Assembly: GCA_017539165.1 (NCBI GenBank)
Contig: JAFYHN010000098.1
Span: 1 to 64,000 of the forward strand
Reading direction: 5' to 3'
Length of the DNA: 64,000 nucleotides
Source of the DNA: Eubacterium sp.
Lineage (GTDB): Bacteria; Bacillota; Clostridia; Lachnospirales; Lachnospiraceae
Both the position numbers and the translations under genes were made by a program. This document shows, one piece after another, positions 1 to 64,000 of the stretch. The notes below the pieces were generated by a model. That model did not search any database. It saw nothing but the letters and a program-made list of their open reading frames with translations, and had not been told where the DNA came from. Positions within the stretch are counted from its first letter, which is position 1. Each line of letters starts with the position of its first letter.

Positions 1-329
1 CTCATCTTTACAACCGGAACTCCAAGCGCCGCCATAACAGGTCCAACTATAAGGGAAGTTTTATCTCCAACGCCGCCCGTAGAATGTTTATCAAGAACAA
101 CGCATCCTATAGCACTCATATCAAACATCTCACCGCTATGAGCCATAGCAAGAGCCAGATCAGTTGTCTCTCTCTTATCCATCCCCTTAAGGCATATAGC
201 CATAAGAAGCGCAGAGGTCTGATAATCCGGAATAGTACGATTAACTACATGATCTATGAACCATTCAATCTCCTGTTTTGTCAGACTAAGACCCTTTTTC
301 TTCTTTTCAATAATCTCAATAATATTCAT
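1..329 (-). CDS. pdp: Pyrimidine-nucleoside phosphorylase, N-terminal part (cut by window edge)
   Basis: Phosphorolyses uridine, thymidine or deoxyuridine to base plus (deoxy)ribose-1-phosphate in the cytosol (family knowledge). The 109 visible codons begin [13 protein letters not shown] and contain the phosphate-binding signature [13 protein letters not shown] near residues 85-97, which is diagnostic of the thymidine/pyrimidine phosphorylase family. The start is ATG at 327-329 with GGGAGG about 8 nt upstream. The C-terminal two thirds lie beyond position 1. It follows the M29 peptidase gene by 51 nt on the same strand, so it may be the last gene of the pyr cluster, where nucleoside salvage would fit. 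It could equally be called deoA. Confidence 0.9.
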
Positions 330-380
330 AAATCCTCCCATAAAATATGCGATTAAAATGTCACAAACAATTGAAGCTGA

Positions 381-2465
381 TTATAAAACTGCGTTTAGTT
401 CTTCAGTACCAGGCAGAACGAATCTTCCTTCACGTATGATGTCTGTCTCACTTCCGTCCTGATTAACCGTATAAAGCCTTCCCAGCTCATTGTATGGAAT
501 AGTTATATCTGTATGGCAATTAAAATATGCTTTATCAGGTTCTGTATCACGAAGTAAAGAATAGTCATTCTCTCTACTTATGATTTCTTTCCCGTCAGGA
601 TTATAAACCGCATGCTCTTCCATATGACTGTAACAGGTATCTCCAAGCGCAAAATGCGGACCGGTCTTCTCAACTATAAGGATTGGAAGTTTTTCTAATA
701 TACCGAACTTCTGTGCCATGGCATATGCGTGCGTATTAGTACCGATAGCGAATTCTCCGATAGGGAGAGTCTCATGATTAAAAAGTATCGCTTCTTTTAT
801 ATAACGCTTTCCAGCCTTAACATCCTCAAAGTTGCCACAGCTGTAATCTTTAACTCTACCATCCTCAAATGTAAACTCAAGATTCTCAAAACTGTATCCA
901 TTAAGATATGACTTTTTAACATTCAGGACTCCGTTTGTTCCACAAAGAACAGGTGATGTGAATATCTCTCCTAGCGGGATATTTACATCAGCTGTACAGT
1001 TCTCAAACTGTGTTTCCTTCTCAGGATTCTTGAGTCTACGAAGCTTAACGCTAATGTCTGTATGATTACCATTCATTCCGAGCACGTGTACCGAATCAGC
1101 CTTATCCAGCACATCAATCATACTCTGCTGTATACCCTTGTATTTCTCATTATCAAGAGTATTGATCACCATTGTCTCTTGAAAGATTTCTTCAAAACCC
1201 TCTCCTATCTCAGGAAGCGGAAATGCTATAATAGTGAAACTGTATGAATCACCAGGAATGAATTCATTTGAGAGCTGCCCCAGCTTATTATACATAGATG
1301 TAAAAAGCTCATTCTGTTTATCAGTGTAACTCTGAACGGATTCTTTCACAACTGGAGAAAACTGTTTTTCTCCAAATGTCTCTATAACCGCAGGTCCGGC
1401 ATACGCTTCTGCATTCTCACTGAATTCCTTATAAGCCTCTCTCGAAGCATTTATTCTTCTTTCGACAAATCGACCATCAAGGAAGAACCTGTCATCAAGT
1501 CTGTGATCATATTCAAACTGCATATTCGGCGAGCCGCTTTCATACCCCTGCTTTACAACTCCCTTTCTGACAAGTCTGCTGAAAGCACATCGGCTCAGGA
1601 TAGGTTCAAGACCCATCTTCGCAAACTGGCCGATAGCAGCCCGTACAATCCTCTCCTGTCCGATATGATATCTGATATTTACAGTCTTCTTACCAGAAAA
1701 ATCTATACCCATAACATCGAATCCGCGTCTGAAACCATCTGTATAAGTCGACGCCATTCTTTCGATCTCATCATCATCCAGTTCCGCAAGATACTCAGAA
1801 AGAACTTTCTCATTTTCCGATATATAATCCCCATACATATAGAGATATCTCGAATCTGAAAGATCAGCTTTATCACATATGTAAGAAGCTACACTATCAT
1901 AGTCAGGAACGAGCGTCTCTTCCATTCTTGCAAAAGAGAATTCTTCAATATAATCAAACGCATAATAATATATCGCTTCTTCAACATTCTTAAGTGTTGG
2001 AAGTTCTTCCGAACAAAACATTCCATAGAGTTCAAGATAAAGCTCTAACAAATATATCACTGGCTTCAGCTTTATATAATCCAGTTCTCCATCACACGAA
2101 GCACCATATATAATAACAGGAAGGGCATGCAGTTCAGCACTAACAAATGAAAGCACCGGACCATATATCTTTAATTTATCCTCCGCATAATCAGGATTAG
2201 AATAAGATGTATCATAATTATCAGGAAGAATATCAACGTAATTCGAAGTATTAACTTCATCCAGTACATCTTCCGAAATATTATATACACCCTTCTCTCT
2301 TATCTCTTCAGAATTCTCTACAACACCGAGAATATACTCAGCTCCAACTGCAAAAAAATCCAGATAAAGTCCGTGCCCGTTATCCGCAGCACGACATTCA
2401 TCCGGAATATCTTTTATTCTTGAAATTGCAAGTTCATATCTTTCTTTAAAGTCCATATTCACCAT
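381..2465 (-). CDS. M29-family (AmpS/PepS-like) metallo-aminopeptidase with long N-terminal extension
   Basis: A cytosolic aminopeptidase releasing N-terminal residues from peptides (family inference). The C-terminal half carries the M29 metal-site motifs in order: GEIFTSPV, then LPIGEFAIGTNTHA, then EKTGPHFALGDTC, then NCHTDITI. These supply the expected two Glu, two His and one Asp ligands. At 694 residues it is much longer than the usual 370-410, because about 300 residues precede the catalytic region; I do not recognise that N-terminal part. The start taken is ATG at 2463-2465, four bases after GGAG; a second in-frame ATG lies three codons downstream. It sits 34 nt after a small membrane protein gene in the pyr cluster. 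Confidence 0.8.
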   Translation of the reverse strand: MVNMDFKERYELAISRIKDIPDECRAADNGHGLYLDFFAVGAEYILGVVENSEEIREKGVYNISEDVLDEVNTSNYVDILPDNYDTSYSNPDYAEDKLKIYGPVLSFVSAELHALPVIIYGASCDGELDYIKLKPVIYLLELYLELYGMFCSEELPTLKNVEEAIYYYAFDYIEEFSFARMEETLVPDYDSVASYICDKADLSDSRYLYMYGDYISENEKVLSEYLAELDDDEIERMASTYTDGFRRGFDVMGIDFSGKKTVNIRYHIGQERIVRAAIGQFAKMGLEPILSRCAFSRLVRKGVVKQGYESGSPNMQFEYDHRLDDRFFLDGRFVERRINASREAYKEFSENAEAYAGPAVIETFGEKQFSPVVKESVQSYTDKQNELFTSMYNKLGQLSNEFIPGDSYSFTIIAFPLPEIGEGFEEIFQETMVINTLDNEKYKGIQQSMIDVLDKADSVHVLGMNGNHTDISVKLRRLKNPEKETQFENCTADVNIPLGEIFTSPVLCGTNGVLNVKKSYLNGYSFENLEFTFEDGRVKDYSCGNFEDVKAGKRYIKEAILFNHETLPIGEFAIGTNTHAYAMAQKFGILEKLPILIVEKTGPHFALGDTCYSHMEEHAVYNPDGKEIISRENDYSLLRDTEPDKAYFNCHTDITIPYNELGRLYTVNQDGSETDIIREGRFVLPGTEELNAVL

Positions 2466-2499
2466 CAAACTCCGTATTAATATAATTATAAAAAATCAT

Positions 2500-2814
2500 C
2501 TATAACATATATATAGCAACAAGCAGTGCTGCATTCACAAGTACAACTATAAAAGCTGTACGCTTACCAAGCACACCACCTTCGGAATCTTTAAAAGCCA
2601 GTAAAACAAAAATAAGCGCCGTAACATCCGACACCAATCCAGCCAGCAGTACTGAACCCACTGTATCAGGTGCCTCGCCATGCATGATAAATGCATACAC
2701 AAGCGCAAAAACAATACATATAAATGCTATTATTCCAAACACCAATGAGATGATGGCATCCTTCGCCATCACCTCATCAGAGAATTTATATTTTTTCATC
2801 TTATTTCGAGCCAT
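2500..2814 (-). CDS. Small membrane protein, function unknown
   Basis: A 104-residue protein with a basic N-terminus (MARNKMKKYKF) and three hydrophobic stretches, near residues 20-45, 53-73 and 85-103, which look like membrane helices. I recognise no catalytic motif. It starts one base after the pyrD stop codon, so it is almost certainly translated from the pyr mRNA. Its link to pyrimidine synthesis is only positional. Confidence 0.75.
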   Translation of the reverse strand: MARNKMKKYKFSDEVMAKDAIISLVFGIIAFICIVFALVYAFIMHGEAPDTVGSVLLAGLVSDVTALIFVLLAFKDSEGGVLGKRTAFIVVLVNAALLVAIYML

Positions 2815-2815
2815 A

Positions 2816-3730
2816 TTATTTCGCCTCTAAAACACAACCTCTTATCTCTTCAAGGCTATTTATTCCCTGTTCTTTCATAAACTTCTCTATTCCCTCAACA
2901 ACTTCAAGAGTCACATTAGGATTAGCAAAATTCGATGTACCGACCGAAACCATAGTAGCACCAGCCATAATGAATTCAAGTGCATCTTCCGCGCAGCTGA
3001 TACCACCCATTCCTATGATTGGAACATTCACAGCAGAAGCAACCTGATATACCATTCTTACAGCAACCGGCTTTACAGCTGGTCCTGACATTCCTCCGGT
3101 TTTATTTGCAAGTGCAAATGTTCTTCTGTTTATATCTATCTTCATTCCTGTAATCGTATTGATAAGAGACAAAGCATCTGTTCCGCCGCTTACAGCAGCT
3201 TTTGCCATCTCAGCAATATCAGTCACATTCGGACTAAGCTTCATGATAACAGGTTGTTTAGCCTTAGCCTTAATCTCACGAGTTATATTCTCGAGCGCCT
3301 TTGGATCAACACCAAAAGCTATTCCACCCTCTTTAACATTCGGACAAGAAACATTTATCTCAAGAAGATCAACTTCAGGACAGTCTCCAAGTCTCTCAAC
3401 CACTTCAACATAATCCCGAACCGAACGTCCACAAACATTAACTATAACCTTAGTATCATAGTTCTTAAGGAACTTAAGGTCTCTACTGATAAATGTATCA
3501 ATACCAGGATTCTGAAGACCGATAGCATTGAGCATACCACCATATGTCTCAGCTACACGAGGAGTCTTGTTTCCTTCCCAGGGAACATTTGCAACACCTT
3601 TAGTTGTAACTGCTCCAAGTTTAGAAAGATCTACAAAATCCGAATACTCCATCCCAGAACCAAATGTACCTGACGCAACAGTCACCGGATTCTTCATCTC
3701 AACGCCGCATATATTAACAGAAAGATTCAT
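2816..3730 (-). CDS. pyrD: Dihydroorotate dehydrogenase B, catalytic (PyrD) subunit
   Basis: Oxidises dihydroorotate to orotate in de novo pyrimidine synthesis, passing electrons through FMN to the PyrK subunit and then to NAD+. The 304 residues begin MNLSVNICGVEMKNPV and hold the family motifs VASGTFG, NVSCPNVKEGG (catalytic Cys, class 1B) and the glycine-rich FMN-phosphate regions GMGGISC and GATMVSVGT. The ATG at 3728-3730 overlaps the pyrK TGA by one base (TGATG), with AGGAGG upstream inside pyrK. A TTG one codon earlier is a possible but less likely start. Translational coupling with pyrK fits the heterotetrameric enzyme. Confidence 0.96.
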   Translation of the reverse strand: MNLSVNICGVEMKNPVTVASGTFGSGMEYSDFVDLSKLGAVTTKGVANVPWEGNKTPRVAETYGGMLNAIGLQNPGIDTFISRDLKFLKNYDTKVIVNVCGRSVRDYVEVVERLGDCPEVDLLEINVSCPNVKEGGIAFGVDPKALENITREIKAKAKQPVIMKLSPNVTDIAEMAKAAVSGGTDALSLINTITGMKIDINRRTFALANKTGGMSGPAVKPVAVRMVYQVASAVNVPIIGMGGISCAEDALEFIMAGATMVSVGTSNFANPNVTLEVVEGIEKFMKEQGINSLEEIRGCVLEAK

Positions 3731-4506
3731 CAAAGTTCCACCTCCTGAGCATCAAATACAGGTCCATCAACGCAGATACGTTTATTCTTAACCTTGGAGT
3801 GATCATCAATATCACATGTACATGTAACACAGGCAAGACATGCACCGATACCACATGCCATACGCTCCTCCAGAGAAATATATGCTGGGACTCCGCACTT
3901 TTCAGAATAACTCTTCACCGCCCTGAGCATAGGCTTTGGACCGCATGAATACAAAGCATCGCCCTTAACATCAAAATGAACAGCTGCATCGATGACATTT
4001 CCCTTAATACCAACATTGCCAGTATCACTGGAAATGTAAACCGTAGCAACCTTCTCAAACTCTTCAAGAAGGAAGGTCTCATTTCTGAATCCAAGAATAA
4101 CACTTATATTCTCTTTAGATACACCTCTCCTGCTAAACTCCTTAGCGAGTTCAAGCATAGGCGGAATTCCGATTCCACCACCAAGAAGAACAGGCCTTTC
4201 AGAAAAAACAGTGTAACCATTTCCTACAGGTCCTACAAGTCTTATAGTATCTCCGGAAGAAAGCTTACTAAACTGCTTTGTTCCCTCTCCAACCGTTCTG
4301 TATACAAGTCTGAGAGCATCATCTTCTTTATTCACTTCGCATATACTAATAGGTCTTGGAAGAAGCTTCGATGCATCGTCAGTATATAGATTCACAAACT
4401 GACCGCCATGTGCATCCGAAGCAAGTCCCGGAGCCTTGATCCACATACTGTATATATCTTCTATAAGATGCTCCTGTTTTATTACTTCCGCATTCAAACT
4501 TTTCAT
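3730..4506 (-). CDS. pyrK: Dihydroorotate dehydrogenase B, electron-transfer subunit (PyrK)
   Basis: The FAD and [2Fe-2S] subunit that moves electrons from PyrD's FMN to NAD+. The 258 residues contain the flavin-binding LLPRPISICE segment, the NAD-domain motif VLLGGGIGIPP, and a C-terminal cysteine cluster (MACGIGACLACVTC followed by a later RICVDGPVF) that ligates the 2Fe-2S centre. Start ATG 4504-4506 has AGGAT about 10 nt upstream. It lies 13 nt after pyrF and overlaps pyrD, so the three form one unit. Confidence 0.96.
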   Translation of the reverse strand: MKSLNAEVIKQEHLIEDIYSMWIKAPGLASDAHGGQFVNLYTDDASKLLPRPISICEVNKEDDALRLVYRTVGEGTKQFSKLSSGDTIRLVGPVGNGYTVFSERPVLLGGGIGIPPMLELAKEFSRRGVSKENISVILGFRNETFLLEEFEKVATVYISSDTGNVGIKGNVIDAAVHFDVKGDALYSCGPKPMLRAVKSYSEKCGVPAYISLEERMACGIGACLACVTCTCDIDDHSKVKNKRICVDGPVFDAQEVEL

Positions 4507-4519
4507 TATAATCTATCCT

Positions 4520-5446
4520 TTAAATGTTTTCTCTGATATCCTTGAGCATATCTTCAACAGCTGCTCTTGAAGCATCTGCAAATGCCTTCTCACCAAATGA
4601 AGCATACTTCTCATTCTGATATGCTGCGATTATTCCTCTTGATGAATTAACTATAGCACCAAGTCCGTCACTATTGAAAAATCCCTTAAGATCCTTTCCA
4701 CTTCCACCCTGAGCACCATATCCAGGAACAAGAATATAAGCCTTAGGCATGAGGCGTCTCAGTTCAGCACCCATCTCAGGATAAGTTGCACCAACTACAG
4801 CACCAACATTACTATAGTCGCCATCCATACTAGTAAGTCCCCACTCATTTACCTTATCAGCTACAAGTTCATAAAGTGGTCTTCCATCGATCTTCTGATC
4901 CTGAAACTCACCGGACGAAGGATTTGAAGTTTTAACAAGAACAAAGATTCCCTTATCCTCTTTATTACATACATCTATAAACGGTTTAACACCATCCGAA
5001 CCAAGATATGGATTTACTGTAACAATATCCTCTTCAAATGGAAATATAACCTTTTTATCTGAAGAACCAACAGATACAGAACCGATATGACCTATAGCAT
5101 AGCTCTCTGAAGTAGATCCGATATCACCTCTCTTGATATCTCCTATGACAACAAGACCCTTCTTATGAGCATAATCAACCGTCTTCTTAAATGCTATAAG
5201 ACCTGGTATTCCATACTGCTCATACATAGCAACCTGAGGTTTAACAGCAGGAACAAGATCAGCAACCGCATCCATAATTCCTACATTGAATTCGTAAAAT
5301 GCTTCAGCAACAGCCTCAAGTGTATCACCAAACTCTTCATACTTCTTATCAAGAATATAGCCCGGAATAAACTTAAGCTGAGGATCAAGCCCTACAACTA
5401 CGGGTGCATCTTTCTTTTTAATCTCTTCGACTAACTTAGATATCAT
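4520..5446 (-). CDS. pyrF: Orotidine 5'-phosphate decarboxylase
   Basis: Decarboxylates OMP to UMP, the last step of de novo UMP synthesis. The 308 residues show the catalytic block VVIGDIKRGDIGST (Asp and Lys of the active site) and the phosphate-binding VPGYGAQGG. The length matches the longer subfamily (about 270-310) common in clostridia and mycobacteria rather than the 230-240-residue form. ATG 5444-5446 follows GGAGG by 6 nt. It is the first gene of the pyrF-pyrK-pyrD cluster, with a good promoter 52-80 nt upstream. I saw no PyrR-type attenuator in the short leader. Confidence 0.95.
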   Translation of the reverse strand: MISKLVEEIKKKDAPVVVGLDPQLKFIPGYILDKKYEEFGDTLEAVAEAFYEFNVGIMDAVADLVPAVKPQVAMYEQYGIPGLIAFKKTVDYAHKKGLVVIGDIKRGDIGSTSESYAIGHIGSVSVGSSDKKVIFPFEEDIVTVNPYLGSDGVKPFIDVCNKEDKGIFVLVKTSNPSSGEFQDQKIDGRPLYELVADKVNEWGLTSMDGDYSNVGAVVGATYPEMGAELRRLMPKAYILVPGYGAQGGSGKDLKGFFNSDGLGAIVNSSRGIIAAYQNEKYASFGEKAFADASRAAVEDMLKDIRENI

Positions 5447-5497
5447 ATCTATCCTCCATCTATTTTTCTGTTAATTGTAAAAGAATGTCTGTGCGTT

Positions 5498-5526
5498 ATT
5501 TTATCAAAAATACATTTAATACACAA
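5498..5526 (-). promoter_or_regulatory. Predicted sigma-A promoter of the pyrF operon
   Basis: Read on the minus strand, TTGTGT and TAAAAT are separated by exactly 17 bp, 52 nt before the pyrF ATG. This is the only good match in the interval between the LytTR gene and pyrF. Confidence 0.6.
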
Positions 5527-5544
5527 GGATACATTTACATACAT

Positions 5545-5937
5545 TTATAGTCTTCTTCTGTATCTCTGGGTAAGCCTTAAAATTTCCCGCGAACGTTTCA
5601 TATGAACACATCCGAATTTGTCAATAAAATTCACAAAGCCAAGATTCACGACACAAAATTTATTGATTCGAACAAGATTCATAACTCCTCTATTCATAAG
5701 TTTTCTTTTTGCAATCCTTGGTTCCAGAACCATTTCTCTATCAGGAAAATATATCTTATATACTTTTGAATGTGTGTCAATCCTCACAATATCCGTTATA
5801 ACATGTGGAGAATTCTTCCATGTTCTGTTAAATCCCCTTTTAACATGACACCTATTGAAACGATCAACAAGTATTATGATCGCATCTATAATCTCGACTA
5901 TGTTCTCATTATCGAATGTCAACCTTTCTTTCATCAT
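5545..5937 (-). CDS. Stand-alone LytTR-type DNA-binding protein
   Basis: A 130-residue protein whose residues from about 45 onward fit a LytTR domain: an ITDIVRIDTHSKVYKIYF strand pair, then the hallmark LVRINKFCVVNLGFVNFID (normally FxRIHKSYxVNLxxI), then a basic C-terminus RLTQRYRRRL. The first 45 residues are not a receiver domain, so it is not a classical two-component regulator. The start is one of two adjacent ATGs (5935-5937 or 5932-5934) after a run of six G. The frame stays open further upstream, but that stretch encodes the preceding terminator. LytTR proteins usually bind paired direct repeats about two helical turns apart; such pairs occur at 32.4 and 43.2 kb here. Confidence 0.72.
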   Translation of the reverse strand: MMKERLTFDNENIVEIIDAIIILVDRFNRCHVKRGFNRTWKNSPHVITDIVRIDTHSKVYKIYFPDREMVLEPRIAKRKLMNRGVMNLVRINKFCVVNLGFVNFIDKFGCVHMKRSREILRLTQRYRRRL

Positions 5938-5950
5938 ACCCCCCATTATA

Positions 5951-5990
5951 TTAAAAGCAACAGACCAAGCAAAAAGCACTGGTCTGTTGC
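5951..5990 (-). terminator. Rho-independent terminator after the penicillin-binding protein gene
   Basis: An 11-bp perfect stem (GCAACAGACCA with its complement) and a 12-nt loop are followed on the minus strand by TTTTAA. It begins 16 nt after the PBP stop codon and ends only about 14 nt before the LytTR start, leaving no room for a separate promoter between hairpin and gene. Confidence 0.8.
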
Positions 5991-6006
5991 TATATAATTC
6001 ATATTG

Positions 6007-8898
6007 TTAACCCGGTTGATCACCTGAACCTTCTTCCGGTGCAGGCGGAGCCTCTGTATCCGGTTCCGGCTGTGGTGCTGGTGGAGCCTCTGTATCTGGC
6101 TGAACACCTCCCTGCTCTTCTGGTGTAGCTGTTTGAACCTGTCCCTCAGCAGGTTTAAAGTACGCATATACACTATGATTTTCTGTCACGTTATCAAGTT
6201 GAACTGCAGGGTTTGGTCCAATACTGGCGCCATCTACCGTAACATCTGCTATTACATATCCAGGCGCAGGAGTAACATAAATCGTTGTACTTGTTCCTGA
6301 TGATATAGTCACAGTAGGACTTATCTGACCTCCTGGATCACACCCCGTAGTTATAGTAACTCCGTTGACCACTTCCGGATGAATTGGACATGTCGAGCTG
6401 AATACATCCTGATTATATGGGAATGTCGCACCAACGAGAACTTTAGCACCATTTTCACCATATTTAACAGTAAAAGTTTCTTTCTCCGGACAAGCATTTG
6501 TTGCTATAAGATGTGACTGTTTACACAGAGTTATAGATCTAAGATGACCTTTACAATACTTTTGAGGTGCATGGTCTTCAGTAAACCAATCAGTAAGCAC
6601 ATTACAAGTTTCTGTCGGAAGAAGTCCCGTATCTGCACATACCGAAACCTTCTCCAGTCCACTCGGAACTTCCCAGTCAGCTTCAGTTGAATGTCCATAC
6701 TTCTCAGCAATTTCATCCATTATATCACGCCACAGAGCTTTATGAAGCGCAGTGTCAGGTTCTTCCTTCTGGTAATCGTAACCATTCCATACAGAAGCTG
6801 TAAGATATGGTGTAAAACCACAGAACCAATAATCATAAGAATTTGAAGTGGTACCTGTTTTACCTGCACACTGAATTCCAGTCTGCATTCGAGCCGGTGT
6901 ACCTGTACCGGTAGTCACACACTCCTTCATTCCATCTATAAGCTGATATGCCGTAGTAGCTTCACACATCTTATGTGATCTGTCAGCCGGATTCGTATTA
7001 TCTATAATACATTCACCATCATGATCATAAACCTTAGAATAATAAACAGGTTTAGTATATGTACCCATATTAGCTATTCCAGCATAAGCTGCTGTAATCT
7101 CAATATTTTTTATACCTTGAGTAAGTCCACCAAGAGCAGTTGCCTGGTGAATATCACTATAACCATTGTCATATTCTACAAGTGAAGTAAAACCTTCCTT
7201 GAGAAGATAATCATATGCAACCTTAGGCGTAACCTCAGTAATAGCCTTTACAGCGATAACGTTCATCGACTGTGCTATAGCTTTTCTAAGATTTGATGGT
7301 CCATAGTAAGATCCATACCAGTTTCTTACTTCACCACCACCAGTACTTTCATCATAAGTATATGGTGCATCATCAAATACAGAACCAAGACCTCCTTCCA
7401 CGTCAATATACGGAAGGAACGATGCCAACACCTTAAATGTAGAACCAGGCTGTCTAAGCGCGTCAGTAGCACGGTTAAACGAAAGATTCTCTTTCTTCTC
7501 ACCACGACCGCCTCCGATAGCTTTAATATAACCTGTAGATTGATCTATGATAGAAACAGAAGCCTGAGGCTGTATTGAAGTATTGAATTCTTCCGCAAGA
7601 ACTATTGCCTTAGTCTTATTGATCATAGCCTCTTTATACTTGTTAGCTGCAGATCTTGCATCTTCTTCTGAATCATAAATATTATCATAATCATCATCTT
7701 CATTCAGAATCTGATAATAACTTACAAGAGTATTATTGTCGTAATTATATGTTTCTTCAGTATCCTTATCCATAAGGGTAAGCTTATATTCCAACGCAAC
7801 CTCATTAGAAGAAGGATAATATTCAGGATCATTGATCTTTCTATCAACTATTTCCTGCATACCTTTATCCTGAACAGAATATATCTGATATCCACCGGTA
7901 TAAAGCTCATTCCACGCTTGTTCATCGGACATATCATAGAGTTCCATAAACTCATCGTGAAGAGCATTCATTATGGCATCTTCATAAAATGAATTAACCT
8001 CATAGTTTTCATCTGAGACTTTCTTCACTTCCTGAATCCTGTCATATACGTTATCATTTATCGCTTCTTTATATTCTTTTTTAGTAATATAACCGTTCTC
8101 AAGCATCTTATCCAGAACGTCAGTACGTCTGTTATCATTATATTCCGGATAATCAATAGGATTAAAGAGATATGGATTCTTTGGAATTCCGGCTATAACC
8201 GAAATCTCTGATAAAGTAAGATCCTTAACAGATTTATCAAAATATCTGTTAGCTGCAGCCTCAACACCATTTACACCCTCACCGAGATATATAGTATTGA
8301 GATAAGCCTCAAGTATATCTTCTTTGCTGTATTTCTTTTCAAGGTCCATAGCAAGAAACTGCTCCTGAACCTTACGCTCAATCTTCTGAAGTTTTGTAAC
8401 TTCATCCATACCTACGTTAAACACGCTATTCTTAATAAGCTGCTGAGTTATAGTAGAAGCACCTTCGCTAAAGTTACGAGATATAACATCTCGACTCAAA
8501 GCTCTGAAGATACCCTTCATATCGATACCGTTATGCTTCCAGAATCTCTCATCCTCGATTGCAACAACTGCATTCTTCATCTGATCAGGAATATCCTCAT
8601 ATCCAACGAATACACGGTTTGAATTGATAGTAGAAAGTTCTCTTTCTTCAGTTCCATTCTCATCATAGATAATGGTCTTAAATCCCTTTGGCTTGATATC
8701 GACAGATTCGATATCCGGAGAATCATCCAGAATACCTTTAATCATGCCAAAACCTGCTCCGGCAAGAATTAAAACAACAAGAACAACACATGCAAAAACA
8801 ATCTTGAAGAAATCAATAAAGAATCTTCTGCTATACCTCTGATTTTTCGATGTCAGCTTTTTTTGACGTTTTTTTACGCCTTCCTTACTAAAGTTCAC
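6007..8898 (-). CDS. Class A (bifunctional) penicillin-binding protein
   Basis: A membrane-anchored peptidoglycan glycosyltransferase/transpeptidase of 963 residues. Order: basic cytosolic tail, one membrane helix (about 30-55), glycosyltransferase domain (IEDERFWKHNGID with the catalytic Glu, GASTITQQLIKN), then a transpeptidase domain with the SxxK motif QPGSTFKVLA near residue 482, SMN, and KTGTTSNSYDYWFCG. Beyond the catalytic part are a cysteine-containing stretch, a small beta-repeat-like domain (VTPAPGYVIADVTVDG) and a Pro/Glu tail with the repeated DTEAPPAP unit. The start is GTG at 8896-8898, six bases after GGAGG. Its own promoter lies between it and rho. Confidence 0.93.
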   Translation of the reverse strand: MNFSKEGVKKRQKKLTSKNQRYSRRFFIDFFKIVFACVVLVVLILAGAGFGMIKGILDDSPDIESVDIKPKGFKTIIYDENGTEERELSTINSNRVFVGYEDIPDQMKNAVVAIEDERFWKHNGIDMKGIFRALSRDVISRNFSEGASTITQQLIKNSVFNVGMDEVTKLQKIERKVQEQFLAMDLEKKYSKEDILEAYLNTIYLGEGVNGVEAAANRYFDKSVKDLTLSEISVIAGIPKNPYLFNPIDYPEYNDNRRTDVLDKMLENGYITKKEYKEAINDNVYDRIQEVKKVSDENYEVNSFYEDAIMNALHDEFMELYDMSDEQAWNELYTGGYQIYSVQDKGMQEIVDRKINDPEYYPSSNEVALEYKLTLMDKDTEETYNYDNNTLVSYYQILNEDDDYDNIYDSEEDARSAANKYKEAMINKTKAIVLAEEFNTSIQPQASVSIIDQSTGYIKAIGGGRGEKKENLSFNRATDALRQPGSTFKVLASFLPYIDVEGGLGSVFDDAPYTYDESTGGGEVRNWYGSYYGPSNLRKAIAQSMNVIAVKAITEVTPKVAYDYLLKEGFTSLVEYDNGYSDIHQATALGGLTQGIKNIEITAAYAGIANMGTYTKPVYYSKVYDHDGECIIDNTNPADRSHKMCEATTAYQLIDGMKECVTTGTGTPARMQTGIQCAGKTGTTSNSYDYWFCGFTPYLTASVWNGYDYQKEEPDTALHKALWRDIMDEIAEKYGHSTEADWEVPSGLEKVSVCADTGLLPTETCNVLTDWFTEDHAPQKYCKGHLRSITLCKQSHLIATNACPEKETFTVKYGENGAKVLVGATFPYNQDVFSSTCPIHPEVVNGVTITTGCDPGGQISPTVTISSGTSTTIYVTPAPGYVIADVTVDGASIGPNPAVQLDNVTENHSVYAYFKPAEGQVQTATPEEQGGVQPDTEAPPAPQPEPDTEAPPAPEEGSGDQPG

Positions 8899-8936
8899 GA
8901 TTAACCTCCAAAAATGTAAAACTACACTAAAGAAGA

Positions 8937-8965
8937 ATTATACACCTTGAATAAAAACATGTCAA
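8937..8965 (-). promoter_or_regulatory. Consensus sigma-A promoter of the PBP gene
   Basis: TTGACA, 17 bp, TATAAT on the minus strand: both hexamers are perfect consensus. It lies just downstream of the rho stop codon and 38 nt before the PBP GTG start. Confidence 0.85.
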
Positions 8966-8970
8966 AGTAA

Positions 8971-10515
8971 CTATTTCTTCATAAACAGCTTTTTAGCAAC
9001 CGCCACAAACTGCTTATTATTCTCTGTTTTACTCATTATCTTAAGCAGATCTTCAGTAACATCCTCAGGTTTGAGACTGTGGAATCTGCCATGTATCAGA
9101 TCAAGTACTTCCTGTTCTTCATCAGACAGAAGAAGGTCATCCTTTCTTGTACCCGACTTTGCTATATCAATTGCCGGAAATACTCTCTTCTCCTGAAGAT
9201 TGCGGTCAAGAACGAGTTCCATGTTACCAGTTCCCTTGAACTCCTCAAATACCACATCATCCATACGGCTTCCTGTATCGATAAGTGCAGTAGCAAGAAT
9301 CGTAAGCGATCCACCTTCTCGCATATTTCTTGCAGCACCAAAGAATTTCTTAGGCATATGAAGCGCAGCAGGATCAAGACCACCTGACAGAGTTCTACCA
9401 CTTGGTGGAACAGTAAGGTTATATGCTCTTGAAAGTCTTGTTATGGAATCTATAAGAATCACTACATCATTTCCACTTTCAACAAGTCTCTTAGCTCGTT
9501 CAATAACCATCTCTGAAACTCTCTTATGATGTTCAGGAAGCTCATCAAACGTAGAATATATAACCTCGGCATTCTTACCTTCTATTGATTCTTTAATATC
9601 CGTCACTTCCTCCGGACGTTCATCTATAAGAAGTACAATAAGATTCATCTCCGGATTAGCCACACTGATTCTTTTAGCAATCTGCTTAAGAAGTGTTGTC
9701 TTACCAGCCTTAGGTGGAGAAACGATCATACCTCTCTGACCTTTTCCTATAGGAGAAAAAAGATCAACTAAACGAAGAGCAACTGGAGCGCCTGTATAAT
9801 CCAGATGAATTCTTTCATTTGGAAAAACTGGTGTCATATCTTCAAACTTTTTACGTTTTAATATCTCGGACGGAGAATATCCGTTTACAGATTCAATATA
9901 AAGAAGCGCACTGAACTTCTCATTTGGATTCATCTTGGCTCTTATCGGGCCTTTAATGATATCACCAGTTCTGAGACGGAACTTACGGATCTGAGAAGGA
10001 GAAACATATATATCCTTATCACCTGGCATATAGTTATCACTTCTTATGAAACCGAATCCATCTGACATAACCTCAAGAATACCCTCGGCAACTTCGTTGC
10101 CATTGATATTTTTAACTGGTGATTCTTCGAATGATTCATCTGCATCTTCATACTGAGATTCCTGTTCAAATGTATACTCAGATGGAATCATTTTTTCATC
10201 ATTTTTTACTTCTTCAGTTTTTACACTTTTCTTTTCTGCAGATTTGTCATTCTTTTTCACTGCAGACTTTGCAGACTTCTTAGCGTTTACATTCTTAGAA
10301 GCTTTCTCTGTCTGCTTTTCAGTTTTTTTCTCAGCCTTCTTAACAGGCTTCTTTTCTGTCTTACTTTCAACCTCAGAACTCTCTGGCTTCCTCATCTTAT
10401 CGATGTTCTCCAAAAGCTCAGCAAGTTCAGCCTTCTTCATGCTGTTAACTCCCCTAATTCCCTTCTCTTCAGCCAAAGCTTTAAGCTCGGCAACCTTCAT
10501 TTTAGTATAATCCAT
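8971..10515 (-). CDS. rho: Transcription termination factor Rho
   Basis: Hexameric RNA-dependent ATPase that ends transcription. The 514 residues have a SAP-like Rho-N domain ([19 protein letters not shown]), a Lys/Glu/Ser/Ala-rich low-complexity insert of about 80-100 residues, an OB-fold RNA-binding domain ([19 protein letters not shown]) and the ATPase core: Walker [14 protein letters not shown], Walker [14 protein letters not shown], and the Q/R-loop region. ATG 10513-10515 follows GAGGT by 5 nt; an in-frame GTG further up is less likely. Rho proteins with charged inserts here are known from several Firmicutes and Actinobacteria; the insert often adds RNA affinity. Confidence 0.95.
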
Positions 10516-10623
10516 GAAATACCTCACTTTTATTTTTGTTGCAAATTTCGCTTCAATGTTTTATTCTTATCATTACCCGCATACGAGACGGGCTAGAATA
10601 CGTTTTATGACCGGAGTTTAACA

Positions 10624-11151
10624 ATGGAAAATCAAAATCTGATGTTATACAAGTTAATAATTCTATACATGCTTGACAGAACAGACGAGTATACTATAAC
10701 AAATGCTCAGATAACTGATTTCATTCTGGACAGAGGGTATACAAGTCTTTTTAATATACATGAATCAATAAGCGAACTTATCGATAAAGAATTCATTTCC
10801 GTAACTACTATTAGAAACACTCAGCACTATCAGATAACCAATCTGGGTGAAGAGGCTCTTCTTTATTTTGAGAACAGAATCTCAAATACCATTAAACAGG
10901 AAATCCGTGATTACTTTAAAAAAGAAAGAATCAATCTTAAAAACGAATCAGAGATTATCGCCGACTATACTCTCAACGAGAGTAACGAGTACACCGTAGA
11001 ATGTGCAATCAAAGAGCGTCGCGAGACTCTGATAAATATTAAAATGACAGTTCCTACAAAAGATCTCGCAAGAAGTATCTGCGACAACTGGAGAACCAGG
11101 AGCACTGATGTATATCAGACTCTTGTAAATGAACTCTGGACCAAAAACTAA
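10624..11151 (+). CDS. DUF4364-like winged-helix protein
   Basis: A 175-residue protein beginning MENQNLMLYKLIILYML. Its first 90 residues read like a winged-helix domain (TNAQITDFILDRGYTSLFNI, then a recognition-helix-like ISELIDKEF, then the wing ITNLGEEALLYFE). The rest (ERRETLINIKMTVPTKDLA) matches my memory of the clostridial DUF4364 family, whose role is unknown. ATG follows CGGAG by 7 nt. It is divergent from rho and convergent with engB, eight bases from the engB stop. A regulatory role is likely but unproven. Confidence 0.78.
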   Translation: MENQNLMLYKLIILYMLDRTDEYTITNAQITDFILDRGYTSLFNIHESISELIDKEFISVTTIRNTQHYQITNLGEEALLYFENRISNTIKQEIRDYFKKERINLKNESEIIADYTLNESNEYTVECAIKERRETLINIKMTVPTKDLARSICDNWRTRSTDVYQTLVNELWTKN

Positions 11152-11159
11152 GCGAAGTT

Positions 11160-11759
11160 TTATTCGTTCACATCAAGCCCCATCTGTTCACTCATACATT
11201 TCAACAACTCTTCCCTTCCCTGTTTTGATAGGGAAGAAAATGTGTATATATTCTCACTACTCTTCATACCAAGCGTCTCTCTAATAAGCTTCTTCTGCTT
11301 ATCTACCTGACTTCTCTTAATCTTATCAAGCTTAGTAGCAACAACAAATGTATTAAGTCCACTTTTACAGATCCAGTCATACATAAGAACATCGTCCTTT
11401 GAAGGAGCATGTCTTATATCTACCAAAAGAATTACCATTGTCAGATTAACTCTGTTGTTAAGGTACTTTTCAATCATTTTACCCCATTTAGCCCTTTCGG
11501 CCTCTGAGGCTTTTGCATATCCATATCCGGGAAGATCCACAAGAAAGAATTCATTGTTTACATTATAGAAATTAATCGTAACTGTCTTGCCGGGACTAGA
11601 AGAAGTCCTGGCAAGATTTTTACGACATAAAAGCGAATTAATTAAAGATGATTTGCCCACGTTTGAACGGCCGGCAAATGCGACCTCAGGCATATCATAT
11701 ATAGGAAATTTAGATGTAGGCCCACATACACATGCGAGCTCAGCTGATTTAATCTTCAT
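11160..11759 (-). CDS. engB: Ribosome biogenesis GTPase EngB (YsxC/YihA)
   Basis: A small GTPase needed for late assembly of the 50S subunit. The 199 residues carry G1 GRSNVGKSSL, the threonine region SSPGKTVTINFY, G3 DLPGYGYAKA and G4 TKLDKI in the expected order and spacing. It is the last gene of the tig-clpP-clpX-engB cluster and starts 18 nt after clpX. The ribosome binding site before ATG 11757-11759 is weak. The operon ends facing the DUF4364-like gene with only eight bases between the stops and no visible terminator. Confidence 0.94.
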   Translation of the reverse strand: MKIKSAELACVCGPTSKFPIYDMPEVAFAGRSNVGKSSLINSLLCRKNLARTSSSPGKTVTINFYNVNNEFFLVDLPGYGYAKASEAERAKWGKMIEKYLNNRVNLTMVILLVDIRHAPSKDDVLMYDWICKSGLNTFVVATKLDKIKRSQVDKQKKLIRETLGMKSSENIYTFSSLSKQGREELLKCMSEQMGLDVNE

Positions 11760-11777
11760 ATAAATTATTCTTTTATA

Positions 11778-13010
11778 CTATTCGAAATGTTCAATTACAG
11801 GTGTCTTACCTTCCGCAACAGTTTCCTTGGTAATGATACACTTCTTAATAGTATCATCTGAAGGAATCTCATACATTACATCCGTCATAGCTGACTCAAG
11901 AATTGCTCTAAGTCCTCTGGCACCAGTTGCTCTTTCCATAGCTTCCCTGGCAACCTCTCTGAGCGCTTCCTCTTCGAATTCAAGCTCGACTTCATCCATT
12001 TCAAAAAGCTTTTTATACTGCTTAACTATAGCAGATTTAGGTTCAGTAAGAATACTTACAAGTGTTTCTTCATCAAGCTGATCAAGTGTTACAACAACAG
12101 GAACACGTCCCACAAACTCAGGGATAATTCCGAACTTAACCAGATCCTGTGGCTGAACCTGTCTGAGCAGTTCTGTATCAACAATACCGGTTTCTCCGGT
12201 AATATCAGCATTGAAGCCAATAGACTTCTTACCAATACGATTCTCTATAACTTTATCAAGTCCGTCAAAAGCACCGCCGCAGATAAAGAGAATATTCGAG
12301 GTATCGATCTCGATAAACTCCTGCTGAGGATGCTTTCTTCCACCCTGAGGTGGAACACTTGCTATAGTTCCTTCTACGATCTTAAGCAGAGCCTGCTGAA
12401 CGCCCTCACCAGAAACGTCTCTTGTGATAGAAACATTTTCAGACTTCTTAGATATCTTATCAATCTCATCGATGTAGATGATACCCTTCTCTGCTCTTTC
12501 TATATCATAGTCAGCTGCCTGGATAAGTTTAAGAAGAATATTCTCAACGTCCTCACCAACGTAACCAGCCTCGGTAAGTGTTGTAGCATCTGCTATGGCA
12601 AATGGCACATTCAGCATCTTAGCAAGCGTCTGTGCCAGATATGTCTTACCAGAACCTGTCGGACCAACAAGCAGAATATTACTCTTCTGAAGCTCTACAT
12701 CGAAGCTTTTTCCGGCAAGCACTCTCTTATAATGATTATAAACTGCTACAGCAAGAGCTTTCTTGGCTATATCCTGACCTATAACATATTCATCAAGAAA
12801 TGTTTTGATTTCTTTTGGCTTAGGAAGATTGAATTCACCATCTCCCATATCCATATTCATTAATTCTTCGTCAATGATCTCTTTGCAAAGTGAAACACAG
12901 TCCTCACAGATGTAGACACCCGGTCCTGCGATCAATTTTCTGACCTGATCCTGTGTTTTACCGCAGAAAGAACATTTAACTACTCTTTCTTCGTCATTAC
13001 GACCAGCCAT
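11778..13010 (-). CDS. clpX: ATP-dependent protease ATP-binding subunit ClpX
   Basis: AAA+ unfoldase that feeds substrates to ClpP. The 410 residues start with the zinc-binding domain ([10 protein letters not shown] ... YICEDC), followed by Walker [13 protein letters not shown], Walker [11 protein letters not shown], the pore loop GYVGEDVE, the ClpP-binding IGF loop region and the sensor-2 motif [13 protein letters not shown] 13008-13010 has AGGAGAG upstream. It lies 12 nt after clpP in the same operon. Confidence 0.97.
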
Positions 13011-13022
13011 ATTCTCTCCTCA

Positions 13023-13607
13023 TTAAGCTCTGTTTTCAACTACGCTGTCAATCAGGCCATACTCCATAGCCTGAGCTGCTGTCATCCAGTTATTTCTTTC
13101 ACAATCAGCGTAAACGGTATCATAGTCTTTTCCGCAATTATCAGCCATGATAGATATGAGATTCTTCTTGATTCTGAGCATATGCTCTACTTCAATCTCC
13201 ATATCAGTAGCCTGACCCTGCGTGCCTCCTAAAGGCTGATGTATCATGATCTCTGAATTAGGAAGAGCGAATCGCTTGCCTTTGGCACCTCCCGAAAGAA
13301 GGAACGCCCCCATAGATGCTGCCATTCCAACACAGATTGTAGACACATCACACTTAATGTAATTCATTGTATCATAAATAGCCATTCCGGCGGTTACAGA
13401 ACCACCGGGACTGTTTATGTAAAGATTTATGTCTTTATTAGAATCCTCAGACTCAAGGAAAAGAAGCTGTGCAACAACAAGACTCGCTGTAACATCATTA
13501 ACTTCATCTCCAAGGAAAATGATTCTTTCCTTAAGAAGTCTGGAATATATATCGTAGGCTCTCTCGCCTCTGTTAGTAGTTTCAATGACTGTAGGTACCA
13601 ATGCCAT
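13023..13607 (-). CDS. clpP: ATP-dependent Clp protease proteolytic subunit ClpP
   Basis: Serine protease forming the double-heptamer chamber used by ClpX. The 194 residues show the catalytic Ser in [14 protein letters not shown], the catalytic His in MIHQPLGG and the downstream Asp region. [10 protein letters not shown] is the typical N-terminus; its ATG at 13605-13607 follows GGGAGG by 7 nt, so the few upstream in-frame codons are excluded. Gaps of 35 nt to tig and 12 nt to clpX support one transcript. Confidence 0.97.
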
Positions 13608-13642
13608 GGTTAAACCTCCCAATTTTAAGCACTTAGTTTAAT

Positions 13643-14929
13643 TTAAACTTCCTTTGCCTGCTCAGCTATGTACTTAATGGATTTCTGCATTTTGATATCC
13701 TGACGAAGGTTCTCAAGCTGATCACCTGACATGATCTCCTTGATTTTCTCGATATCCATCTGATACTGCTTAGCAAGTTTCTCCATCTCTTCATTTACTT
13801 CATCATCAGATACTTCGAACTTCTGAGCTTCAGCAACAGCTTCGATAACAAGACTCTTCTTGATTCTTCTCTCAGCTTCCGGACGAACCTGATCAAGCAT
13901 ATCATCTCTTGTCTGAGCTGTCATATTAAGGTACTGATCAAGATTCATTCCCTGATACATAAGCTGCTGACCAAACTCGTCAACCATCTTCTGCTGCTGG
14001 AACTTGATCATAGCATCAGGAAGTTCCATAGATGAAAGCTCTACAAGCTTATCTATAGCCTTATCTTCCTTCTGTCTCTCAGCATATTCTGCTTTTCTTT
14101 CTTCAAGAGTCTTTCTTACGTCTGCCTTGAACTCATCTACTGTCTCGAAATCTGTTGTATCTGAAACATACTCGTCATCAAGTGTAGGAAGAACTGTCTC
14201 CTTAAGTGCAACGAGATCACACTTAAATACAGCGTCCTTACCTGCAAGATCTTCTGCCTGATACTTTTCAGGGAATGTTACATTTACATCAAAGCTTTCA
14301 CCAACGCTGTGTCCAACGATCTGGTCTTCGAATCCAGGAATGAATGAACCTGAACCGAGTACAAGAGGATACTTCTCACCCTTACCGCCTTCGAATGCAA
14401 CACCATCTACGAATCCCTCGAAGTTGATAGTAGCTTCATCTTCTAACTTAGCAGGTCTGTCAGTAACTTCATTCTTTGTTGAGTTCTCCTTAAGTTTTCT
14501 CTGAATCTCCTTCTCAACATCCTCGTCAGTTACATCCTTCTCAATCTTCTCGATCTCAATCTTGCTGAGGTCTCCAAGCTCTACAGGTGGCTTAACTGCT
14601 ACAGTAGCCTTATAGATGAAGTCTTTACCCTTCTCAACCTGCTTAACTTCTATCTCAGGATTTGAAACTATATCAAGATCACAATCCTTGATCTCTGCAA
14701 AGTATGTCTTATTGATAAGATCATTTGCTGCATCTTCATAAAAAACTGCAGGACCATATGTCTTCTCTATGAACGCCATAGGAACTCTACCCTTACGGAA
14801 GCCGTCGAACTGGAACTTATTCTTGTTCTTGTTATATGCCTCTACGCATGCATTCTTAAACTCCTCTGCAGCTACAGTAATAGTAAGAGCTGCCATATTT
14901 CCTTCAAGTTTTTCGTAAGATAAACTCAT
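13643..14929 (-). CDS. tig: Trigger factor (ribosome-associated chaperone and prolyl isomerase)
   Basis: Binds the ribosomal exit tunnel and nascent chains. The 428 residues have the N-terminal ribosome-binding signature FDGFRKGRVPMAFIEK (normally GFRxGKxP), a central FKBP-type isomerase domain (about 160-245) with PLVLGSGSFIPGFEDQ, and a helical C-terminal domain. ATG 14927-14929 follows AGGAGGAG. It is the first gene of the tig-clpP-clpX-engB cluster and has its own promoter. Confidence 0.97.
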   Translation of the reverse strand: MSLSYEKLEGNMAALTITVAAEEFKNACVEAYNKNKNKFQFDGFRKGRVPMAFIEKTYGPAVFYEDAANDLINKTYFAEIKDCDLDIVSNPEIEVKQVEKGKDFIYKATVAVKPPVELGDLSKIEIEKIEKDVTDEDVEKEIQRKLKENSTKNEVTDRPAKLEDEATINFEGFVDGVAFEGGKGEKYPLVLGSGSFIPGFEDQIVGHSVGESFDVNVTFPEKYQAEDLAGKDAVFKCDLVALKETVLPTLDDEYVSDTTDFETVDEFKADVRKTLEERKAEYAERQKEDKAIDKLVELSSMELPDAMIKFQQQKMVDEFGQQLMYQGMNLDQYLNMTAQTRDDMLDQVRPEAERRIKKSLVIEAVAEAQKFEVSDDEVNEEMEKLAKQYQMDIEKIKEIMSGDQLENLRQDIKMQKSIKYIAEQAKEV

Positions 14930-14981
14930 AATTTATTCTCCTCCTTAAGTCTTTACGACTGTTTTTCACAATAACCATGTG

Positions 14982-15011
14982 ATTATAACATAGTGTGCCA
15001 AGAAAACGCAA
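14982..15011 (-). promoter_or_regulatory. Predicted promoter of the tig-clpP-clpX-engB operon
   Basis: On the minus strand TTGCGT and a perfect TATAAT are 18 bp apart, 53 nt before the tig ATG. No CtsR-like heptad repeat was obvious next to it. Confidence 0.6.
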
Positions 15012-15061
15012 CACCCGAATTCTCACATAATTTTAATAAGATTTTATTGATTTTTTATCAA

Positions 15062-15763
15062 TTATTTAAGTACAGACATAAGACCCGCAACAAGTTTTAC
15101 AGAATGCTCGATAGCTTTCTTCTGAAATGACGGATAATCCATATCAGCACTGTCATCCGCCTTGTCTGATATCGATCTTATGACAAGATACGGAATATTA
15201 TAGAGCCAGCATGTATGAGCTATTGCCGCGCCCTCCATCTCTGTGCACATCCCTTTGAATGTGCTGACAAGATCGTCCTTCACATCTTTTCTTGATATAA
15301 ACTGATCTCCGGAGATAACTCTGCCCTCAAATACCTTGATATCAGGATTAACCTTCTCGCAGACTTCCTTTGCAGCCTTTCTCAGTTCATCATCAGCTTT
15401 ATAAATGCTTATCTCCTGATCAGGAACCACGCCTCTTTCATATCCAAGTCCGGTCACATCCATATCATGCTCAAGTGCATCAGTTGCCAGAACTATATCA
15501 CCAATATCTATATCAGCATCAAGACTTCCAGCTATTCCAGTATTGATTATTGCCCTTACCTTAAATGAATCTGCAAGTATCGAAGATGCAACTGCTGCAT
15601 TTACCTTACCAATACCTGATCTAACCAGAACAACTTCATGTCCTTCAAGGTTACCCGACCAGAACTCCATTCCGGCAACTGTCTTAACAGTCACAGAACT
15701 CTCATTCATCAAAGCTTTAAGGTCATTAACCTCTTTATCCATAGCTCCTATTATTCCTATCAT
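15062..15763 (-). CDS. mtnN: 5'-methylthioadenosine/S-adenosylhomocysteine nucleosidase
   Basis: Cleaves MTA and SAH to adenine plus the thioribose sugars, in methyl-cycle recycling and autoinducer-2 precursor formation. The 233 residues begin MIGIIGAMDKEV (family signature with the purine-site Glu), with GIGKVNAA, NTGIAGSLD and the ribose-binding TEMEGAAIAHTC followed by RSISDKAD. ATG 15761-15763 follows GGAGGAAGAT. It is the last gene of the long galE-to-mtnN run; the next gene downstream, tig, has its own promoter. Confidence 0.95.
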   Translation of the reverse strand: MIGIIGAMDKEVNDLKALMNESSVTVKTVAGMEFWSGNLEGHEVVLVRSGIGKVNAAVASSILADSFKVRAIINTGIAGSLDADIDIGDIVLATDALEHDMDVTGLGYERGVVPDQEISIYKADDELRKAAKEVCEKVNPDIKVFEGRVISGDQFISRKDVKDDLVSTFKGMCTEMEGAAIAHTCWLYNIPYLVIRSISDKADDSADMDYPSFQKKAIEHSVKLVAGLMSVLK

Positions 15764-15778
15764 ATCTTCCTCCAGTCA

Positions 15779-16432
15779 TTATATATCTGAGTCATCATTA
15801 TCCTGTTTCTTGTTACCACCTGCTTTTACAGCAAAAAGGATGAATCCCACGGCACTCATCACACCAGCTAAAAGCAGGATATCGGATAATTCCCTATTTT
15901 CTATCTGATCCTCTCCTGTTTTTTCTACAAGCTTAACTTCAGAAGGATTATCCATCTTAAGTTTAGGATCACTAAGTTTATCCTTCATATTTTCAGTTTC
16001 TTCCAGAGATTCACCAAGCTTCTTATCAGTGACCACTCCCGCTCCAGACGCAACCTTTTTCCCATCGTCCGCCCCAGAAGTATCAGAAGATTTCTTATCT
16101 TCACCGGTTGATTCCGTAGTTTTCTCTTCACTGGTCTCCGTTGTCTGCTCAGTAGGATCCGTATCGTTAGTCGAATCAGTATCATCTCCATTATCCCGCC
16201 GATACTTTGCAACATCCGGATCATCATCAAACTTTCCATTCAGATAATCCTGATATGCCATCTCAGCACCAGCTCTCGTTGGCGGATATCCATGTGCGGA
16301 AAGCCAGGCCTTTGCAGCTTCCTTTTCCTCTTCAGAATATCCGGAATACTCATCATCCGCATGTACGGTAAATCCCACATTCAGGCAGAAAGCGCATATT
16401 ATGACAATCAGAAATACTTTCAGTAATCTCAT
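15779..16432 (-). CDS. Exported, C-terminally membrane-anchored protein of unknown function
   Basis: A 217-residue protein with a signal peptide (MRLLKVFLIVIICAFCLNVG, cleavage likely after VHA), a short helical domain rich in Glu/Ala/Tyr (about 28-75), a long Thr/Ser/Asp/Glu linker (about 78-130), and a hydrophobic segment near the C-terminus (about 187-206) ending in a basic/acidic tail. That layout suggests an extracellular domain on a stalk. I do not recognise the fold. Its ATG directly abuts the miaB stop codon (TAAATG), and mtnN follows 15 nt later. Confidence 0.8.
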   Translation of the reverse strand: MRLLKVFLIVIICAFCLNVGFTVHADDEYSGYSEEEKEAAKAWLSAHGYPPTRAGAEMAYQDYLNGKFDDDPDVAKYRRDNGDDTDSTNDTDPTEQTTETSEEKTTESTGEDKKSSDTSGADDGKKVASGAGVVTDKKLGESLEETENMKDKLSDPKLKMDNPSEVKLVEKTGEDQIENRELSDILLLAGVMSAVGFILFAVKAGGNKKQDNDDSDI

Positions 16433-17941
16433 TTACGATACCTTTTCTCCTATGTAATAAAATCCCTTAGCTTCTGTCAGATGAACATTTACAAACTGTC
16501 CTATAAGAGAACCGTCTCCTGGGAAATGTACCAGAAGATTATTATCCATTCTTCCTGTTACATATCCATCCATATGGTCATTTACAGTTTCAACCAGCAC
16601 TTCCTTAGTCTGTCCTTCAAATCTTGCACTGACTTCACCTGAAACTTCTCTTACTACCTCGAGAACTCTGCCGAAACGTTCATTTACCAGTTCTTCCGGA
16701 AGCTGTTCCATCTTAGCAGCCGGGGTTCCAGTTCTTACCGAATAGATGAATGTAAATGCCTGATCATATCTTGCGTATCTTATAACATCAATAGTATCCT
16801 GAATATCCTCTTCAGTTTCTCCAGGGAATCCCACCATGATATCCGTTGTAAGAGATACATCAGGAAGTTTCTCTCTGATTCTGTCAACAAGTGCAAGATA
16901 GTCATCCTTCGTATATCTTCGGTTCATCTCTTTTAACACTCTGGTTGAACCAGCCTGCACCGGAAGATGAATATGACGGGCAATCTTTGGATTTCTGTCT
17001 ATAACATCTAACAGTCTGTCAGACAGATCCTTCGGATGACTTGTCATAAATCTCACTCTTCTTATTCCGTCTATCTTACAGACATCCTCAAGAAGTTCAG
17101 GGAATCCATAATCAGGATTATTTGCTATTATCTCGCTTTCCCCAAGGAAGTTAACTCCATATGAATTAACATTCTGTCCCAGAAGCATAATCTCGACATA
17201 TCCCTGCTCAGCAAGACATTTGACCTCGCTCAGAACATCCTCTGGAGTTCTGCTCCTCTCTCTTCCTCTTACATAAGGAACTATACAGTATGTACAGAAG
17301 TTATTACATCCATACATGATATTTACACCGGACTTGAAAGCAAACTTTCTCTTTTCAGGAAGGCTTTCCACATTATTCTCCGGAGCCGCAAGCACTTCAA
17401 CTACCTGACCTTCTTCTCCTGAAAGTCTCTTATATAGAAGCTCAGCCAGCTTATAGAAGTTAAATGTACCGAAAACCAGATCTACGAATCTGTAGCTTTT
17501 CTTAATATGCTGAACTATCTCAGGCTGCTGCATCATACATCCACATATACCGATAAGCATATCCTTGGAAGATTCTTTTTTCTTCTTCAGAGCACCGAGA
17601 TGTCCATAAAGCTTCTGATTTGCATTTTCTCTTACAGTACAAGTGTTGTATATAACAAAATCAGCTTCAGCTTCTGAGTCAGCCTCAGTGTATCCAATCC
17701 TCTCAAGTATTCCAATAAGCTTTTCGGAATCATGCGCATTCATCTGACATCCAAATGTAGCAACATAATATCTTGGAGTTCTGCCATTCTTTATAATGTA
17801 ATCCTCGATGATCTCATGGCATCTGTCCATGAAGTACTGCTGTCTGTCCGGTTCATTCTCAGGGACATTTACAGCAAATCCCTGCGCCGCGATATGAGAA
17901 TCATTAATCTGAATTTCTTTTATTTCATTTATATCTATCAT
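16433..17941 (-). CDS. miaB: tRNA-2-methylthio-N6-isopentenyladenosine37 synthase (MiaB)
   Basis: Radical-SAM methylthiotransferase that thiomethylates i6A37 of tRNAs reading UNN codons. It carries the N-terminal cluster domain (YYVATFGCQMNAHDSEK, plus further Cys in YNTCTVRENA and GICGCMMQQPE), the radical-SAM motif YGCNNFCTYCIVPYVRGRE and a C-terminal TRAM domain (about 435-500). The start is uncertain. ATG 17939-17941 gives 502 residues and clears the nadE stop. An earlier ATG at 17999-18001 gives 522 residues but overlaps nadE by 40 nt and lacks a good ribosome binding site. Confidence 0.93.
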   Translation of the reverse strand: MIDINEIKEIQINDSHIAAQGFAVNVPENEPDRQQYFMDRCHEIIEDYIIKNGRTPRYYVATFGCQMNAHDSEKLIGILERIGYTEADSEAEADFVIYNTCTVRENANQKLYGHLGALKKKKESSKDMLIGICGCMMQQPEIVQHIKKSYRFVDLVFGTFNFYKLAELLYKRLSGEEGQVVEVLAAPENNVESLPEKRKFAFKSGVNIMYGCNNFCTYCIVPYVRGRERSRTPEDVLSEVKCLAEQGYVEIMLLGQNVNSYGVNFLGESEIIANNPDYGFPELLEDVCKIDGIRRVRFMTSHPKDLSDRLLDVIDRNPKIARHIHLPVQAGSTRVLKEMNRRYTKDDYLALVDRIREKLPDVSLTTDIMVGFPGETEEDIQDTIDVIRYARYDQAFTFIYSVRTGTPAAKMEQLPEELVNERFGRVLEVVREVSGEVSARFEGQTKEVLVETVNDHMDGYVTGRMDNNLLVHFPGDGSLIGQFVNVHLTEAKGFYYIGEKVS

Positions 17942-17961
17942 TTCATTACCAACGTCATCTA

Positions 17962-19932
17962 TTATTTTATATTCTCGAGTTCTATCTTCCAGAGATTCCA
18001 TGAAGCATCACTCGGCATTCTGAGATCACCTCTCGGTGACATGGATACACTTCCGACTTTTACACCGTCAGCCATGCAGCTTCTCTTGAACTGCTGACTA
18101 AAGAGTCTTCTGAAGTACATAGTCATCCATTTAAGTATAGTATCTTCATCATATGTATCTGTAAATACCTTCTTTGCAAGATAGTAAATCTTCGCCGGTC
18201 CATATCCATATCTCAGACTGTAGTAAATGAAGAAATCGTGAAGTTCATAAGGTCCAACACTCTCTTCTGTCTTCTGGCTGATATTTCCATTCTCATCAGG
18301 CGGAAGAAGTTCAGGACTTATCGGAGTATCAAGTATATCTCTTAATGTATCTTCAGCATCAGGGAATACTCCACTCTCTGCTACAGAATCGATCATCCAT
18401 CTTACAAGAGTTTTCGGAATACTTCCATTTACATTGTACATGCTCATCTGATCGCCGTTGTATGTACACCAGCCAAGAGCAAGCTCGGAAAGGTCACCCG
18501 TTCCGACAACAATACCATTACATGAGTTAGCATAGTCCATAAGGATTTGAGTTCTCTCACGCGCCTGTGTATTCTCAAATGTAATATCATGAACTTCAGG
18601 GTCCCTGCCAAGATCTTTAAGATGCTGCTCACATGCAGCCTTTATATTGATCACAACCGGTTCAGTACCAAGAGCACGAATCAGTTCAAGAGAATTATTA
18701 TATGTTCTGTCAGTTGTTCCGAAAGCAGGCATAGTTATTGCCACAAGGTCTTTCGGATCCCTTCCCATCTTTCTAAGTGCCCGTGCGCATACAAGAAGCG
18801 CAAGCGTAGAATCCATACCTCCCGAAACTCCAACAACAGGCTTAGCTCCTGTCACTTCAAGTCTCTTCATAAGTCCACCGACCTGCATATCGAATATCTC
18901 GTTACATCTCTTCTGTCTCTTGGAATCGACAGACGGAACGAATGGATTTCTAGGAATCACAAGATACTGACCATCCGAATCAGGAAGCTGTGCATCAGTC
19001 ACCTTCATGACAGATACAAACTTAAGGTCATCACTGAGCATCTTGGCCGCATCCTTAAATGTATCTGACACAAGTCTCTCATGTCTTATCTTACCAAGAT
19101 CCATATCAGCAATCATAATATAATCTCTCGCTATATAATCTCTATTCTCATTCAGGATTGCACCATTCTCCGCTATTAGACTATGTCCGGAGAATATAAG
19201 ATCCTGTGTTGATTCTGAAGAACCTGCTGAAACATAGAGATATTCGCATATACATGAAGCAGATTGCTGCTTAACAAGATTTCGTCTATATTCTCTCTTA
19301 GAGATTGTTTCATTACTTGCCGAAAGATTAATGATCAGCTCAGCACCCGCAAGAGCAAGCCTTGTAGATGGTGCAGATGGTGACCAGAGATCCTCACAGA
19401 TTTCAACTGCAAACTTAAACTCTGAAGCGATATCGTAGACGATATTATTTCCAACCGGAATCATATAATCATCTTCCTCATCGATATCAAGAATACCAAG
19501 TTCACTGAAGTATACCGAATCAACTGGAAGGTCCGCTGCAGAACTAAACCATCTCTTCTCATAGAATTCATTGTGGTTCGGAATAAATGTCTTAACAGAT
19601 ATACCAAGAAGTTTTCCATTCATCATTACATAGGCCGCATTATACAGACTCTCCTCCAGATATAGAGGTGCTCCTATAACAAGAACCTCATTTCTTCCAA
19701 GAGTACTTTCAAGAATATAACCAAGAGCCTCTCTTGAACCTTCCTTCAGAACAGACTGAAAGAAAAGATCCTGACAGCTGTAACCCGTAACCGCAAGCTC
19801 TGGAGTCACGATTACCGCTGCATCATATGTATAGGCTTCATTTATCTTATTAAGAATACTGTTTTTATTGAATTCAGTATCCCCAACACTCACCTCAGGC
19901 ACTATGGCACAAGCTCTGTAAAAATCAAACAT
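17962..19932 (-). CDS. nadE: Glutamine-dependent NAD+ synthetase
   Basis: Makes NAD+ from deamido-NAD+ using glutamine. The 656 residues are the long two-domain form. An N-terminal nitrilase-like glutaminase has its catalytic triad in VTPELAVTGYSCQDLF (Glu), KTFIPNHNEFYEKRWF (Lys) and AVEICEDLWSP (Cys). The C-terminal ATP-pyrophosphatase domain has the P-loop VVGVSGGMDSTLALL near residue 365. ATG 19930-19932 follows GGAGG. It lies in the dense galE-mtnN run, 22 nt after recU. Confidence 0.96.
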   Translation of the reverse strand: MFDFYRACAIVPEVSVGDTEFNKNSILNKINEAYTYDAAVIVTPELAVTGYSCQDLFFQSVLKEGSREALGYILESTLGRNEVLVIGAPLYLEESLYNAAYVMMNGKLLGISVKTFIPNHNEFYEKRWFSSAADLPVDSVYFSELGILDIDEEDDYMIPVGNNIVYDIASEFKFAVEICEDLWSPSAPSTRLALAGAELIINLSASNETISKREYRRNLVKQQSASCICEYLYVSAGSSESTQDLIFSGHSLIAENGAILNENRDYIARDYIMIADMDLGKIRHERLVSDTFKDAAKMLSDDLKFVSVMKVTDAQLPDSDGQYLVIPRNPFVPSVDSKRQKRCNEIFDMQVGGLMKRLEVTGAKPVVGVSGGMDSTLALLVCARALRKMGRDPKDLVAITMPAFGTTDRTYNNSLELIRALGTEPVVINIKAACEQHLKDLGRDPEVHDITFENTQARERTQILMDYANSCNGIVVGTGDLSELALGWCTYNGDQMSMYNVNGSIPKTLVRWMIDSVAESGVFPDAEDTLRDILDTPISPELLPPDENGNISQKTEESVGPYELHDFFIYYSLRYGYGPAKIYYLAKKVFTDTYDEDTILKWMTMYFRRLFSQQFKRSCMADGVKVGSVSMSPRGDLRMPSDASWNLWKIELENIK

Positions 19933-19954
19933 TCTGTAATTCCTCCAAGTTTCC

Positions 19955-20506
19955 TTATTCTGCTTCTCTTGAATTCCTTATATCTATATCCAGATTAAGG
20001 CCTTCCAGGTAGTGGACCAGCGCGGGCCCTTCCGATCTCAGGAAGAAATCCGGATCAAGTTCATTATATTTAAAATTCTTGGCGTGTCCTTCATCTTTTA
20101 CACGGTCAACATACTTTTTCAGCTCTTCAAACCGCATATAGTACATATCATTTCTGTCTGTAAAAAGTATAAGGATAAATGCCATCCCTCCCTGTTTTTC
20201 AAAATCTTCCATGAATCTGAACTGATGATCATGTATATTCTGAAGGGAAAATGTATCCGTCTTACATTCCTTCGCATCAAAGCAAATGGGTATTTCCTGA
20301 ACCACACCTATATAATCGACCGTAGAATCTTTTTCAAAATAAGCTTCTGTGATCAGCTTCTTCGCACTGTCAAACTTAAGCGGCGTAATCGGTGTCGGAA
20401 TCTTCTGAACAAGAGCCAGATTCTTCGATCTGTAATATTCATTTGTAGAATTGATCAGACTTTCAAAGGCAGAACCTCTGAGTCCTCTGGTTTTCCAAGT
20501 GGCCAT
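19955..20506 (-). CDS. recU: Holliday junction resolvase RecU
   Basis: Resolves four-way junctions during recombination and segregation in Firmicutes. The 183 residues match the family in order: GSAFESLINSTNEYYRSK, KIPTPITP, the nuclease core STVDYIGVVQEIPICFDAKE (the Asp and the Glu/Lys of the metal site), IHDHQFRFMEDF and GGMAFILILF. It starts at ATG 20504-20506, with GGGAGATG 4-8 nt upstream inside the 3' end of the pseudouridine synthase gene. In Bacillus recU neighbours a class A PBP gene; here the PBP gene is 11 kb away. Confidence 0.93.
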   Translation of the reverse strand: MATWKTRGLRGSAFESLINSTNEYYRSKNLALVQKIPTPITPLKFDSAKKLITEAYFEKDSTVDYIGVVQEIPICFDAKECKTDTFSLQNIHDHQFRFMEDFEKQGGMAFILILFTDRNDMYYMRFEELKKYVDRVKDEGHAKNFKYNELDPDFFLRSEGPALVHYLEGLNLDIDIRNSREAE

Positions 20507-20509
20507 CTG

Positions 20510-21535
20510 TCATCTCCCGGTATTGCCGAATATCTTTCCATACGCTTTAGGAAGCTCACATGTAAACTCTCTTCCGGAAAGCCGTTTCAGGACTTCATCG
20601 CTAGTCTGGTCTGCTTTAGGGAACACAACCTTCCACGCAGTAAGCATCTGAGACTTAATACCGTACTTATTATTATAAACTGTATTTATGAGCTTTATGG
20701 ATCGCCCATACTTGATATCTCCGAGAATAGGATATCCCAGATATGCCAGATGCGCTCTGATCTGATGACTCTTTCCGGTTATAAGCTCTATCTCGAGAAG
20801 TGACATATCCTTATCGTCATTATATTCACTAAGAGTAATTGCAGTCTCAATAAGACTCATATCCTTACCCTGAACCTCAGATATCTCTACTTTATTGGTC
20901 TTTTCATCTTTTTTAAGATATGCCTTATAAATCCCTTCTAACTCAGCCTCGCCAGGAACCACAGCCTTGTAATACTTTTTAAGCTCCCTGCTTCTTATGA
21001 CCGAAGTAAGAGCCCGCGCTCCCGCAGGACTTTTAGAAGCTAGTATAATTCCGGATGTATTCCTATCAAGCCTGTTACACACAGAAGGTTTGAATATCTC
21101 CATGCTTTCTTCAGTGATATCCCCCTTATGAAGCAGATAATCAATTATCATCTCATTCATGGAGTAATCACCAGGTTTTGCTTTTTGAGACAAAACCCCT
21201 TCTTCCTTATATACGAAAATGACATCTTCATCTTCATAGATTATCTGAATATTCGGAGTTTCAGTCTTTTTGACGGAAGTCTTACCTCTGGACGAATTTC
21301 CTTCTGATGTTTTATAAGCCCTGAATTTATCTATAGTCTCGTCACTCAGATAATACTTTATGACATCACCTTTTTTTAAGACTTCATCACCAGACGCCTT
21401 TTTATCATTTAGAACTATATTCTTCTTTCTGAGCATCTTATAAATGAACGAAACCGGAGCATTGGAAAGATATCTTGTGCATATCTTTTTAAGCTTATAT
21501 CCCTCTTCATTTTTCGTAACTACGGTTTCTTTCAT
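20510..21535 (-). CDS. RluA-family pseudouridine synthase with S4 domain
   Basis: Isomerises specific uridines to pseudouridine in rRNA (or tRNA). The 341 residues have an S4-like RNA-binding start (VSFIYKMLRKKNIVLNDKKA), a linker, and the catalytic block SVCNRLDRNTSGIILASKS with the essential Asp, then TGKSHQIRAHLAYLGYPILGD. The exact target base cannot be read from sequence; RluD- or RluC-like are both possible. ATG 21533-21535 follows GGAG. It precedes recU by three bases. Confidence 0.93.
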   Translation of the reverse strand: MKETVVTKNEEGYKLKKICTRYLSNAPVSFIYKMLRKKNIVLNDKKASGDEVLKKGDVIKYYLSDETIDKFRAYKTSEGNSSRGKTSVKKTETPNIQIIYEDEDVIFVYKEEGVLSQKAKPGDYSMNEMIIDYLLHKGDITEESMEIFKPSVCNRLDRNTSGIILASKSPAGARALTSVIRSRELKKYYKAVVPGEAELEGIYKAYLKKDEKTNKVEISEVQGKDMSLIETAITLSEYNDDKDMSLLEIELITGKSHQIRAHLAYLGYPILGDIKYGRSIKLINTVYNNKYGIKSQMLTAWKVVFPKADQTSDEVLKRLSGREFTCELPKAYGKIFGNTGR

Positions 21536-21546
21536 ATATCTCCATA

Positions 21547-22206
21547 TCAGAATCCCATTGATAGGATTCTGTCCCTCATCTCATTATCATATTTCTTATT
21601 CTCTTTATCAGGAAGCTTTATCTTTCTGACTTCCTTCTCGAAGGTTTTGATATTCTCTGTAACTACTATTCGGAAGTTCATAGTACCTGAAAAGCTTTCA
21701 AGTGTGTTTGCATTTCCAATATACTTTTTTATCTTCTCTCTTCCTGAAGCTTCTTTTACCTTCGGAACAAATGCAACTATATTGTTGTTACAGACCATCA
21801 TACATGGAATATAAACAACTCCGTCTGTATCAGTTATGGATATATCATACAGGAAGCATTTCCCGGTTTCTTCCTCGATGCCGCTTACAGTCTCATATTC
21901 TTCACCCTCAAGCGGTTCCGCCTTTAAAGCCATGATAAAATCTATGAGGTTACGTGCAAATGGAATAGCCATGATGCAGCCAAAAACTATAAACCATGTT
22001 TTTCTTGTCTGAAACAGAATCAGACTTATCATTACATCAGCCAGGATGAACAGGAATAAAACAAGAACCATCATCATTTTTGTGTTCTTGTACTTCCTCG
22101 AATGTCCATAATGTCCCTTGTCGAACGTAGACACCTTACTGATATATTCCTTATCTTTTTTATCTTTCTTGATAGCCTTAAATGTACTGTTATCTATCTT
22201 TGTCAT
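21547..22206 (-). CDS. Two-helix membrane protein of unknown function
   Basis: A 219-residue protein. A basic N-terminal segment (about 1-43, KAIKKDKKDKEY) precedes two adjacent hydrophobic helices (about 45-63 and 69-88), and a soluble C-terminal domain (about 95-219) ends in many Lys/Glu. No recognised motif. ATG 22204-22206 follows GGAGG by 5 nt and overlaps the stop of the upstream methyltransferase gene as ATGA; the ATG four codons earlier overlaps the Shine-Dalgarno and is not favoured. Confidence 0.75.
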   Translation of the reverse strand: MTKIDNSTFKAIKKDKKDKEYISKVSTFDKGHYGHSRKYKNTKMMMVLVLFLFILADVMISLILFQTRKTWFIVFGCIMAIPFARNLIDFIMALKAEPLEGEEYETVSGIEEETGKCFLYDISITDTDGVVYIPCMMVCNNNIVAFVPKVKEASGREKIKKYIGNANTLESFSGTMNFRIVVTENIKTFEKEVRKIKLPDKENKKYDNEMRDRILSMGF

Positions 22207-23618
22207 ACCATCCTCCATCCCGGAAGATATTTGTTCTTTATTACTCCGTTATTTACCTTGCCAAAGCCAAGCGGGAATCTGTCTACGCATACAAGTACCC
22301 AGCCATTCTTAACACCAGATACATCCGTACCTTCAGACTCTATCATATCTGTATCAAGCGTTTCACCTCTCAGATATTTTGATACAGCATTTCCATCTGA
22401 TTTAAGCGAGATAGCATTATCAAAATCTTCACTTGTCAGTATCATGGCAAATGACTGACTAGGTTCGAATCTTTTCTTCTTTAATTCGCCAAGATAAACG
22501 CCCTGTCTCATAATCCTGAGTCCCTTTACATCAGGACATCCATCAGGAATCAGGAACAGCTTATCTCCACCCATTTCAAGGTTCTTTCTATTAATTCCAC
22601 TCACATGGGAAAGAAATTCCTCTATCTCAGGAACCTCCCTGTAACCCTTAGATCTGTATTCAGATATTCCGGAATATCTCTTATCATCATCTGCAAGTTC
22701 TTCATCAGAACCTATAAGAGCTACATAGTGTCCCTCGCCTTTTATTCTATGAGGGAACAGGTGCATTGTATACTCCAGTTCTTTATGAGGATTCTCTACA
22801 TGACACCAATCCGTATTACCAGGAACAAATCCTTCATGTTTACGTATCTCCAGGATTTTCAGTGATTTATCAAGACTCAGGAGATATTCAACCTGATCCT
22901 CATCTTCTATTGGATCAAATGTACAAGTGGAATAAAGGATTGTCCCTCCGGGTCTCAGCATAGAAGAAACTTCTTTGAGAATTTGTCTTTGAATAGCCGC
23001 AAATTTCTCATTTCCATTCTGTTCCCAGGCACTGACCATTGAAGTAGACTTTCTGAACATCCCTTCTCCTGAACATGGGGCATCAATTAGAATCTTATCA
23101 AAGTACGCACCGAAGTGTTCACTCAGTCTTTCAGGACTCTCACATGTTATGATGACATTTCTGACACCATAAGCCTCTACATTCTTCTGGAGAGCCTTGA
23201 GTCTCGATGCACTGATATCGTTAGAAACCAGAATTCCGGAACCGGCAAGTCTTGCAGCAAGCTCGGTGGATTTACCTCCGGGAGCGGCACATATATCAAG
23301 TACCCTGTCGCCTTCTTCAATAGGGATCGTAGCTGCTGGAAGTGTAGCACTCGGCTCCTGAAGATAATACAGACCAGCATAGTAAAAAGGATGCTTCGAC
23401 GGTGTAAACAGTGAAGCATCATAGTAAAAAGCATTATCTGTCCACGGAACAGGATTAAGTTCAAAAGGAGATATTTTAAGAAAGTCCTCTACCGAAATCT
23501 TCAGAGTATTAACTCTGAGAGCATGGTTAAGCGGTTCATTCAGAGAACTTTCGTATGCATCATAATCATCTCCGAGGAGACCTTTCATTTTGTTAACGTA
23601 TTTCTCAGGCAGTCTCAT
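22203..23618 (-). CDS. rsmF: RsmF/NOL1-NOP2-sun family RNA m5C methyltransferase
   Basis: SAM-dependent rRNA or tRNA cytosine-5 methyltransferase. The 471 residues contain HALRVNTLKIS (N-terminal family signature), SAM-site motif VLDICAAPGGKSTELAARL, motif IV IDAPCSGEGMFRK (Pro-Cys) and the catalytic YSTCTFDPIEDE. A C-terminal PUA-like RNA-binding region follows (about 290-471). The assignment to RsmF rather than a tRNA enzyme is by length and C-terminal extension, so the target is inferred. The ribosome binding site is weak; the ATG directly abuts the TPR gene stop, so coupling is likely. Confidence 0.9.
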   Translation of the reverse strand: MRLPEKYVNKMKGLLGDDYDAYESSLNEPLNHALRVNTLKISVEDFLKISPFELNPVPWTDNAFYYDASLFTPSKHPFYYAGLYYLQEPSATLPAATIPIEEGDRVLDICAAPGGKSTELAARLAGSGILVSNDISASRLKALQKNVEAYGVRNVIITCESPERLSEHFGAYFDKILIDAPCSGEGMFRKSTSMVSAWEQNGNEKFAAIQRQILKEVSSMLRPGGTILYSTCTFDPIEDEDQVEYLLSLDKSLKILEIRKHEGFVPGNTDWCHVENPHKELEYTMHLFPHRIKGEGHYVALIGSDEELADDDKRYSGISEYRSKGYREVPEIEEFLSHVSGINRKNLEMGGDKLFLIPDGCPDVKGLRIMRQGVYLGELKKKRFEPSQSFAMILTSEDFDNAISLKSDGNAVSKYLRGETLDTDMIESEGTDVSGVKNGWVLVCVDRFPLGFGKVNNGVIKNKYLPGWRMV

Positions 23619-24596
23619 TTAATCTTGATCATTCTCCTCTTCTTCCGTTTCTTCTTTATCTTCAGAATCTTCTTCCTTGTCCTTATCTTTTTCTTTGTGG
23701 ACAGGTTCTGTATTTTTATTTATTCGGGAATACAGGAAATCATATTCCTTCTGATAGGTTTCATTATTCGGATATGCCTCTATAAGCTCAGCAGCTTTTT
23801 CAAGAGCCGCATCATAATCAAGATTCTGCTCTGCAAGAACCACAGAATTGAACATTACACGATCCTTGAAAATGTCATCTTTAGCTGACAGTCCCTGATT
23901 AATAACTATCATGGCGCTATCCATATCACCTTTCTCTATATAGTATGAAGAAAGCTGCATAGCTATGTAAGTGTTCATACCGAACTTATTGGAATAATCT
24001 TCGAAACACTTGATCATATTTTCGTAATCAGCATTCTTCTGATAATACGCACCGAGATAAAGAGCTATGCTCATATTACCTCTGTCATATTCAGCCTGAA
24101 GCCCTGGAAGCGTAGTCTCTTTGAAGTTTCCGCTCTTGGTCTCTTCGAGAGCTTTTGCAAGATTCTGAAACGAATCTATATCAGCTTCACTGATTGAAGA
24201 TCCAGGTACACCTGAACCGACATATTTTATATAGATATTACTAGCATCTTTATATCTGCCTGATCTGATATATGTTGCAGCAAGATAAAGATCAGTATCA
24301 GCATCCATCGCCTGAGTAAACCACTGTTGCTCATCCATAGAAGCATTAAAGAGTTCAACAGCTTCATCATATCTGCCAGCATTAAACGCTTCTATACCCT
24401 GATTTCTGAATGCCTTTTTATCAGAAATACAGTTTTTTACGATATAACCTGTTCCAACAACTACAAGAATAGTAAACAGACCGCAAAGAAAACCCAGCTT
24501 CATGCTTCGCTTTCTTTTATTTTCCCGCCATAATATACTCTTCTGACTAATATCTCTCTGGATACGGTTACTTTCTATTTTCTCTCTGTCGGCCAT
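23619..24596 (-). CDS. Membrane-anchored tetratricopeptide-repeat protein
   Basis: A 325-residue protein with a basic cytosolic N-terminus (KRKRSMK), one membrane helix (about 33-53) and a long helical region with TPR-type signatures such as GIEAFNAGRYDEAVELFNAS and AATYIRSGRYKDASNIYIKY, spanning about 60-295. It ends in a low-complexity Lys/Asp/Glu tail. TPR arrays mediate protein contacts; the partner is unknown. It starts two bases after the galE stop. Confidence 0.85.
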   Translation of the reverse strand: MADREKIESNRIQRDISQKSILWRENKRKRSMKLGFLCGLFTILVVVGTGYIVKNCISDKKAFRNQGIEAFNAGRYDEAVELFNASMDEQQWFTQAMDADTDLYLAATYIRSGRYKDASNIYIKYVGSGVPGSSISEADIDSFQNLAKALEETKSGNFKETTLPGLQAEYDRGNMSIALYLGAYYQKNADYENMIKCFEDYSNKFGMNTYIAMQLSSYYIEKGDMDSAMIVINQGLSAKDDIFKDRVMFNSVVLAEQNLDYDAALEKAAELIEAYPNNETYQKEYDFLYSRINKNTEPVHKEKDKDKEEDSEDKEETEEEENDQD

Positions 24597-24598
24597 AT

Positions 24599-25609
24599 TT
24601 ATGCTTCATTCCTTAATGTTGTTTCGGCAAATCTCCAGGAGTCTTTGCACATTCTTTCCAGGTCAAACTTTGCTTCCCATCCAAGCTCTTCCTTAGCCTT
24701 AGCAGGATTAGCGTAGCACATAGCTATATCACCCGCACGACGAGGCTTGATTGAGTAAGGAATCTTGATGTCATTTGCCTTCTCAAAAGCATGAACTATA
24801 TCAAGAACGCTATATCCTGTTCCTGTACCAAGATTATATATATCAACATGCTCTGTCTTCTCGAATCTTGAAAGTGCAGCAACATGTCCAAGTGCAAGGT
24901 CTGTTACGTGGATGTAATCTCTTACACCTGTTCCGTCTGGTGTGTCATAATCATCACCAAATACACCAAGCTCAGGAAGCTTACCAAGAGCAACCTGCAT
25001 GATATAAGGCATAAGATTGTTAGGAATTCCGTTAGGTGACTCACCTATAAGTCCGCTCTCATCAGCTCCGATCGGATTGAAGTATCTGAGAAGTATAACC
25101 TTCCAGTCAGGATCCGGAACTGTAAGGTCACTAAGTATTCTCTCAAGATAGAGTTTTGTGGTTCCATATGGATTAGTTGTAGAAAGAGGAAAATCCTCTG
25201 TGATAGGACAACTCTTTGGAGAACCGTAAACTGTTGCTGAAGATGAGAATATGATTTTCTTACAATTATACTTATCCATAAGTTTGCAAAGATTTATTGT
25301 TCCTGAAATATTGTTCTCATAGTATTTAAGTGGAAGCTGAACCGACTCACCTACAGCCTTAAGGCCCGCAAAGTGAATAACTGCATCAAATGTATTCTCC
25401 TTGAATACAACTTCCATCTCTTCAGGCTTAAGCATATCGGCTTTATAAAACTTAGGCTTAACTCCTGTAATATTTTTAATATAATCAAGTGTAATCTCTT
25501 TTGAATTATAGAGGTTATCAAAAATTACAACATCGTGACCAGCTTTAATGAGCTCAACTACTGTATGTGAACCAATATAACCTGTACCACCTGTAACTAA
25601 AATATTCAT
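24599..25609 (-). CDS. galE: UDP-glucose 4-epimerase
   Basis: Interconverts UDP-galactose and UDP-glucose using bound NAD+. The 336 residues have the Rossmann motif MNILVTGGTGYIGSH, the FSSSATVYG serine and the catalytic TTNPYGTTKLYLE (YxxxK), and end at the family's normal length. ATG 25607-25609 has GGGAG 8 nt upstream. The reading frame stays open far upstream through a tRNA gene, but that part is not coding. It is the first gene of a run of about ten closely spaced minus-strand genes ending at mtnN. Confidence 0.97.
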   Translation of the reverse strand: MNILVTGGTGYIGSHTVVELIKAGHDVVIFDNLYNSKEITLDYIKNITGVKPKFYKADMLKPEEMEVVFKENTFDAVIHFAGLKAVGESVQLPLKYYENNISGTINLCKLMDKYNCKKIIFSSSATVYGSPKSCPITEDFPLSTTNPYGTTKLYLERILSDLTVPDPDWKVILLRYFNPIGADESGLIGESPNGIPNNLMPYIMQVALGKLPELGVFGDDYDTPDGTGVRDYIHVTDLALGHVAALSRFEKTEHVDIYNLGTGTGYSVLDIVHAFEKANDIKIPYSIKPRRAGDIAMCYANPAKAKEELGWEAKFDLERMCKDSWRFAETTLRNEA

Positions 25610-25622
25610 AATCATTTCTCCC

Positions 25623-25651
25623 TTTACAACAATAGATAACTGTGATAAACT
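25623..25651 (+). promoter_or_regulatory. Possible tRNA-Leu promoter
   Basis: TTTACA, 17 bp, TAAACT on the plus strand, with the -10 box ending 22 nt before the tRNA. It overlaps the 5' leader of galE on the other strand. The -10 match is imperfect. Confidence 0.4.
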
Positions 25652-25673
25652 GACACATGTTTCGTTTTGAAAC

Positions 25674-25757
25674 GCCGGCGTGTTGGAATTGGCAGACAAG
25701 GCAGACTCAAAATCTGTTGGTGGCAACACCGTACGGGTTCGACCCCCGTCGCCGGCA
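25674..25757 (+). tRNA. tRNA-Leu (anticodon CAA)
   Basis: Acceptor stem GCCGGCG pairs with CGCCGGC. The anticodon stem GCAGA/TCTGT encloses loop CTCAAAA, giving anticodon CAA, which reads UUG. A long variable arm (class II, as expected for leucine) and the T-arm GGGTTCGACCCCC follow. The total is 84 nt and the CCA end is not encoded. It is divergent from galE. Confidence 0.95.
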
Positions 25758-25775
25758 CTTTTTTTGTGCCTTTTT
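25754..25775 (+). terminator. Terminator overlapping the tRNA-Leu 3' end
   Basis: GGCAC, seven T, GTGCC, then TTTTT. The left arm of the hairpin is the last five bases around the tRNA discriminator, so the mature tRNA fold and the terminator compete for the same bases. Confidence 0.75.
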
Positions 25776-25793
25776 CCTGCAAAAACATATATC

Positions 25794-25819
25794 AGCAAGC
25801 CATCTGACCATGGCTTGCT
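25794..25819. repeat. 10-bp inverted repeat between tRNA-Leu and the accessory region
   Basis: AGCAAGCCAT and ATGGCTTGCT are separated by 6 nt. There is no U-run on either side, so it is a poor terminator. It would fall at the very 5' end of a galE mRNA made from the promoter at 25822-25850. Confidence 0.55.
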
Positions 25820-25821
25820 AT

Positions 25822-25850
25822 AGCATAACACTTTCAAAAGCAAACCGCAA
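25822..25850 (-). promoter_or_regulatory. Predicted promoter reading towards galE (copy A of a repeated promoter)
   Basis: On the minus strand TTGCGG, 17 bp, TATGCT. The 31 bp at 25822-25852 match 27969-27999 at 27 positions, including most of the spacer, so this is a repeated element rather than a chance pair of boxes. The nearest gene it could drive is galE, with a leader of about 205 nt running antisense to the tRNA. Confidence 0.5.
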
Positions 25851-25880
25851 CACTTGTAGAGTATATAATACAAACAAATC

Positions 25881-25914
25881 AAAATCCCTCTGTCACAATT
25901 GACAGAGGGATTTT
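25881..25914. terminator. Bidirectional terminator after the small secreted protein gene
   Basis: A perfect 15-bp stem (AAAATCCCTCTGTCA and its complement) around a CAAT loop, with A-run and T-run on opposite sides. It begins 20 nt downstream of the stop codon at 25934. Confidence 0.85.
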
Positions 25915-25933
25915 GAACTATTCGCATATTTAA

Positions 25934-26461
25934 TTATTCTTCAAAATCAATTGGATCTGAAACGAATCTCTGATTTTCTAAATACACAATTTCACCAACA
26001 TGATCATATGTCACCATACTCTCAAGTCTATTGTATTGATCATAATAAAATCTGTTAGGAATTTTGTAACCAGCTGCATTACCACCAGAGTAAGTTTTTG
26101 CGAATTCTTCATTACTCATTTCTTTAATAACATTATACTTATTAGAATAATAAGAATTTATAACAAGAATTCCATTTCCATCAAGACCTTTAAATCCCTT
26201 TAATTTGATACCTTTCTCACTTAAAGAATTAAGATCAAATACCATATCTCCTTTATCAATATAAGACTGAGCGATCTGTTTTATAGAATCATTAAGATCT
26301 GTTTCATTAACATCTTCAACTCTACAGCTTTCCATCAATTGTTTTTTTGCAGGATCCATAGAAGCTCCTGGTCTAGCGCAAACCATCAAGCTAGTACCCA
26401 GCATCATCATGCACGCTGTAACAAATGATAAAATAACTCCGATTTTCTTAATACTTTTCAT
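25934..26461 (-). CDS. Small secreted protein, unknown function
   Basis: A 175-residue protein with a signal peptide (MKSIKKIGVILSFVTACMMM, cleavage probably near VCA-RP). The mature part is acidic and polar, with the segments DKGDMVFDLNSLSEKGI and FYYDQYNRLESMVTYDHVGEIV. It loosely resembles the secreted protein at 28129-28785 (a MVFDL segment in the middle and a YDxxxxxxxV(T/E) strand near the end), so the two may be distant paralogues. A strong GGAGGAA ribosome binding site precedes ATG 26459-26461. Monocistronic, with a strong terminator. Confidence 0.75.
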   Translation of the reverse strand: MKSIKKIGVILSFVTACMMMLGTSLMVCARPGASMDPAKKQLMESCRVEDVNETDLNDSIKQIAQSYIDKGDMVFDLNSLSEKGIKLKGFKGLDGNGILVINSYYSNKYNVIKEMSNEEFAKTYSGGNAAGYKIPNRFYYDQYNRLESMVTYDHVGEIVYLENQRFVSDPIDFEE

Positions 26462-26598
26462 ATAGTTCCTCCTTTAATCATATAAATTGTAATTATTTTA
26501 TCAAATCATTAGAAACAAATGGCAAACAAGATGTAATGTAAATCTGTATAAACAGCATCCAAAATCAATCAAAAAACAAATATCATAACAACTTAAAA

Positions 26599-26629
26599 AG
26601 ATGGCAAAGCAAAATACGCTTTGCCATCT
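26599..26629 (-). terminator. Terminator of the three-gene membrane/tubby-like cassette
   Basis: A perfect 12-bp stem (AGATGGCAAAGC and complement) with a 7-nt loop, followed on the minus strand by TTTTTAAG. It lies 130 nt past the stop codon at 26760; I see nothing else in the 298-nt gap apart from AT-rich sequence. Confidence 0.75.
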
Positions 26630-26759
26630 CTTATGGGAATTTGAGTAAAAAAATAATTTAACTCTTAAAGTAAGATACCAGCCTCTAAAAGCATTTTAGA
26701 ATCAAATAAAAAAACTTTCGGCACAAAAAAAGAATCAAAATAGCAACATGAGTAAAAAC

Positions 26760-27059
26760 CTATTCTCCTCTCTTTTTGAGCACGATAAATGCAATCACAA
26801 AAACAATAATAAAACCGATTATTAATGTAAATGGCTCAAATTCTATCATTGAATCAATTCCCGAATCCGAAGGATCATTAGTAAGCGGATACAAGACCAT
26901 GTATTGAATACCGAAACCTACAAATCCATCACATTCTCCGCCATTAATCGGAATTCCCAAAGGACTAATGATATCAGCAAGAGCAAGTAATAAGTTAAGC
27001 ACGAAGCCAGCACCATTAAAAATTAAAGATATAACACACGCCTTCAAAAATGCTTTCAT
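26760..27059 (-). CDS. Small two-helix membrane protein
   Basis: 99 residues: a hydrophobic N-terminal segment (about 5-35), a polar loop containing GGECDGFVGFGIQY and acidic residues (about 37-72), and a C-terminal helix ending in KKRGE. No recognised motif. It starts two bases after the 206-residue gene, with GGGTGA upstream of the ATG, so it belongs to a three-gene unit. Confidence 0.7.
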   Translation of the reverse strand: MKAFLKACVISLIFNGAGFVLNLLLALADIISPLGIPINGGECDGFVGFGIQYMVLYPLTNDPSDSGIDSMIEFEPFTLIIGFIIVFVIAFIVLKKRGE

Positions 27060-27061
27060 TA

Positions 27062-27682
27062 CTATCTCACCCTTTCTAATATATACTCATCTTTTGTTGT
27101 AATATCGCTTACCTGTACACCCTTTGTAGTTTGATTTACTGAATGATAAACTGTCAGATACAGATGTGCTAATATTGCTAATGAATCAAGTATATAGTTG
27201 GTATCAAGTATTTCTAAAGTAAAACTGTGTACATCGTCTATCACTTTATAGCCTTTATATATATTGGCAATTCTCACGTCATTTCGATAAACAGCAGACT
27301 TGCTGCCCTGCTTTCCGAAGCTTGCACTATACACTTTATAAAGACCGTTATTTAATACCATTGTCTGTTGAAAGTAACGTATTAAAAAATTGCGTTTAAC
27401 AAAACGTCTGAACACTCGTCCTTCACCAAGATCACCGGAGATCGAATACATACCAAAAGGTCTTAGAGTTAATCTCCTATAAGGATTATCAAAAAACGCT
27501 TTTATACCAGGCATCCAGTGAAGAGTCAATCCTCTCCCATACGCACTCACACTAGTGATTGTATTTAATTGAAGATCTTTGGCAGTAACGTTGATTGCTC
27601 CCACCTGGCTATTCGTTTCATCCAGTATTTGAAAACAAACGTTGCCAAAGTTTTTACTTATCTGTTGAATTATTAAATTCAT
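27062..27682 (-). CDS. Hypothetical protein, possibly tubby/LURP-one-like fold
   Basis: 206 residues without signal peptide. The C-terminal part is a series of short beta-strand-like segments (GLYKVYSASFGKQG, SAVYRNDVRIANIYKGYKV, SFTLEILDTNYILDSLAILAHLYLTVYH) ending in one hydrophobic helix. This pattern resembles tubby/LURP-one-type proteins (beta barrel around a C-terminal helix), but only at the level of pattern and I may be wrong. ATG 27680-27682 follows GGGGGAAG. It sits between two small membrane-protein genes in one operon. Confidence 0.65.
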   Translation of the reverse strand: MNLIIQQISKNFGNVCFQILDETNSQVGAINVTAKDLQLNTITSVSAYGRGLTLHWMPGIKAFFDNPYRRLTLRPFGMYSISGDLGEGRVFRRFVKRNFLIRYFQQTMVLNNGLYKVYSASFGKQGSKSAVYRNDVRIANIYKGYKVIDDVHSFTLEILDTNYILDSLAILAHLYLTVYHSVNQTTKGVQVSDITTKDEYILERVR

Positions 27683-27701
27683 ACTTCCCCCTAATAAATT
27701 A

Positions 27702-27914
27702 TCAGTTTTTGTTATTCTTTCTTATGATACAAGCCAAAACAATGATATCAACAAATGCTCCAACTAAAAGAATAATCCATCCCGCAAGATGAATCTTCTC
27801 AATCTGTTCCTCCGTTGGAAACATTTCCAATGATCCGATAATAATCATGTAAAGACCACAAAAAGAAACGAGTGTAGCCAGTACAAACAATGACCATAAG
27901 ACTATCTTATTCAT
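27702..27914 (-). CDS. Small membrane protein (two helices)
   Basis: 70 residues with two hydrophobic helices (about 4-28 and 42-63) joined by an acidic turn (MFPTEEQIEKIH), ending in a basic tail RKNNKN. ATG 27912-27914 has GGGGT 5 nt upstream. First gene of the three-gene cassette; the repeated promoter (copy B) lies about 55 nt upstream. Confidence 0.7.
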   Translation of the reverse strand: MNKIVLWSLFVLATLVSFCGLYMIIIGSLEMFPTEEQIEKIHLAGWIILLVGAFVDIIVLACIIRKNNKN

Positions 27915-27968
27915 TTTAGACCCCGTTTATAAGAAAAAAAATATAAATACTTTTAAGTTACCTGCTCA

Positions 27969-27997
27969 AGCATAACACTTTCATAGTTAAACCGCAA
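27969..27997 (-). promoter_or_regulatory. Predicted promoter of the three-gene cassette (copy B of a repeated promoter)
   Basis: TTGCGG, 17 bp, TATGCT on the minus strand, inside a 31-bp block (27969-27999) shared with 25822-25852. The predicted start site would give a leader of about 48 nt before the 70-codon gene. Confidence 0.55.
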
Positions 27998-28068
27998 CAA
28001 CCGATAATAATTGACAGTTTGCGCATTATATAAATGTCCAATATTCTTTCTATTATTATATAAAATAT

Positions 28069-28101
28069 TAGAGGCCGGAGATCAAATAACTCCTGCCTCT
28101 A
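28069..28101 (-). terminator. Terminator after the 218-residue secreted protein gene
   Basis: TAGAGGCCGGAG pairs with CTCCTGCCTCTA (one mismatch in 12) around a 9-nt AT loop, followed on the minus strand by an AT-rich, T-containing tail. It is 28 nt past the stop codon. Confidence 0.6.
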
Positions 28102-28128
28102 AAAATTTCTTCATTATTCTATTTTTTC

Positions 28129-28785
28129 TTACTGTTCTTTTGTTTCATTATCTACACATTTATGTTCTTCGACAGTTAAAATATTATACTTATTGTCATA
28201 TGTCACAGCACTATATGAATTATCATCCCCTCTATATTCATAACAATATTCACCTGTTTTCTTCCAGGTAGACTCTATATCATTATAACCAATATACTTT
28301 TCAAAATCCTCGTCAAAACATTTACATATATAAAATTTTGTATTTGGATTTATATATTCGTCGGTTATCATAATTCCGTAACAAAAATAGTTTTCCTCGT
28401 CAACATCTAAACACTCCCCAACTTCATTTGCTAACTTTTCAAGGTCAAATACCATGAAATGACAATCAAAATAGCTTTTTCCATACGAACTTATATATTT
28501 ATCATCATCAGGATACATTTCCTTAAAATTATCAGGATTATATATCCTACACTTTTTAAGCATTTCAATCATTTCTTCATCGTCTATTGTTTCATCATCA
28601 CCATCATATTCTATAGTATCATCAATCTCATCTTGTAGATAGAGAAAATCATCTGTTTCCTGATTAGAATATGGAGTATTAGTCTCTCTATCAAAATTAG
28701 TCATTGCATTTGACGGTATTGCCATCATAAAAGAAACTAAAATAGATAATCCTAGTCCCATTCCAACACATTTCAAATTTCTCAT
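28129..28785 (-). CDS. Secreted acidic protein, unknown function
   Basis: 218 residues with a signal peptide (MRNLKCVGMGLGLSILVSFM, cleavage near SNA), then a strongly acidic stretch (about 30-65, with many Asp/Glu) and a domain with CHFMVFDLEKLANEV, TKFYICKCFDEDFEKYIGYN and YSAVTYDNKYNILTVEE. Cysteines are frequent. The ATG at 28783-28785 is used because AAGGAG lies 9 nt upstream; an in-frame GTG further up overlaps that site. A decayed paralogue follows immediately upstream at 28935-29340. Confidence 0.72.
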   Translation of the reverse strand: MRNLKCVGMGLGLSILVSFMMAIPSNAMTNFDRETNTPYSNQETDDFLYLQDEIDDTIEYDGDDETIDDEEMIEMLKKCRIYNPDNFKEMYPDDDKYISSYGKSYFDCHFMVFDLEKLANEVGECLDVDEENYFCYGIMITDEYINPNTKFYICKCFDEDFEKYIGYNDIESTWKKTGEYCYEYRGDDNSYSAVTYDNKYNILTVEEHKCVDNETKEQ

Positions 28786-28934
28786 AATATAATTCTCCTT
28801 CACTAAAGCATTTTTACTAGGTTTTAACGCCTAAGTTATTTGATACGTACAATATATCAACCCATAAAAACAAATTGTCTACAAAAAAGATAATTTTTAT
28901 AATCGTTTTATTATCCAAATAGTATCATCATCAA

Positions 28935-29340
28935 TTATATTGCTCCCCAAAAGCTAAAGTTATGCAATATTTGAGCATTCAAACGATATATAGCTTGTAA
29001 TATTCTTTTTTCTCTATCATAAGAAACTATAATGTGTTCTCCATCTCTATATACTTCAAAATTACAATCTATACATTCCGCAGGTTCCATATAGTTTAAA
29101 TATACATCATAATCCTTCTCGCTGCATTTACAAATATAAGTTTTAACAGATGAATCTATTTCACTCATAGCAACAATGCCATAATCAAATATATTATAAT
29201 CTTCATCTGCATAAATCCCACAAGATTATACTGATTTAGAACTCTTAAATCCCCTACATAAAAATGGTAATCATTTATCATTTTTCAGCCTCTTCTTTAA
29301 TGTAATCATCAAGATTGTTTACATTGTGAAGTCTAAAGAC
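28935..29340 (-). pseudogene. Remnant of a paralogue of the 218-residue secreted protein
   Basis: Translating the minus strand in three frames recovers successive pieces matching the neighbour at 28129-28785. FRLHNVNNLDDYIKEEAEK corresponds to its CRIYNPDNFKEMY region. NDYHFYVGDLRVLNQYN corresponds to FDCHFMVFDLEKL. SCGIYADEDYNIFDYGIV, running on through VKTYICKCSEKDYDVYLNY and IVSYDREKRILQAIYRLN, corresponds to the C-terminal half. The pieces lie in different frames separated by stops, and the signal peptide and acidic N-terminus are missing, since the remnant begins right after the stop of the ChW gene at 29343. The longest intact piece is 77 codons (28935-29168); expression is doubtful. 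Confidence 0.7.
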
Positions 29341-29342
29341 AA

Positions 29343-29963
29343 CTATCTAAACCACCTAAAAAACCAATGATAATGTTTATGATTAGTTTCTTCTTCAGTT
29401 TCTTTCGGTACTAATTTTACGTTTATTGCTTCTATAAATTGATATTTATCTCCACAGGAAGCGTAACCATCTTTTACCCAATCTGTCCATCCTTCATTCT
29501 TCGCATAAACCCTATACACTATATCATAATGCTCACCGATTTCACCTGTAAGATCAAATGACACCTGTGACAACGGATCTGGTTTATCTATAACACCACA
29601 CATATCACTCATAATCCCGCAAGGCGAATCAATAGAATGACGAGACAGTTTACCATCATACAATTTACCTTCAACACCAATGATTAATGCATGAACTCCT
29701 CCTTCATACGGAGAATCCATTATGCCTACCTTAAATGCTTTTAAATATCCTCCCTGATCAATCATACCAACTGATCCATCTTGATTCACATCAGTCCAAC
29801 CAAGACCGGGAATATATCCCTGTATATATACTTTAGGTTCTTTAACTTGTTTCTTATGGCATGCCTCAACGCCCGGCATTTCAGCAGCAAACACCCCCAA
29901 AAACACAACAAATGTAAATATAAATGATATTATTCTTTTATTCTTTTTACTCAACAGCTTCAT
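29343..29963 (-). CDS. Secreted ChW-repeat protein (paralogue 4 of 4)
   Basis: 206 residues: signal peptide (MKLLSKKNKRIISFIFTFVV), then two ChW-type repeats (clostridial hydrophobic, conserved Trp). Repeat one is GYIPGLGWTDVNQDGS with LKAFKVGI, repeat two YRVYAKNEGWTDWVKDG with FIEAINVKLV. Between them lies CGIMSDMCG, the Cys-x6-Cys core shared by all four paralogues. It ends in a His/Trp tail. ChW repeats occur in secreted or surface proteins of clostridia and are thought to act in adhesion. ATG 29961-29963 follows GGAGG by 5 nt. A terminator separates it from the previous ChW gene, so it depends on read-through or an unseen promoter. Confidence 0.8.
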   Translation of the reverse strand: MKLLSKKNKRIISFIFTFVVFLGVFAAEMPGVEACHKKQVKEPKVYIQGYIPGLGWTDVNQDGSVGMIDQGGYLKAFKVGIMDSPYEGGVHALIIGVEGKLYDGKLSRHSIDSPCGIMSDMCGVIDKPDPLSQVSFDLTGEIGEHYDIVYRVYAKNEGWTDWVKDGYASCGDKYQFIEAINVKLVPKETEEETNHKHYHWFFRWFR

Positions 29964-29993
29964 AAATACCTCCAGTATAAATAATTTTAAATT

Positions 29994-30021
29994 CCCCTTG
30001 TCAGAATTTACTGACAAGGGG
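29994..30021 (-). terminator. Terminator between the third and fourth ChW genes
   Basis: A perfect 11-bp stem (CCCCTTGTCAG and complement) with a 6-nt loop, followed on the minus strand by AATTTAAAATTATTT. The tail is T-poor at first, so it may be partial. Confidence 0.65.
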
Positions 30022-30081
30022 GAGTAATTGATGATTTTATAGTAATCAATAAGTTCCCACATTTATCCTCTTCAAAAAGAC

Positions 30082-30771
30082 TTATCTTTCTTTTATTGCT
30101 TCTTTCAGTGCTAAACCTTCAAATTTTCCCGGATATTCTTCTAAAGCACCTGTATATATAGTACCTATTTTTTTAAGATCTTTAAACTGAACTATATTCA
30201 AAAACTGATTTTTTGTAACACCAAGACTTACCAGATGAGCTTCGATAGCTTCAATCTTTCCGCTTTTACCACGAGCTTCAGCACCATTCTTAACCCACTC
30301 AGTCCAGCCTTCACCTGTAACAAAAACTCTATAAACAACGTCATATCTCAGGGCAATATCGCCACCAAGATCCATTGATATAGCATAAACAGGCTGACAT
30401 AATCCTGTGGTTCCACAGCACTCAGACATAGTACCACACTTAGCAGTCTGATAATATCTTTTACCATTATTACTATCAACTTTTACCATAACATTTCCGC
30501 CAATAGTTGTATTCTTAATTCCAACCTTTACAGCCTCGAGTCTCCACTGATGATCGATTGTACCGGCAAATCCCTCACATACTTCTGCTGTCCAACCAAG
30601 TTTCTCAACATGTGGTTGAATGTAAAGTTGTGGATAACTCGCTTTAACAGCAGCAACTTCAGCTGCATCTACGGATGAAATATCTGTAGTCACAAATCCA
30701 AACAGAATTGCAGCTGCAAATGCAATAGCTAATATACTTTTAATTGTTTTTGATTTTTTCAATACCTTCAT
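30082..30771 (-). CDS. Secreted ChW-repeat protein (paralogue 3 of 4)
   Basis: 229 residues with a signal peptide (MKVLKKSKTIKSILAIAFAA, cleavage near VDA), ChW repeat one (YIQPHVEKLGWTAEV ... RLEAVKVGI), the core CGTMSECCGTTGLCQP with one extra Cys pair, ChW repeat two (YRVFVTGEGWTEWVKNG ... KIEAIEAHLV), and about 40 extra C-terminal residues not seen in its neighbours. The ATG at 30769-30771 follows GGAGG by 5 nt; an earlier ATG contains that site and is not used. Confidence 0.82.
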   Translation of the reverse strand: MKVLKKSKTIKSILAIAFAAAILFGFVTTDISSVDAAEVAAVKASYPQLYIQPHVEKLGWTAEVCEGFAGTIDHQWRLEAVKVGIKNTTIGGNVMVKVDSNNGKRYYQTAKCGTMSECCGTTGLCQPVYAISMDLGGDIALRYDVVYRVFVTGEGWTEWVKNGAEARGKSGKIEAIEAHLVSLGVTKNQFLNIVQFKDLKKIGTIYTGALEEYPGKFEGLALKEAIKER

Positions 30772-30831
30772 AAACGCCTCCATAAATATAAGAAAACTAT
30801 AAAATCATCAAATCATTAATATAGTAAAAAT

Positions 30832-31410
30832 TTAATACCTATCACTTGATACACCCTGCAAAACAAGTTTTGCTTCTACAGCTTCAATCTGCTGCCAATT
30901 CTTTCCATGAGCCAGTCCTCCATTTTTAAACCATGAAGACCAACCTTCATTTGTAGTATAAACTCTGTATTCTACACTATATAACGATGCAATATCGCCC
31001 CAAAGTAATAAGTTCATGGACATAATCGGTTGTGACTGACCTACAGTTCCACAATAATCCGTCATATTTCCACATTTAGCACTTTGTGAATACTGTTCTG
31101 TATTTCCATTTACATATACGTTGATTCCACCACTAAACCTCGAATTATATACTCCCGCTTTCAAGGCTTCTAATCTCAGTCCACGCCCAGTCGTACCAGC
31201 GACTTCGGATGTTACACTCATCCAACCTTCAGATTGCATATTAGCCTGAAGCTTAATTATTGGCTCATTTGTCACTTTAGGGAATGGCTTAGCTGATACA
31301 GTAGAGGGCATTTTCGGCACTTCAAATGTCAGCATCACAAATAGAGTCAATAATGCAAAGAATACATATACCACTTTCTTATGTTTTTTTGATATGTTTA
31401 TCCCTCTCAT
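30832..31410 (-). CDS. Secreted ChW-repeat protein (paralogue 2 of 4)
   Basis: 192 residues: basic N-terminus and signal or anchor helix (about 12-30), ChW repeat one (LQANMQSEGWMSVTSEVAGT with LRLEALKAGV), the core KCGNMTDYCGTVGQSQP, and ChW repeat two (YRVYTTNEGWSSWFKNGG with IEAVEAKLV). ATG 31408-31410 follows GGGAGG. It is 56 nt after paralogue 1 with no terminator between, so the two probably share a transcript. Confidence 0.82.
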   Translation of the reverse strand: MRGINISKKHKKVVYVFFALLTLFVMLTFEVPKMPSTVSAKPFPKVTNEPIIKLQANMQSEGWMSVTSEVAGTTGRGLRLEALKAGVYNSRFSGGINVYVNGNTEQYSQSAKCGNMTDYCGTVGQSQPIMSMNLLLWGDIASLYSVEYRVYTTNEGWSSWFKNGGLAHGKNWQQIEAVEAKLVLQGVSSDRY

Positions 31411-31466
31411 AAGAACCTCCCAAAATATACTTATTGATTTAATCTTTCATTTAATCGCAAAATAAA

Positions 31467-32201
31467 TTATTTGGTTGGTGAAACGATAAAACTATTCGTA
31501 TCTGGTTCTCGTCCATCTTGTTGAATTATTGGAGGATAAGGTTCCGGAACCGGGATAGGATCAATAATAAGCGGATAATGAGGTGCTCTTTTATTACGTA
31601 CAAGTCTAACCTCTAAAGCCTCAATTCGTTGATATTTACTACCTTTAGCAAATTCAAAATTTTTAACCCAAGGTTTCCAGCCTTCATCCTGCACATGTAC
31701 TCTATATTCAATATCATAATAGTTTTTTATTTCCCCTTTAAGCTCTAATGATATTGCTGCAATTGGTTGTGATTTTCCTACAGTACCACATTGTTTTGAC
31801 ATTTCTCCACATTTAACAATTATATAATCCTTATATACACCACCTGTAGATGTATAACCTATAACAGTAGCCCTTAATTCACCTTCGTAAGATCCTTCTC
31901 GAGGTATATATATATCAGGATCATTATTAGGCATTATCCCAATCTTAAATGCTTCCAGTCTTAATGATTTCCCTGTAGTTCCAATAAGACCTTCAGTTGT
32001 CTCATCCATCCAGCCAATGTTTTGAACATGACCTTGCAGATGAACTATCGGATCAGGATATGGATAATAAGGTGGAACAGTTGCATGGACAGTTGATATA
32101 CCATTCGGCTTATAAACTGCCAGCATCATGAATAGAATAATCAAGGCAAGTAATAAAGAAATGATTTTGGTCTTTTTACACATTTTTTTCATTACCTTCA
32201 T
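31467..32201 (-). CDS. Secreted ChW-repeat protein (paralogue 1 of 4)
   Basis: 244 residues: basic N-terminus, hydrophobic signal segment (about 12-32), a Tyr/Pro-rich spacer (TVPPYYPYPDP), ChW repeat one (LQGHVQNIGWMDETTEGLIG, LRLEAFKIGI), an insert, the core VKCGEMSKQCGTVGKSQP, ChW repeat two (YRVHVQDEGWKPWVKNFEFA, RIEALEVRLV), and a Pro-rich C-terminal tail (about 205-244). ATG 32199-32201 follows GGAGG by 5 nt. It is the first gene of the ChW cluster, downstream of the direct-repeat promoter at 32331-32398. Confidence 0.82.
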   Translation of the reverse strand: MKVMKKMCKKTKIISLLLALIILFMMLAVYKPNGISTVHATVPPYYPYPDPIVHLQGHVQNIGWMDETTEGLIGTTGKSLRLEAFKIGIMPNNDPDIYIPREGSYEGELRATVIGYTSTGGVYKDYIIVKCGEMSKQCGTVGKSQPIAAISLELKGEIKNYYDIEYRVHVQDEGWKPWVKNFEFAKGSKYQRIEALEVRLVRNKRAPHYPLIIDPIPVPEPYPPIIQQDGREPDTNSFIVSPTK

Positions 32202-32265
32202 AGGCACCTCCGTAAGTATAAAAATTTTATAAAAAAATCAGTTTATTGACATTTTTCGTTCTATA

Positions 32266-32292
32266 AACAAAAAAAATCAGGAAAACTGATTT
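32266..32292 (-). terminator. Leader terminator or attenuator before the ChW cluster
   Basis: On the minus strand AAATCAG, a TTTTC loop, CTGATTT, then a run of T (eight in the uninterrupted T tract including stem bases). It lies about 32-58 nt after the predicted start site of the 32331 promoter and 65 nt before the first ChW ATG. It would therefore end a transcript of about 60 nt unless antiterminated. Confidence 0.55.
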
Positions 32293-32330
32293 CCCAAATA
32301 CTTTTATAACCTTCGTTATGCCCCACTCGT

Positions 32331-32359
32331 ATTTTATAATTTCTACATAAATCACTCAA
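32331..32359 (-). promoter_or_regulatory. Predicted promoter upstream of the ChW cluster
   Basis: TTGAGT, 17 bp, TAAAAT on the minus strand. The paired GTCGTTCAC repeats lie exactly 10 bp upstream of the -35 box. This region (32202-32555, 354 nt) holds no gene: from the right it contains the ATPase terminator, the repeats, this promoter, and the leader hairpin. Confidence 0.6.
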
Positions 32360-32369
32360 TAATGAGTTA

Positions 32370-32398
32370 GTGAACGACACATTTATTGAGTGAACGAC
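32370..32398 (-). promoter_or_regulatory. Paired direct-repeat operator R1 (LytTR-like geometry)
   Basis: GTCGTTCAC occurs twice on the minus strand (32370-32378 and 32390-32398) with starts 20 bp apart. The same arrangement recurs at 43159-43187. Two same-direction sites two helical turns apart, just upstream of a -35 box, are typical of LytTR-domain activators; which protein binds is inferred. Confidence 0.6.
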
Positions 32399-32408
32399 AT
32401 AATAAAAA

Positions 32409-32434
32409 CCTCTTGTCAGTTTCCCGACAAGAGG
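32409..32434 (-). terminator. Terminator of the ATPase gene
   Basis: A perfect 9-bp stem (CCTCTTGTC and complement) with an 8-nt loop, then TTTTTATT on the minus strand, 122 nt past the ATPase stop codon and directly before the R1 repeats. Confidence 0.75.
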
Positions 32435-32555
32435 CACGTTCATTTTATAGTTTATATCCAATTAATAAATCAGTTTCCATCGCCAAAAAAACATAATCCA
32501 TCGACTTCAATCATACTTGAATATGAATTCAGCTAAGGAAATATTCATCTAAATA

Positions 32556-33617
32556 TCACATTTTATATTCCTTTATATAATCACCAAAATATGGAAGCGC
32601 AAATCCAATATATCCCTGCTTATTCTTCAGGATTCCTTTACGAATCAGTCTATCGCGATAGACTGGATAGTTGTTCGGTTTATCCATACGACTCACAACT
32701 TCTTCTTTCTTATACTCTGCCTTGTCTATAAGAATACATGCTAACTTTCTGTCTCCGTCAGACATTTCCTCCCATATTTTTTCATAAGAATATGCAAACA
32801 ATTCAGTTTTTAGTTTTTCTTTCAACTCTTCAATCTTTATATTCTTATTTTTAAATGAAATCACTCCCAACTCCTGAAAAGCATAAGCGTATCCCCCAGT
32901 CATATCAGCCAATTTTCTTGCTTCTGAAGTTTCTATCCCCAGATACCTACGATATATGTCAATCATCTTGATATAGTTAAGAGAAGTCGTCATAACAGTA
33001 GTTGCTCGACGGAAAAATGTAAGATTCGGAACATTATATAACTGTTCTATATTCTCATATAATCCTGTACAAACAAGAAAGATTGGATATCCCGCTCGAA
33101 GCCATGTTCCAAATTCAGATACAAATTCAATTACTTCACTTTTCTTAGAAATCTCATCTACACCAATTAGAATTTTTTTATGTGACGCTTCAACCTTTTT
33201 TAATAATTTCTCAATCTCCAACCCTTGATCAAAATAATTATCGTCTTTGGAAGATTTTATTCCAACTTCTCCACCTAAGCCTAGAAGCTTAGCAGAAATA
33301 TTTACACTTTTTTCTTTTCTTTCCGAACCCTTTATTCCTGAAAAATCTTCAACCAATCGAGCTAAAAGCTGCTGAAGCATATCTCTTGCAGGCGAAATAC
33401 GATACACGTACCACTCATCTTTGTTAAGTAATGTAATCTCTTCTTCTACTTTTGCCAAAAGAACTGTTTTTCCAGAACCTCTTACTCCTGTAATTTTATA
33501 AACAGATTCTGTTGGACGTTCATAGCCAAAGTTTTCAACTATCTCAATAGTCTGCTCAGTTGGGATATAACTATTATCCGGTATTTTACTATATGTTGTA
33601 ACAAATGGATTTTGCAT
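32556..33617 (-). CDS. AAA-type ATPase with C-terminal winged-helix region
   Basis: 353 residues: Walker A GVRGSGKTVLLAK near residue 44, Walker B ILIGVDEIS near 150, a sensor-1-like FLVCTG, the arginine-rich FFRRATTV, and a lid-like helical part. The last 90 residues (DRKLACILIDKAEYKKEEV and a PVYRDRLIRKGIL wing) look like a winged helix. This is the broad ATPase_2/AAA_16-type group (STAND-like), often linked to signalling, defence or mobile elements; the specific role is unknown. ATG 33615-33617 has AAGGAA upstream, and that site is part of a 29-bp tandem repeat. It stands alone, with terminators on both sides. Confidence 0.8.
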   Translation of the reverse strand: MQNPFVTTYSKIPDNSYIPTEQTIEIVENFGYERPTESVYKITGVRGSGKTVLLAKVEEEITLLNKDEWYVYRISPARDMLQQLLARLVEDFSGIKGSERKEKSVNISAKLLGLGGEVGIKSSKDDNYFDQGLEIEKLLKKVEASHKKILIGVDEISKKSEVIEFVSEFGTWLRAGYPIFLVCTGLYENIEQLYNVPNLTFFRRATTVMTTSLNYIKMIDIYRRYLGIETSEARKLADMTGGYAYAFQELGVISFKNKNIKIEELKEKLKTELFAYSYEKIWEEMSDGDRKLACILIDKAEYKKEEVVSRMDKPNNYPVYRDRLIRKGILKNKQGYIGFALPYFGDYIKEYKM

Positions 33618-33618
33618 T

Positions 33619-33728
33619 TTTTATTCCTTTTTATTCTTTTATATTTGTTTTATTCCTTTTTATTCTTTTATATTTGTTTTATTCCTTTTTATTCTTTTAT
33701 ACATATTTTATTCCTTTTTATTCTTTTG
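33619..33728. repeat. 29-bp AT-rich tandem repeat abutting the ATPase start codon
   Basis: Copies at 33619-33647, 33648-33676 (identical), 33677-33705 (differs at the last bases) and a partial one at 33706-33728. Each minus-strand copy contains AAAAAGGAATAAAA, a possible ribosome binding site; the last copy supplies that of the ATPase gene. The unit is not a multiple of three. Confidence 0.9.
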
Positions 33729-33734
33729 TCAAGA

Positions 33735-33770
33735 AAAAACGAGCATCACTTAAAAGTGATACCCGTTTTT
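33735..33770 (-). terminator. Terminator after the 109-residue protein gene
   Basis: AAAAACGGGTATCAC pairs with GTGATGCTCGTTTTT (two mismatches) around TTTTAA, followed by TCTTG on the minus strand. It lies three bases after the stop codon at 33773 and insulates the ATPase gene. Confidence 0.75.
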
Positions 33771-33772
33771 AA

Positions 33773-34102
33773 TCATCTTATATTTTCATTCCTGCCATTG
33801 TTGTAAAGGAACTTAGCTATTCTTACAACAGCCTTAAATGTTTCTACGCCCTTTTGAATCCTATTCTTTATTCTGATAAAAATGTTATCTTTCTTCTTAA
33901 CACTCTTGTCATTTTCAACGTAGTTATACTGTTCCTGTTCTTTTCTTCCAGATACTCCGGAAGCAACAACTTTATGCATACCATCGGAATTACGATATAT
34001 CTTAAATCCCGATTTTTTAAGTTCATCACATCTAGAGATGTATTCACTTATTTCGAACTGATATAATCTATCAAGTTCTTGAGCTAAACTATCTAAATTC
34101 AT
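33773..34102 (-). CDS. Small hypothetical protein
   Basis: 109 residues, soluble and basic, with Lys/Arg-rich segments (GRKEQEQ, KKKDNIFIRIKNRIQKG) and no signal peptide. No family recognised. The ribosome binding site upstream of ATG 34100-34102 is weak (GTGAGAAAATAAGA). A strong terminator directly after the stop supports it being a real transcription unit. Confidence 0.55.
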   Translation of the reverse strand: MNLDSLAQELDRLYQFEISEYISRCDELKKSGFKIYRNSDGMHKVVASGVSGRKEQEQYNYVENDKSVKKKDNIFIRIKNRIQKGVETFKAVVRIAKFLYNNGRNENIR

Positions 34103-34211
34103 TCTTATTTTCTCACTTATAATAAAATATTTCCCCTACCTAAACCATAAAGATACTTTTTATCACATATCGAGAATATACTATTGAGAAAAATCCAAGT
34201 GGCATCAAAGA

Positions 34212-34628
34212 TTAAAACTCCTGATCTGATAAATTATCAGCTATCTCTCCGATTTCTTCCATCTCTGACTCAGTAACGCCATCTTTCTTAATGATATGCT
34301 TAAGTTTTTCAGCAACATCAGGGATCATTTCCAGAACCTTGCCAAGAGAACCCTTATCTTCATTAACATTTATAATCTGTGAGTATCCATCTTTAATGAC
34401 GATTATGGCTGTAGGTGACAACTTTCCACCCATACCGCCTCCTGCTGTTTCACTTCTCTTGCCTCCGTAAGCTCCGGCACCAACACCGAAGTTCACATCG
34501 CAAAGTGGTATGATTGTAGCATCTCCAACCTGAATCGGTTCTCCAACTACCGACTTTGAAGTGAGAAATGCATCCATTCCCTTAAAAAGGGCATTTACTG
34601 TACTGTTGAAATCGTTACCATTTGCCAT
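34212..34628 (-). CDS. gerW: GerW-family (YtfJ-like) protein
   Basis: 138 residues with the family pattern: an N-terminal helix (VNALFKGMDAFLTSKSVVGEPI), the strand IIPLCDVNFGVGAG, a glycine-rich loop (GGKRSETAGGGMGG) and LSPTAIIVIKDGYSQIINV. In Bacillus, YtfJ/GerW is a spore protein needed for germination; homologues are common in clostridia that may not sporulate. ATG 34626-34628 follows GGAGG by 8 nt; the ATG two codons earlier is too close to it. It lies directly after a DUF2953 (YtfI-like) gene, the usual pairing. Confidence 0.88.
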   Translation of the reverse strand: MANGNDFNSTVNALFKGMDAFLTSKSVVGEPIQVGDATIIPLCDVNFGVGAGAYGGKRSETAGGGMGGKLSPTAIIVIKDGYSQIINVNEDKGSLGKVLEMIPDVAEKLKHIIKKDGVTESEMEEIGEIADNLSDQEF

Positions 34629-34672
34629 CGTCATGTCCTCCAATATATTATACTAATTAATGTAATAAATCT

Positions 34673-35713
34673 TTAAATCTTTTCTGCCAGCTTCTTTGTT
34701 TTCCAGAAGTCACGGCTTATAAGAATCCTAAGTGCCGGTAATAAAAATCTGAATAGGTATATACGGCCTCTAAAATCAAGGTCAGCCTCAATAACTTTAT
34801 TATAGAAATCCGGTTCAATCTCGAGCCACCTTCCATAGAGTCCATAAAACATTGACATCTTACCAAGTATATTTCCCGTATCAGCAGCACTTCCTAATCC
34901 AAGTTTCAGATATCCTCTGCTCTTTTTGGGCTTTATCGTAAGAAGAAGTCTCTTAATCACTTTAAATGCTCTCGCTATTGTTCTCTGAACATAGTCTCTA
35001 TCGAGGAACTGTTCAACATGATCTATCTTCTTGACGACACTTTCATACTTCTCATCAAGTTTATCCATGCCATCTTCGACTTTATCCAGAACTTCCTCTG
35101 TTTTGTCAGATAGCTTATTCATCATCTGACCAAAGCTTTTCTTCGTTCGCTTCTTATTTTCCGGACTATGTTTATTATCTTTTTTTGATTTGCGATTCTT
35201 TATCTTATCCAGGATCGATGTCTTGGATTCGGTGTCTATCTCTGAAGCAAAATCCGGTTCCTCCAGATTCAAATCATTAATTTCATTTTCATCAACTGAA
35301 GCGTTCTCCGTTATATCGTCATCCTCAACAGCGTTTTCTTCAACGCTCTCCGAAGTTACACTCTCCGAAACATCCTCTTCCTCTTCATCCGGGAATTTTC
35401 CATCCATGATATCACCTTCTAAGATATCATCAGCTTCACCTTGTTTCGGTATATTCTCCTTCTTCGGAAAGATCTTGAAGAACAGGAGTTTAGCTCCGTA
35501 GCTCAGACCGTTCACTTTATCAAAATGTCCCTTTGCCGTTAAGATCAGATACGAGACCTTAACGTCTGCAGTTGTTTCATTATCATTATGAACTGCTTTT
35601 ATCCTGTAACATATGGGTACAAATAGGATCAGCAATAATATCAGGAGAACAAGTCCTATTATCACAAGAAGAATTATACCCAGTATCTTAAGGACAGCAA
35701 GTAATATACCCAT
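34673..35713 (-). CDS. DUF2953 (YtfI-like) membrane-anchored protein
   Basis: 346 residues: a strongly hydrophobic N-terminal helix (about 5-32), then VPICYRIKAVHNDNETTADVKVSYL and LLFFKIFPKK (DUF2953-type strands), a long acidic linker (about 90-150), a Lys-rich stretch (KNRKSKKDNKHSPENKKRTK), and a C-terminal domain ending with LGLGSAADTGNILGKMSMFYGL. The pairing with gerW matches the ytfI-ytfJ arrangement known in Firmicutes. Function unknown. Confidence 0.82.
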   Translation of the reverse strand: MGILLAVLKILGIILLVIIGLVLLILLLILFVPICYRIKAVHNDNETTADVKVSYLILTAKGHFDKVNGLSYGAKLLFFKIFPKKENIPKQGEADDILEGDIMDGKFPDEEEEDVSESVTSESVEENAVEDDDITENASVDENEINDLNLEEPDFASEIDTESKTSILDKIKNRKSKKDNKHSPENKKRTKKSFGQMMNKLSDKTEEVLDKVEDGMDKLDEKYESVVKKIDHVEQFLDRDYVQRTIARAFKVIKRLLLTIKPKKSRGYLKLGLGSAADTGNILGKMSMFYGLYGRWLEIEPDFYNKVIEADLDFRGRIYLFRFLLPALRILISRDFWKTKKLAEKI

Positions 35714-35737
35714 AGACTATCCCCTAAACATTAATAG

Positions 35738-36058
35738 CTATATCGAAAAGAACTCCTTTATATCAGGTTTTCCGAGTTCTCTGTAAACATCATCCAGAAT
35801 ATCACACACCACCTGTTTTGCAGATTCCCTGCTCTTTGCAACACCTATCACATTAAACGTTCTTCTCTTCTTTCTGTAGAAAGGCTGAAGAAGCTCGTTG
35901 TAATTATATATCTCCATGATTCCAGCATCATACATAGGTTCCGTGATAACAAAAAGCCCTTTTACCGGTCTCTTAAGTGCAACTTTAAGAACAAGTCTTT
36001 TAAATGCCTTTTCACCGATATCAGCTGAGTATACATTTTTATTAACACGAATTCTCAT
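35738..36058 (-). CDS. Small hypothetical protein
   Basis: 106 residues, basic, alpha/beta-like (MRIRVNKNVYSADIGEKAFK, then KRPVKGLFVITEPM, RRTFNVIGVAKSRESAKQVV). No family recognised. ATG 36056-36058 follows GGGGA by 6 nt. It lies 20 nt after the 470-residue gene and 24 nt before the DUF2953 gene, within one operon. Confidence 0.72.
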   Translation of the reverse strand: MRIRVNKNVYSADIGEKAFKRLVLKVALKRPVKGLFVITEPMYDAGIMEIYNYNELLQPFYRKKRRTFNVIGVAKSRESAKQVVCDILDDVYRELGKPDIKEFFSI

Positions 36059-36078
36059 ATACAATCCCCTAACAGGTT

Positions 36079-37491
36079 TTAATTTCCAGCTATAACATCA
36101 CTTATGATATCTCTGCAGGCTGTAAGCTCAGCCTTATCACTGCAGCTTGAAAGCGCATACTCAAAGTATTCCTTGATCTCCTGCTGAGAATTAAAGAATA
36201 CCGGCATCAGAGAAAGTATCTTCGCCATAACACTTCTCTTAAGCTGTTTTGACATATCCTTAAATGCCTCTTCAAGTTCAGCAACAAGAGTCTCTCTCTC
36301 TTCCATAATGTATATATCATCTGCTTCTTCAACAACAACTTTTATTCCACTACTTTCAATATCCATAAAAAGCGAAGTAGATGTAAGTCTGTCTGCCTTA
36401 AGAAGCATGTCAAATGCATTCTTAATATCTGCGTTATCAAACATTTCATAATAAAGAGAATACAGATCTTCCAGATTGCTGTCCAGGAATGAGAGATCAT
36501 CGTACGCTGATTCCTGAGCACCTTCAAGGCTTACAAAAAGCTCATCAAACTCAGATGAAGCCTCATATATATCATCAGCTGATACAAGCTCGCTTATGAT
36601 CTTAGAAGATATCTCATACTTATCCTTAAGATAAGTCTTATCTGCTATAGAATCTGTATAGAGAACTATGAGCGCATCATTTAGAATCTCGGTAAGCATC
36701 AGATAATCTGTCACTGCTGACTGAATGATAGCCGTAGCTTCTGTTATAAGATCACTAAGTTTCTCATATTCCTCTCTCGTGATATTCTTGTAATCCGCAT
36801 TCTTAAGAGTTGTATATATCTCATATAACTTCGGATACTGAGTTTCGAATCCTTCAGGCTTATTCATAAGAGCTGCATCTCTGATAGTCTGAATAAAATC
36901 ATCCACAGACTTTTTCTCACCGCCCTTATAGATAGCGATTGAATTCGTAATGATATCAAAGAATCTTCCCTTAGTCATTCTGACCGGAAGCTGAGCTATA
37001 AACTCCTGAATTCTAGTATTAACAAGCATCTTGTCATTCTCAGAGAACACGAATTCATACATACTCTCAGCAAGTTCAGGGACATTTATATTCTCATCTA
37101 CTGTTCCGAGAACCGATGGTTCAACACGATTCAGAATATATTCATATATCTCAAGTGCATCAGTATATGCAGTCAGAACTTTCATACCTGCTGTAACTTT
37201 ATCTCTGACATCAGCAACCTCAGCTGCTGTCTCAGCATCCACTTCACACTTATCTATATAAATACATCTGAGAGCAGCATTAATCGTATCGATGTAGCCC
37301 TCTATCTCTTCTCTTCTGTCCAGATCTATCTCTTCTGACATTTCATACATTGTGAAGAGGTTCATAGACATTTTTATAGTTGCATAATTCTCAAATGAAG
37401 CCGCAAGCAGAGACTGGAAACTTTTAAGCGCTTCCTCTCTGTTTCTGTCGGCGTTTATATCTGTTAATAATATCTTTCCTTGTTTTTTCAT
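36079..37491 (-). CDS. Large helical protein of unknown function
   Basis: 470 residues, acidic and almost wholly helical by composition, with many Glu/Asp/Leu/Tyr heptad-like stretches and no signal peptide or membrane helix. No motif recognised. ATG 37489-37491 follows GGTGG by 5 nt; an in-frame GTG three codons earlier overlaps that site. It is 21 nt after the rhomboid-like gene, so a shared function is possible but unproven. Confidence 0.75.
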   Translation of the reverse strand: MKKQGKILLTDINADRNREEALKSFQSLLAASFENYATIKMSMNLFTMYEMSEEIDLDRREEIEGYIDTINAALRCIYIDKCEVDAETAAEVADVRDKVTAGMKVLTAYTDALEIYEYILNRVEPSVLGTVDENINVPELAESMYEFVFSENDKMLVNTRIQEFIAQLPVRMTKGRFFDIITNSIAIYKGGEKKSVDDFIQTIRDAALMNKPEGFETQYPKLYEIYTTLKNADYKNITREEYEKLSDLITEATAIIQSAVTDYLMLTEILNDALIVLYTDSIADKTYLKDKYEISSKIISELVSADDIYEASSEFDELFVSLEGAQESAYDDLSFLDSNLEDLYSLYYEMFDNADIKNAFDMLLKADRLTSTSLFMDIESSGIKVVVEEADDIYIMEERETLVAELEEAFKDMSKQLKRSVMAKILSLMPVFFNSQQEIKEYFEYALSSCSDKAELTACRDIISDVIAGN

Positions 37492-37512
37492 TTTATCCAC
37501 CTGTGCGATTAA

Positions 37513-38472
37513 TTACTGAACATGTTGATGCGTATATAAGTGTTCGGAACAATATTCATAGTTTCCATTACACTTAGAGCAGAATCTGAATTCAAGTTCC
37601 GGAGAATCAAGTTCAGTTCTTCCGCAAACAGCACACTTATGTATTGATATACCCTTTGGATTACCTGTTCCTGGAGATGATGTATTCCCCATAAACTTTA
37701 TAGTTCCATCAGGATTATATTCATTTGGTCTCTTACGACGCATCTGTTTAGATTTGACAAACTTCTGTTTTCTCCGCCTATCTGAAAATGAAGGAGTATA
37801 TCTTCTTTTTACAGTGAAGAAGTACAGGAAATAGTTCGCAACCGAACAGAAAACAATTATTTTCGTAAAGAATCCACCGGTAATAAAATAGTAAAGCAGG
37901 ATTGCAAGATCTGCATATGCAAGATACTTCATCTTAAGTGGGATCACAAAATACAGATATACAGTATTTTCTCCTCCAACAACTGTAAATGCGAGAAAGA
38001 TACTCATAAGAAGAAGTCTTGTAATCATAAGACCTGCGCTGATAGAATCATTCATATCCATAAGATGAAGTGCCGAATTCGGACTCCATACATAGTAATA
38101 ATATGAACCAATAAGTACACATATATTGGTGAATAATGCACCGCCAATTATATACAGATTGTAGATGAATCTGCCCCAGAACATTTCCAGTGAACGTCCC
38201 AGAAAATAATAAAAGAACAGATTAATGGGGAGTAAAACAACAGACCATCCGGAGCTAATCTCATATGGAATCGTAAATATCCATGTAAATAGTCTCCAGT
38301 ACTGATGCTTCAGAACGATAAAACTCGGAATCAGAACAAGCTGTCCATACAGTCCGGGAGCAGTATATCTGATAATGTAACCCAAAACAATACACGCAAT
38401 TGTAACCACATATAAGTACGGAATTGCAAACCTTCCCAAATGTTTTTCCAGCTTATAAAGTATTTTCATCAT
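37513..38472 (-). CDS. Rhomboid/Derlin-like membrane protein with C-terminal zinc-ribbon-like domain
   Basis: 319 residues: about six membrane helices (residues 15-225) in the rhomboid-superfamily style (YWRLFTWIFTIPYEIS, LPINLFFYYFLGRSLEMFWG). I do not find the GxSG serine protease motif, so it is more likely a non-proteolytic member (Derlin-like). A basic linker is followed by a domain with C-x2-C and C-x2-C pairs (HKCAVCGRTELDS, RFCSKCNGNYEYC) and a final His-rich tail, likely zinc-binding. Two adjacent ATGs (38470-38472 and 38467-38469) follow GAGG; either could serve. Confidence 0.8.
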   Translation of the reverse strand: MMKILYKLEKHLGRFAIPYLYVVTIACIVLGYIIRYTAPGLYGQLVLIPSFIVLKHQYWRLFTWIFTIPYEISSGWSVVLLPINLFFYYFLGRSLEMFWGRFIYNLYIIGGALFTNICVLIGSYYYYVWSPNSALHLMDMNDSISAGLMITRLLLMSIFLAFTVVGGENTVYLYFVIPLKMKYLAYADLAILLYYFITGGFFTKIIVFCSVANYFLYFFTVKRRYTPSFSDRRRKQKFVKSKQMRRKRPNEYNPDGTIKFMGNTSSPGTGNPKGISIHKCAVCGRTELDSPELEFRFCSKCNGNYEYCSEHLYTHQHVQ

Positions 38473-38515
38473 TTTTCCTCTTATATCAAGTCATTCTTTT
38501 AAACATACAAAGTAA

Positions 38516-38544
38516 ATTATACGACACAAGTATACAAAACACAA
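38516..38544 (-). promoter_or_regulatory. Predicted promoter of the rhomboid-to-gerW operon
   Basis: TTGTGT, 17 bp, TATAAT on the minus strand, 44 nt before the first ATG of the rhomboid-like gene. Confidence 0.6.
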
Positions 38545-38585
38545 GAACAGAATCCCTGTATTAAGCATTATTAAAAAATTAAAAA

Positions 38586-38614
38586 TTGAAATAAATCTAC
38601 TACTGCTATATAAT
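38586..38614 (+). promoter_or_regulatory. Predicted promoter of the CoA-dehydratase activase-like gene
   Basis: TTGAAA, 17 bp, TATAAT on the plus strand, 36 nt before the TTG start codon. Divergent from the rhomboid operon promoter. Confidence 0.7.
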
Positions 38615-38650
38615 ATTTTTTCGAAGAAAAATCAGAAGGAGTGTCGTAAG

Positions 38651-41600
38651 TTGAAACATTTAGGAATTGATATCGGATCAACAACCGTTAAGATAGCGGT
38701 TATAGACGAGAAAAACAACATACTATACAGTGAATATAAAAGACATTTTGCTAAGATTAAAGAAACACTCAAAGAACTGTTAGAAAATGCGATTCAGTCT
38801 ATCGGAGATACTGAAGTTGCCGCTGACATCACAGGTTCAGGCGGACTTGCACTTTCAAATGTAATAGGAATACCATTCGAGCAGGAGGTTGTTTGTGTAT
38901 CTACTGCTCTTAAGACATTTGCACCCAAAACCCAGGTAGCCATCGAGCTCGGTGGTGAAGATGCAAAGATCATATATTTTTCAAAGAACGGCATTGAACA
39001 GCGTATGAACTCTGTTTGTGCAGGTGGAACAGGATCATTTATCGATCAGATGGCTGCACTGCTTATGACAGATGCGTCCGGACTTAATGAACTCGCAAAG
39101 GATTATGATACAATCCATCCTATCGCTGCGCGATGCGGTGTATTTGCCAAAACAGATATTCAGCCTCTCATAAATGAAGGAGCTACAAAGCCAAATCTTT
39201 CTGCTTCTATCTTCCAGGCTGTCGTTAATCAGACTATATCCGGTCTTGCATGTGGAAAACCAATCCGTGGTTATGTTGCATTCCTCGGTGGGCCTCTCCA
39301 CTTCCTGGATCAGCTCCGCGCAAGATTCGTAGACACTCTTAATCTCGATGACGAACATGCGATAATACCGGACAATTCTCATCTTTTTGCAGCTAGTGGT
39401 GCTGCACTTCACGCAGATGATTCAAATACTATTATGATGTCTGAGCTTGCTTCAAAGCTCACTCCTGAGCTTAAGATTGAGGTGGAAGTCAACCGCCTCG
39501 ATCCTCTGTTCAAGAACGATTCAGAGTACAATGAGTTCACAACTCGTATGTCAAAATATAAAGTAAAAAGAGGAAACCTCGCCGATTACAAGGGAAATGT
39601 ATTCCTTGGTATCGACGCCGGTTCAACTACAACAAAACTCGCTCTTATCGGTGAAGAAGGCGAACTTCTGTATGATTTCTACAGCAATAATAACGGTAGT
39701 CCTGTAAATACAACTATAAAAGCCCTGAAGGAGATATATTCTCTTCTCCCAACAACGGCACATATCGCAGGAAGCTGCTCTACCGGATACGGAGAAGCTC
39801 TTCTAAAGTCTGCCTTTAATCTTGATTACGGCGAAGTTGAAACAATAGCACACTATACAGCCGCAGCATTCTTTGATCCTAAGGTTGACACTATCCTCGA
39901 TATCGGTAGTCAGGATATGAAATGTATCAAGATCAGAGAAGGTGTCGTAGATAATGTAATGCTCAACGAATCATGTTCTTCCGGATGTGGTTCATTTATA
40001 GAGACATTTGCAAACTCACTTGATTACAAGGTTCAGGACTTTGCTAAGATTGCGCTCTATGCAAAGAGCCCTATAGATCTTGGTTCAAGATGTACAGTAT
40101 TTATGAATTCTAAGGTTAAGCAGGCGCAGAAGGAAGGAGCTACTGTCGAAGATATCTCAGCAGGTCTTGCATATTCGGTTATCAAGAACGCCCTGCTCAA
40201 GGTTATCAAACTTACAGACCCTAAGCAGCTCGGTTCTCAGATTGTTGTTCAGGGTGGAACATTCTACAATGATGCTGTTCTGAGGGCATTTGAGATCGTA
40301 TCAGGCGCAAAGGCGATCCGTCCTGATATCGCTGGTATAATGGGCGCCTTCGGTGCTGCTCTTATTGCAAGAGACAATTACACAGAAGGCTTTAAGTCTA
40401 CCACTCTCCCTAGCAAAGATGTGGAGGAACTCACTTACGAAACACAGATGGCACGTTGCGGAAAATGTACCAACAACTGCCTTCTAACAATAAATAAATT
40501 CACGGGAAATAGAAGATTCATTACAGGTAACAGATGCGAACAGGGACTTGGTCTTAAGAAGAACGCTGAGAATCTTCCAAATCTGTACGAGTACAAGTTT
40601 AATCGTGTATTTGGATACGAACCGCTTTCTCCTGAAGAAGCTACTCGTGGTGAGATTGGCGTACCTAGAGTTCTTAACATGTACGAGAACTATCCATTCT
40701 GGTATACATTTCTTACAGAACTTAAGTACAGAGTTATCCTGTCACCAAAGTCAGACAAAAATATATATCAGCTTGGTATCGAATCAATTCCAAGTGATAC
40801 GGAATGTTACCCTGCTAAGATAAGCCACGGTCACGTTATGTGGCTTGTTAAGAACGGACTTAAAACAATCTTCTATCCATGTATACCATATGAGATGAAT
40901 GAGACTCCGGACGCTAATAACCACTATAACTGTCCGATAGTAACTTCATATTCCGAAAACATAAAGAATAACATGGAAGAACTTGAAACAGAACATATCA
41001 CTTACATTCGTCCTTTCCTTGCACTTGATAACAAACTTGCACTAAAGGATCGTATGTTCAGAGAGTTTACAAAGTATACTGATGTAACTCGTGAAGAAAT
41101 CAGCCGTGCTATCGATAAAGCCTTTGAAGAAGCTGAAAAGGTAAAACAGGACGTTCGCAAGAAAGGTGAGGAAACACTCAAGTATCTTGAAGAGAACGGA
41201 AAAGTCGGAATCGTTCTTGCAGGTCGACCATATCACGTTGATCCAGAGATCAATCACGGAATTCCTGAGCTTATCAACTCATACGGAGTTGCAGTTCTCT
41301 CTGAGGATTCCATTTCCCATCTTGGCGACGTCGACAGACCACTTATCGTATCAGACCAGTGGATGTACCATTCAAGACTTTACAAAGCTGCTAACTACGT
41401 CAAGACCAAAACAAACCTCGAACTCGTACAGCTGTTCTCATTCGGCTGTGGCCTTGATGCCGTTACAACAGACTGCGTTAAGGATATACTTTCAAATTCA
41501 AATAAGATATATACCGTATTAAAGATAGATGAAGTATCTAACCTCGGAGCTGCACGCATTCGTATACGTTCTCTTCTTTCAGCGATGAAAGTAAGAGAGA

Positions 41601-42874
41601 AAAAACAGTTTAAACCAATAGATTGTTCAACAGCTCTCAACAGAGTTGAATTCACTAAGGATATGCGTGAAGATTACACAGTACTCTGTCCTCAGATGTC
41701 ACCAATACATTTCAAGATGCTTCAGGCAGCCATGAGACATTTCCACGTTAACTTCGTAATGCTTCCTGATGCACAGAAGTCCACCATCGATGAAGGACTT
41801 AGATTCGTTAATAACGATGCCTGCTACCCTTCTATCATCGTTGTTGGACAGCTTATGGAGGCTATAGAGTCAGGACAGTATGATGTAAATAAACTCGCTG
41901 TCGCCATAACTCAGACCGGCGGAGGATGCCGTGCGACAAACTATATCGGATTCATAAGAAGAGCCCTTGCCAAATCTGGATACGCACAGATTCCTGTATT
42001 ATCAATAAGTGCTCAGGGACTTGAAAAGAATTCCGGATTCAAGATCAATATGAAGGGACTTAAATGTGCTCTTCATGCTGTTATGTATGGAGATCTCTTC
42101 ATGAGAGTTGTATATAGAACCAGACCTTATGAGAAGAAACCTGATTCAGTTAATAAACTTCATAAAAAATGGGAAAAGATATGTATAAGAGATATCGAAA
42201 GAGGTTCTCATAACTTTGGCAAGATCTGCCGTGATATCGTAAGAGACTTCGATAATATCCCACTGGATGAGACTATTAAAAAGCCTAAGGTTGGTATAGT
42301 CGGCGAGATACTGGTTAAGTTCCTTCCATCAGCCAACAACCACCTTGTTGACCTTCTTGAGCAGGAAGGTGCTGAAGCAGTTATGCCTGACCTTCTGGAC
42401 TTCCTGTCATACAGCGCTTATAACTCAAACTACAAATACGAATTCCTTGGAAAGTCCAAGAAATCCGCTAAAATAAGCAATATACTGATCAACTTGCTTG
42501 AACAGATGCGTAGACCTATGGTCAAAGCTCTTCAGAAAAGTAAACGATTCGATCCGCCTACACCTATTGCTACTATCGCAAGCTATGCAAGGCCGATCGT
42601 TTCCATAGGAAATGAAACAGGTGAAGGCTGGTTCCTTACCGGAGAGATGGTTGAACTTATCAAGCACGGCGCTCCAAATATCGTATGTTGTCAGCCATTT
42701 GCTTGCCTGCCTAACCACATCATCGGAAAAGGCGTTATAAAGAAACTGAGAAACGTTTATCCGGATGCAAACATCACCCCTATCGACTTCGACCCGGGAG
42801 CATCCGAAGTTAATCAGATCAACCGTATCAAACTGATGCTTGCGTCAGCAAAAGACAACCTTGAAGCATCATAA
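38651..42874 (+). CDS. Giant 2-hydroxyacyl-CoA dehydratase activase-related protein
   Basis: 1407 residues with two ASKHA-type activase domains in tandem: [15 protein letters not shown] at residue 4 and [15 protein letters not shown] near 317. Each has a later [10 protein letters not shown]- or [11 protein letters not shown]-type cysteine segment that in the family binds the bridging [4Fe-4S] cluster. From about 650 on there is a DUF2229-like domain ([16 protein letters not shown]) and a region resembling dehydratase subunits. The family activates or resembles (R)-2-hydroxyacyl-CoA dehydratases and benzoyl-CoA reductases; the substrate of these large fusions is unknown. The start is TTG, nine bases after AAGGAG, with no closer ATG. 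Plus-strand and monocistronic. Confidence 0.88.
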
Positions 42875-42892
42875 TAATTATATCAATCATAA

Positions 42893-42931
42893 AAATATGA
42901 CACTTGAAATCAGATTTCAAGTGTCATATTT
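42893..42931. terminator. Long bidirectional terminator hairpin T1
   Basis: An 18-bp perfect stem (AAATATGACACTTGAAAT and complement) around CAG, 18 nt after the activase stop and 17 nt after the small peptide gene on the other strand. A near-copy lies at 43194-43234. Confidence 0.8.
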
Positions 42932-42948
42932 TCATTTCAAAACAACTA

Positions 42949-43083
42949 TTATTCTTTTATATCTTCGCTATCATTAGTATTCTCGTCATCGTTTTGGTCT
43001 TCTTTTTTACTATATAGATTTTTAGTAGTCAAAAGAGCTCCCACTAAAGCTAAACCTATACAAATCCATAATGTTCTGTCCAT
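42949..43083 (-). CDS. 44-residue single-helix membrane peptide
   Basis: Begins MDRTLWICIGLALVGALLTT, a single membrane helix, followed by KNLYSKKEDQNDDENTND and an acidic tail ending DIKE. No family recognised. It is convincing as a gene for three reasons. ATG 43081-43083 has GGAGG 10 nt upstream; a consensus TATAAT promoter with the R2 paired repeats lies 36-100 nt before it; and strong terminators bracket the unit. Its size and layout would suit a signalling or regulatory membrane peptide, but that is inference. Confidence 0.65.
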   Translation of the reverse strand: MDRTLWICIGLALVGALLTTKNLYSKKEDQNDDENTNDSEDIKE

Positions 43084-43118
43084 TTGTATGTAACCTCCAG
43101 ATTATATATGATAATCAC

Positions 43119-43148
43119 ATTATATAAGTCTGTTATGTCATCATACAA
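43119..43148 (-). promoter_or_regulatory. Predicted promoter of the 44-residue peptide gene
   Basis: TTGTAT, 18 bp, TATAAT on the minus strand, with the R2 repeats exactly 10 bp upstream of the -35 box, as at the ChW promoter. Confidence 0.65.
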
Positions 43149-43158
43149 GTGCTATCTA

Positions 43159-43187
43159 GTGAACGACATATTTTTTTGATGAACGAC
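43159..43187 (-). promoter_or_regulatory. Paired direct-repeat operator R2 (LytTR-like geometry)
   Basis: GTCGTTCAC (43159-43167) and GTCGTTCAT (43179-43187) on the minus strand with starts 20 bp apart; flanking bases (TATGTCGTTCA) are also shared with R1. Confidence 0.6.
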
Positions 43188-43193
43188 ATATGC

Positions 43194-43234
43194 AAAATAT
43201 GACAGTTGAAATCTGATTTCAACTGTCATATTTT
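43194..43234. terminator. Long bidirectional terminator hairpin T2
   Basis: A 19-bp perfect stem (AAAATATGACAGTTGAAAT and complement) around CTG, seven bases past the clostripain-like gene stop. It matches hairpin T1 except for a compensated base-pair change in the stem, the loop and the ends. Confidence 0.85.
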
Positions 43235-43241
43235 GTGTGGA

Positions 43242-45788
43242 TTACTGTTCTACAGCCGGAGTCCAGTATTCTGAATTGTAAATATCAGTAAGAAGATATG
43301 TAACCTTATTCTTTGCTCCAACATCCTCATACGAAAGTACAGCATCCTTACTATAGTTCCAAGACTCACCTATCATATAGCTATCATTGTAGTTGCCATC
43401 ATTATCGTAGAAATCACATATAAAGTCTATCTTCGTACCTTCAGCGATTTCTGTCATTGCCTTAGCAACAGGCATATCTGATTCATCCTTTGCTCCCTCA
43501 CCGGAAACACCAGATTCATCATCTATAGATTCTGTTCCAAATTCGGCTATATCATCTTTATAATCATATCTTGCGCCGGCAATATATCCATCAGGATGTT
43601 CCTTATCAAATATAATTATAAGATTGCATCTTACACCATCTACAAGCGCCGGAACACGTCCCTGAACAATCGTCTCATTAGTTCCCTCAGTTGTAGTAGT
43701 ATCCTCGTAATAAAATGCAACTGGCTGACCATTTATCGCAAACCATTTATTATCTGTATCACCGATCAGCTTGCCGTCCTCAGTAAAGTAATAGAAGTTA
43801 TCAAGACCCATATCCAGATATCCATCACCATCTTCAACAAACATATTTACCTGAAGATTCTGTATCAGCTCCCACTGTTCCTTCGGAATATCCATCAGAT
43901 GCTGTCCATCAACCTCCTGCCAGACAAGCTGTGAAGGATCAAACTGATTACCCGCAACATACTGAGCTGCCTGATCAACATCAAATGCTTCTTCATCATC
44001 CATGAACTCAGTAGCATCTCTGTCAATACCCTCTATACTTCTTCCACCGCTGAGAAATGCATTCAGAAGAGTTCCTATTGCATCACCACCTGAGGTCGTT
44101 CCACCACCGGCACTTGAACCGAAAAGCGAACCAAGTGCAGATCCCTGGCCACCGGCAGATATCTGACCTGTAGTCTCAAGTCCGGCAAATGCCTTAATAC
44201 ATGTATTGTACTCACTATCAACACCGATAGCCGAGTTGATAGCTGCAGCCGAATCAACCTTAGAAGCCTTCTTGTATGGGAAGTAAATAGAAACTCCGTA
44301 TGCATTTGTCATACTATTTGAAGTTCTGTTGTACTTAACCGCTGAAAGAATTGCATCTGATAATTCTTTAGACTCAGCATTTCCAATTGTATTAGCAAAA
44401 TTAACAAGGTCAATCTGATCAATCTTAGATGAAACGGCAAATTCTCTCGAACCCGCTCTTGCATCAGAAACCTGTTTGAAGTCAGAACCCTTGATAAGAT
44501 TAGTTGCTGAAGATGAAAATGCACTCATCTTTTCAGGAACTGTCTCAGAAAACTCGCTAAGATCTATAACCGAAAGTGTAGTCTTCTGTCCACCACAGAC
44601 TCTGTTACATTCATCAACAAAGCCGTCTACTATATTCTTTCCGATCTCAAGAGTAGGCATAGATGTGTTCTGTCCAAGCGCATTAACCCACTTAGTATAG
44701 TACCATCCGATACCAGGTTCAGTTTCCTCTGACGCGATAAGATAGTCAGCATATTTGCTGGCCATTATAGCAGTTTCATAAGTAGCCATAAGACATGCAT
44801 CAAATCCGATAAAGTCAAATGTCTGACCAGTCGCTCTGAGAGCCTGATCTATCTGAGCAAGATTCATAGAACCTGCTGATTTATGTTTTTCATCATATCC
44901 ATAACCACTGAGCGATCCGCCGCCGTGATCCCAGAATATGAGATTCTGTCTGTTTGCAGGATAATTCTGTACACAGAAGTTGATAAAATCGACAAGTGTA
45001 TTTGGATCAGTCATAACTCTGTCCCCATCATCGGAAACAAGCTGTTCCATCTTACCTGTCTGAATCTTATATATCTGATTTACTCTATTACTGATTCCAT
45101 TTGTTTTCCAGCCGTTACAACCGCCAGTATAAACAATGATATTAACATTATCAGGAATATTAGCCTGAGCCATCTCACCGATATCATTCGTAGCCATACC
45201 TGATCTAGACTCAAGATCCGTGCCACAGTCGTAGATCATGATAGTAACTGTATCCTGACCATTACCAAGAATCTGTGTTCTCTTCTCTCTTGCCTGTGAA
45301 GATACCTCGGTATTAAGCTTGGATGTATTATTCAGACCATTCTGCCATCCTACACTTGTAGAAGCACCTGAAAATCCACCAAAGAGACTTGATATATCTC
45401 CAAAGTTCTGAGCACCTGTAGAACCAGTTGAGGTCGATGTACCTGTAGAAGAACTGTTACCACCTACGTTAATCGAACCACCGGTTGAATTACTACCTGA
45501 TGTAGAGTTCGTTCCCTGACCAGCTCCGGTATTTGAGTTACCAACATTTCCCGTGCCGGTATTACCGCCACCTCCACCAAATATCATAAATAAGATAATG
45601 ATGATAATAACAAGAGTTCCTGAACCACCGCCTATCTTGGCAGCTCTGCTTCCTGATGATGCAGCTTTTCTACCTGCATATCCATCCTGCCTTCCGACAG
45701 GACCACCACCAAGTCCTTCACCACGGCGATGAACACCTTTACTGTTACCAGTTGAATTTCTTTGTCTGTTAGTACTTCTTGGATCCAT
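43242..45788 (-). CDS. Clostripain-family (C11) cysteine peptidase, membrane-anchored
   Basis: 848 residues: a basic Gly/Ser/Asn-rich N-terminus, one membrane helix (about 58-69, LVIIIIILFMIF), a Gly/Asn/Ser/Thr-rich low-complexity linker (about 70-130), then the peptidase: TVTIMIYDCGTDLES, FWDHGGGS near 287 (catalytic His) and FIGFDACLMATYE near 330 (catalytic Cys). C11 enzymes cut after Arg or Lys. A further extracellular domain occupies about 600-848. An extracytoplasmic location is inferred. ATG 45786-45788 follows GGGG by 7 nt. The 226-bp structured element lies 43 nt upstream of the gene. Confidence 0.9.
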   Translation of the reverse strand: MDPRSTNRQRNSTGNSKGVHRRGEGLGGGPVGRQDGYAGRKAASSGSRAAKIGGGSGTLVIIIIILFMIFGGGGGNTGTGNVGNSNTGAGQGTNSTSGSNSTGGSINVGGNSSSTGTSTSTGSTGAQNFGDISSLFGGFSGASTSVGWQNGLNNTSKLNTEVSSQAREKRTQILGNGQDTVTIMIYDCGTDLESRSGMATNDIGEMAQANIPDNVNIIVYTGGCNGWKTNGISNRVNQIYKIQTGKMEQLVSDDGDRVMTDPNTLVDFINFCVQNYPANRQNLIFWDHGGGSLSGYGYDEKHKSAGSMNLAQIDQALRATGQTFDFIGFDACLMATYETAIMASKYADYLIASEETEPGIGWYYTKWVNALGQNTSMPTLEIGKNIVDGFVDECNRVCGGQKTTLSVIDLSEFSETVPEKMSAFSSSATNLIKGSDFKQVSDARAGSREFAVSSKIDQIDLVNFANTIGNAESKELSDAILSAVKYNRTSNSMTNAYGVSIYFPYKKASKVDSAAAINSAIGVDSEYNTCIKAFAGLETTGQISAGGQGSALGSLFGSSAGGGTTSGGDAIGTLLNAFLSGGRSIEGIDRDATEFMDDEEAFDVDQAAQYVAGNQFDPSQLVWQEVDGQHLMDIPKEQWELIQNLQVNMFVEDGDGYLDMGLDNFYYFTEDGKLIGDTDNKWFAINGQPVAFYYEDTTTTEGTNETIVQGRVPALVDGVRCNLIIIFDKEHPDGYIAGARYDYKDDIAEFGTESIDDESGVSGEGAKDESDMPVAKAMTEIAEGTKIDFICDFYDNDGNYNDSYMIGESWNYSKDAVLSYEDVGAKNKVTYLLTDIYNSEYWTPAVEQ

Positions 45789-45830
45789 TTTTTATCCCCT
45801 TTTACAATAGAATAAGATTCTCAATCCGCA

Positions 45831-46056
45831 GTTACTATTCGCGCAACCTCAAAACACATTCGGGACGTCCGTGCACGTAAACAGTTTTTATTATACAAGT
45901 ATATAAAAACTGTTTACGGCACTCTACCGTCTGCTTCGCAGACACCTCCCTCATGCATTTTGAGGTTCCTGCTTCGCAGGTAACATGAGATAATAATCCA
46001 AAGCGATTCTGCAAGCAGTCGCTTTGTTTCTTATCTCATGTAACGCGAATAGTAAC
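45831..46056. other. 226-bp multi-hairpin element with 13-bp terminal inverted repeats
   Basis: Ends GTTACTATTCGCG and CGCGAATAGTAAC are perfect inverted repeats. Nested inside: AACCTCAAAA/TTTTGAGGTT (45845-45854 with 45958-45967); a 52-nt hairpin GTGC-CGTAAACAG...CTGTTTACG-GCAC (45871-45922); GTCTGC-TTC-GCAGAC (45929-45943); CCTGC-TTC-GCAGG (45968-45980); and ACATGAGATAA/TTATCTCATGT (45983-45993 with 46031-46041) enclosing AAAGCGA/TCGCTTT. Nearly every base can pair. It fills the 354-nt gap between the protease gene and the etfA terminator. It could be a structured RNA or a non-autonomous mobile repeat; no coding frame is evident. Confidence 0.75.
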
Positions 46057-46105
46057 ACTCTGTTTGACATTATACCACGCCAAGTATATTCCTAAAAGAA
46101 AAAAA

Positions 46106-46131
46106 TACCCGGAGGAACATTCCTCCGGGTA
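46106..46131 (-). terminator. Terminator of the butyrate operon
   Basis: A perfect 12-bp stem TACCCGGAGGAA/TTCCTCCGGGTA with a 2-nt loop, followed on the minus strand by a T-run; 12 nt past the etfA stop. Confidence 0.9.
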
Positions 46132-46142
46132 CCAATATGATC

Positions 46143-47204
46143 TTAGTCTTCTTCTAAGCCTTCTTCTTTACGTGCTTTGATTCCTTCAGTAAGAAGTGGT
46201 ACGATCTTGTTAAGATCTCCAACAATACCGTAGTCAGCAACATCGAAGATTGGAGCTGATTCATCTTTATTGATAGCGATAATGATCTCAGACTCTTCCA
46301 TACCTGCTGTATGCTGAATAGCACCAGAGATACCGATAGCGAAGTATACAAGTGGTCTAACTGTCTTACCTGTCTGACCAACCTGAAGCTCCTTAGGAAG
46401 CCATCCGTTATCTACTGCAGCACGTGAACATGCTACTTCACCACCAAGTACATCTGCAAGGTCTTTAAGAAGCTGGAAGTTCTCAGCTGAACCAACACCT
46501 CTACCACCTGCAACAAGAATCTTAGCTTTCTGAATATCAACAGTCTCATTAACTGCCTTGATGATATCAAGGATCTCAACATACTTCTCATCAGGAGTGA
46601 ATCCAGGATTGAACTTAACAACCTCGCACTCTCTTCCAACAATCTTAGGAGATCTCTTCATAACACCAGGTCTAACTGTTGCCATCTGTGGTCTGAAGTC
46701 AGGACAAGCGATTGTAGCGATTGTATTTCCACCAAATGCAGGTCTTGTCATGAGAAGCTGATTGTGCTTCTGCTGATCTTCTTTTCCTGGAATTGGATTG
46801 AGAGGGAAATCACCGATCTCAAGTACTGTACAGTCAGCTGTAAGTCCTGTATGTACTCTTGCACATACACGAGGTGCAAGATCACGACCGATTGCTGTTG
46901 CTCCGATAAGGAACACATCCGGCTTGAATTCATTAATAACTTCTGACAGAGCATGTGCATATGGCTCTGTTCTGTATTCCTTAAGCTCAGGATCATCGAT
47001 GAGGATGATTCTATCAGCACCGTGCTCCTTAAGATGGAATACCTTATTCTCTATCTCTGAACCACAAAGTACAGCAACAACCTCTGTATTAAGGTCTTTT
47101 GCTAACTCTATAGCCTTACCCATGAGCTCGTATGTGATCTCAGTGATATGATTATCTATCTGCTGAGCAAAGACATACACGCCCTTATATTGTTCTAAAG
47201 ACAT
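46143..47204 (-). CDS. etfA: Electron transfer flavoprotein alpha subunit
   Basis: Partner of EtfB in the butyryl-CoA dehydrogenase complex that couples crotonyl-CoA reduction to ferredoxin reduction (electron bifurcation) in clostridia. The 353 residues end with the FAD-binding domain: AGGRGVGSAENFQLL, GGEVACSRAAVDNGWL, QVGQTGKTV and YFAIGISGAIQHTAGM. ATG 47202-47204 follows GGAGG. Last gene of the operon, 29 nt after etfB. Confidence 0.97.
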   Translation of the reverse strand: MSLEQYKGVYVFAQQIDNHITEITYELMGKAIELAKDLNTEVVAVLCGSEIENKVFHLKEHGADRIILIDDPELKEYRTEPYAHALSEVINEFKPDVFLIGATAIGRDLAPRVCARVHTGLTADCTVLEIGDFPLNPIPGKEDQQKHNQLLMTRPAFGGNTIATIACPDFRPQMATVRPGVMKRSPKIVGRECEVVKFNPGFTPDEKYVEILDIIKAVNETVDIQKAKILVAGGRGVGSAENFQLLKDLADVLGGEVACSRAAVDNGWLPKELQVGQTGKTVRPLVYFAIGISGAIQHTAGMEESEIIIAINKDESAPIFDVADYGIVGDLNKIVPLLTEGIKARKEEGLEED

Positions 47205-47233
47205 AATTTAGTCCTCCTATTCTATAATATATA

Positions 47234-48019
47234 CTAGATTACAAATTTCTCTGCGAGCTTACCGAGTATGTAGTCAGCAGCTTCATTAGCTGTTTCTGGA
47301 GCAACCTTTTCACCGGCACCCTTTGCAACTTTATCTGAAGCCTTTGCAATCTGTGTAGGAGAACCTTTAAGTCCCATATTGCTATCATCGAGTGTATCAA
47401 GTGCATCTCTATCCCACACTGTGATCTCCTCTTCGAATGCATCGAAGATTCCACCCGGAGTCATATATCTAGGTACATTTAACTCTGAAAGAGCTGTTAC
47501 AAGACAAGGCATCTTAGCTTTAAGGATATGATGTCTGTCATCATACTGTCTCTTAACTATAACTGAATCACCCTCAACCTTAAGCTCTTCAGCATAAGAT
47601 ATAAGAGGAAGACCAAGATGCTCTGATATCTGAGGTCCAACCTGAGCAGTATCTCCGTCGATAGCCTGACGACCTGTAATGATAAGATCGTAATCAAGCT
47701 TTCTGAGTGCAGCAGCGATTGTCTGAGATGTAGCCCATGTATCTGCTCCTGCAAGTCTTCTATCTGTAACGAGTACTGCTTTATCAGCACCCATAGCAAG
47801 TGCTTCTCTAAGAACATCTTCTGCCTTAGGAAGTCCCATTGTTACAACAGTAACTGTTGCACCATTTTCGTCCTTGATACGAAGTGCAGCCTCAAGACCA
47901 GCCTTGTCATCAGGATTCATAATGGATTTCATTGCATTTCTGTCGAGAGTACCATCTGGCTTAAACTTTACTCCACCTTTTGTATCAGGTACCTGTTTTA
48001 CACAAACAACTATATTCAC
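47234..48019 (-). CDS. etfB: Electron transfer flavoprotein beta subunit
   Basis: 261 residues beginning with the family signature MNIVVCVKQVPDT, then VVTMGLPKAEDVLREALAMG and TGRQAIDGDTAQVGPQ (nucleotide/flavin contacts). In bifurcating EtfAB this subunit holds the NADH-side FAD. The start codon is GTG at 48017-48019, eight bases after GGAGG. It lies 13 nt after bcd. Confidence 0.97.
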   Translation of the reverse strand: MNIVVCVKQVPDTKGGVKFKPDGTLDRNAMKSIMNPDDKAGLEAALRIKDENGATVTVVTMGLPKAEDVLREALAMGADKAVLVTDRRLAGADTWATSQTIAAALRKLDYDLIITGRQAIDGDTAQVGPQISEHLGLPLISYAEELKVEGDSVIVKRQYDDRHHILKAKMPCLVTALSELNVPRYMTPGGIFDAFEEEITVWDRDALDTLDDSNMGLKGSPTQIAKASDKVAKGAGEKVAPETANEAADYILGKLAEKFVI

Positions 48020-48032
48020 GCCTGTACCCTCC

Positions 48033-49199
48033 TTATGCTAAAAGATTTCCTGAGATAACCATACGCTGAACTTCGCTGGTTCCCTCATAAATCTCTGTTA
48101 TTTTTGCATCGCGCATCATACGCTCGATTTCGTATTCCTTAATGTATCCGTATCCACCATGGAGCTGAACTGCCTTAGTTGTTACTTCCATAGCAACTTC
48201 TGCAGCATAAAGCTTAGCCATAGCAGCTTCAACACTGTAGGAAACCTTTGCTCCCTCAGCAAACTGCTGCTTCTTCATAGCAGCCTGGTATACGAGAAGC
48301 TTTGCAGCCTCTACCTTTGTAGCCATGTTTGCAAGTTGGAACTGTGTATTCTGGAAAGCAGATATGCTTCTTCCGAACTGCTTTCTTTCCTTTGTATATG
48401 CAACTGTTCTCTCAAGAGCACCCTCAGCGATTCCGAGAGCCTGAGCAGCGATACCGATACGTCCGCCGTCAAGAGTATGCATTGCTATACCGAATCCCTT
48501 ACCCTGAGCACCAAGAAGTGCTGACTTAGGGATACGAGCATCTTCAAATATAAGCTCATAAGTTGAAGAACCGCAGATACCCATCTTATTTTCCTTTGTA
48601 CCAAATGAAAATCCAGGTGTACCCTTATCAACGATAAATGCTGATATCTCCTTCATCTTACGTCCGCGCTTTTCAACGATTCCAGTAACAGCGATAACGA
48701 TGTAAACATCAGCCACCTTACCATTTGTGATAAAGCACTTTGATCCGTTAAGAACCCACTCATCACCGTCAAGAACTGCCTTGGTCTGCTGCATCTGAGC
48801 ATCTGTTCCTGCACCAGGCTCTGTAAGTGCAAATGCACCAAGCTTCTTACCTGAAGCAAGGTCTGCAACATACTTCTCCTTCTGCTCCTGTGTACCATAT
48901 GTCATAATAGGGTCGATACAAAGAGAAGTATGAGCTGAAAGGATAACTGAAGTAGTAGCACAAACTTTAGCCATCTCTTCTACTGCCATGATGTATGTAA
49001 GTACATCACAACCCTGTCCACCGAATTCCTTCGGTACAGGAATTCCCATGAATCCGGCCTTAGCCATCTTCTCAACTGTTTCACTTGGAAATCTGTGCTG
49101 TTCATCAATTTCCATAGCAAGAGGCTTAACCTCTGTCTCAGCGAACTCTTTGAAAAGCTCCTGAGCCATCTCATGCTTTTTATCAAGTGTGAAATCCAT
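48033..49199 (-). CDS. bcd: Butyryl-CoA dehydrogenase
   Basis: Acyl-CoA dehydrogenase reducing crotonyl-CoA to butyryl-CoA with EtfAB. The 388 residues show [20 protein letters not shown] (FAD/substrate region), [13 protein letters not shown] and the catalytic-Glu region [19 protein letters not shown] at the C-terminus. ATG 49197-49199 follows GGAGG by 7 nt. Located between hbd and etfB. Confidence 0.97.
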
Positions 49200-49257
49200 G
49201 ATATTTCCTCCAAAATCAAGGACAAGGACTAAGCCTTGTCCTATTAATGATTATTAT

Positions 49258-50130
49258 TTACAGTGCGTCAACAGGTGTCTTTGTACGGTCTTCATTGTAC
49301 TTGTAGAATCCCTTACCGCTCTTGACACCAAGGTTACCGCCACGTACCATCTTACGAAGAAGTGGACATGCACGATACTTGCTGTCACCTGTCTCTGCAT
49401 AAAGAACATCCATGATTGCAAGACAGATATCAAGACCTACGAAATCACCAAGTTCAAGTGGTCCCATAGGGTGATTAGCACCAAGCTTCATAGCTGCATC
49501 GATACCAGCTATATCTGAAACACCTTCCATCTTGATGAAGGCAGCTTCATTGATCATTGGGATGAGAATTCTGTTAACAACGAATCCTGCAGCTTCGTTA
49601 ACCTGAACAGGTGTCTTACCGATTGCTGTAGCAAGATCAACGATTGTCTTAACAGTCTCGTCAGGTGTATTAACACCAGCGATAACTTCAACGAGCTTCA
49701 TTCTGTCAGCAGGGTTGAAGAAATGCATTCCGATCATCGGACGTGTAAGACCATTTCCAATCTCAGTGATTGAAAGGCTAGATGTATTTGATGCGAAGAT
49801 ACACTCTGGCTTGCAGATTTTGTCAAGCTCAGCGAATGTTGTCTTCTTAACTTCCATATTCTCGAATGCAGCTTCTACGATAAGATCACAGTCTGCACAA
49901 AGATCTTCTTTGAGACCTGGAGTGATACGAGCAAGAATAGCATCAACCTGCTCCTGTGTCATCTTCTCTTTTGCAACAAGTCTTGCATAACCTTTAGCGA
50001 TCTTGTCCTTACCGCCTTCAGCCCACTCAGCCTTGATGTCGCAAAGAGCAACTTCATATCCTTCGTTCTGAGCAAATGCCTTAGCAATGCCCTGTCCCAT
50101 TGTTCCTGCGCCGATTACGCCTACTTTCAT
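49258..50130 (-). CDS. hbd: 3-hydroxybutyryl-CoA dehydrogenase
   Basis: Reduces acetoacetyl-CoA to 3-hydroxybutyryl-CoA. The 290 residues start with the NAD(P) motif VGVIGAGTMGQGIAKAFA, followed by the catalytic region SNTSSLSITEI and GMHFFNPADRMKLVEVI (His). The length is normal for the bacterial single-domain enzyme. ATG 50128-50130 follows GGAGAA. It lies 12 nt after crt. Confidence 0.97.
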   Translation of the reverse strand: MKVGVIGAGTMGQGIAKAFAQNEGYEVALCDIKAEWAEGGKDKIAKGYARLVAKEKMTQEQVDAILARITPGLKEDLCADCDLIVEAAFENMEVKKTTFAELDKICKPECIFASNTSSLSITEIGNGLTRPMIGMHFFNPADRMKLVEVIAGVNTPDETVKTIVDLATAIGKTPVQVNEAAGFVVNRILIPMINEAAFIKMEGVSDIAGIDAAMKLGANHPMGPLELGDFVGLDICLAIMDVLYAETGDSKYRACPLLRKMVRGGNLGVKSGKGFYKYNEDRTKTPVDAL

Positions 50131-50142
50131 ATTTGTTCTCCT

Positions 50143-50937
50143 TTATTTATTATTGAAAGGTACCACCTTAAGTTTCTTTTCTTTATCCTTTTCAAGGAAG
50201 TTAGCCATAGCAGCCTTCTGATCTTCTGTCTCGAAGCAGTCTCCGAAAAGTTTTTCTTCTATTACTATAGCACCGTCCATATCAGCATCAAGTCCGTCGT
50301 TGATTGCCTTCTTGCAGTTACGTACTGCGATAGGTGCATTTGCAGAAATGATAGATGCAAGCTTCTTAGCCTGATCAAGCAGTTCTTCCTGAGGATATAC
50401 CGCATTTACAAGACCGATGCGAAGTGCCTCATCAGCTTTGATATTGCGAGCTGTGTAGATAAGCTGTTTAGCCATACCAACACCAACTATTCTTGCGAGT
50501 CTCTGAGTTCCTCCGAATCCAGGTGTGATTCCAAGACCAACCTCAGGCTGACCGAATATAGCATTATCTGAACATATTCTGATATCACAACTCATTGATA
50601 TCTCACATCCGCCGCCGAGAGCGAATCCGTTAACAGCAGCTATTACAGGAATTGGGAATGTCTCGATGAATCTGAAAACATCATTTCCTTTCTTACCGAA
50701 TGCTTCGCCTTCTGCCTTAGTAAGTGTAGACATCTCTCCGATATCTGCGCCTGCGACAAATGACTTCTCTCCGGCACCTGTAAGGATAATAGCACGTGTC
50801 TTATCAATGTCTACAGCTTTAAATGTAGCCTCTAACTCTTCAAGAACCTGAGAATTGAGGGCGTTCAGAGCCTTTGGACGATTGATGGTGATAATACCTA
50901 CAAATCCATCCTGCTCATAAGTAATGAATTCTGCCAT
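50143..50937 (-). CDS. crt: Crotonase (3-hydroxybutyryl-CoA dehydratase)
   Basis: Dehydrates 3-hydroxybutyryl-CoA to crotonyl-CoA. The 264 residues have the oxyanion-hole segments AFVAGADIGEM-type (KSFVAGADIGEMS) and ALGGGCEISMSCDI, and the catalytic Glu block GQPEVGLGITPGFGGTQRL. ATG 50935-50937 follows GGAG. Second gene of the butyrate operon, 56 nt after thl. Confidence 0.97.
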   Translation of the reverse strand: MAEFITYEQDGFVGIITINRPKALNALNSQVLEELEATFKAVDIDKTRAIILTGAGEKSFVAGADIGEMSTLTKAEGEAFGKKGNDVFRFIETFPIPVIAAVNGFALGGGCEISMSCDIRICSDNAIFGQPEVGLGITPGFGGTQRLARIVGVGMAKQLIYTARNIKADEALRIGLVNAVYPQEELLDQAKKLASIISANAPIAVRNCKKAINDGLDADMDGAIVIEEKLFGDCFETEDQKAAMANFLEKDKEKKLKVVPFNNK

Positions 50938-50993
50938 GATTTTTCTCCTGATTATTTATTTGATAAATCTATATATCGAATTAAGAATAACTA

Positions 50994-52190
50994 TTAGTCA
51001 CGCTCAACGATAGTAGCGCAACCCATTCCACCACCGATGCAAAGTGTTGCAAGGCCCTTCTTGAGGTCCATGTCTTCCATCTCATGAAGAAGTGTAACAA
51101 GGATACGGCATCCTGATGCTCCAACTGGATGTCCAAGAGCGATTGCACCACCACGTGGATTAAGCTGCTTCTCTACATCGATTCCAAGATCCTTACCAAC
51201 TGCTACAGACTGAGCTGCGAAAGCTTCATTTGCCTCGATAACATCGAAGTCTTCAATCTTGTAACCTGTCTTAGCCATAACTTTCTTTGTAGCTGCTACA
51301 GGACCAACACCCATGATCTCAGGTGCAACACCTGCAAGAGCTCCACCAACAAATGTAGCCATAGGCTTAACACCGAGCTCCTTAGCCTTCTCCTCAGACA
51401 TAACTACGATTGCTGCTGCACCGTCGTTAATACCTGAAGCGTTACCAGCTGTTACATATCCATCAGGATTGATAGCTCTCATCTTAGCAAGACCTTCAGC
51501 TGTGATTCCGGCACGTGGATTCTCATCTGTGTCGAAAAGAACTGTTTCCTTCTTTTTCTTTATCTCTACAGGAACGATTTCTCTCTTGAAAGCGCCTTCA
51601 GCCATAGCCTTCTCACATTTCTGCTGTGAGTTTGCAGCGAACTCATCAAGCTCTTCTCTTGTAAGTCCCCACTGCTCAGCTACATTATCAGCTGTCTTGA
51701 TCATGTGATAATCGTTGAATGCATCCCAAAGAGCATCTTTAACCATAGTATCTACAAGAGCACCCTGGCTGTTTGATGGCCATGTCATTCTGTATCCATA
51801 ACGTCCGTTTGGAAGTGCGAAAGGAGCCATTGACATGTTCTCCATACCACCTGCAACAACAATGTCAGCATCGCCTGCCTGAATCATCTGAGCAGCCATG
51901 TTAACTGCATTAAGACCTGATCCGCAAACTACGTTGATAGTAACTGCAGGACATTCAACAGGAAGTCCAGCTTTAAGTGCTGCCTGACGAGCAACGTTCT
52001 GACCCTGACCAGCCTGGATTACACAACCCATGTATACGTGGTCAACCTGATCAGCTGAAACACCGGCACGGTTAAGAGCTTCCTTGATTACGATAGAACC
52101 AAGTTCTGCTGCAGGAGTGTTGCTGAGTGATCCACCCATAGTTCCGATTGCTGTACGACAAGCTCCAGCTAAAACGACTTTCTTTGACAT
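50994..52190 (-). CDS. thl: Acetyl-CoA acetyltransferase (thiolase)
   Basis: Condenses two acetyl-CoA to acetoacetyl-CoA, the first step of butyrate synthesis. The 398 residues contain the acylated Cys in [12 protein letters not shown], then [21 protein letters not shown] (His) and the second Cys in [13 protein letters not shown] 52188-52190 follows GGAGG by 8 nt; an ATG five codons upstream contains the ribosome binding site and is not used. First gene of thl-crt-hbd-bcd-etfB-etfA, the order known from Butyrivibrio-type organisms. Confidence 0.97.
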
Positions 52191-52267
52191 AAATAATTCC
52201 TCCATAAAATTTATTTAAATTAATAAGTTACTCATTATTTGCGCCCAAATTCTGAAAACGCTTCTTA

Positions 52268-52296
52268 ATGATATCATAAATAAAAATCAATGGCAA
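52268..52296 (-). promoter_or_regulatory. Predicted promoter of the butyrate operon
   Basis: TTGCCA, 17 bp, TATCAT on the minus strand, about 78 nt before the thl ATG. I looked nearby for a Rex-type TTGTTAA-N4-TTAACAA operator and did not find one. Confidence 0.55.
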
Positions 52297-52396
52297 CAAA
52301 TAAGAATTCGGTTAATCGTTGATTTTTCTATACTTTTTAATAATGTTTATAGTTATATTACACAAACACTTTTTGCTACTATTTACAAAAATGTAA

Positions 52397-52410
52397 GGAA
52401 AGCGCTTACA
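52397..52410 (-). promoter_or_regulatory. cre-like (CcpA) site between the hydrogenase gene and thl
   Basis: Minus strand TGTAAGCGCTTTCC fits the catabolite-responsive consensus TGWAARCGYTWNCW at 13 of 14 positions. It lies about 100 bp upstream of the thl -35 box (where CcpA can activate) and just downstream of the hydrogenase-like stop codon. Confidence 0.5.
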
Positions 52411-52417
52411 ATAATTT

Positions 52418-53854
52418 TTACATATTCAGCACTGATATCGCATCCATAATCTTTTTTTCGAAAGCCTGCTTTCCGTATTCGTCAACCTTTGCCTTGTTTC
52501 TGTCACCATGTGTCAGAACCCCGGCACCTCCGATACATCCGCCCTGACAAGCCATTCCTTCTATGAAATTCTCCTTAAGGAATCCCTTACTTTTTAGGAT
52601 AAGTGCTTTCCTGCACTCTTCAATTCCGTCACAAGTCATAGCCTTCAGTTCAAAGTCCTCACGTCCCTGTTCCTTAAGAGCTTCAACGACCGCTTCAGAA
52701 AGTCCTCCACTTCTAGCAAATATTCTTCCGAAGTATGACGCATTATCAAGTACATCCTCTTCGAGCTCAGAGATATTTATATCCTTGCTGTCGAACAGTG
52801 CCTGGAGTTCTTCAAATGTAAGAACACAATCTACATAACTGTTGACTTCTTCTTTCTTCATTTCCATCTTCTTAGCAGTACATGGACCTATGAAGATAAC
52901 CTTTGCGTTCTCAGTATGTTCCTTTATATACTTGGCAAGTGCTCCCATTGGAGACATGTTGTGTGAAACATGAGGAAGAAGTTCAGGATAATTCTTCTCT
53001 ATAAACGCCACAAACGCCGGACAACATGAGCTTGTAAGGAAGCCTTTCTCCACAAGTTCAAGTGACTCAGCCTGAGCTACTATATCAGCACCAAGAGCAA
53101 CTTCAACTACCGTATGGAAACCAAGCTGTTTGATACCCGACACAACCTGACCAACCTTTGCATAACTGAACTGGCTGTATACCGCAGGTGCAACTATTGC
53201 GAACACCTTCGAATTCTCACCATTATTACTCTTCTTGATAATATCTATTGCATTTAATATGTAGGATTTATCAGATATTGCTCCGAAAGGACACTGATAT
53301 ACACAAGCTCCACACGAGATACATTTGTCAGAATCAATTGCAGCTGCTTTATTCTCATTGATCGAGATAGCATTTATCTTGCAGGCAACCTGACAAGGTC
53401 TCTTTCTGTTAGCTATCGCTGAATAAGGACAGACCTTAGCACACTGTCCGCATTCAACACATTTAGATTTATCTATATGTGCCACGTGATTGTGGTCAAA
53501 TGATATAGCACCTCTCTTACATGCTTCCTCACATCTGTGAGCAAGGCATCCACGACATGAATCAGTCACTTCATATCCCGCAGCAGGACATTCGTCACAT
53601 GCTATATCAATAACTTCGATCACATTCTTGTTCTCAATCTTGCCTCCCATCGCAAGCTTGACACGTTCACCCAGAATAGCTCTTTCTTTATATACACAGC
53701 ACCTCATGGTAGGTGTTGTTCCGGGCACGATTGTCTGGGGAATGTCCATAATATTTTCCAGGAGGGTTCCTTCCCAAGCCAGTCGAGCAACTTCCCTTAA
53801 CACCTTGTATTTCAGGTATTGGACTTTCGTGTCGAATTTTCTCGAATTATCCAT
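52418..53854 (-). CDS. [FeFe]-hydrogenase-like iron-sulfur protein (group-B-like)
   Basis: 478 residues with several ferredoxin-type Cys clusters (CDECPAAGY, CRGCLAHRCEEACKRG, CVECGQCAKVCPYSAIA, CISCGACVYQCPFGAI) followed by an H-cluster domain: L1 TSSCCPAFVAF near 277, L2 IGPCTAKKMEM near 324, L3 EGMACQGGCIGGAG near 435. These variants differ from the classical group A motifs (TSCCPGW, MPCxxKxxE) and match my memory of group B enzymes, which are catalytic or of unknown activity. ATG 53852-53854 follows GGAG. Maturases HydE/F/G are not in the window. Confidence 0.82.
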   Translation of the reverse strand: MDNSRKFDTKVQYLKYKVLREVARLAWEGTLLENIMDIPQTIVPGTTPTMRCCVYKERAILGERVKLAMGGKIENKNVIEVIDIACDECPAAGYEVTDSCRGCLAHRCEEACKRGAISFDHNHVAHIDKSKCVECGQCAKVCPYSAIANRKRPCQVACKINAISINENKAAAIDSDKCISCGACVYQCPFGAISDKSYILNAIDIIKKSNNGENSKVFAIVAPAVYSQFSYAKVGQVVSGIKQLGFHTVVEVALGADIVAQAESLELVEKGFLTSSCCPAFVAFIEKNYPELLPHVSHNMSPMGALAKYIKEHTENAKVIFIGPCTAKKMEMKKEEVNSYVDCVLTFEELQALFDSKDINISELEEDVLDNASYFGRIFARSGGLSEAVVEALKEQGREDFELKAMTCDGIEECRKALILKSKGFLKENFIEGMACQGGCIGGAGVLTHGDRNKAKVDEYGKQAFEKKIMDAISVLNM

Positions 53855-53875
53855 GATAAACTCCTATTTACAACT

Positions 53876-55048
53876 TTAAAAATATGATATTTTGATACGT
53901 TTTCCCATTTTGACGAGAGATTCAGACAGAACCTGAACCAGATTCATCTTTATATTAAAATTGATTGGCAGATCCGGATTCTGATGGGCAGGATTTACAG
54001 CCTTTCCAACATAGAAATTAATGTCTGTCGCTTCTTCAAACAGTATTCTGCATATCAAAGAAGCACCGTCAGTTCCGTATCCCCATTCCTCAAAGGACTC
54101 ATTCTTCTCAAGATAATCCTTGGCATTCTCCACAACCTTATTCATCGTGATAACGCCCTCCGTTACCAGATCAACTCCATCTATATTGGCAATCGGTGGC
54201 ATGTTGCTTTTATCAAATGTAAGACTTGTAACCAGTGGTTTCTTCAGCCATTTAGATACTATCGAAGCAGTTGTTCCTCCACTCACTATATGCTTACCTT
54301 CTTTAGAGAAGAACAGATTAAGCATTCTGTTACAGTCATCTCTGTTAGAAGGCGGTCCGAACAGAATATTCACCGGGATTCTCTTCCTAATCTTGATCAC
54401 GCAGGCAGTTGCATCATCACCCGGATTTCCAGCATACAGCTTATTAACTTCCTCAATAAGCATGGTCGAGAGAGTCTTGGCAGTAAACTCTCCTTTTGAC
54501 ATCATGCACATGTAATCAGATATATCCTTCATCTCCCATCCGAAGTTATAGCACAGACCTATTCCGGCATGAGGACATCCATCGCTCATAACCACGATAA
54601 CATCGCCCTCCAGTATGTTGATCGTAGTCTTATATATCGTCTTACCATCTATATTCATTTTTATCTCAGGATAATCAAGCGGTTTTCCATCTCTGATAAA
54701 AAGAACTTTAGGATTATCGTACTGAATGATTTCTACAGTCTCACTATTAATGATTCTGATTATAGTAAATGTAGAGTATGCCACTCCTCTAACCGAACAC
54801 ACTGGCAGAGTTGCTGCAATCGTCGCAACACATTCTTCTATAGGAAGCCCTTCCGCCATCATTGTGGAAATGATCTTCGACGTGAGTGTCGACAAGATAC
54901 TTGCCTTAACTCCACTTCCCATTCCATCGGCCAGAACTATAACCTTCGAATCTTCTGATTGTTCCACTATATCAATATGATCACCACACAGATTTTCCCC
55001 ATAATGATTGATACTTCGATACCCTATATCTGCACATAGATTATTCAT
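53876..55048 (-). CDS. SpoIIE-type PP2C phosphatase
   Basis: 390 residues. The N-terminal ~225 form a SpoIIE/PP2C phosphatase with metal ligands in KVIVLADGMGSGVKAS, VVMSDGCPHAGIG and NPGDDATACVIKI. The remaining ~165 residues form a separate domain (VNILFGPPSNRDDCNRML, HIVSGGTTASIVSKWL) I cannot name. The start overlaps the end of the hydrogenase-like sensor gene by 8 nt. Phosphatases of this type next to PAS-containing hydrogenase-like proteins are a known association, taken to form an H2- or redox-sensing phospho-switch. Confidence 0.86.
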   Translation of the reverse strand: MNNLCADIGYRSINHYGENLCGDHIDIVEQSEDSKVIVLADGMGSGVKASILSTLTSKIISTMMAEGLPIEECVATIAATLPVCSVRGVAYSTFTIIRIINSETVEIIQYDNPKVLFIRDGKPLDYPEIKMNIDGKTIYKTTINILEGDVIVVMSDGCPHAGIGLCYNFGWEMKDISDYMCMMSKGEFTAKTLSTMLIEEVNKLYAGNPGDDATACVIKIRKRIPVNILFGPPSNRDDCNRMLNLFFSKEGKHIVSGGTTASIVSKWLKKPLVTSLTFDKSNMPPIANIDGVDLVTEGVITMNKVVENAKDYLEKNESFEEWGYGTDGASLICRILFEEATDINFYVGKAVNPAHQNPDLPINFNIKMNLVQVLSESLVKMGKRIKISYF

Positions 55049-56741
55049 CTGATATAGACTCCTTCAGTTTTGTTAAAGCTATCTTGGTTTCGGCCGCAGT
55101 TTCTCCGAGCAGTGATGCAATCTCCTGAACGATTCTCATCTGCTTATCTACGACCTTATCGGCAACCTCAACAGTCTGGCGACTGATTTCTTCCTTACGC
55201 TTATGCTCTTTTTCTTCCTCAGTGACGTCTGACATGATACATATCAAAGTCTTACTGTCAGCATCGCGTACTATAGTCTGTTCAACATATCGGTTATACT
55301 CAGCTAGATATGTTCTCTCACCGAATATCTGTCCTGGTCCTTTCTGAACCTTCATAAAGTTGACAGGATCAAGGACTCTGACTATCGGTTCACCGATAAT
55401 ATCTGATGGATTTGGTATATTAAGTATTTTACAGGCAACCTTATTGATAAGCTGAACCTCCAGCGAATCATTAAGAGCTATAAGTCCATTCGGAGTATTC
55501 TTTACAATCGTGTCAGAAAAGCTTTCAGCTTTCTCCTTAAGATAAGGAAGACACATTGATATATCAGCCTTTCCCTGGAATATAGCTATAGCTTTCTCTC
55601 TACAAGTGTTATATCCGCATGAACCGCAATTCAGTTCATCACTCTTCTTAGTCTTACCCATCTTTCTCAGAATCTGATTTATCTCATAATCAAGCGGGTA
55701 TATAGCCTTTTGTTCTATCGGCTCAAATATCTTCTTGAGTTCCGTTACTTCAGGCTGATCTATCTCAAAGTCCTTACCACCTGCATAATTCGAAACAGCC
55801 ATATAATCACTAACCGGATTTCTATGATGTTCCTTCATTGAATTCCTGTGCTGTTTATCCATAACAGGACCACCTACACAACTTCCCACACAGGCTGACA
55901 TTTCAATAAAACATTTATGGACTTTACCTTCTGCTATATCTTTTAAAGCATCAATACAATTTTCAACTCCGTCTATAGCCATATAGGTATATCCCGGAGC
56001 ATTCTGTGCCATAGTCTTCAGAATTCCGCCTGTTGTAGGGAAGAATCTGGCTCGGCTTTTCTCCTCCGAATCAGTATCTTGATCAAGAGTTATCTCAGCT
56101 CTATCAAACCAGTCTGTCAATTCTTCAAAAGTAAGTGTAGCATCCACAAAATTCTTATAATGTTCTGCTTCATCTTTCTTTGCAACACAAGGACCAATAA
56201 ACACTATCTTCGCATCCGGATATCTTCTTTTGATATCCGCAGCATGTGCCTGCATAGGCGAAATAACATCTGCAAGATACGGAAGACAGTTTACATAATA
56301 TTTCTGTATTAAAAGATTTATTGAATGACAGCAGGATGAAATGACAACATCTCTATCTTCTTCTGCCAGAATACGTTCATATTCTGTCTTTACTATAGTA
56401 GCTCCAAGTGCTGTTTCTTCAGCATCTTCAAAACCAATCTTTTTCAGTGCTCTTCTTAATGAATCGATACCCACTCCGGGATAGTTCGCCACAAAAGAAG
56501 GTGCGACACTTGCTATAACCGGCGACTGTCCCTGAATGAGCACCTCAACCTTTTCAGTCTCATCGACTATCTGCTTGGCGTTTTGAGGACAAACAACAAA
56601 ACACCTTCCACATAGGATGCATTCATCGTTTATAATATGAGCCTGATTACCTGAAAAGCGAATTGATTTTACCGGGCAATTACGAATACATTTGTAACAG
56701 TTCTTACAATTTGATTTTTTTAAAGTTAAACAATCCTGCAT
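55041..56741 (-). CDS. Hydrogenase-like sensor protein with PAS domain (group-C / HydS-like)
   Basis: 566 residues: N-terminal 2x[4Fe-4S] ferredoxin domain (CKNCYKCIRNCPVKSI, CILCGRCFVVCPQNA), an H-cluster domain with L1 SSCCHSIN near 137, L2 GPCVAKKDEAE near 182 and L3 MSACVGSCVGGP near 285, a further Fe-S segment (LNCGSCGYNTCREKAIA, near 372), a PAS domain (about 400-500, NGLIALNDSLEVQLINK) and a C-terminal coiled coil. The L1 and L3 changes with a PAS domain are the hallmark of sensory group C proteins. It overlaps the 2Fe-2S gene upstream (16 nt) and the phosphatase downstream (8 nt). Confidence 0.86.
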   Translation of the reverse strand: MQDCLTLKKSNCKNCYKCIRNCPVKSIRFSGNQAHIINDECILCGRCFVVCPQNAKQIVDETEKVEVLIQGQSPVIASVAPSFVANYPGVGIDSLRRALKKIGFEDAEETALGATIVKTEYERILAEEDRDVVISSCCHSINLLIQKYYVNCLPYLADVISPMQAHAADIKRRYPDAKIVFIGPCVAKKDEAEHYKNFVDATLTFEELTDWFDRAEITLDQDTDSEEKSRARFFPTTGGILKTMAQNAPGYTYMAIDGVENCIDALKDIAEGKVHKCFIEMSACVGSCVGGPVMDKQHRNSMKEHHRNPVSDYMAVSNYAGGKDFEIDQPEVTELKKIFEPIEQKAIYPLDYEINQILRKMGKTKKSDELNCGSCGYNTCREKAIAIFQGKADISMCLPYLKEKAESFSDTIVKNTPNGLIALNDSLEVQLINKVACKILNIPNPSDIIGEPIVRVLDPVNFMKVQKGPGQIFGERTYLAEYNRYVEQTIVRDADSKTLICIMSDVTEEEKEHKRKEEISRQTVEVADKVVDKQMRIVQEIASLLGETAAETKIALTKLKESISDE

Positions 56742-56968
56742 TTGATCTCCTTCTCGAAGAAACTCTCCGCATTTTCCGGAGACACAGAGAAGAATTCATT
56801 GTCTACGGTTACACAAACACCTTCCTGACAATGTCCCATACAGAATGTTCCGCCCAGTTCCACAACATCTGATAATTCGTATTTACTGACTAATTCCTGA
56901 AATTTTTCAACAACACGTCTAGATCCCTTTATATGGCAAGAGGAACCGATACAGATTGTTACTTTCAT
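56726..56968 (-). CDS. Small thioredoxin-like [2Fe-2S] ferredoxin
   Basis: 80 residues: MKVTICIGSSCHIKGS ... FCMGHCQEGVCVTVD. The spacing of the Cys residues (C-x4-C then C-x3-C with another nearby) matches NuoE/HydC-type thioredoxin-fold ferredoxins, which supply electrons to hydrogenases. ATG 56966-56968 follows AAAGGAG by 8 nt; the upstream TTG frame is ignored. It overlaps the sensor gene, so co-translation is likely. Confidence 0.85.
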   Translation of the reverse strand: MKVTICIGSSCHIKGSRRVVEKFQELVSKYELSDVVELGGTFCMGHCQEGVCVTVDNEFFSVSPENAESFFEKEIKCRIV

Positions 56969-57028
56969 GTGATAAACTCCTTTAAACAATAAAACCCTTG
57001 ATAAACTCTAACTATTCACTGAAGATTA

Positions 57029-57772
57029 TTACTGATAATCTTCAAATATCTTTAAAAGTCTCGTTCTTCTGTCTCGATTTGAATGAACCGACTTAGCCAC
57101 TGCTATTATCGGGATCCATTTCTCTATCTTTTCTCTATTCATATTCATCTTTTCACAGATAGCATTTACATAGCTCTCAGCCATCTCTTCGCTGTAATCC
57201 ATTATCAATATAAGGTATGTATTAGCTATGTCAGCAAGCATATTTCCCTTGCATACATATGACCAATCGACTATATATGCTTTATCATCATCTGTGATGA
57301 GTATGTTTGACGGATTCAGATCTCCGTGACAGATACTCTCTCTTCTTGGCATCTCTTCAAGTCTCGCATGCAGATCATATCTGATTGTCGCATCAAGCTT
57401 TGCATCGCATATCTTTGAATTAAGCTTGTCTGTAAGTCTGTTCAGATGCTTACATTTTCTACCCATGATATCTATATGAATATCTACAAATCTATCTATA
57501 TATTTATCAATCTCATCGGGATTTTCCTTCATCAGGGATGCAAGTGTCTTACCTTTGATATATCTGGTAACAAGTGACCATTTGCCATCAAGTTCTCTCA
57601 CTTCCAGAAACTCAGGAACAGGCATTCCGGTTTCTTCCATACGAACATGGTTTAACGCCTCGTTTAGTATCTCTGATTTGTTATATCCTTCATTAAAAAC
57701 CTTTATACATATTTCACCATTGCGATATACCGTTTTAGTATTTCGCACAGCAATAACCCTGTCAAAAGTCAT
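57029..57772 (-). CDS. Aminoglycoside/choline-kinase-like phosphotransferase
   Basis: 247 residues with the APH/choline-kinase catalytic loop SICHGDLNPSNILI and metal-binding VDWSYVCKGNMLADIAN, plus an N-terminal lobe (ICIKVFNEGYNKSEI). The substrate cannot be told from sequence; resistance should not be assumed, since many such kinases act on metabolites. The ATG at 57770-57772 follows GAGG by 6 nt and overlaps the 3' end of rex. It is 60 nt from the ferredoxin gene. Confidence 0.8.
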   Translation of the reverse strand: MTFDRVIAVRNTKTVYRNGEICIKVFNEGYNKSEILNEALNHVRMEETGMPVPEFLEVRELDGKWSLVTRYIKGKTLASLMKENPDEIDKYIDRFVDIHIDIMGRKCKHLNRLTDKLNSKICDAKLDATIRYDLHARLEEMPRRESICHGDLNPSNILITDDDKAYIVDWSYVCKGNMLADIANTYLILIMDYSEEMAESYVNAICEKMNMNREKIEKWIPIIAVAKSVHSNRDRRTRLLKIFEDYQ

Positions 57773-58427
57773 TTCTTTCCTCATTTCTCATCATGCAAGT
57801 CTTTAAAAATGATAATGATAATGCAAGATTCTCATTTTTCACAAGAATACCTTCTGGAATATCCAACGTGACTGCCGAGAGATTCCATATTGCTTTAATA
57901 TCGCAATCGATCATCTCATCACACACAATCTGTGCTTGTGATTGTGGCACAGCTATAATTCCTATCCTTATATCATTTTCCTTGCAATATTCTTTTAGTA
58001 ACTCAATCGGATATATTCTTTTTCCGTTTGCAAATCTTTCATTCCATTTTTCCGGATTGTTATCAAATGCCGCCTTTATATCTACTCCATATTCCGAAAA
58101 TCCCTTATATTCCATGAGTGCTGTACCGAGCTTACCGGCTCCAACCATGATTGCGCTGATATTCTTATCAACGCCCAGTGTATCAAGGATGGAAGTCATA
58201 AGATTCTCTCTCAGGTAACCAACCTTTGGTTTTCCCTGACCGCATACAGCATTCATATCTTTTCGGACCATTACCTCTCCCCATTCAAGAGCCCTGGCTA
58301 TCTGAGTGGATGATATATATTCCACTTCCTGCCGCTTCAGGAATTCGAGATACGTCGGTAATCTTCCGAGTGTAGCTTTAGATATTACTGATGACAATCT
58401 GTTCTCCTCCACTTTATTAAAAGACAT
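57762..58427 (-). CDS. rex: Redox-sensing transcriptional repressor Rex
   Basis: 221 residues: winged-helix domain (ATLGRLPTYLEFLKRQ, STQIARALEWGEVMVRKD, GQGKPKVGY), then a Rossmann domain with IMVGAGKLGTALM that senses the NADH/NAD+ ratio, and the domain-swap helix at the end. Rex represses fermentative and hydrogenase genes in Firmicutes. ATG 58425-58427 abuts the previous stop but has no clear ribosome binding site. A TTG at 58395-58397 has a perfect GGAGG 8 nt upstream and would give 211 residues; the true start is open. Confidence 0.93.
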   Translation of the reverse strand: MSFNKVEENRLSSVISKATLGRLPTYLEFLKRQEVEYISSTQIARALEWGEVMVRKDMNAVCGQGKPKVGYLRENLMTSILDTLGVDKNISAIMVGAGKLGTALMEYKGFSEYGVDIKAAFDNNPEKWNERFANGKRIYPIELLKEYCKENDIRIGIIAVPQSQAQIVCDEMIDCDIKAIWNLSAVTLDIPEGILVKNENLALSLSFLKTCMMRNEERNDF

Positions 58428-58826
58428 TTATATTACTATACTTCTGTCTCCAACACGGTAGAATTCTTCATTTTTGAATTCTATTGCAACTGTATCTCCG
58501 GTTCTTTTTCCGTCCTCATCTAAAACCGAAAGGAAAACTGCTGTATATCTGTCATTATCATTTCGCTCTACAAATATACATTCAGGAGAAAGCTCATCAA
58601 AGAGATCATTTACCTTGATCTGCTTTGTATTCTCAATATAATTCTTAACAACTTCAGAATTATTCAAGAGGTTGTCAGCCTTTCCAAGGAACATCTCAAG
58701 AGCATACTTCTGTGAATCAAGTAGTGACTCTCCACCCAGAACGTCATATTCCACAGGAAGTGTGAACGCCTCTCCAAATAAGGTTACATCAGCCTTCTTG
58801 ATAATTTTGTCAGTCTTTTCAATCAT
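58428..58826 (-). CDS. Hypothetical protein preceding rex
   Basis: 132 residues, soluble and acidic (MIEKTDKIIKKADVTLFGEAF, TLPVEYDVLGGESLL, FVERNDNDRYTAVFLSVLDE). No family I can name with confidence. ATG 58824-58826 follows GGAGG by 6 nt. It is joined to rex with no gap, so it is likely the first gene of the rex-kinase-hydrogenase run. Confidence 0.72.
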   Translation of the reverse strand: MIEKTDKIIKKADVTLFGEAFTLPVEYDVLGGESLLDSQKYALEMFLGKADNLLNNSEVVKNYIENTKQIKVNDLFDELSPECIFVERNDNDRYTAVFLSVLDEDGKRTGDTVAIEFKNEEFYRVGDRSIVI

Positions 58827-58952
58827 ATTTAGCCTCCTTACTAAATCCGATCCATTCTCAACACCGAGCATTGTATTCCAACATAAATGAAAAATGAATT
58901 ATCAAAATGGTATATCGGTATATCAGATATCGATATAACCAGGAACAAAAGA

Positions 58953-58982
58953 AAGCAGCTGGGTAATATTACCCAACTGCTT
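58953..58982 (-). terminator. Terminator of the LysR-family gene
   Basis: AAGCAGTTGGGTAA pairs with TTACCCAGCTGCTT (one G-T mismatch) around TA on the minus strand, followed by TCTTTTGTT. It lies 31 nt past the stop codon at 59013. Confidence 0.75.
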
Positions 58983-59012
58983 GTCATTTTCTGTGATATT
59001 TTTAGAAATTAT

Positions 59013-59933
59013 CTATAAAGTTTTTCTTCTCGATTCGATAAGTTCTGATATAAACTGTTTATCAAGTTTAGTCATTTTATAATCATTTTTGTATATCAGC
59101 ACATCTTTATATACCTTAGTGTTATCAACACACGCCTTCTGAACGAGGTCATATCTTTCAAGCATATTATCAGGAAGTGGCGATACCCACATAAATGTTC
59201 TGTGATTATTTACCAGAAGATCAAACTGACTTCCCCTCTCAAAGACATATATTCTCTTATCAGAGACATCAACCATCTCTTCTTTCATAACTGTGGAAAC
59301 AGGTAGTGTAGGAACATAAGGATCTGCATGAGCTATCTCAACATAATCTGCAAGATCATTCAACTGAATACTGTCTTTCTTAGCCAAGTCTGAGTTCTTA
59401 TTCATTATAAGAACATACTTGAACTCTGATACAAATTCATGACTGAGTCCCTTCTCTTCAAACATTATCTTAAAGTTCCTGTCAAAGTTTGAAGCATACC
59501 TTACAATCCCCAGTTTATAATCGTTCTCCAGAATATTTCTGATGACCATATCATTATTGGTCTCATTATAAAACACAGATGAAGACTTATCTTCAAGACT
59601 GTTGGAAAACTTAGCAAATGCATCCGCTATATAACTGGCTCTGGGAACAGATATAGAAAACATCTGTTTTGCAGGTTTTCCAGTTTTATAAATCATTTCG
59701 ATCTCATATATCTGGTGTAATATCTTTTTAGCATAGTTTATAAATTCTTCGCCTTCAGCTGTAAGGGTCATACCCTTGGAAGATCTGGCAAAGATACTGA
59801 TTCCAAGATCCGCTTCCAACTCTTTAATGGAACGGCTTAGATTGGGCTGAGCGATGAGTAGTTTTTCAGAAGCCTTATTGATAGAACCTTCCTTTGCTAC
59901 CTCAACAGCATATTTCATATGAAGAACATTCAC
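59013..59933 (-). CDS. LysR-family transcriptional regulator
   Basis: 306 residues with the family helix-turn-helix at the N-terminus (YAVEVAKEGSINKASEKL, IAQPNLSRSIKELEADLG, LFxRS-type IFARSSKGMTLTAEG) and a co-inducer-binding domain. The effector is unknown. The start is GTG 59931-59933 with GGGG 8 nt upstream; other in-frame candidates are a GTG six codons earlier and an ATG five codons later. It follows mreB by 14 nt. Confidence 0.88.
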   Translation of the reverse strand: MNVLHMKYAVEVAKEGSINKASEKLLIAQPNLSRSIKELEADLGISIFARSSKGMTLTAEGEEFINYAKKILHQIYEIEMIYKTGKPAKQMFSISVPRASYIADAFAKFSNSLEDKSSSVFYNETNNDMVIRNILENDYKLGIVRYASNFDRNFKIMFEEKGLSHEFVSEFKYVLIMNKNSDLAKKDSIQLNDLADYVEIAHADPYVPTLPVSTVMKEEMVDVSDKRIYVFERGSQFDLLVNNHRTFMWVSPLPDNMLERYDLVQKACVDNTKVYKDVLIYKNDYKMTKLDKQFISELIESRRKTL

Positions 59934-59947
59934 GTCTTCATCCCCTT

Positions 59948-60952
59948 TCACTTATTGCTATCTTCTTCTTGAATCGTGATATACTCACCGGCCATTCCGG
60001 CTCCGGCAGCAACAACAGAATCAGGCTCATCTACTATAGCTGTTCTAATACTTGTCTTTTCTGATATAAGTCTGTCCATTCCGTATACAAGGCTTCCGCC
60101 TCCTGAGAGGAATATACCTTCTTTAGAAATATCAGCCACTAGTTCAGGCTGAACTTTCTCAAGAACACCGGTTATACCATCAACGATCTGTCCTGCAATC
60201 TCTTCCAGAGCCTCAACTGTCTCGTTAGCTCCAAGATCAAGTCTTACAGGAAGACCATTTACCATATTTTTACCTTTTATCTCATACGAGGAATCTATCT
60301 TACGAGGATAAACTCCTGCAATCTCTATCTTAGCATCTTCAGCAGTAAGCTCGCCAAGTTCTATGCTGTATTTTCTTCTAACGTATCTGGCAATAGCTTC
60401 GGTGAAATCATCTCCACCTATCTTAAGAGATACTCCATATGATATATCTCCAGCAGATATAACTGCTATATCTGTTGTACCGCCACCAATATCAACAACC
60501 ATATGGCCAGATGTTTCCATGATATCGACACCGCATCCGAGCGCTGCAGCAATAGGAGATTCAAGAAGGAATACTTCCTTCGCTCCAGTTTTAACTATCG
60601 CATCTTCTACAGCTCTTCTTTCAACTTCTGTAATACCCTGAGGAACAGCAACACAAACATTTGGTCTACCCCAGATACGACGCTTACGCATAGCATTTTT
60701 TACAAATGCTTTTATCATTCTTTCAGCTATCGCATATTCCGAGATAACTCCATGCTTTATGGGACGTTCTACAATTATAGCATCTGTTGTTTTTCCCAAC
60801 ATACGTTTTGCCTTGGTTCCTACTGCAAGAATCCTCTTCTCTTTCCTTTCGTATGCGAGAACAGCTGGCTGATTGATAACGATTCCCTTATCTCTCATGT
60901 ACACACATATATTTGAAGTTCCGAGATCTATGCCTATATCAATACGGTACAT
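59948..60952 (-). CDS. mreB: Rod-shape protein MreB (actin homologue)
   Basis: Polymerises under the membrane to guide cell-wall synthesis along the rod. The 334 residues have the phosphate-1 loop IGIDLGTSNICVY, VVDIGGGTTDIAVIS (phosphate-2) and the adenosine motif LSGGGSLVYGMDRL. ATG 60950-60952 follows AGGAGG by 4 nt. It could be an Mbl-type paralogue; no mreC/mreD follow, which is common for second copies. Confidence 0.94.
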   Translation of the reverse strand: MYRIDIGIDLGTSNICVYMRDKGIVINQPAVLAYERKEKRILAVGTKAKRMLGKTTDAIIVERPIKHGVISEYAIAERMIKAFVKNAMRKRRIWGRPNVCVAVPQGITEVERRAVEDAIVKTGAKEVFLLESPIAAALGCGVDIMETSGHMVVDIGGGTTDIAVISAGDISYGVSLKIGGDDFTEAIARYVRRKYSIELGELTAEDAKIEIAGVYPRKIDSSYEIKGKNMVNGLPVRLDLGANETVEALEEIAGQIVDGITGVLEKVQPELVADISKEGIFLSGGGSLVYGMDRLISEKTSIRTAIVDEPDSVVAAGAGMAGEYITIQEEDSNK

Positions 60953-61089
60953 AGTGCCTCCTAAAAAAATCATTTACGTTATTATAAGCAAATGTGCCAG
61001 TGCGCATTGAGCACTGACACACTTGTCTTAATATATTACATATTTGCATCTAAATCAAATATATTTTGGCTTTAAAAGCATTTCATTCC

Positions 61090-64000
61090 TTATTCAAAGT
61101 CCTGTGGAATGACTCTCATTGCTTCAGCATCTCTCTTCTGAGCCTTCTCGATAGCATTATCGATAGCTTCCTCGAGACGATCAAGGTTACCCATTTCCAT
61201 ACCATCAAGTATACTTGAGATAGTCTTCTCAGTTTCATCTGATGCTGAATAACCCCTCTGATTGATATATGCCATACCAAACTTAGTCATATCAGCCTTA
61301 TCAATCTTAGTCATATCGATCAGGTACTCGAACTCTGAAAGAATCTCAGCAGTATTTCCGAACAGGTTAGAGATTGAATCAATCTCACCAGTAAGGATAA
61401 CTACGAAGTCCTTCTGATCTTTAGCTGAAAGCTGAACTATCTCAATAAGCTTCTGAGGTGAAACAAGACCGGCATTCTCAATAACGAGACATCCACCCTT
61501 TAACTTATCAAGGGCCTCGAAACCAACCTTACTGAGTGCCTTTGCCTTAATCTTAGCAATAGTTCTTGAACTACATACACCCATATCATAGAAGCTTCGA
61601 GCAAAGTCTTCACCAACACATACTGAACCGAAACCATACTGACCAAGGATAACTATATTTCTTGATCTGATAGTCTGTTCCATATTATCTGCGATATCGT
61701 TGAAAGTATCTACGATCTCATCAGCAGATGCCTTGATCTCAAGATATTTCTCAAGATAGTTAGCAGCAAGCGGAAGTCTCATTCCCGGAGCTGTCTTGGT
61801 AAGATCGATATCCATCTTATCAACTTCAGCTACCTTCTTCTCAGCAGCTTTAACAGCAGCTTCAAGTTCCTTAACCTTAGCCTTAGCTTCATCTACCTTA
61901 ACAGCAGAACCGCGTTTAGCAAAGTCTTCTTCGGCTTTCTTTCTGGCAGCTTCCATCTTATTCAGGATATCGCCGATGACCTTAGCTTTCTCACCAAGAG
62001 TGATCTCAGTCTTGGTAACCTTGGTCTTAGCTGTTCTCACTGCATCCTCAGCTGTCTTAACAGCCTTCTTAGCCGCTGCAACTTCAGCATCCTTAGCCTT
62101 TACTTCGCTATCTATTTCAGCTTTACTCTTCTTGAATTCCTCATCGAGTCTCTTGTTCTCAGAATCAATCTCTGCTTTAACCTGAGCTTCAGCCTTAGAC
62201 TTAGACTCAATCTCAGCAGCCTTTATTGCTTTAGCAATATTTGCTGCGATCTCATCAGCAGCCTTCTTCTCAGCTTCAGCAAATGCTGTCTGTCTGGCTC
62301 TGGAAGCCTCTTCTCTTCTCTGATCTATATCAGCTGACTTAGCCTGTACAGTCTGAACATCAGCCTTCTTGGATTCAACATCTGCCTTAGCATTAGCAAC
62401 CTTATCCTGAGCAGATTTAACAGCTTCTTTTGCAGCGTTAACAGCAGCTGTCTTAGTATTAACTTCAGCTTTTGCAGCTTCAACAGCAGACTGAGCTTCT
62501 GTAACACCTTTCTGAGCATTAGTTATATTACCATTTGCTGCATCAACCTTAGCTTTAATAGTATCTGCATTAGCTTTTGCATCAGCAAGAGCTTTTTCTG
62601 CAGCAGCAACAGCTGACATAGCTGAATCATATTCCGCCTGAACTGAGCTTGCAGCATCCTTAGCATTCTCTACTTCTACTTCTGCAAGAAGAACTCTTCC
62701 TTCAGCAGAATTTACATTATCTTCAGCAGCAGCAACAGCTTCTTCTGCCTTTGTAACAGAAAGTTCTGCAGCAGCAACTCCTTCTTCAGCTTTTGTAACT
62801 TCAGCCTCTGCTTCAGTAACCTTAGCCTGAGCAGCCTGAATCTCAGCCTTAAGTTTCTCTTCTTCAGCTGCAAACTTCTTGATTTCTTCCTCTTCAGCCT
62901 TGCTATTCTCAGCAGCTCTCTTCTTGGCCGCCTCATCGCCCTTAGTCTTACTGATAAGTTCTGCTGCAGCCTTAGCCTCAGAAAGAATTTTATCTCTGAT
63001 AGCATCCAGACCGGCATTTGCCTTCTCAGCAGCTGCTGCCTTGTCATTTGCAGTCTTCTCTTCAAGAGCTTTAATCTTGGTTTTAGCAAGAGCAAGAGCA
63101 TCTTCCTTAGCTTTAACGTCGTCCTTAGCCTTAACTACGCCGTTTTCTGCTTCCTTAACAGCATCCTTCGCAGCATTAACTGTCTTCTCAAACTCTTCCT
63201 TATCCTTGATAGCTGCATCCATATCAGCTTCAAGCTTATCTTCTTCAGCTGTTCTTGGAGCCTCACCAGATGATGTTGTTTCAACAACTGAATTCTTCTC
63301 AACCTCAACAACCTGCTTTTTAGCTTCTTCAACAGCCTTCTTAGCTTCTGCTAATGCATGCTCAGCTTCTTCTTTATACTTCTTACGCTGTTCAGCAGCG
63401 GCAGCCTTACGAGCTTCTTCAGCAGCTTTCTTACGCTGTTCCTCAAGAGCACGTCTCTTCTCAGCTTCTTCAGCAGCCTTCTGTGCAGCTTCTTCTGCCT
63501 TCTTAGCAGCGAGTTCTTCTTTCTTCTTAGCTTCTGCTTCTACCTTAGCAGCAGCTTCTGCCTTAGCATGTTCTGCAGCATCACCCTTAGAAGCATCCTC
63601 AGGCACCTTGATTGAAACCTTATCATCGCCCTTTTCCTGCTTCTTCTTCGCAGCTTTCTCTCTTGCAGCTGCAAGTCTTCTCTCCTGATCGTCAATGCCG
63701 CTGGACATCTTCTTCTTGCGTGCCTTACGCTCTTCAAACTGATCTTCGTAAGTAGGTCCACTTGAATCAAGTTCAACTTCATCGCCTTCCTGTTCCTCAG
63801 ATACATCCTTGAAACCATCCATAGATGAAGCCTGAGCCGCAAATGATGAATCCTCATCATCAACGTCATACATACTGTCAGAATCATCACCCTTAGTAGG
63901 AACGATGCTATCAAGATCATCTCCCTTGGAATCAGCTGAATCCCAACCATTCTTATCACCGAATAGACCAAGACCATCCTTACCATCGATATTGGCACCA
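61090..64000 (-). CDS. Very large coiled-coil protein with degenerate AAA-like C-terminus (cut by right edge)
   Basis: At least 969 residues: the frame is open past the first in-frame Met at 63873 to the right edge, where it encodes Gly/Asp-rich sequence (DGLGLFGDKNGWDS). Residues roughly 90-740 of the visible part are an Ala/Glu/Lys-rich coiled coil with repeated AEKKAxE-type heptads. The last ~190 residues (IVILGQYGFGSVCVGEDFA, LKGGCLVIENAGLV, DFVVILTGE) look like a CbxX/SpoVK-type AAA domain that lacks a normal GxxGxGKT P-loop. Function unknown. A structural or scaffolding role near MreB is a guess from position. Confidence 0.78.
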   Translation of the reverse strand, partial: GANIDGKDGLGLFGDKNGWDSADSKGDDLDSIVPTKGDDSDSMYDVDDEDSSFAAQASSMDGFKDVSEEQEGDEVELDSSGPTYEDQFEERKARKKKMSSGIDDQERRLAAAREKAAKKKQEKGDDKVSIKVPEDASKGDAAEHAKAEAAAKVEAEAKKKEELAAKKAEEAAQKAAEEAEKRRALEEQRKKAAEEARKAAAAEQRKKYKEEAEHALAEAKKAVEEAKKQVVEVEKNSVVETTSSGEAPRTAEEDKLEADMDAAIKDKEEFEKTVNAAKDAVKEAENGVVKAKDDVKAKEDALALAKTKIKALEEKTANDKAAAAEKANAGLDAIRDKILSEAKAAAELISKTKGDEAAKKRAAENSKAEEEEIKKFAAEEEKLKAEIQAAQAKVTEAEAEVTKAEEGVAAAELSVTKAEEAVAAAEDNVNSAEGRVLLAEVEVENAKDAASSVQAEYDSAMSAVAAAEKALADAKANADTIKAKVDAANGNITNAQKGVTEAQSAVEAAKAEVNTKTAAVNAAKEAVKSAQDKVANAKADVESKKADVQTVQAKSADIDQRREEASRARQTAFAEAEKKAADEIAANIAKAIKAAEIESKSKAEAQVKAEIDSENKRLDEEFKKSKAEIDSEVKAKDAEVAAAKKAVKTAEDAVRTAKTKVTKTEITLGEKAKVIGDILNKMEAARKKAEEDFAKRGSAVKVDEAKAKVKELEAAVKAAEKKVAEVDKMDIDLTKTAPGMRLPLAANYLEKYLEIKASADEIVDTFNDIADNMEQTIRSRNIVILGQYGFGSVCVGEDFARSFYDMGVCSSRTIAKIKAKALSKVGFEALDKLKGGCLVIENAGLVSPQKLIEIVQLSAKDQKDFVVILTGEIDSISNLFGNTAEILSEFEYLIDMTKIDKADMTKFGMAYINQRGYSASDETEKTISSILDGMEMGNLDRLEEAIDNAIEKAQKRDAEAMRVIPQDFE

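Follow-up and report, generated by a model that had tools for sequence, protein, structure and literature searches.

Known peptide-sensing systems built around a membrane kinase include those whose signal derives from AgrD or double-glycine precursors. Lachnospiraceae-type bacteria are prominent in the rumen and gut, and ORFs as short as those described below are usually left unannotated as genes. Quorum-sensing peptides that lack a leader have been described together with cytosolic RopB receptors (PMC10518010). Published LytTR sites consist of two repeats of 9-11 nucleotides that lie 11-13 bp apart, according to PMC4847170, and PMC6193735 describes a placement biased to 10 bp upstream of the -35 element.

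The stretch of Eubacterium sp. DNA that we analyzed (the window, 64,000 nucleotides in all) carries two promoters of this kind, R1 and R2 (Table 1). The earlier note had described R1 as a pair of 9-mers followed by 10 bp and a -35/-10 pair, and had pointed to a second copy of the same construction. Both were confirmed, and both lie on the minus strand. The 9-mers of R1 are identical, with starts 20 bp apart. The proposed LytTR-type layout likewise stands, since 9-bp direct repeats, an 11-bp spacer and a distance of 10 bp to the -35 element fit the published arrangements. When up to three mismatches are allowed, the paired pattern has two matches in the window versus a shuffle mean of 0.04, and 0 of 100 shuffles reached two. 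Single half-sites show no enrichment in the window: with at most one mismatch allowed, 20 were seen versus an expected 17.9. It is the paired arrangement that stands out, and not the individual 9-mer.

Table 1. Features of the window and operator sites elsewhere in the same genome (entries with a C handle are positions in the genome; all others are positions in the window)
Feature	Position	Strand	Details
LytTR-type operator R1 (site C89:32370)	32370..32398	-	GTCGTTCAC-N11-GTCGTTCAC; boxes 32390-32398 and 32370-32378
Promoter R1	32331..32359	-	TTGAGT-17-TAAAAT (32354-32359 and 32331-32336); -35 exactly 10 bp past box 2
LytTR-type operator R2 (site C89:43159)	43159..43187	-	GTCGTTCAT-N11-GTCGTTCAC; boxes 43179-43187 and 43159-43167, then 10 bp
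Promoter R2	43119..43148	-	TTGTAT-18-TATAAT (43143-43148 and 43119-43124)
First ChW-repeat protein	31467..32201	-	PF07538, E 2.6e-20; start codon 197 nt from operator start
Second ChW protein	30832..31410	-	PF07538; paralogue of first, E 1.1e-13
Third ChW protein	30082..30783	-	PF07538; paralogue of first, E 2.3e-10
Fourth ChW-like paralogue	29343..30062	-	E 5.5e-9 to first; no Pfam match
Possible weak hairpin with U-run, ChW leader	32262..32300	-	attenuator-like, uncertain
44-aa ORF	42949..43083	-	one hydrophobic segment; putative R2 target
Regulator proposed in the earlier note	5545..5937	-	weakly LytTR-like; cognate role unsupported
Operator site	C22:122047		
Operator site	C31:172		
Operator site	C44:40862		
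Operator site	C44:64561		
Operator site	C64:38427		
Operator site	C64:38669		
Operator site	C101:90374		
Operator site	C105:48471		

The genome from which the window derives (G000; 3.2 Mb in 112 contigs) was searched for GTCGTTCAY-N11-GTCGTTCAY, with the reversed pattern as a control. Seven exact matches were found, and 10 at up to one mismatch, versus none for the control at either level. At up to three mismatches there are 20 matches (seven with none, three with one, none with two and 10 with three) versus 28 for the reversed pattern, and thus the three-mismatch class is noise. Across the genus, 8 of 61 genomes carry a total of 41 sites, with three control matches. The search for further copies and for conservation, which the earlier note had suggested as a way to refute the regulon, therefore leaves it standing.

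A TTG is located exactly at +10 from box 2 in 24 of the 41 genus sites, in an alignment where each of two triple repeats was entered as two sites; other offsets from 4 to 17 give 0-3. The remaining 17 sites lack a TTG at +10, and the C101 site of our own genome has no visible -35 element. In the triple repeats, the third box is in register with the pair (L082:6543-6591 in G053, upstream of a peptide ORF, and L090:1480-1528 in G022). Overall, the sites have the repeat length and spacer of LytTR operators, and the placement upstream of the -35 element, mostly by 10 bp. R1 is most likely a LytTR-activated promoter, one of about ten in its genome, with binding predicted from these associations.

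Eleven LytTR matches were identified in the genome, of which only the genes at C44 and C64 adjoin sites (three of the ten). Both are regulator/kinase pairs, with a response regulator (PF00072 and PF04397) and a GHKL histidine kinase (PF14501). The kinases of the genus have five to seven hydrophobic segments in a simple hydropathy scan and a hydrophobic N-terminal half, and the only match of the kinase profile in the PDB is the AgrC kinase module 6e52. Kinases that score above 600 bits are present in seven of the eight site-bearing genus genomes (G000, with two, and G002, G008, G022, G024, G027 and G053) versus none of the 53 siteless genomes, in which the maximum is 165 bits. The eighth site-bearing genome, G021, has no such kinase and is 58% complete.

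In a sample of 397 genomes from the family, exact GTCGTTCA pairs were confined to G000 and four further genomes (G229, G248, G191 and G422), which belong to four other genera. A kinase match at 1e-30 is present in 92 genomes, including all five of these; the other 87, whose matches are more distant, have no exact pair. The site adjoins the kinase gene in G229, G248 and G422, and is located in G191 between genes that by eye resemble parts of an ABC transporter. This co-occurrence makes the two AgrA/AgrC-like pairs the likely regulators of the sites. Relatives of the regulator are present in 54 of 50,697 phage records, all below 60% identity.

The C64 pair has two convergent sites upstream of the regulator, 242 bp start to start (L024:6201-7000, corresponding to G000:C64:38200-38999), and the regulator itself is a possible target. 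The segment between these sites yielded no short ORF preceded by a ribosome-binding site, and so C64 looks like a receptor that lacks its own signal gene. The only AgrB matches in the genome are at C79:14197-14718 and C95:114691-115176. Both are located near other LytTR genes, and therefore this bacterium may also carry ordinary agr systems.

Eight regulator/kinase loci with sites were found in the genus: C44 and C64, plus one in each of six other genomes. In all but C64, the site occupies the region from which the regulator gene and a short transcript diverge, and is oriented toward the short transcript. Six of the eight loci have the site upstream of a leaderless ORF of 14-22 codons with a ribosome-binding site. 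The ORF is not universal because C64, despite its two sites, has no recognizable peptide ORF. At the G027 locus the ribosome-binding site is present, and the corresponding frame has no ATG, GTG or TTG start.

At C44, the C44:40862 site is flanked on one side by the regulator gene and on the other by a 16-codon ORF in divergent orientation, which encodes MTRSDIFDWFRENGWP. Within 450 bp upstream of the regulator, no other short ORF has a ribosome-binding site. The other genus peptides are MIHCDILDWWRKHGWP (G008), MILCNIFEWLRNRGG (G024), MIILFNIFEWLRTL (G053), MVFFDFLDLLSWLFS (G002) and MHRTGYHSFFDYSIFSFLKSLF (G022). Inspection by eye revealed no double-glycine leader in any of these six peptides of 14-22 amino acids, and no exporter common to the peptide loci was identified. 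Shuffling indicates that an ORF with a ribosome-binding site would be expected at 0.24 of the seven divergent loci (C64 excluded) versus the six observed, and one that also includes tryptophan at 0.03 versus five. Five of the six genus peptides carry tryptophan; it is missing from the G022 peptide, and also from that of G422 outside the genus. A strong, terminator-like hairpin directly 3' of the ORF was found in all three cases that were folded. The peptide promoters have a TTG at +10 in 0 of 8 cases versus 24 of 33 at the other genus sites (p 0.0003), which suggests that they have a weaker -35 element and a tighter dependence on the activator.

Three further observations concern short sequences in these genomes. 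A stretch like AAGCTATACCTACTCTTTAATCGG is seen by eye between the stop codon and the hairpin in G008, G024 and G053 (L079, L081 and L082), and is a possible RNA element. In G053, an ORF of 28 aa downstream of a site (L082:6839-6925) resembles the N-terminus of the AMP-binding enzyme encoded behind a G022 site (L085:7081-8505), and may be what is left of a former target gene. Finally, our own genome includes at L028 (G000:C32:17000-27000) a tiny ORF, MIYGDCEVVMEIVKRLFGL, behind the repeat CCCGTTTAT (22 bp apart) and near the LytTR gene C32:21721. This ORF may represent a further system, and was scored among the control ORFs in the comparison that follows.

To cover the family (Lachnospiraceae, which we take in the GTDB sense; at NCBI, Anaerocolumna aminovalerica belongs to Lachnospiraceae and Eubacterium ruminantium to Eubacteriaceae, and the genome collection used here puts both in one family), we scanned 88 regulator/kinase loci. 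These comprise the eight genus loci, three further loci, and family-wide kinase regions, for which 74 were taken from about 122 places outside our own genome by hand count, with about 48 not included. L108 and L214 designate a single locus. An upstream direct repeat was scored when at least 8 of 9 bases match at a distance of 20-22 bp, and an ORF was considered near the kinase when it lies no more than 600 bp from the pair.

Tiny ORFs that have both a tryptophan codon and an upstream direct repeat account for 19 of 49 near the kinase versus 0 of 72 elsewhere (Fisher p 2.7e-9, which treats the loci as independent although they are not). Of the 19, four come from the seven near-kinase ORFs of the genus and 15 from the 42 of other genera (14 distinct peptides); the repeats are perfect in 10. 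Among the 72 controls, four have a direct repeat and no tryptophan. Of these controls, 44 belong to the same loci and lie beyond the 600-bp limit, and the remaining 28 come from different loci, including five loci of our own genome with other LytTR genes, which works against the peptide interpretation. The C44 peptide itself was left out of the 49 because a longer overlapping frame hid it.

Peptides outside the genus include MIASIDWSWLWKLFG (G229), MFNKFGKNFVLFEYDFWEWLCYILGINP (G248), MGSNNNQNARDIWSELWKWLFG (G280), MILFDLLDLLLWLFGGRR (A. aminovalerica DSM 1283) and MFGLEIILAQAGFWDWIWDILTGGKKTS (Acetatifactor sp.). Among the candidate signals listed at one stage of the survey, lengths range from 13 to 28 amino acids. 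The peptide core often resembles D-[IL]-x-W. In 17 of 20 selected loci outside the genus, the peptide ORF is downstream of the kinase gene and has the same direction. A related kinase (525 bits) from the class-wide kinase search belongs to G794, a member of another genus that has no GTCGTTCA pairs. Divergent from its regulator gene are the repeats GTCATTTAC-N11-GTCATTTAC and then the peptide MMYLMDIWDWLSGR, with 122 bp from the operator start to the ATG. In this case the distance between the ribosome-binding site and the start codon is unusually long. The automatic scan missed the peptide for that reason, and such peptide counts are lower bounds as a result. That scan covered 29 of the 30 loci obtained in the class-wide search, out of 61 places listed, with 27 of the 29 outside the family. 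It revealed none with both tryptophan and repeats, and its only tiny ORF with tryptophan is from a family member.

We also compared peptide similarity with that of the two kinase halves by Mantel analysis (sensor half r 0.23, kinase half r 0.22; partial p 0.11 and 0.22). The sensor half performs no better than the kinase half, and so the analysis does not separate receptor-ligand coevolution from common descent; coevolution gives no signal beyond such descent in this set. The 26 peptides used exclude five near-kinase short ORFs that appear spurious by eye, the 28-aa remnant of G053, two duplicate or near-duplicate loci, and ORFs with neither tryptophan nor repeats, and include L021 and L157 as additions.

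R1 precedes a cluster of four tandem paralogues related to ChW-repeat proteins. This cluster is not conserved: of the other 60 genomes, four have matches to it, all of them weak. The hairpin in its leader (MFE -16.5, z -2.08, with 8 of 200 shuffles folding at least as well) is a weak candidate for an attenuator. Downstream of the ChW genes, positions 28129-29168 of the window hold two genes (77 and 224 aa) with no Pfam or PHROG match, and the 224-aa protein has an N-terminal hydrophobic segment. No phage families were found among four window proteins. The earlier note envisioned a small regulon that links secreted ChW proteins and a membrane peptide. The cluster and the peptide (44 aa) do belong to it, but the regulon is larger, with 10 sites and with antagonism-type genes in relatives.

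The C22 site precedes the gene for an RHS-repeat protein of 3176 aa that carries a TNT domain at its C-terminus (L019:448-9978), and at the only site found in G021 (L056) the start of the downstream protein resembles the N-terminus of this RHS protein. One C44 site is directly upstream of metK, with a radical-SAM gene and then a TIM-barrel gene behind it (L022:5072-8482), and the supply of S-adenosylmethionine may therefore be co-induced with a pathway that uses it. Other targets in the genome are an ABC transporter operon, an ATPase and a DUF4214 protein. No clear bacteriocin is present among the targets in our own genome, and direct repeats before bacteriocin operons were seen in relatives only. 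In G022 one target is a mediterrocin-family bacteriocin that scores above the cut-off, and in G008 another is a DUF1430 membrane protein of a bacteriocin-associated kind (Pfam above the cut-off, NCBIfam below it). Double-glycine-type peptides, recognized by eye and with one Pfam match below the cut-off, are encoded near C39 exporters in G053 and G022, and radical-SAM genes are among the targets in G002, G008 and G022. The outputs are plausibly antagonism and surface functions.

The sites and their spacing, the co-occurrence with a kinase family, the short ORF with its ribosome-binding site and hairpin, and the recurrence of this layout in relatives point to peptide quorum sensing with a leaderless pheromone, in which R1 would be one of about ten LytTR-activated promoters. 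We consider this reading probable, where binding, activation, peptide export and kinase sensing are modeled on AgrC/ComD-type architecture. Specifically, a membrane GHKL kinase would detect the extracellular peptide and phosphorylate its partner response regulator. Two regulator molecules would then bind both GTCGTTCAY boxes on one face of the DNA and recruit RNA polymerase to the -35 element ten bp downstream. The most likely pheromone is MTRSDIFDWFRENGWP. With an operator located between the C44 regulator gene and the ORF for this peptide, switching on the system would raise peptide output and thereby set up positive feedback. The ChW proteins, the 44-aa peptide, the RHS/TNT protein, the ABC operon, and metK with its radical-SAM gene would follow as outputs at high cell density.

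With moderate confidence, we extend this proposal to the Lachnospiraceae (GTDB). In these bacteria, a tiny, leaderless and mostly tryptophan-containing pheromone encoded beside an AgrC-like kinase might be part of a widespread two-component quorum-sensing system that is autoinduced through LytTR and controls bacteriocins and antagonism genes. A second receptor of the C64 type, without a signal gene, could eavesdrop.

The main rival holds that the tiny peptides are outputs, namely leaderless membrane-active peptides like phenol-soluble modulins or delta-lysin, and that the kinase responds to a different cue. In its favor, the peptides are short, have no leader and contain many W, F and L residues, and their loci have no exporter or processing gene in common. 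There is also a parallel in Staphylococcus aureus, where the delta-lysin RNA is divergent from agr and driven by AgrA, which also controls such peptides. However, the peptide ORFs adjoin the kinase in several genera with differing gene orders, being divergent from the regulator within the genus and mostly downstream of the kinase outside it, and their sequences vary strongly among loci, as those of signals do. These characteristics render the output model rather unlikely in our view. Quite improbable is a model in which the short transcript is a regulatory RNA like RNAIII and its ORF is incidental. The transcripts are compact with strong 3' hairpins, three of them share the similar stretch between stop codon and hairpin noted above, and the segment between the two convergent C64 sites carries no ORF. 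Nevertheless, such an RNA would not account for the excess of short ORFs with ribosome-binding sites over the shuffled expectation, nor for an amino-acid pattern and an excess of tryptophan that are common across genera.

Other regulators could be considered for the same sites. Another of the eleven LytTR proteins, such as one encoded near the AgrB genes at C79 and C95, is a very improbable choice given that only the C44 and C64 genes adjoin sites and that it is their kinase family that co-occurs with them. The earlier note favored a stand-alone LytTR protein encoded in the same window at 5545-5937. The ORF exists, but the LytTR label is weak: the protein has no Pfam match to a LytTR or receiver domain even at E 1, and its alignment to the LytTR profile gives an hhalign E of 0.0014 (probability 17.5%). 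Moreover, its distribution does not follow the sites, because no match at E 1e-5 was found in any of the seven other site-bearing genomes and diverged homologues (21-28% identity) occur in seven genomes without sites. The only sites in the window are 26 kb and 37 kb away from it. We therefore reject this protein as the regulator, a role that is now scarcely credible.

If the pheromone model is correct, it provides concrete candidate signals of 15-18 amino acids in two cultured strains, the rumen isolate E. ruminantium FB3002, which has four sites (MVFFDFLDLLSWLFS), and A. aminovalerica DSM 1283 (MILFDLLDLLLWLFGGRR), and an operator motif for locating targets, bacteriocins included. The bacterium that carries the window appears to be related to rumen species. 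Such a system could also explain why some bacteriocin-type gene clusters stay silent in laboratory culture.

The operator and regulator are of a standard kind, and several described systems resemble this one in part. Like agr (AgrBDCA; Staphylococcus, Clostridia), it has an AgrC-like GHKL kinase, an AgrA-like LytTR regulator, direct-repeat sites and, in the genus, a short transcript divergent from the regulator genes. Unlike agr, it has no AgrB at C44 or C64, and its candidate signal is a tiny leaderless peptide rather than an AgrD-type precursor. An agr-type signal for these two pairs is disfavored because the AgrB genes are elsewhere (C79 and C95). The Pln, Spp, Blp and ComCDE systems of lactic acid bacteria share the LytTR regulator, the repeats before the -35 element, the autoinduction layout and, in relatives of our bacterium, bacteriocin-type targets. 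They differ in that double-glycine leaders are absent from the candidate signal here and that no C39 peptidase match was obtained for the ABC exporter near C44.

The HdrRM and BrsRM LRS systems, as described in PMC6193735, offer 9-bp repeats, spacers of 11-13 bp, the 10-bp bias, bacteriocin targets and autoregulation. However, the partner of the LytTR protein in them is a membrane inhibitor, whereas the regulator here is a receiver-LytTR protein that is paired with a kinase. Among the matches listed from open-licence PMC articles, we did not find a leaderless tiny peptide combined with an AgrC-like kinase in Lachnospiraceae, which is weak evidence of absence. The available text of PMC10518010, on the leaderless communication peptides of RopB, contains no mention of histidine kinases or Lachnospiraceae that we could find. 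In those systems, to the extent that this text covers them, a tiny leaderless ORF with a ribosome-binding site adjoins the receptor gene, as in the loci described here, but the receptor is cytosolic, whereas our candidate receptor is a membrane histidine kinase that acts with a LytTR response regulator.
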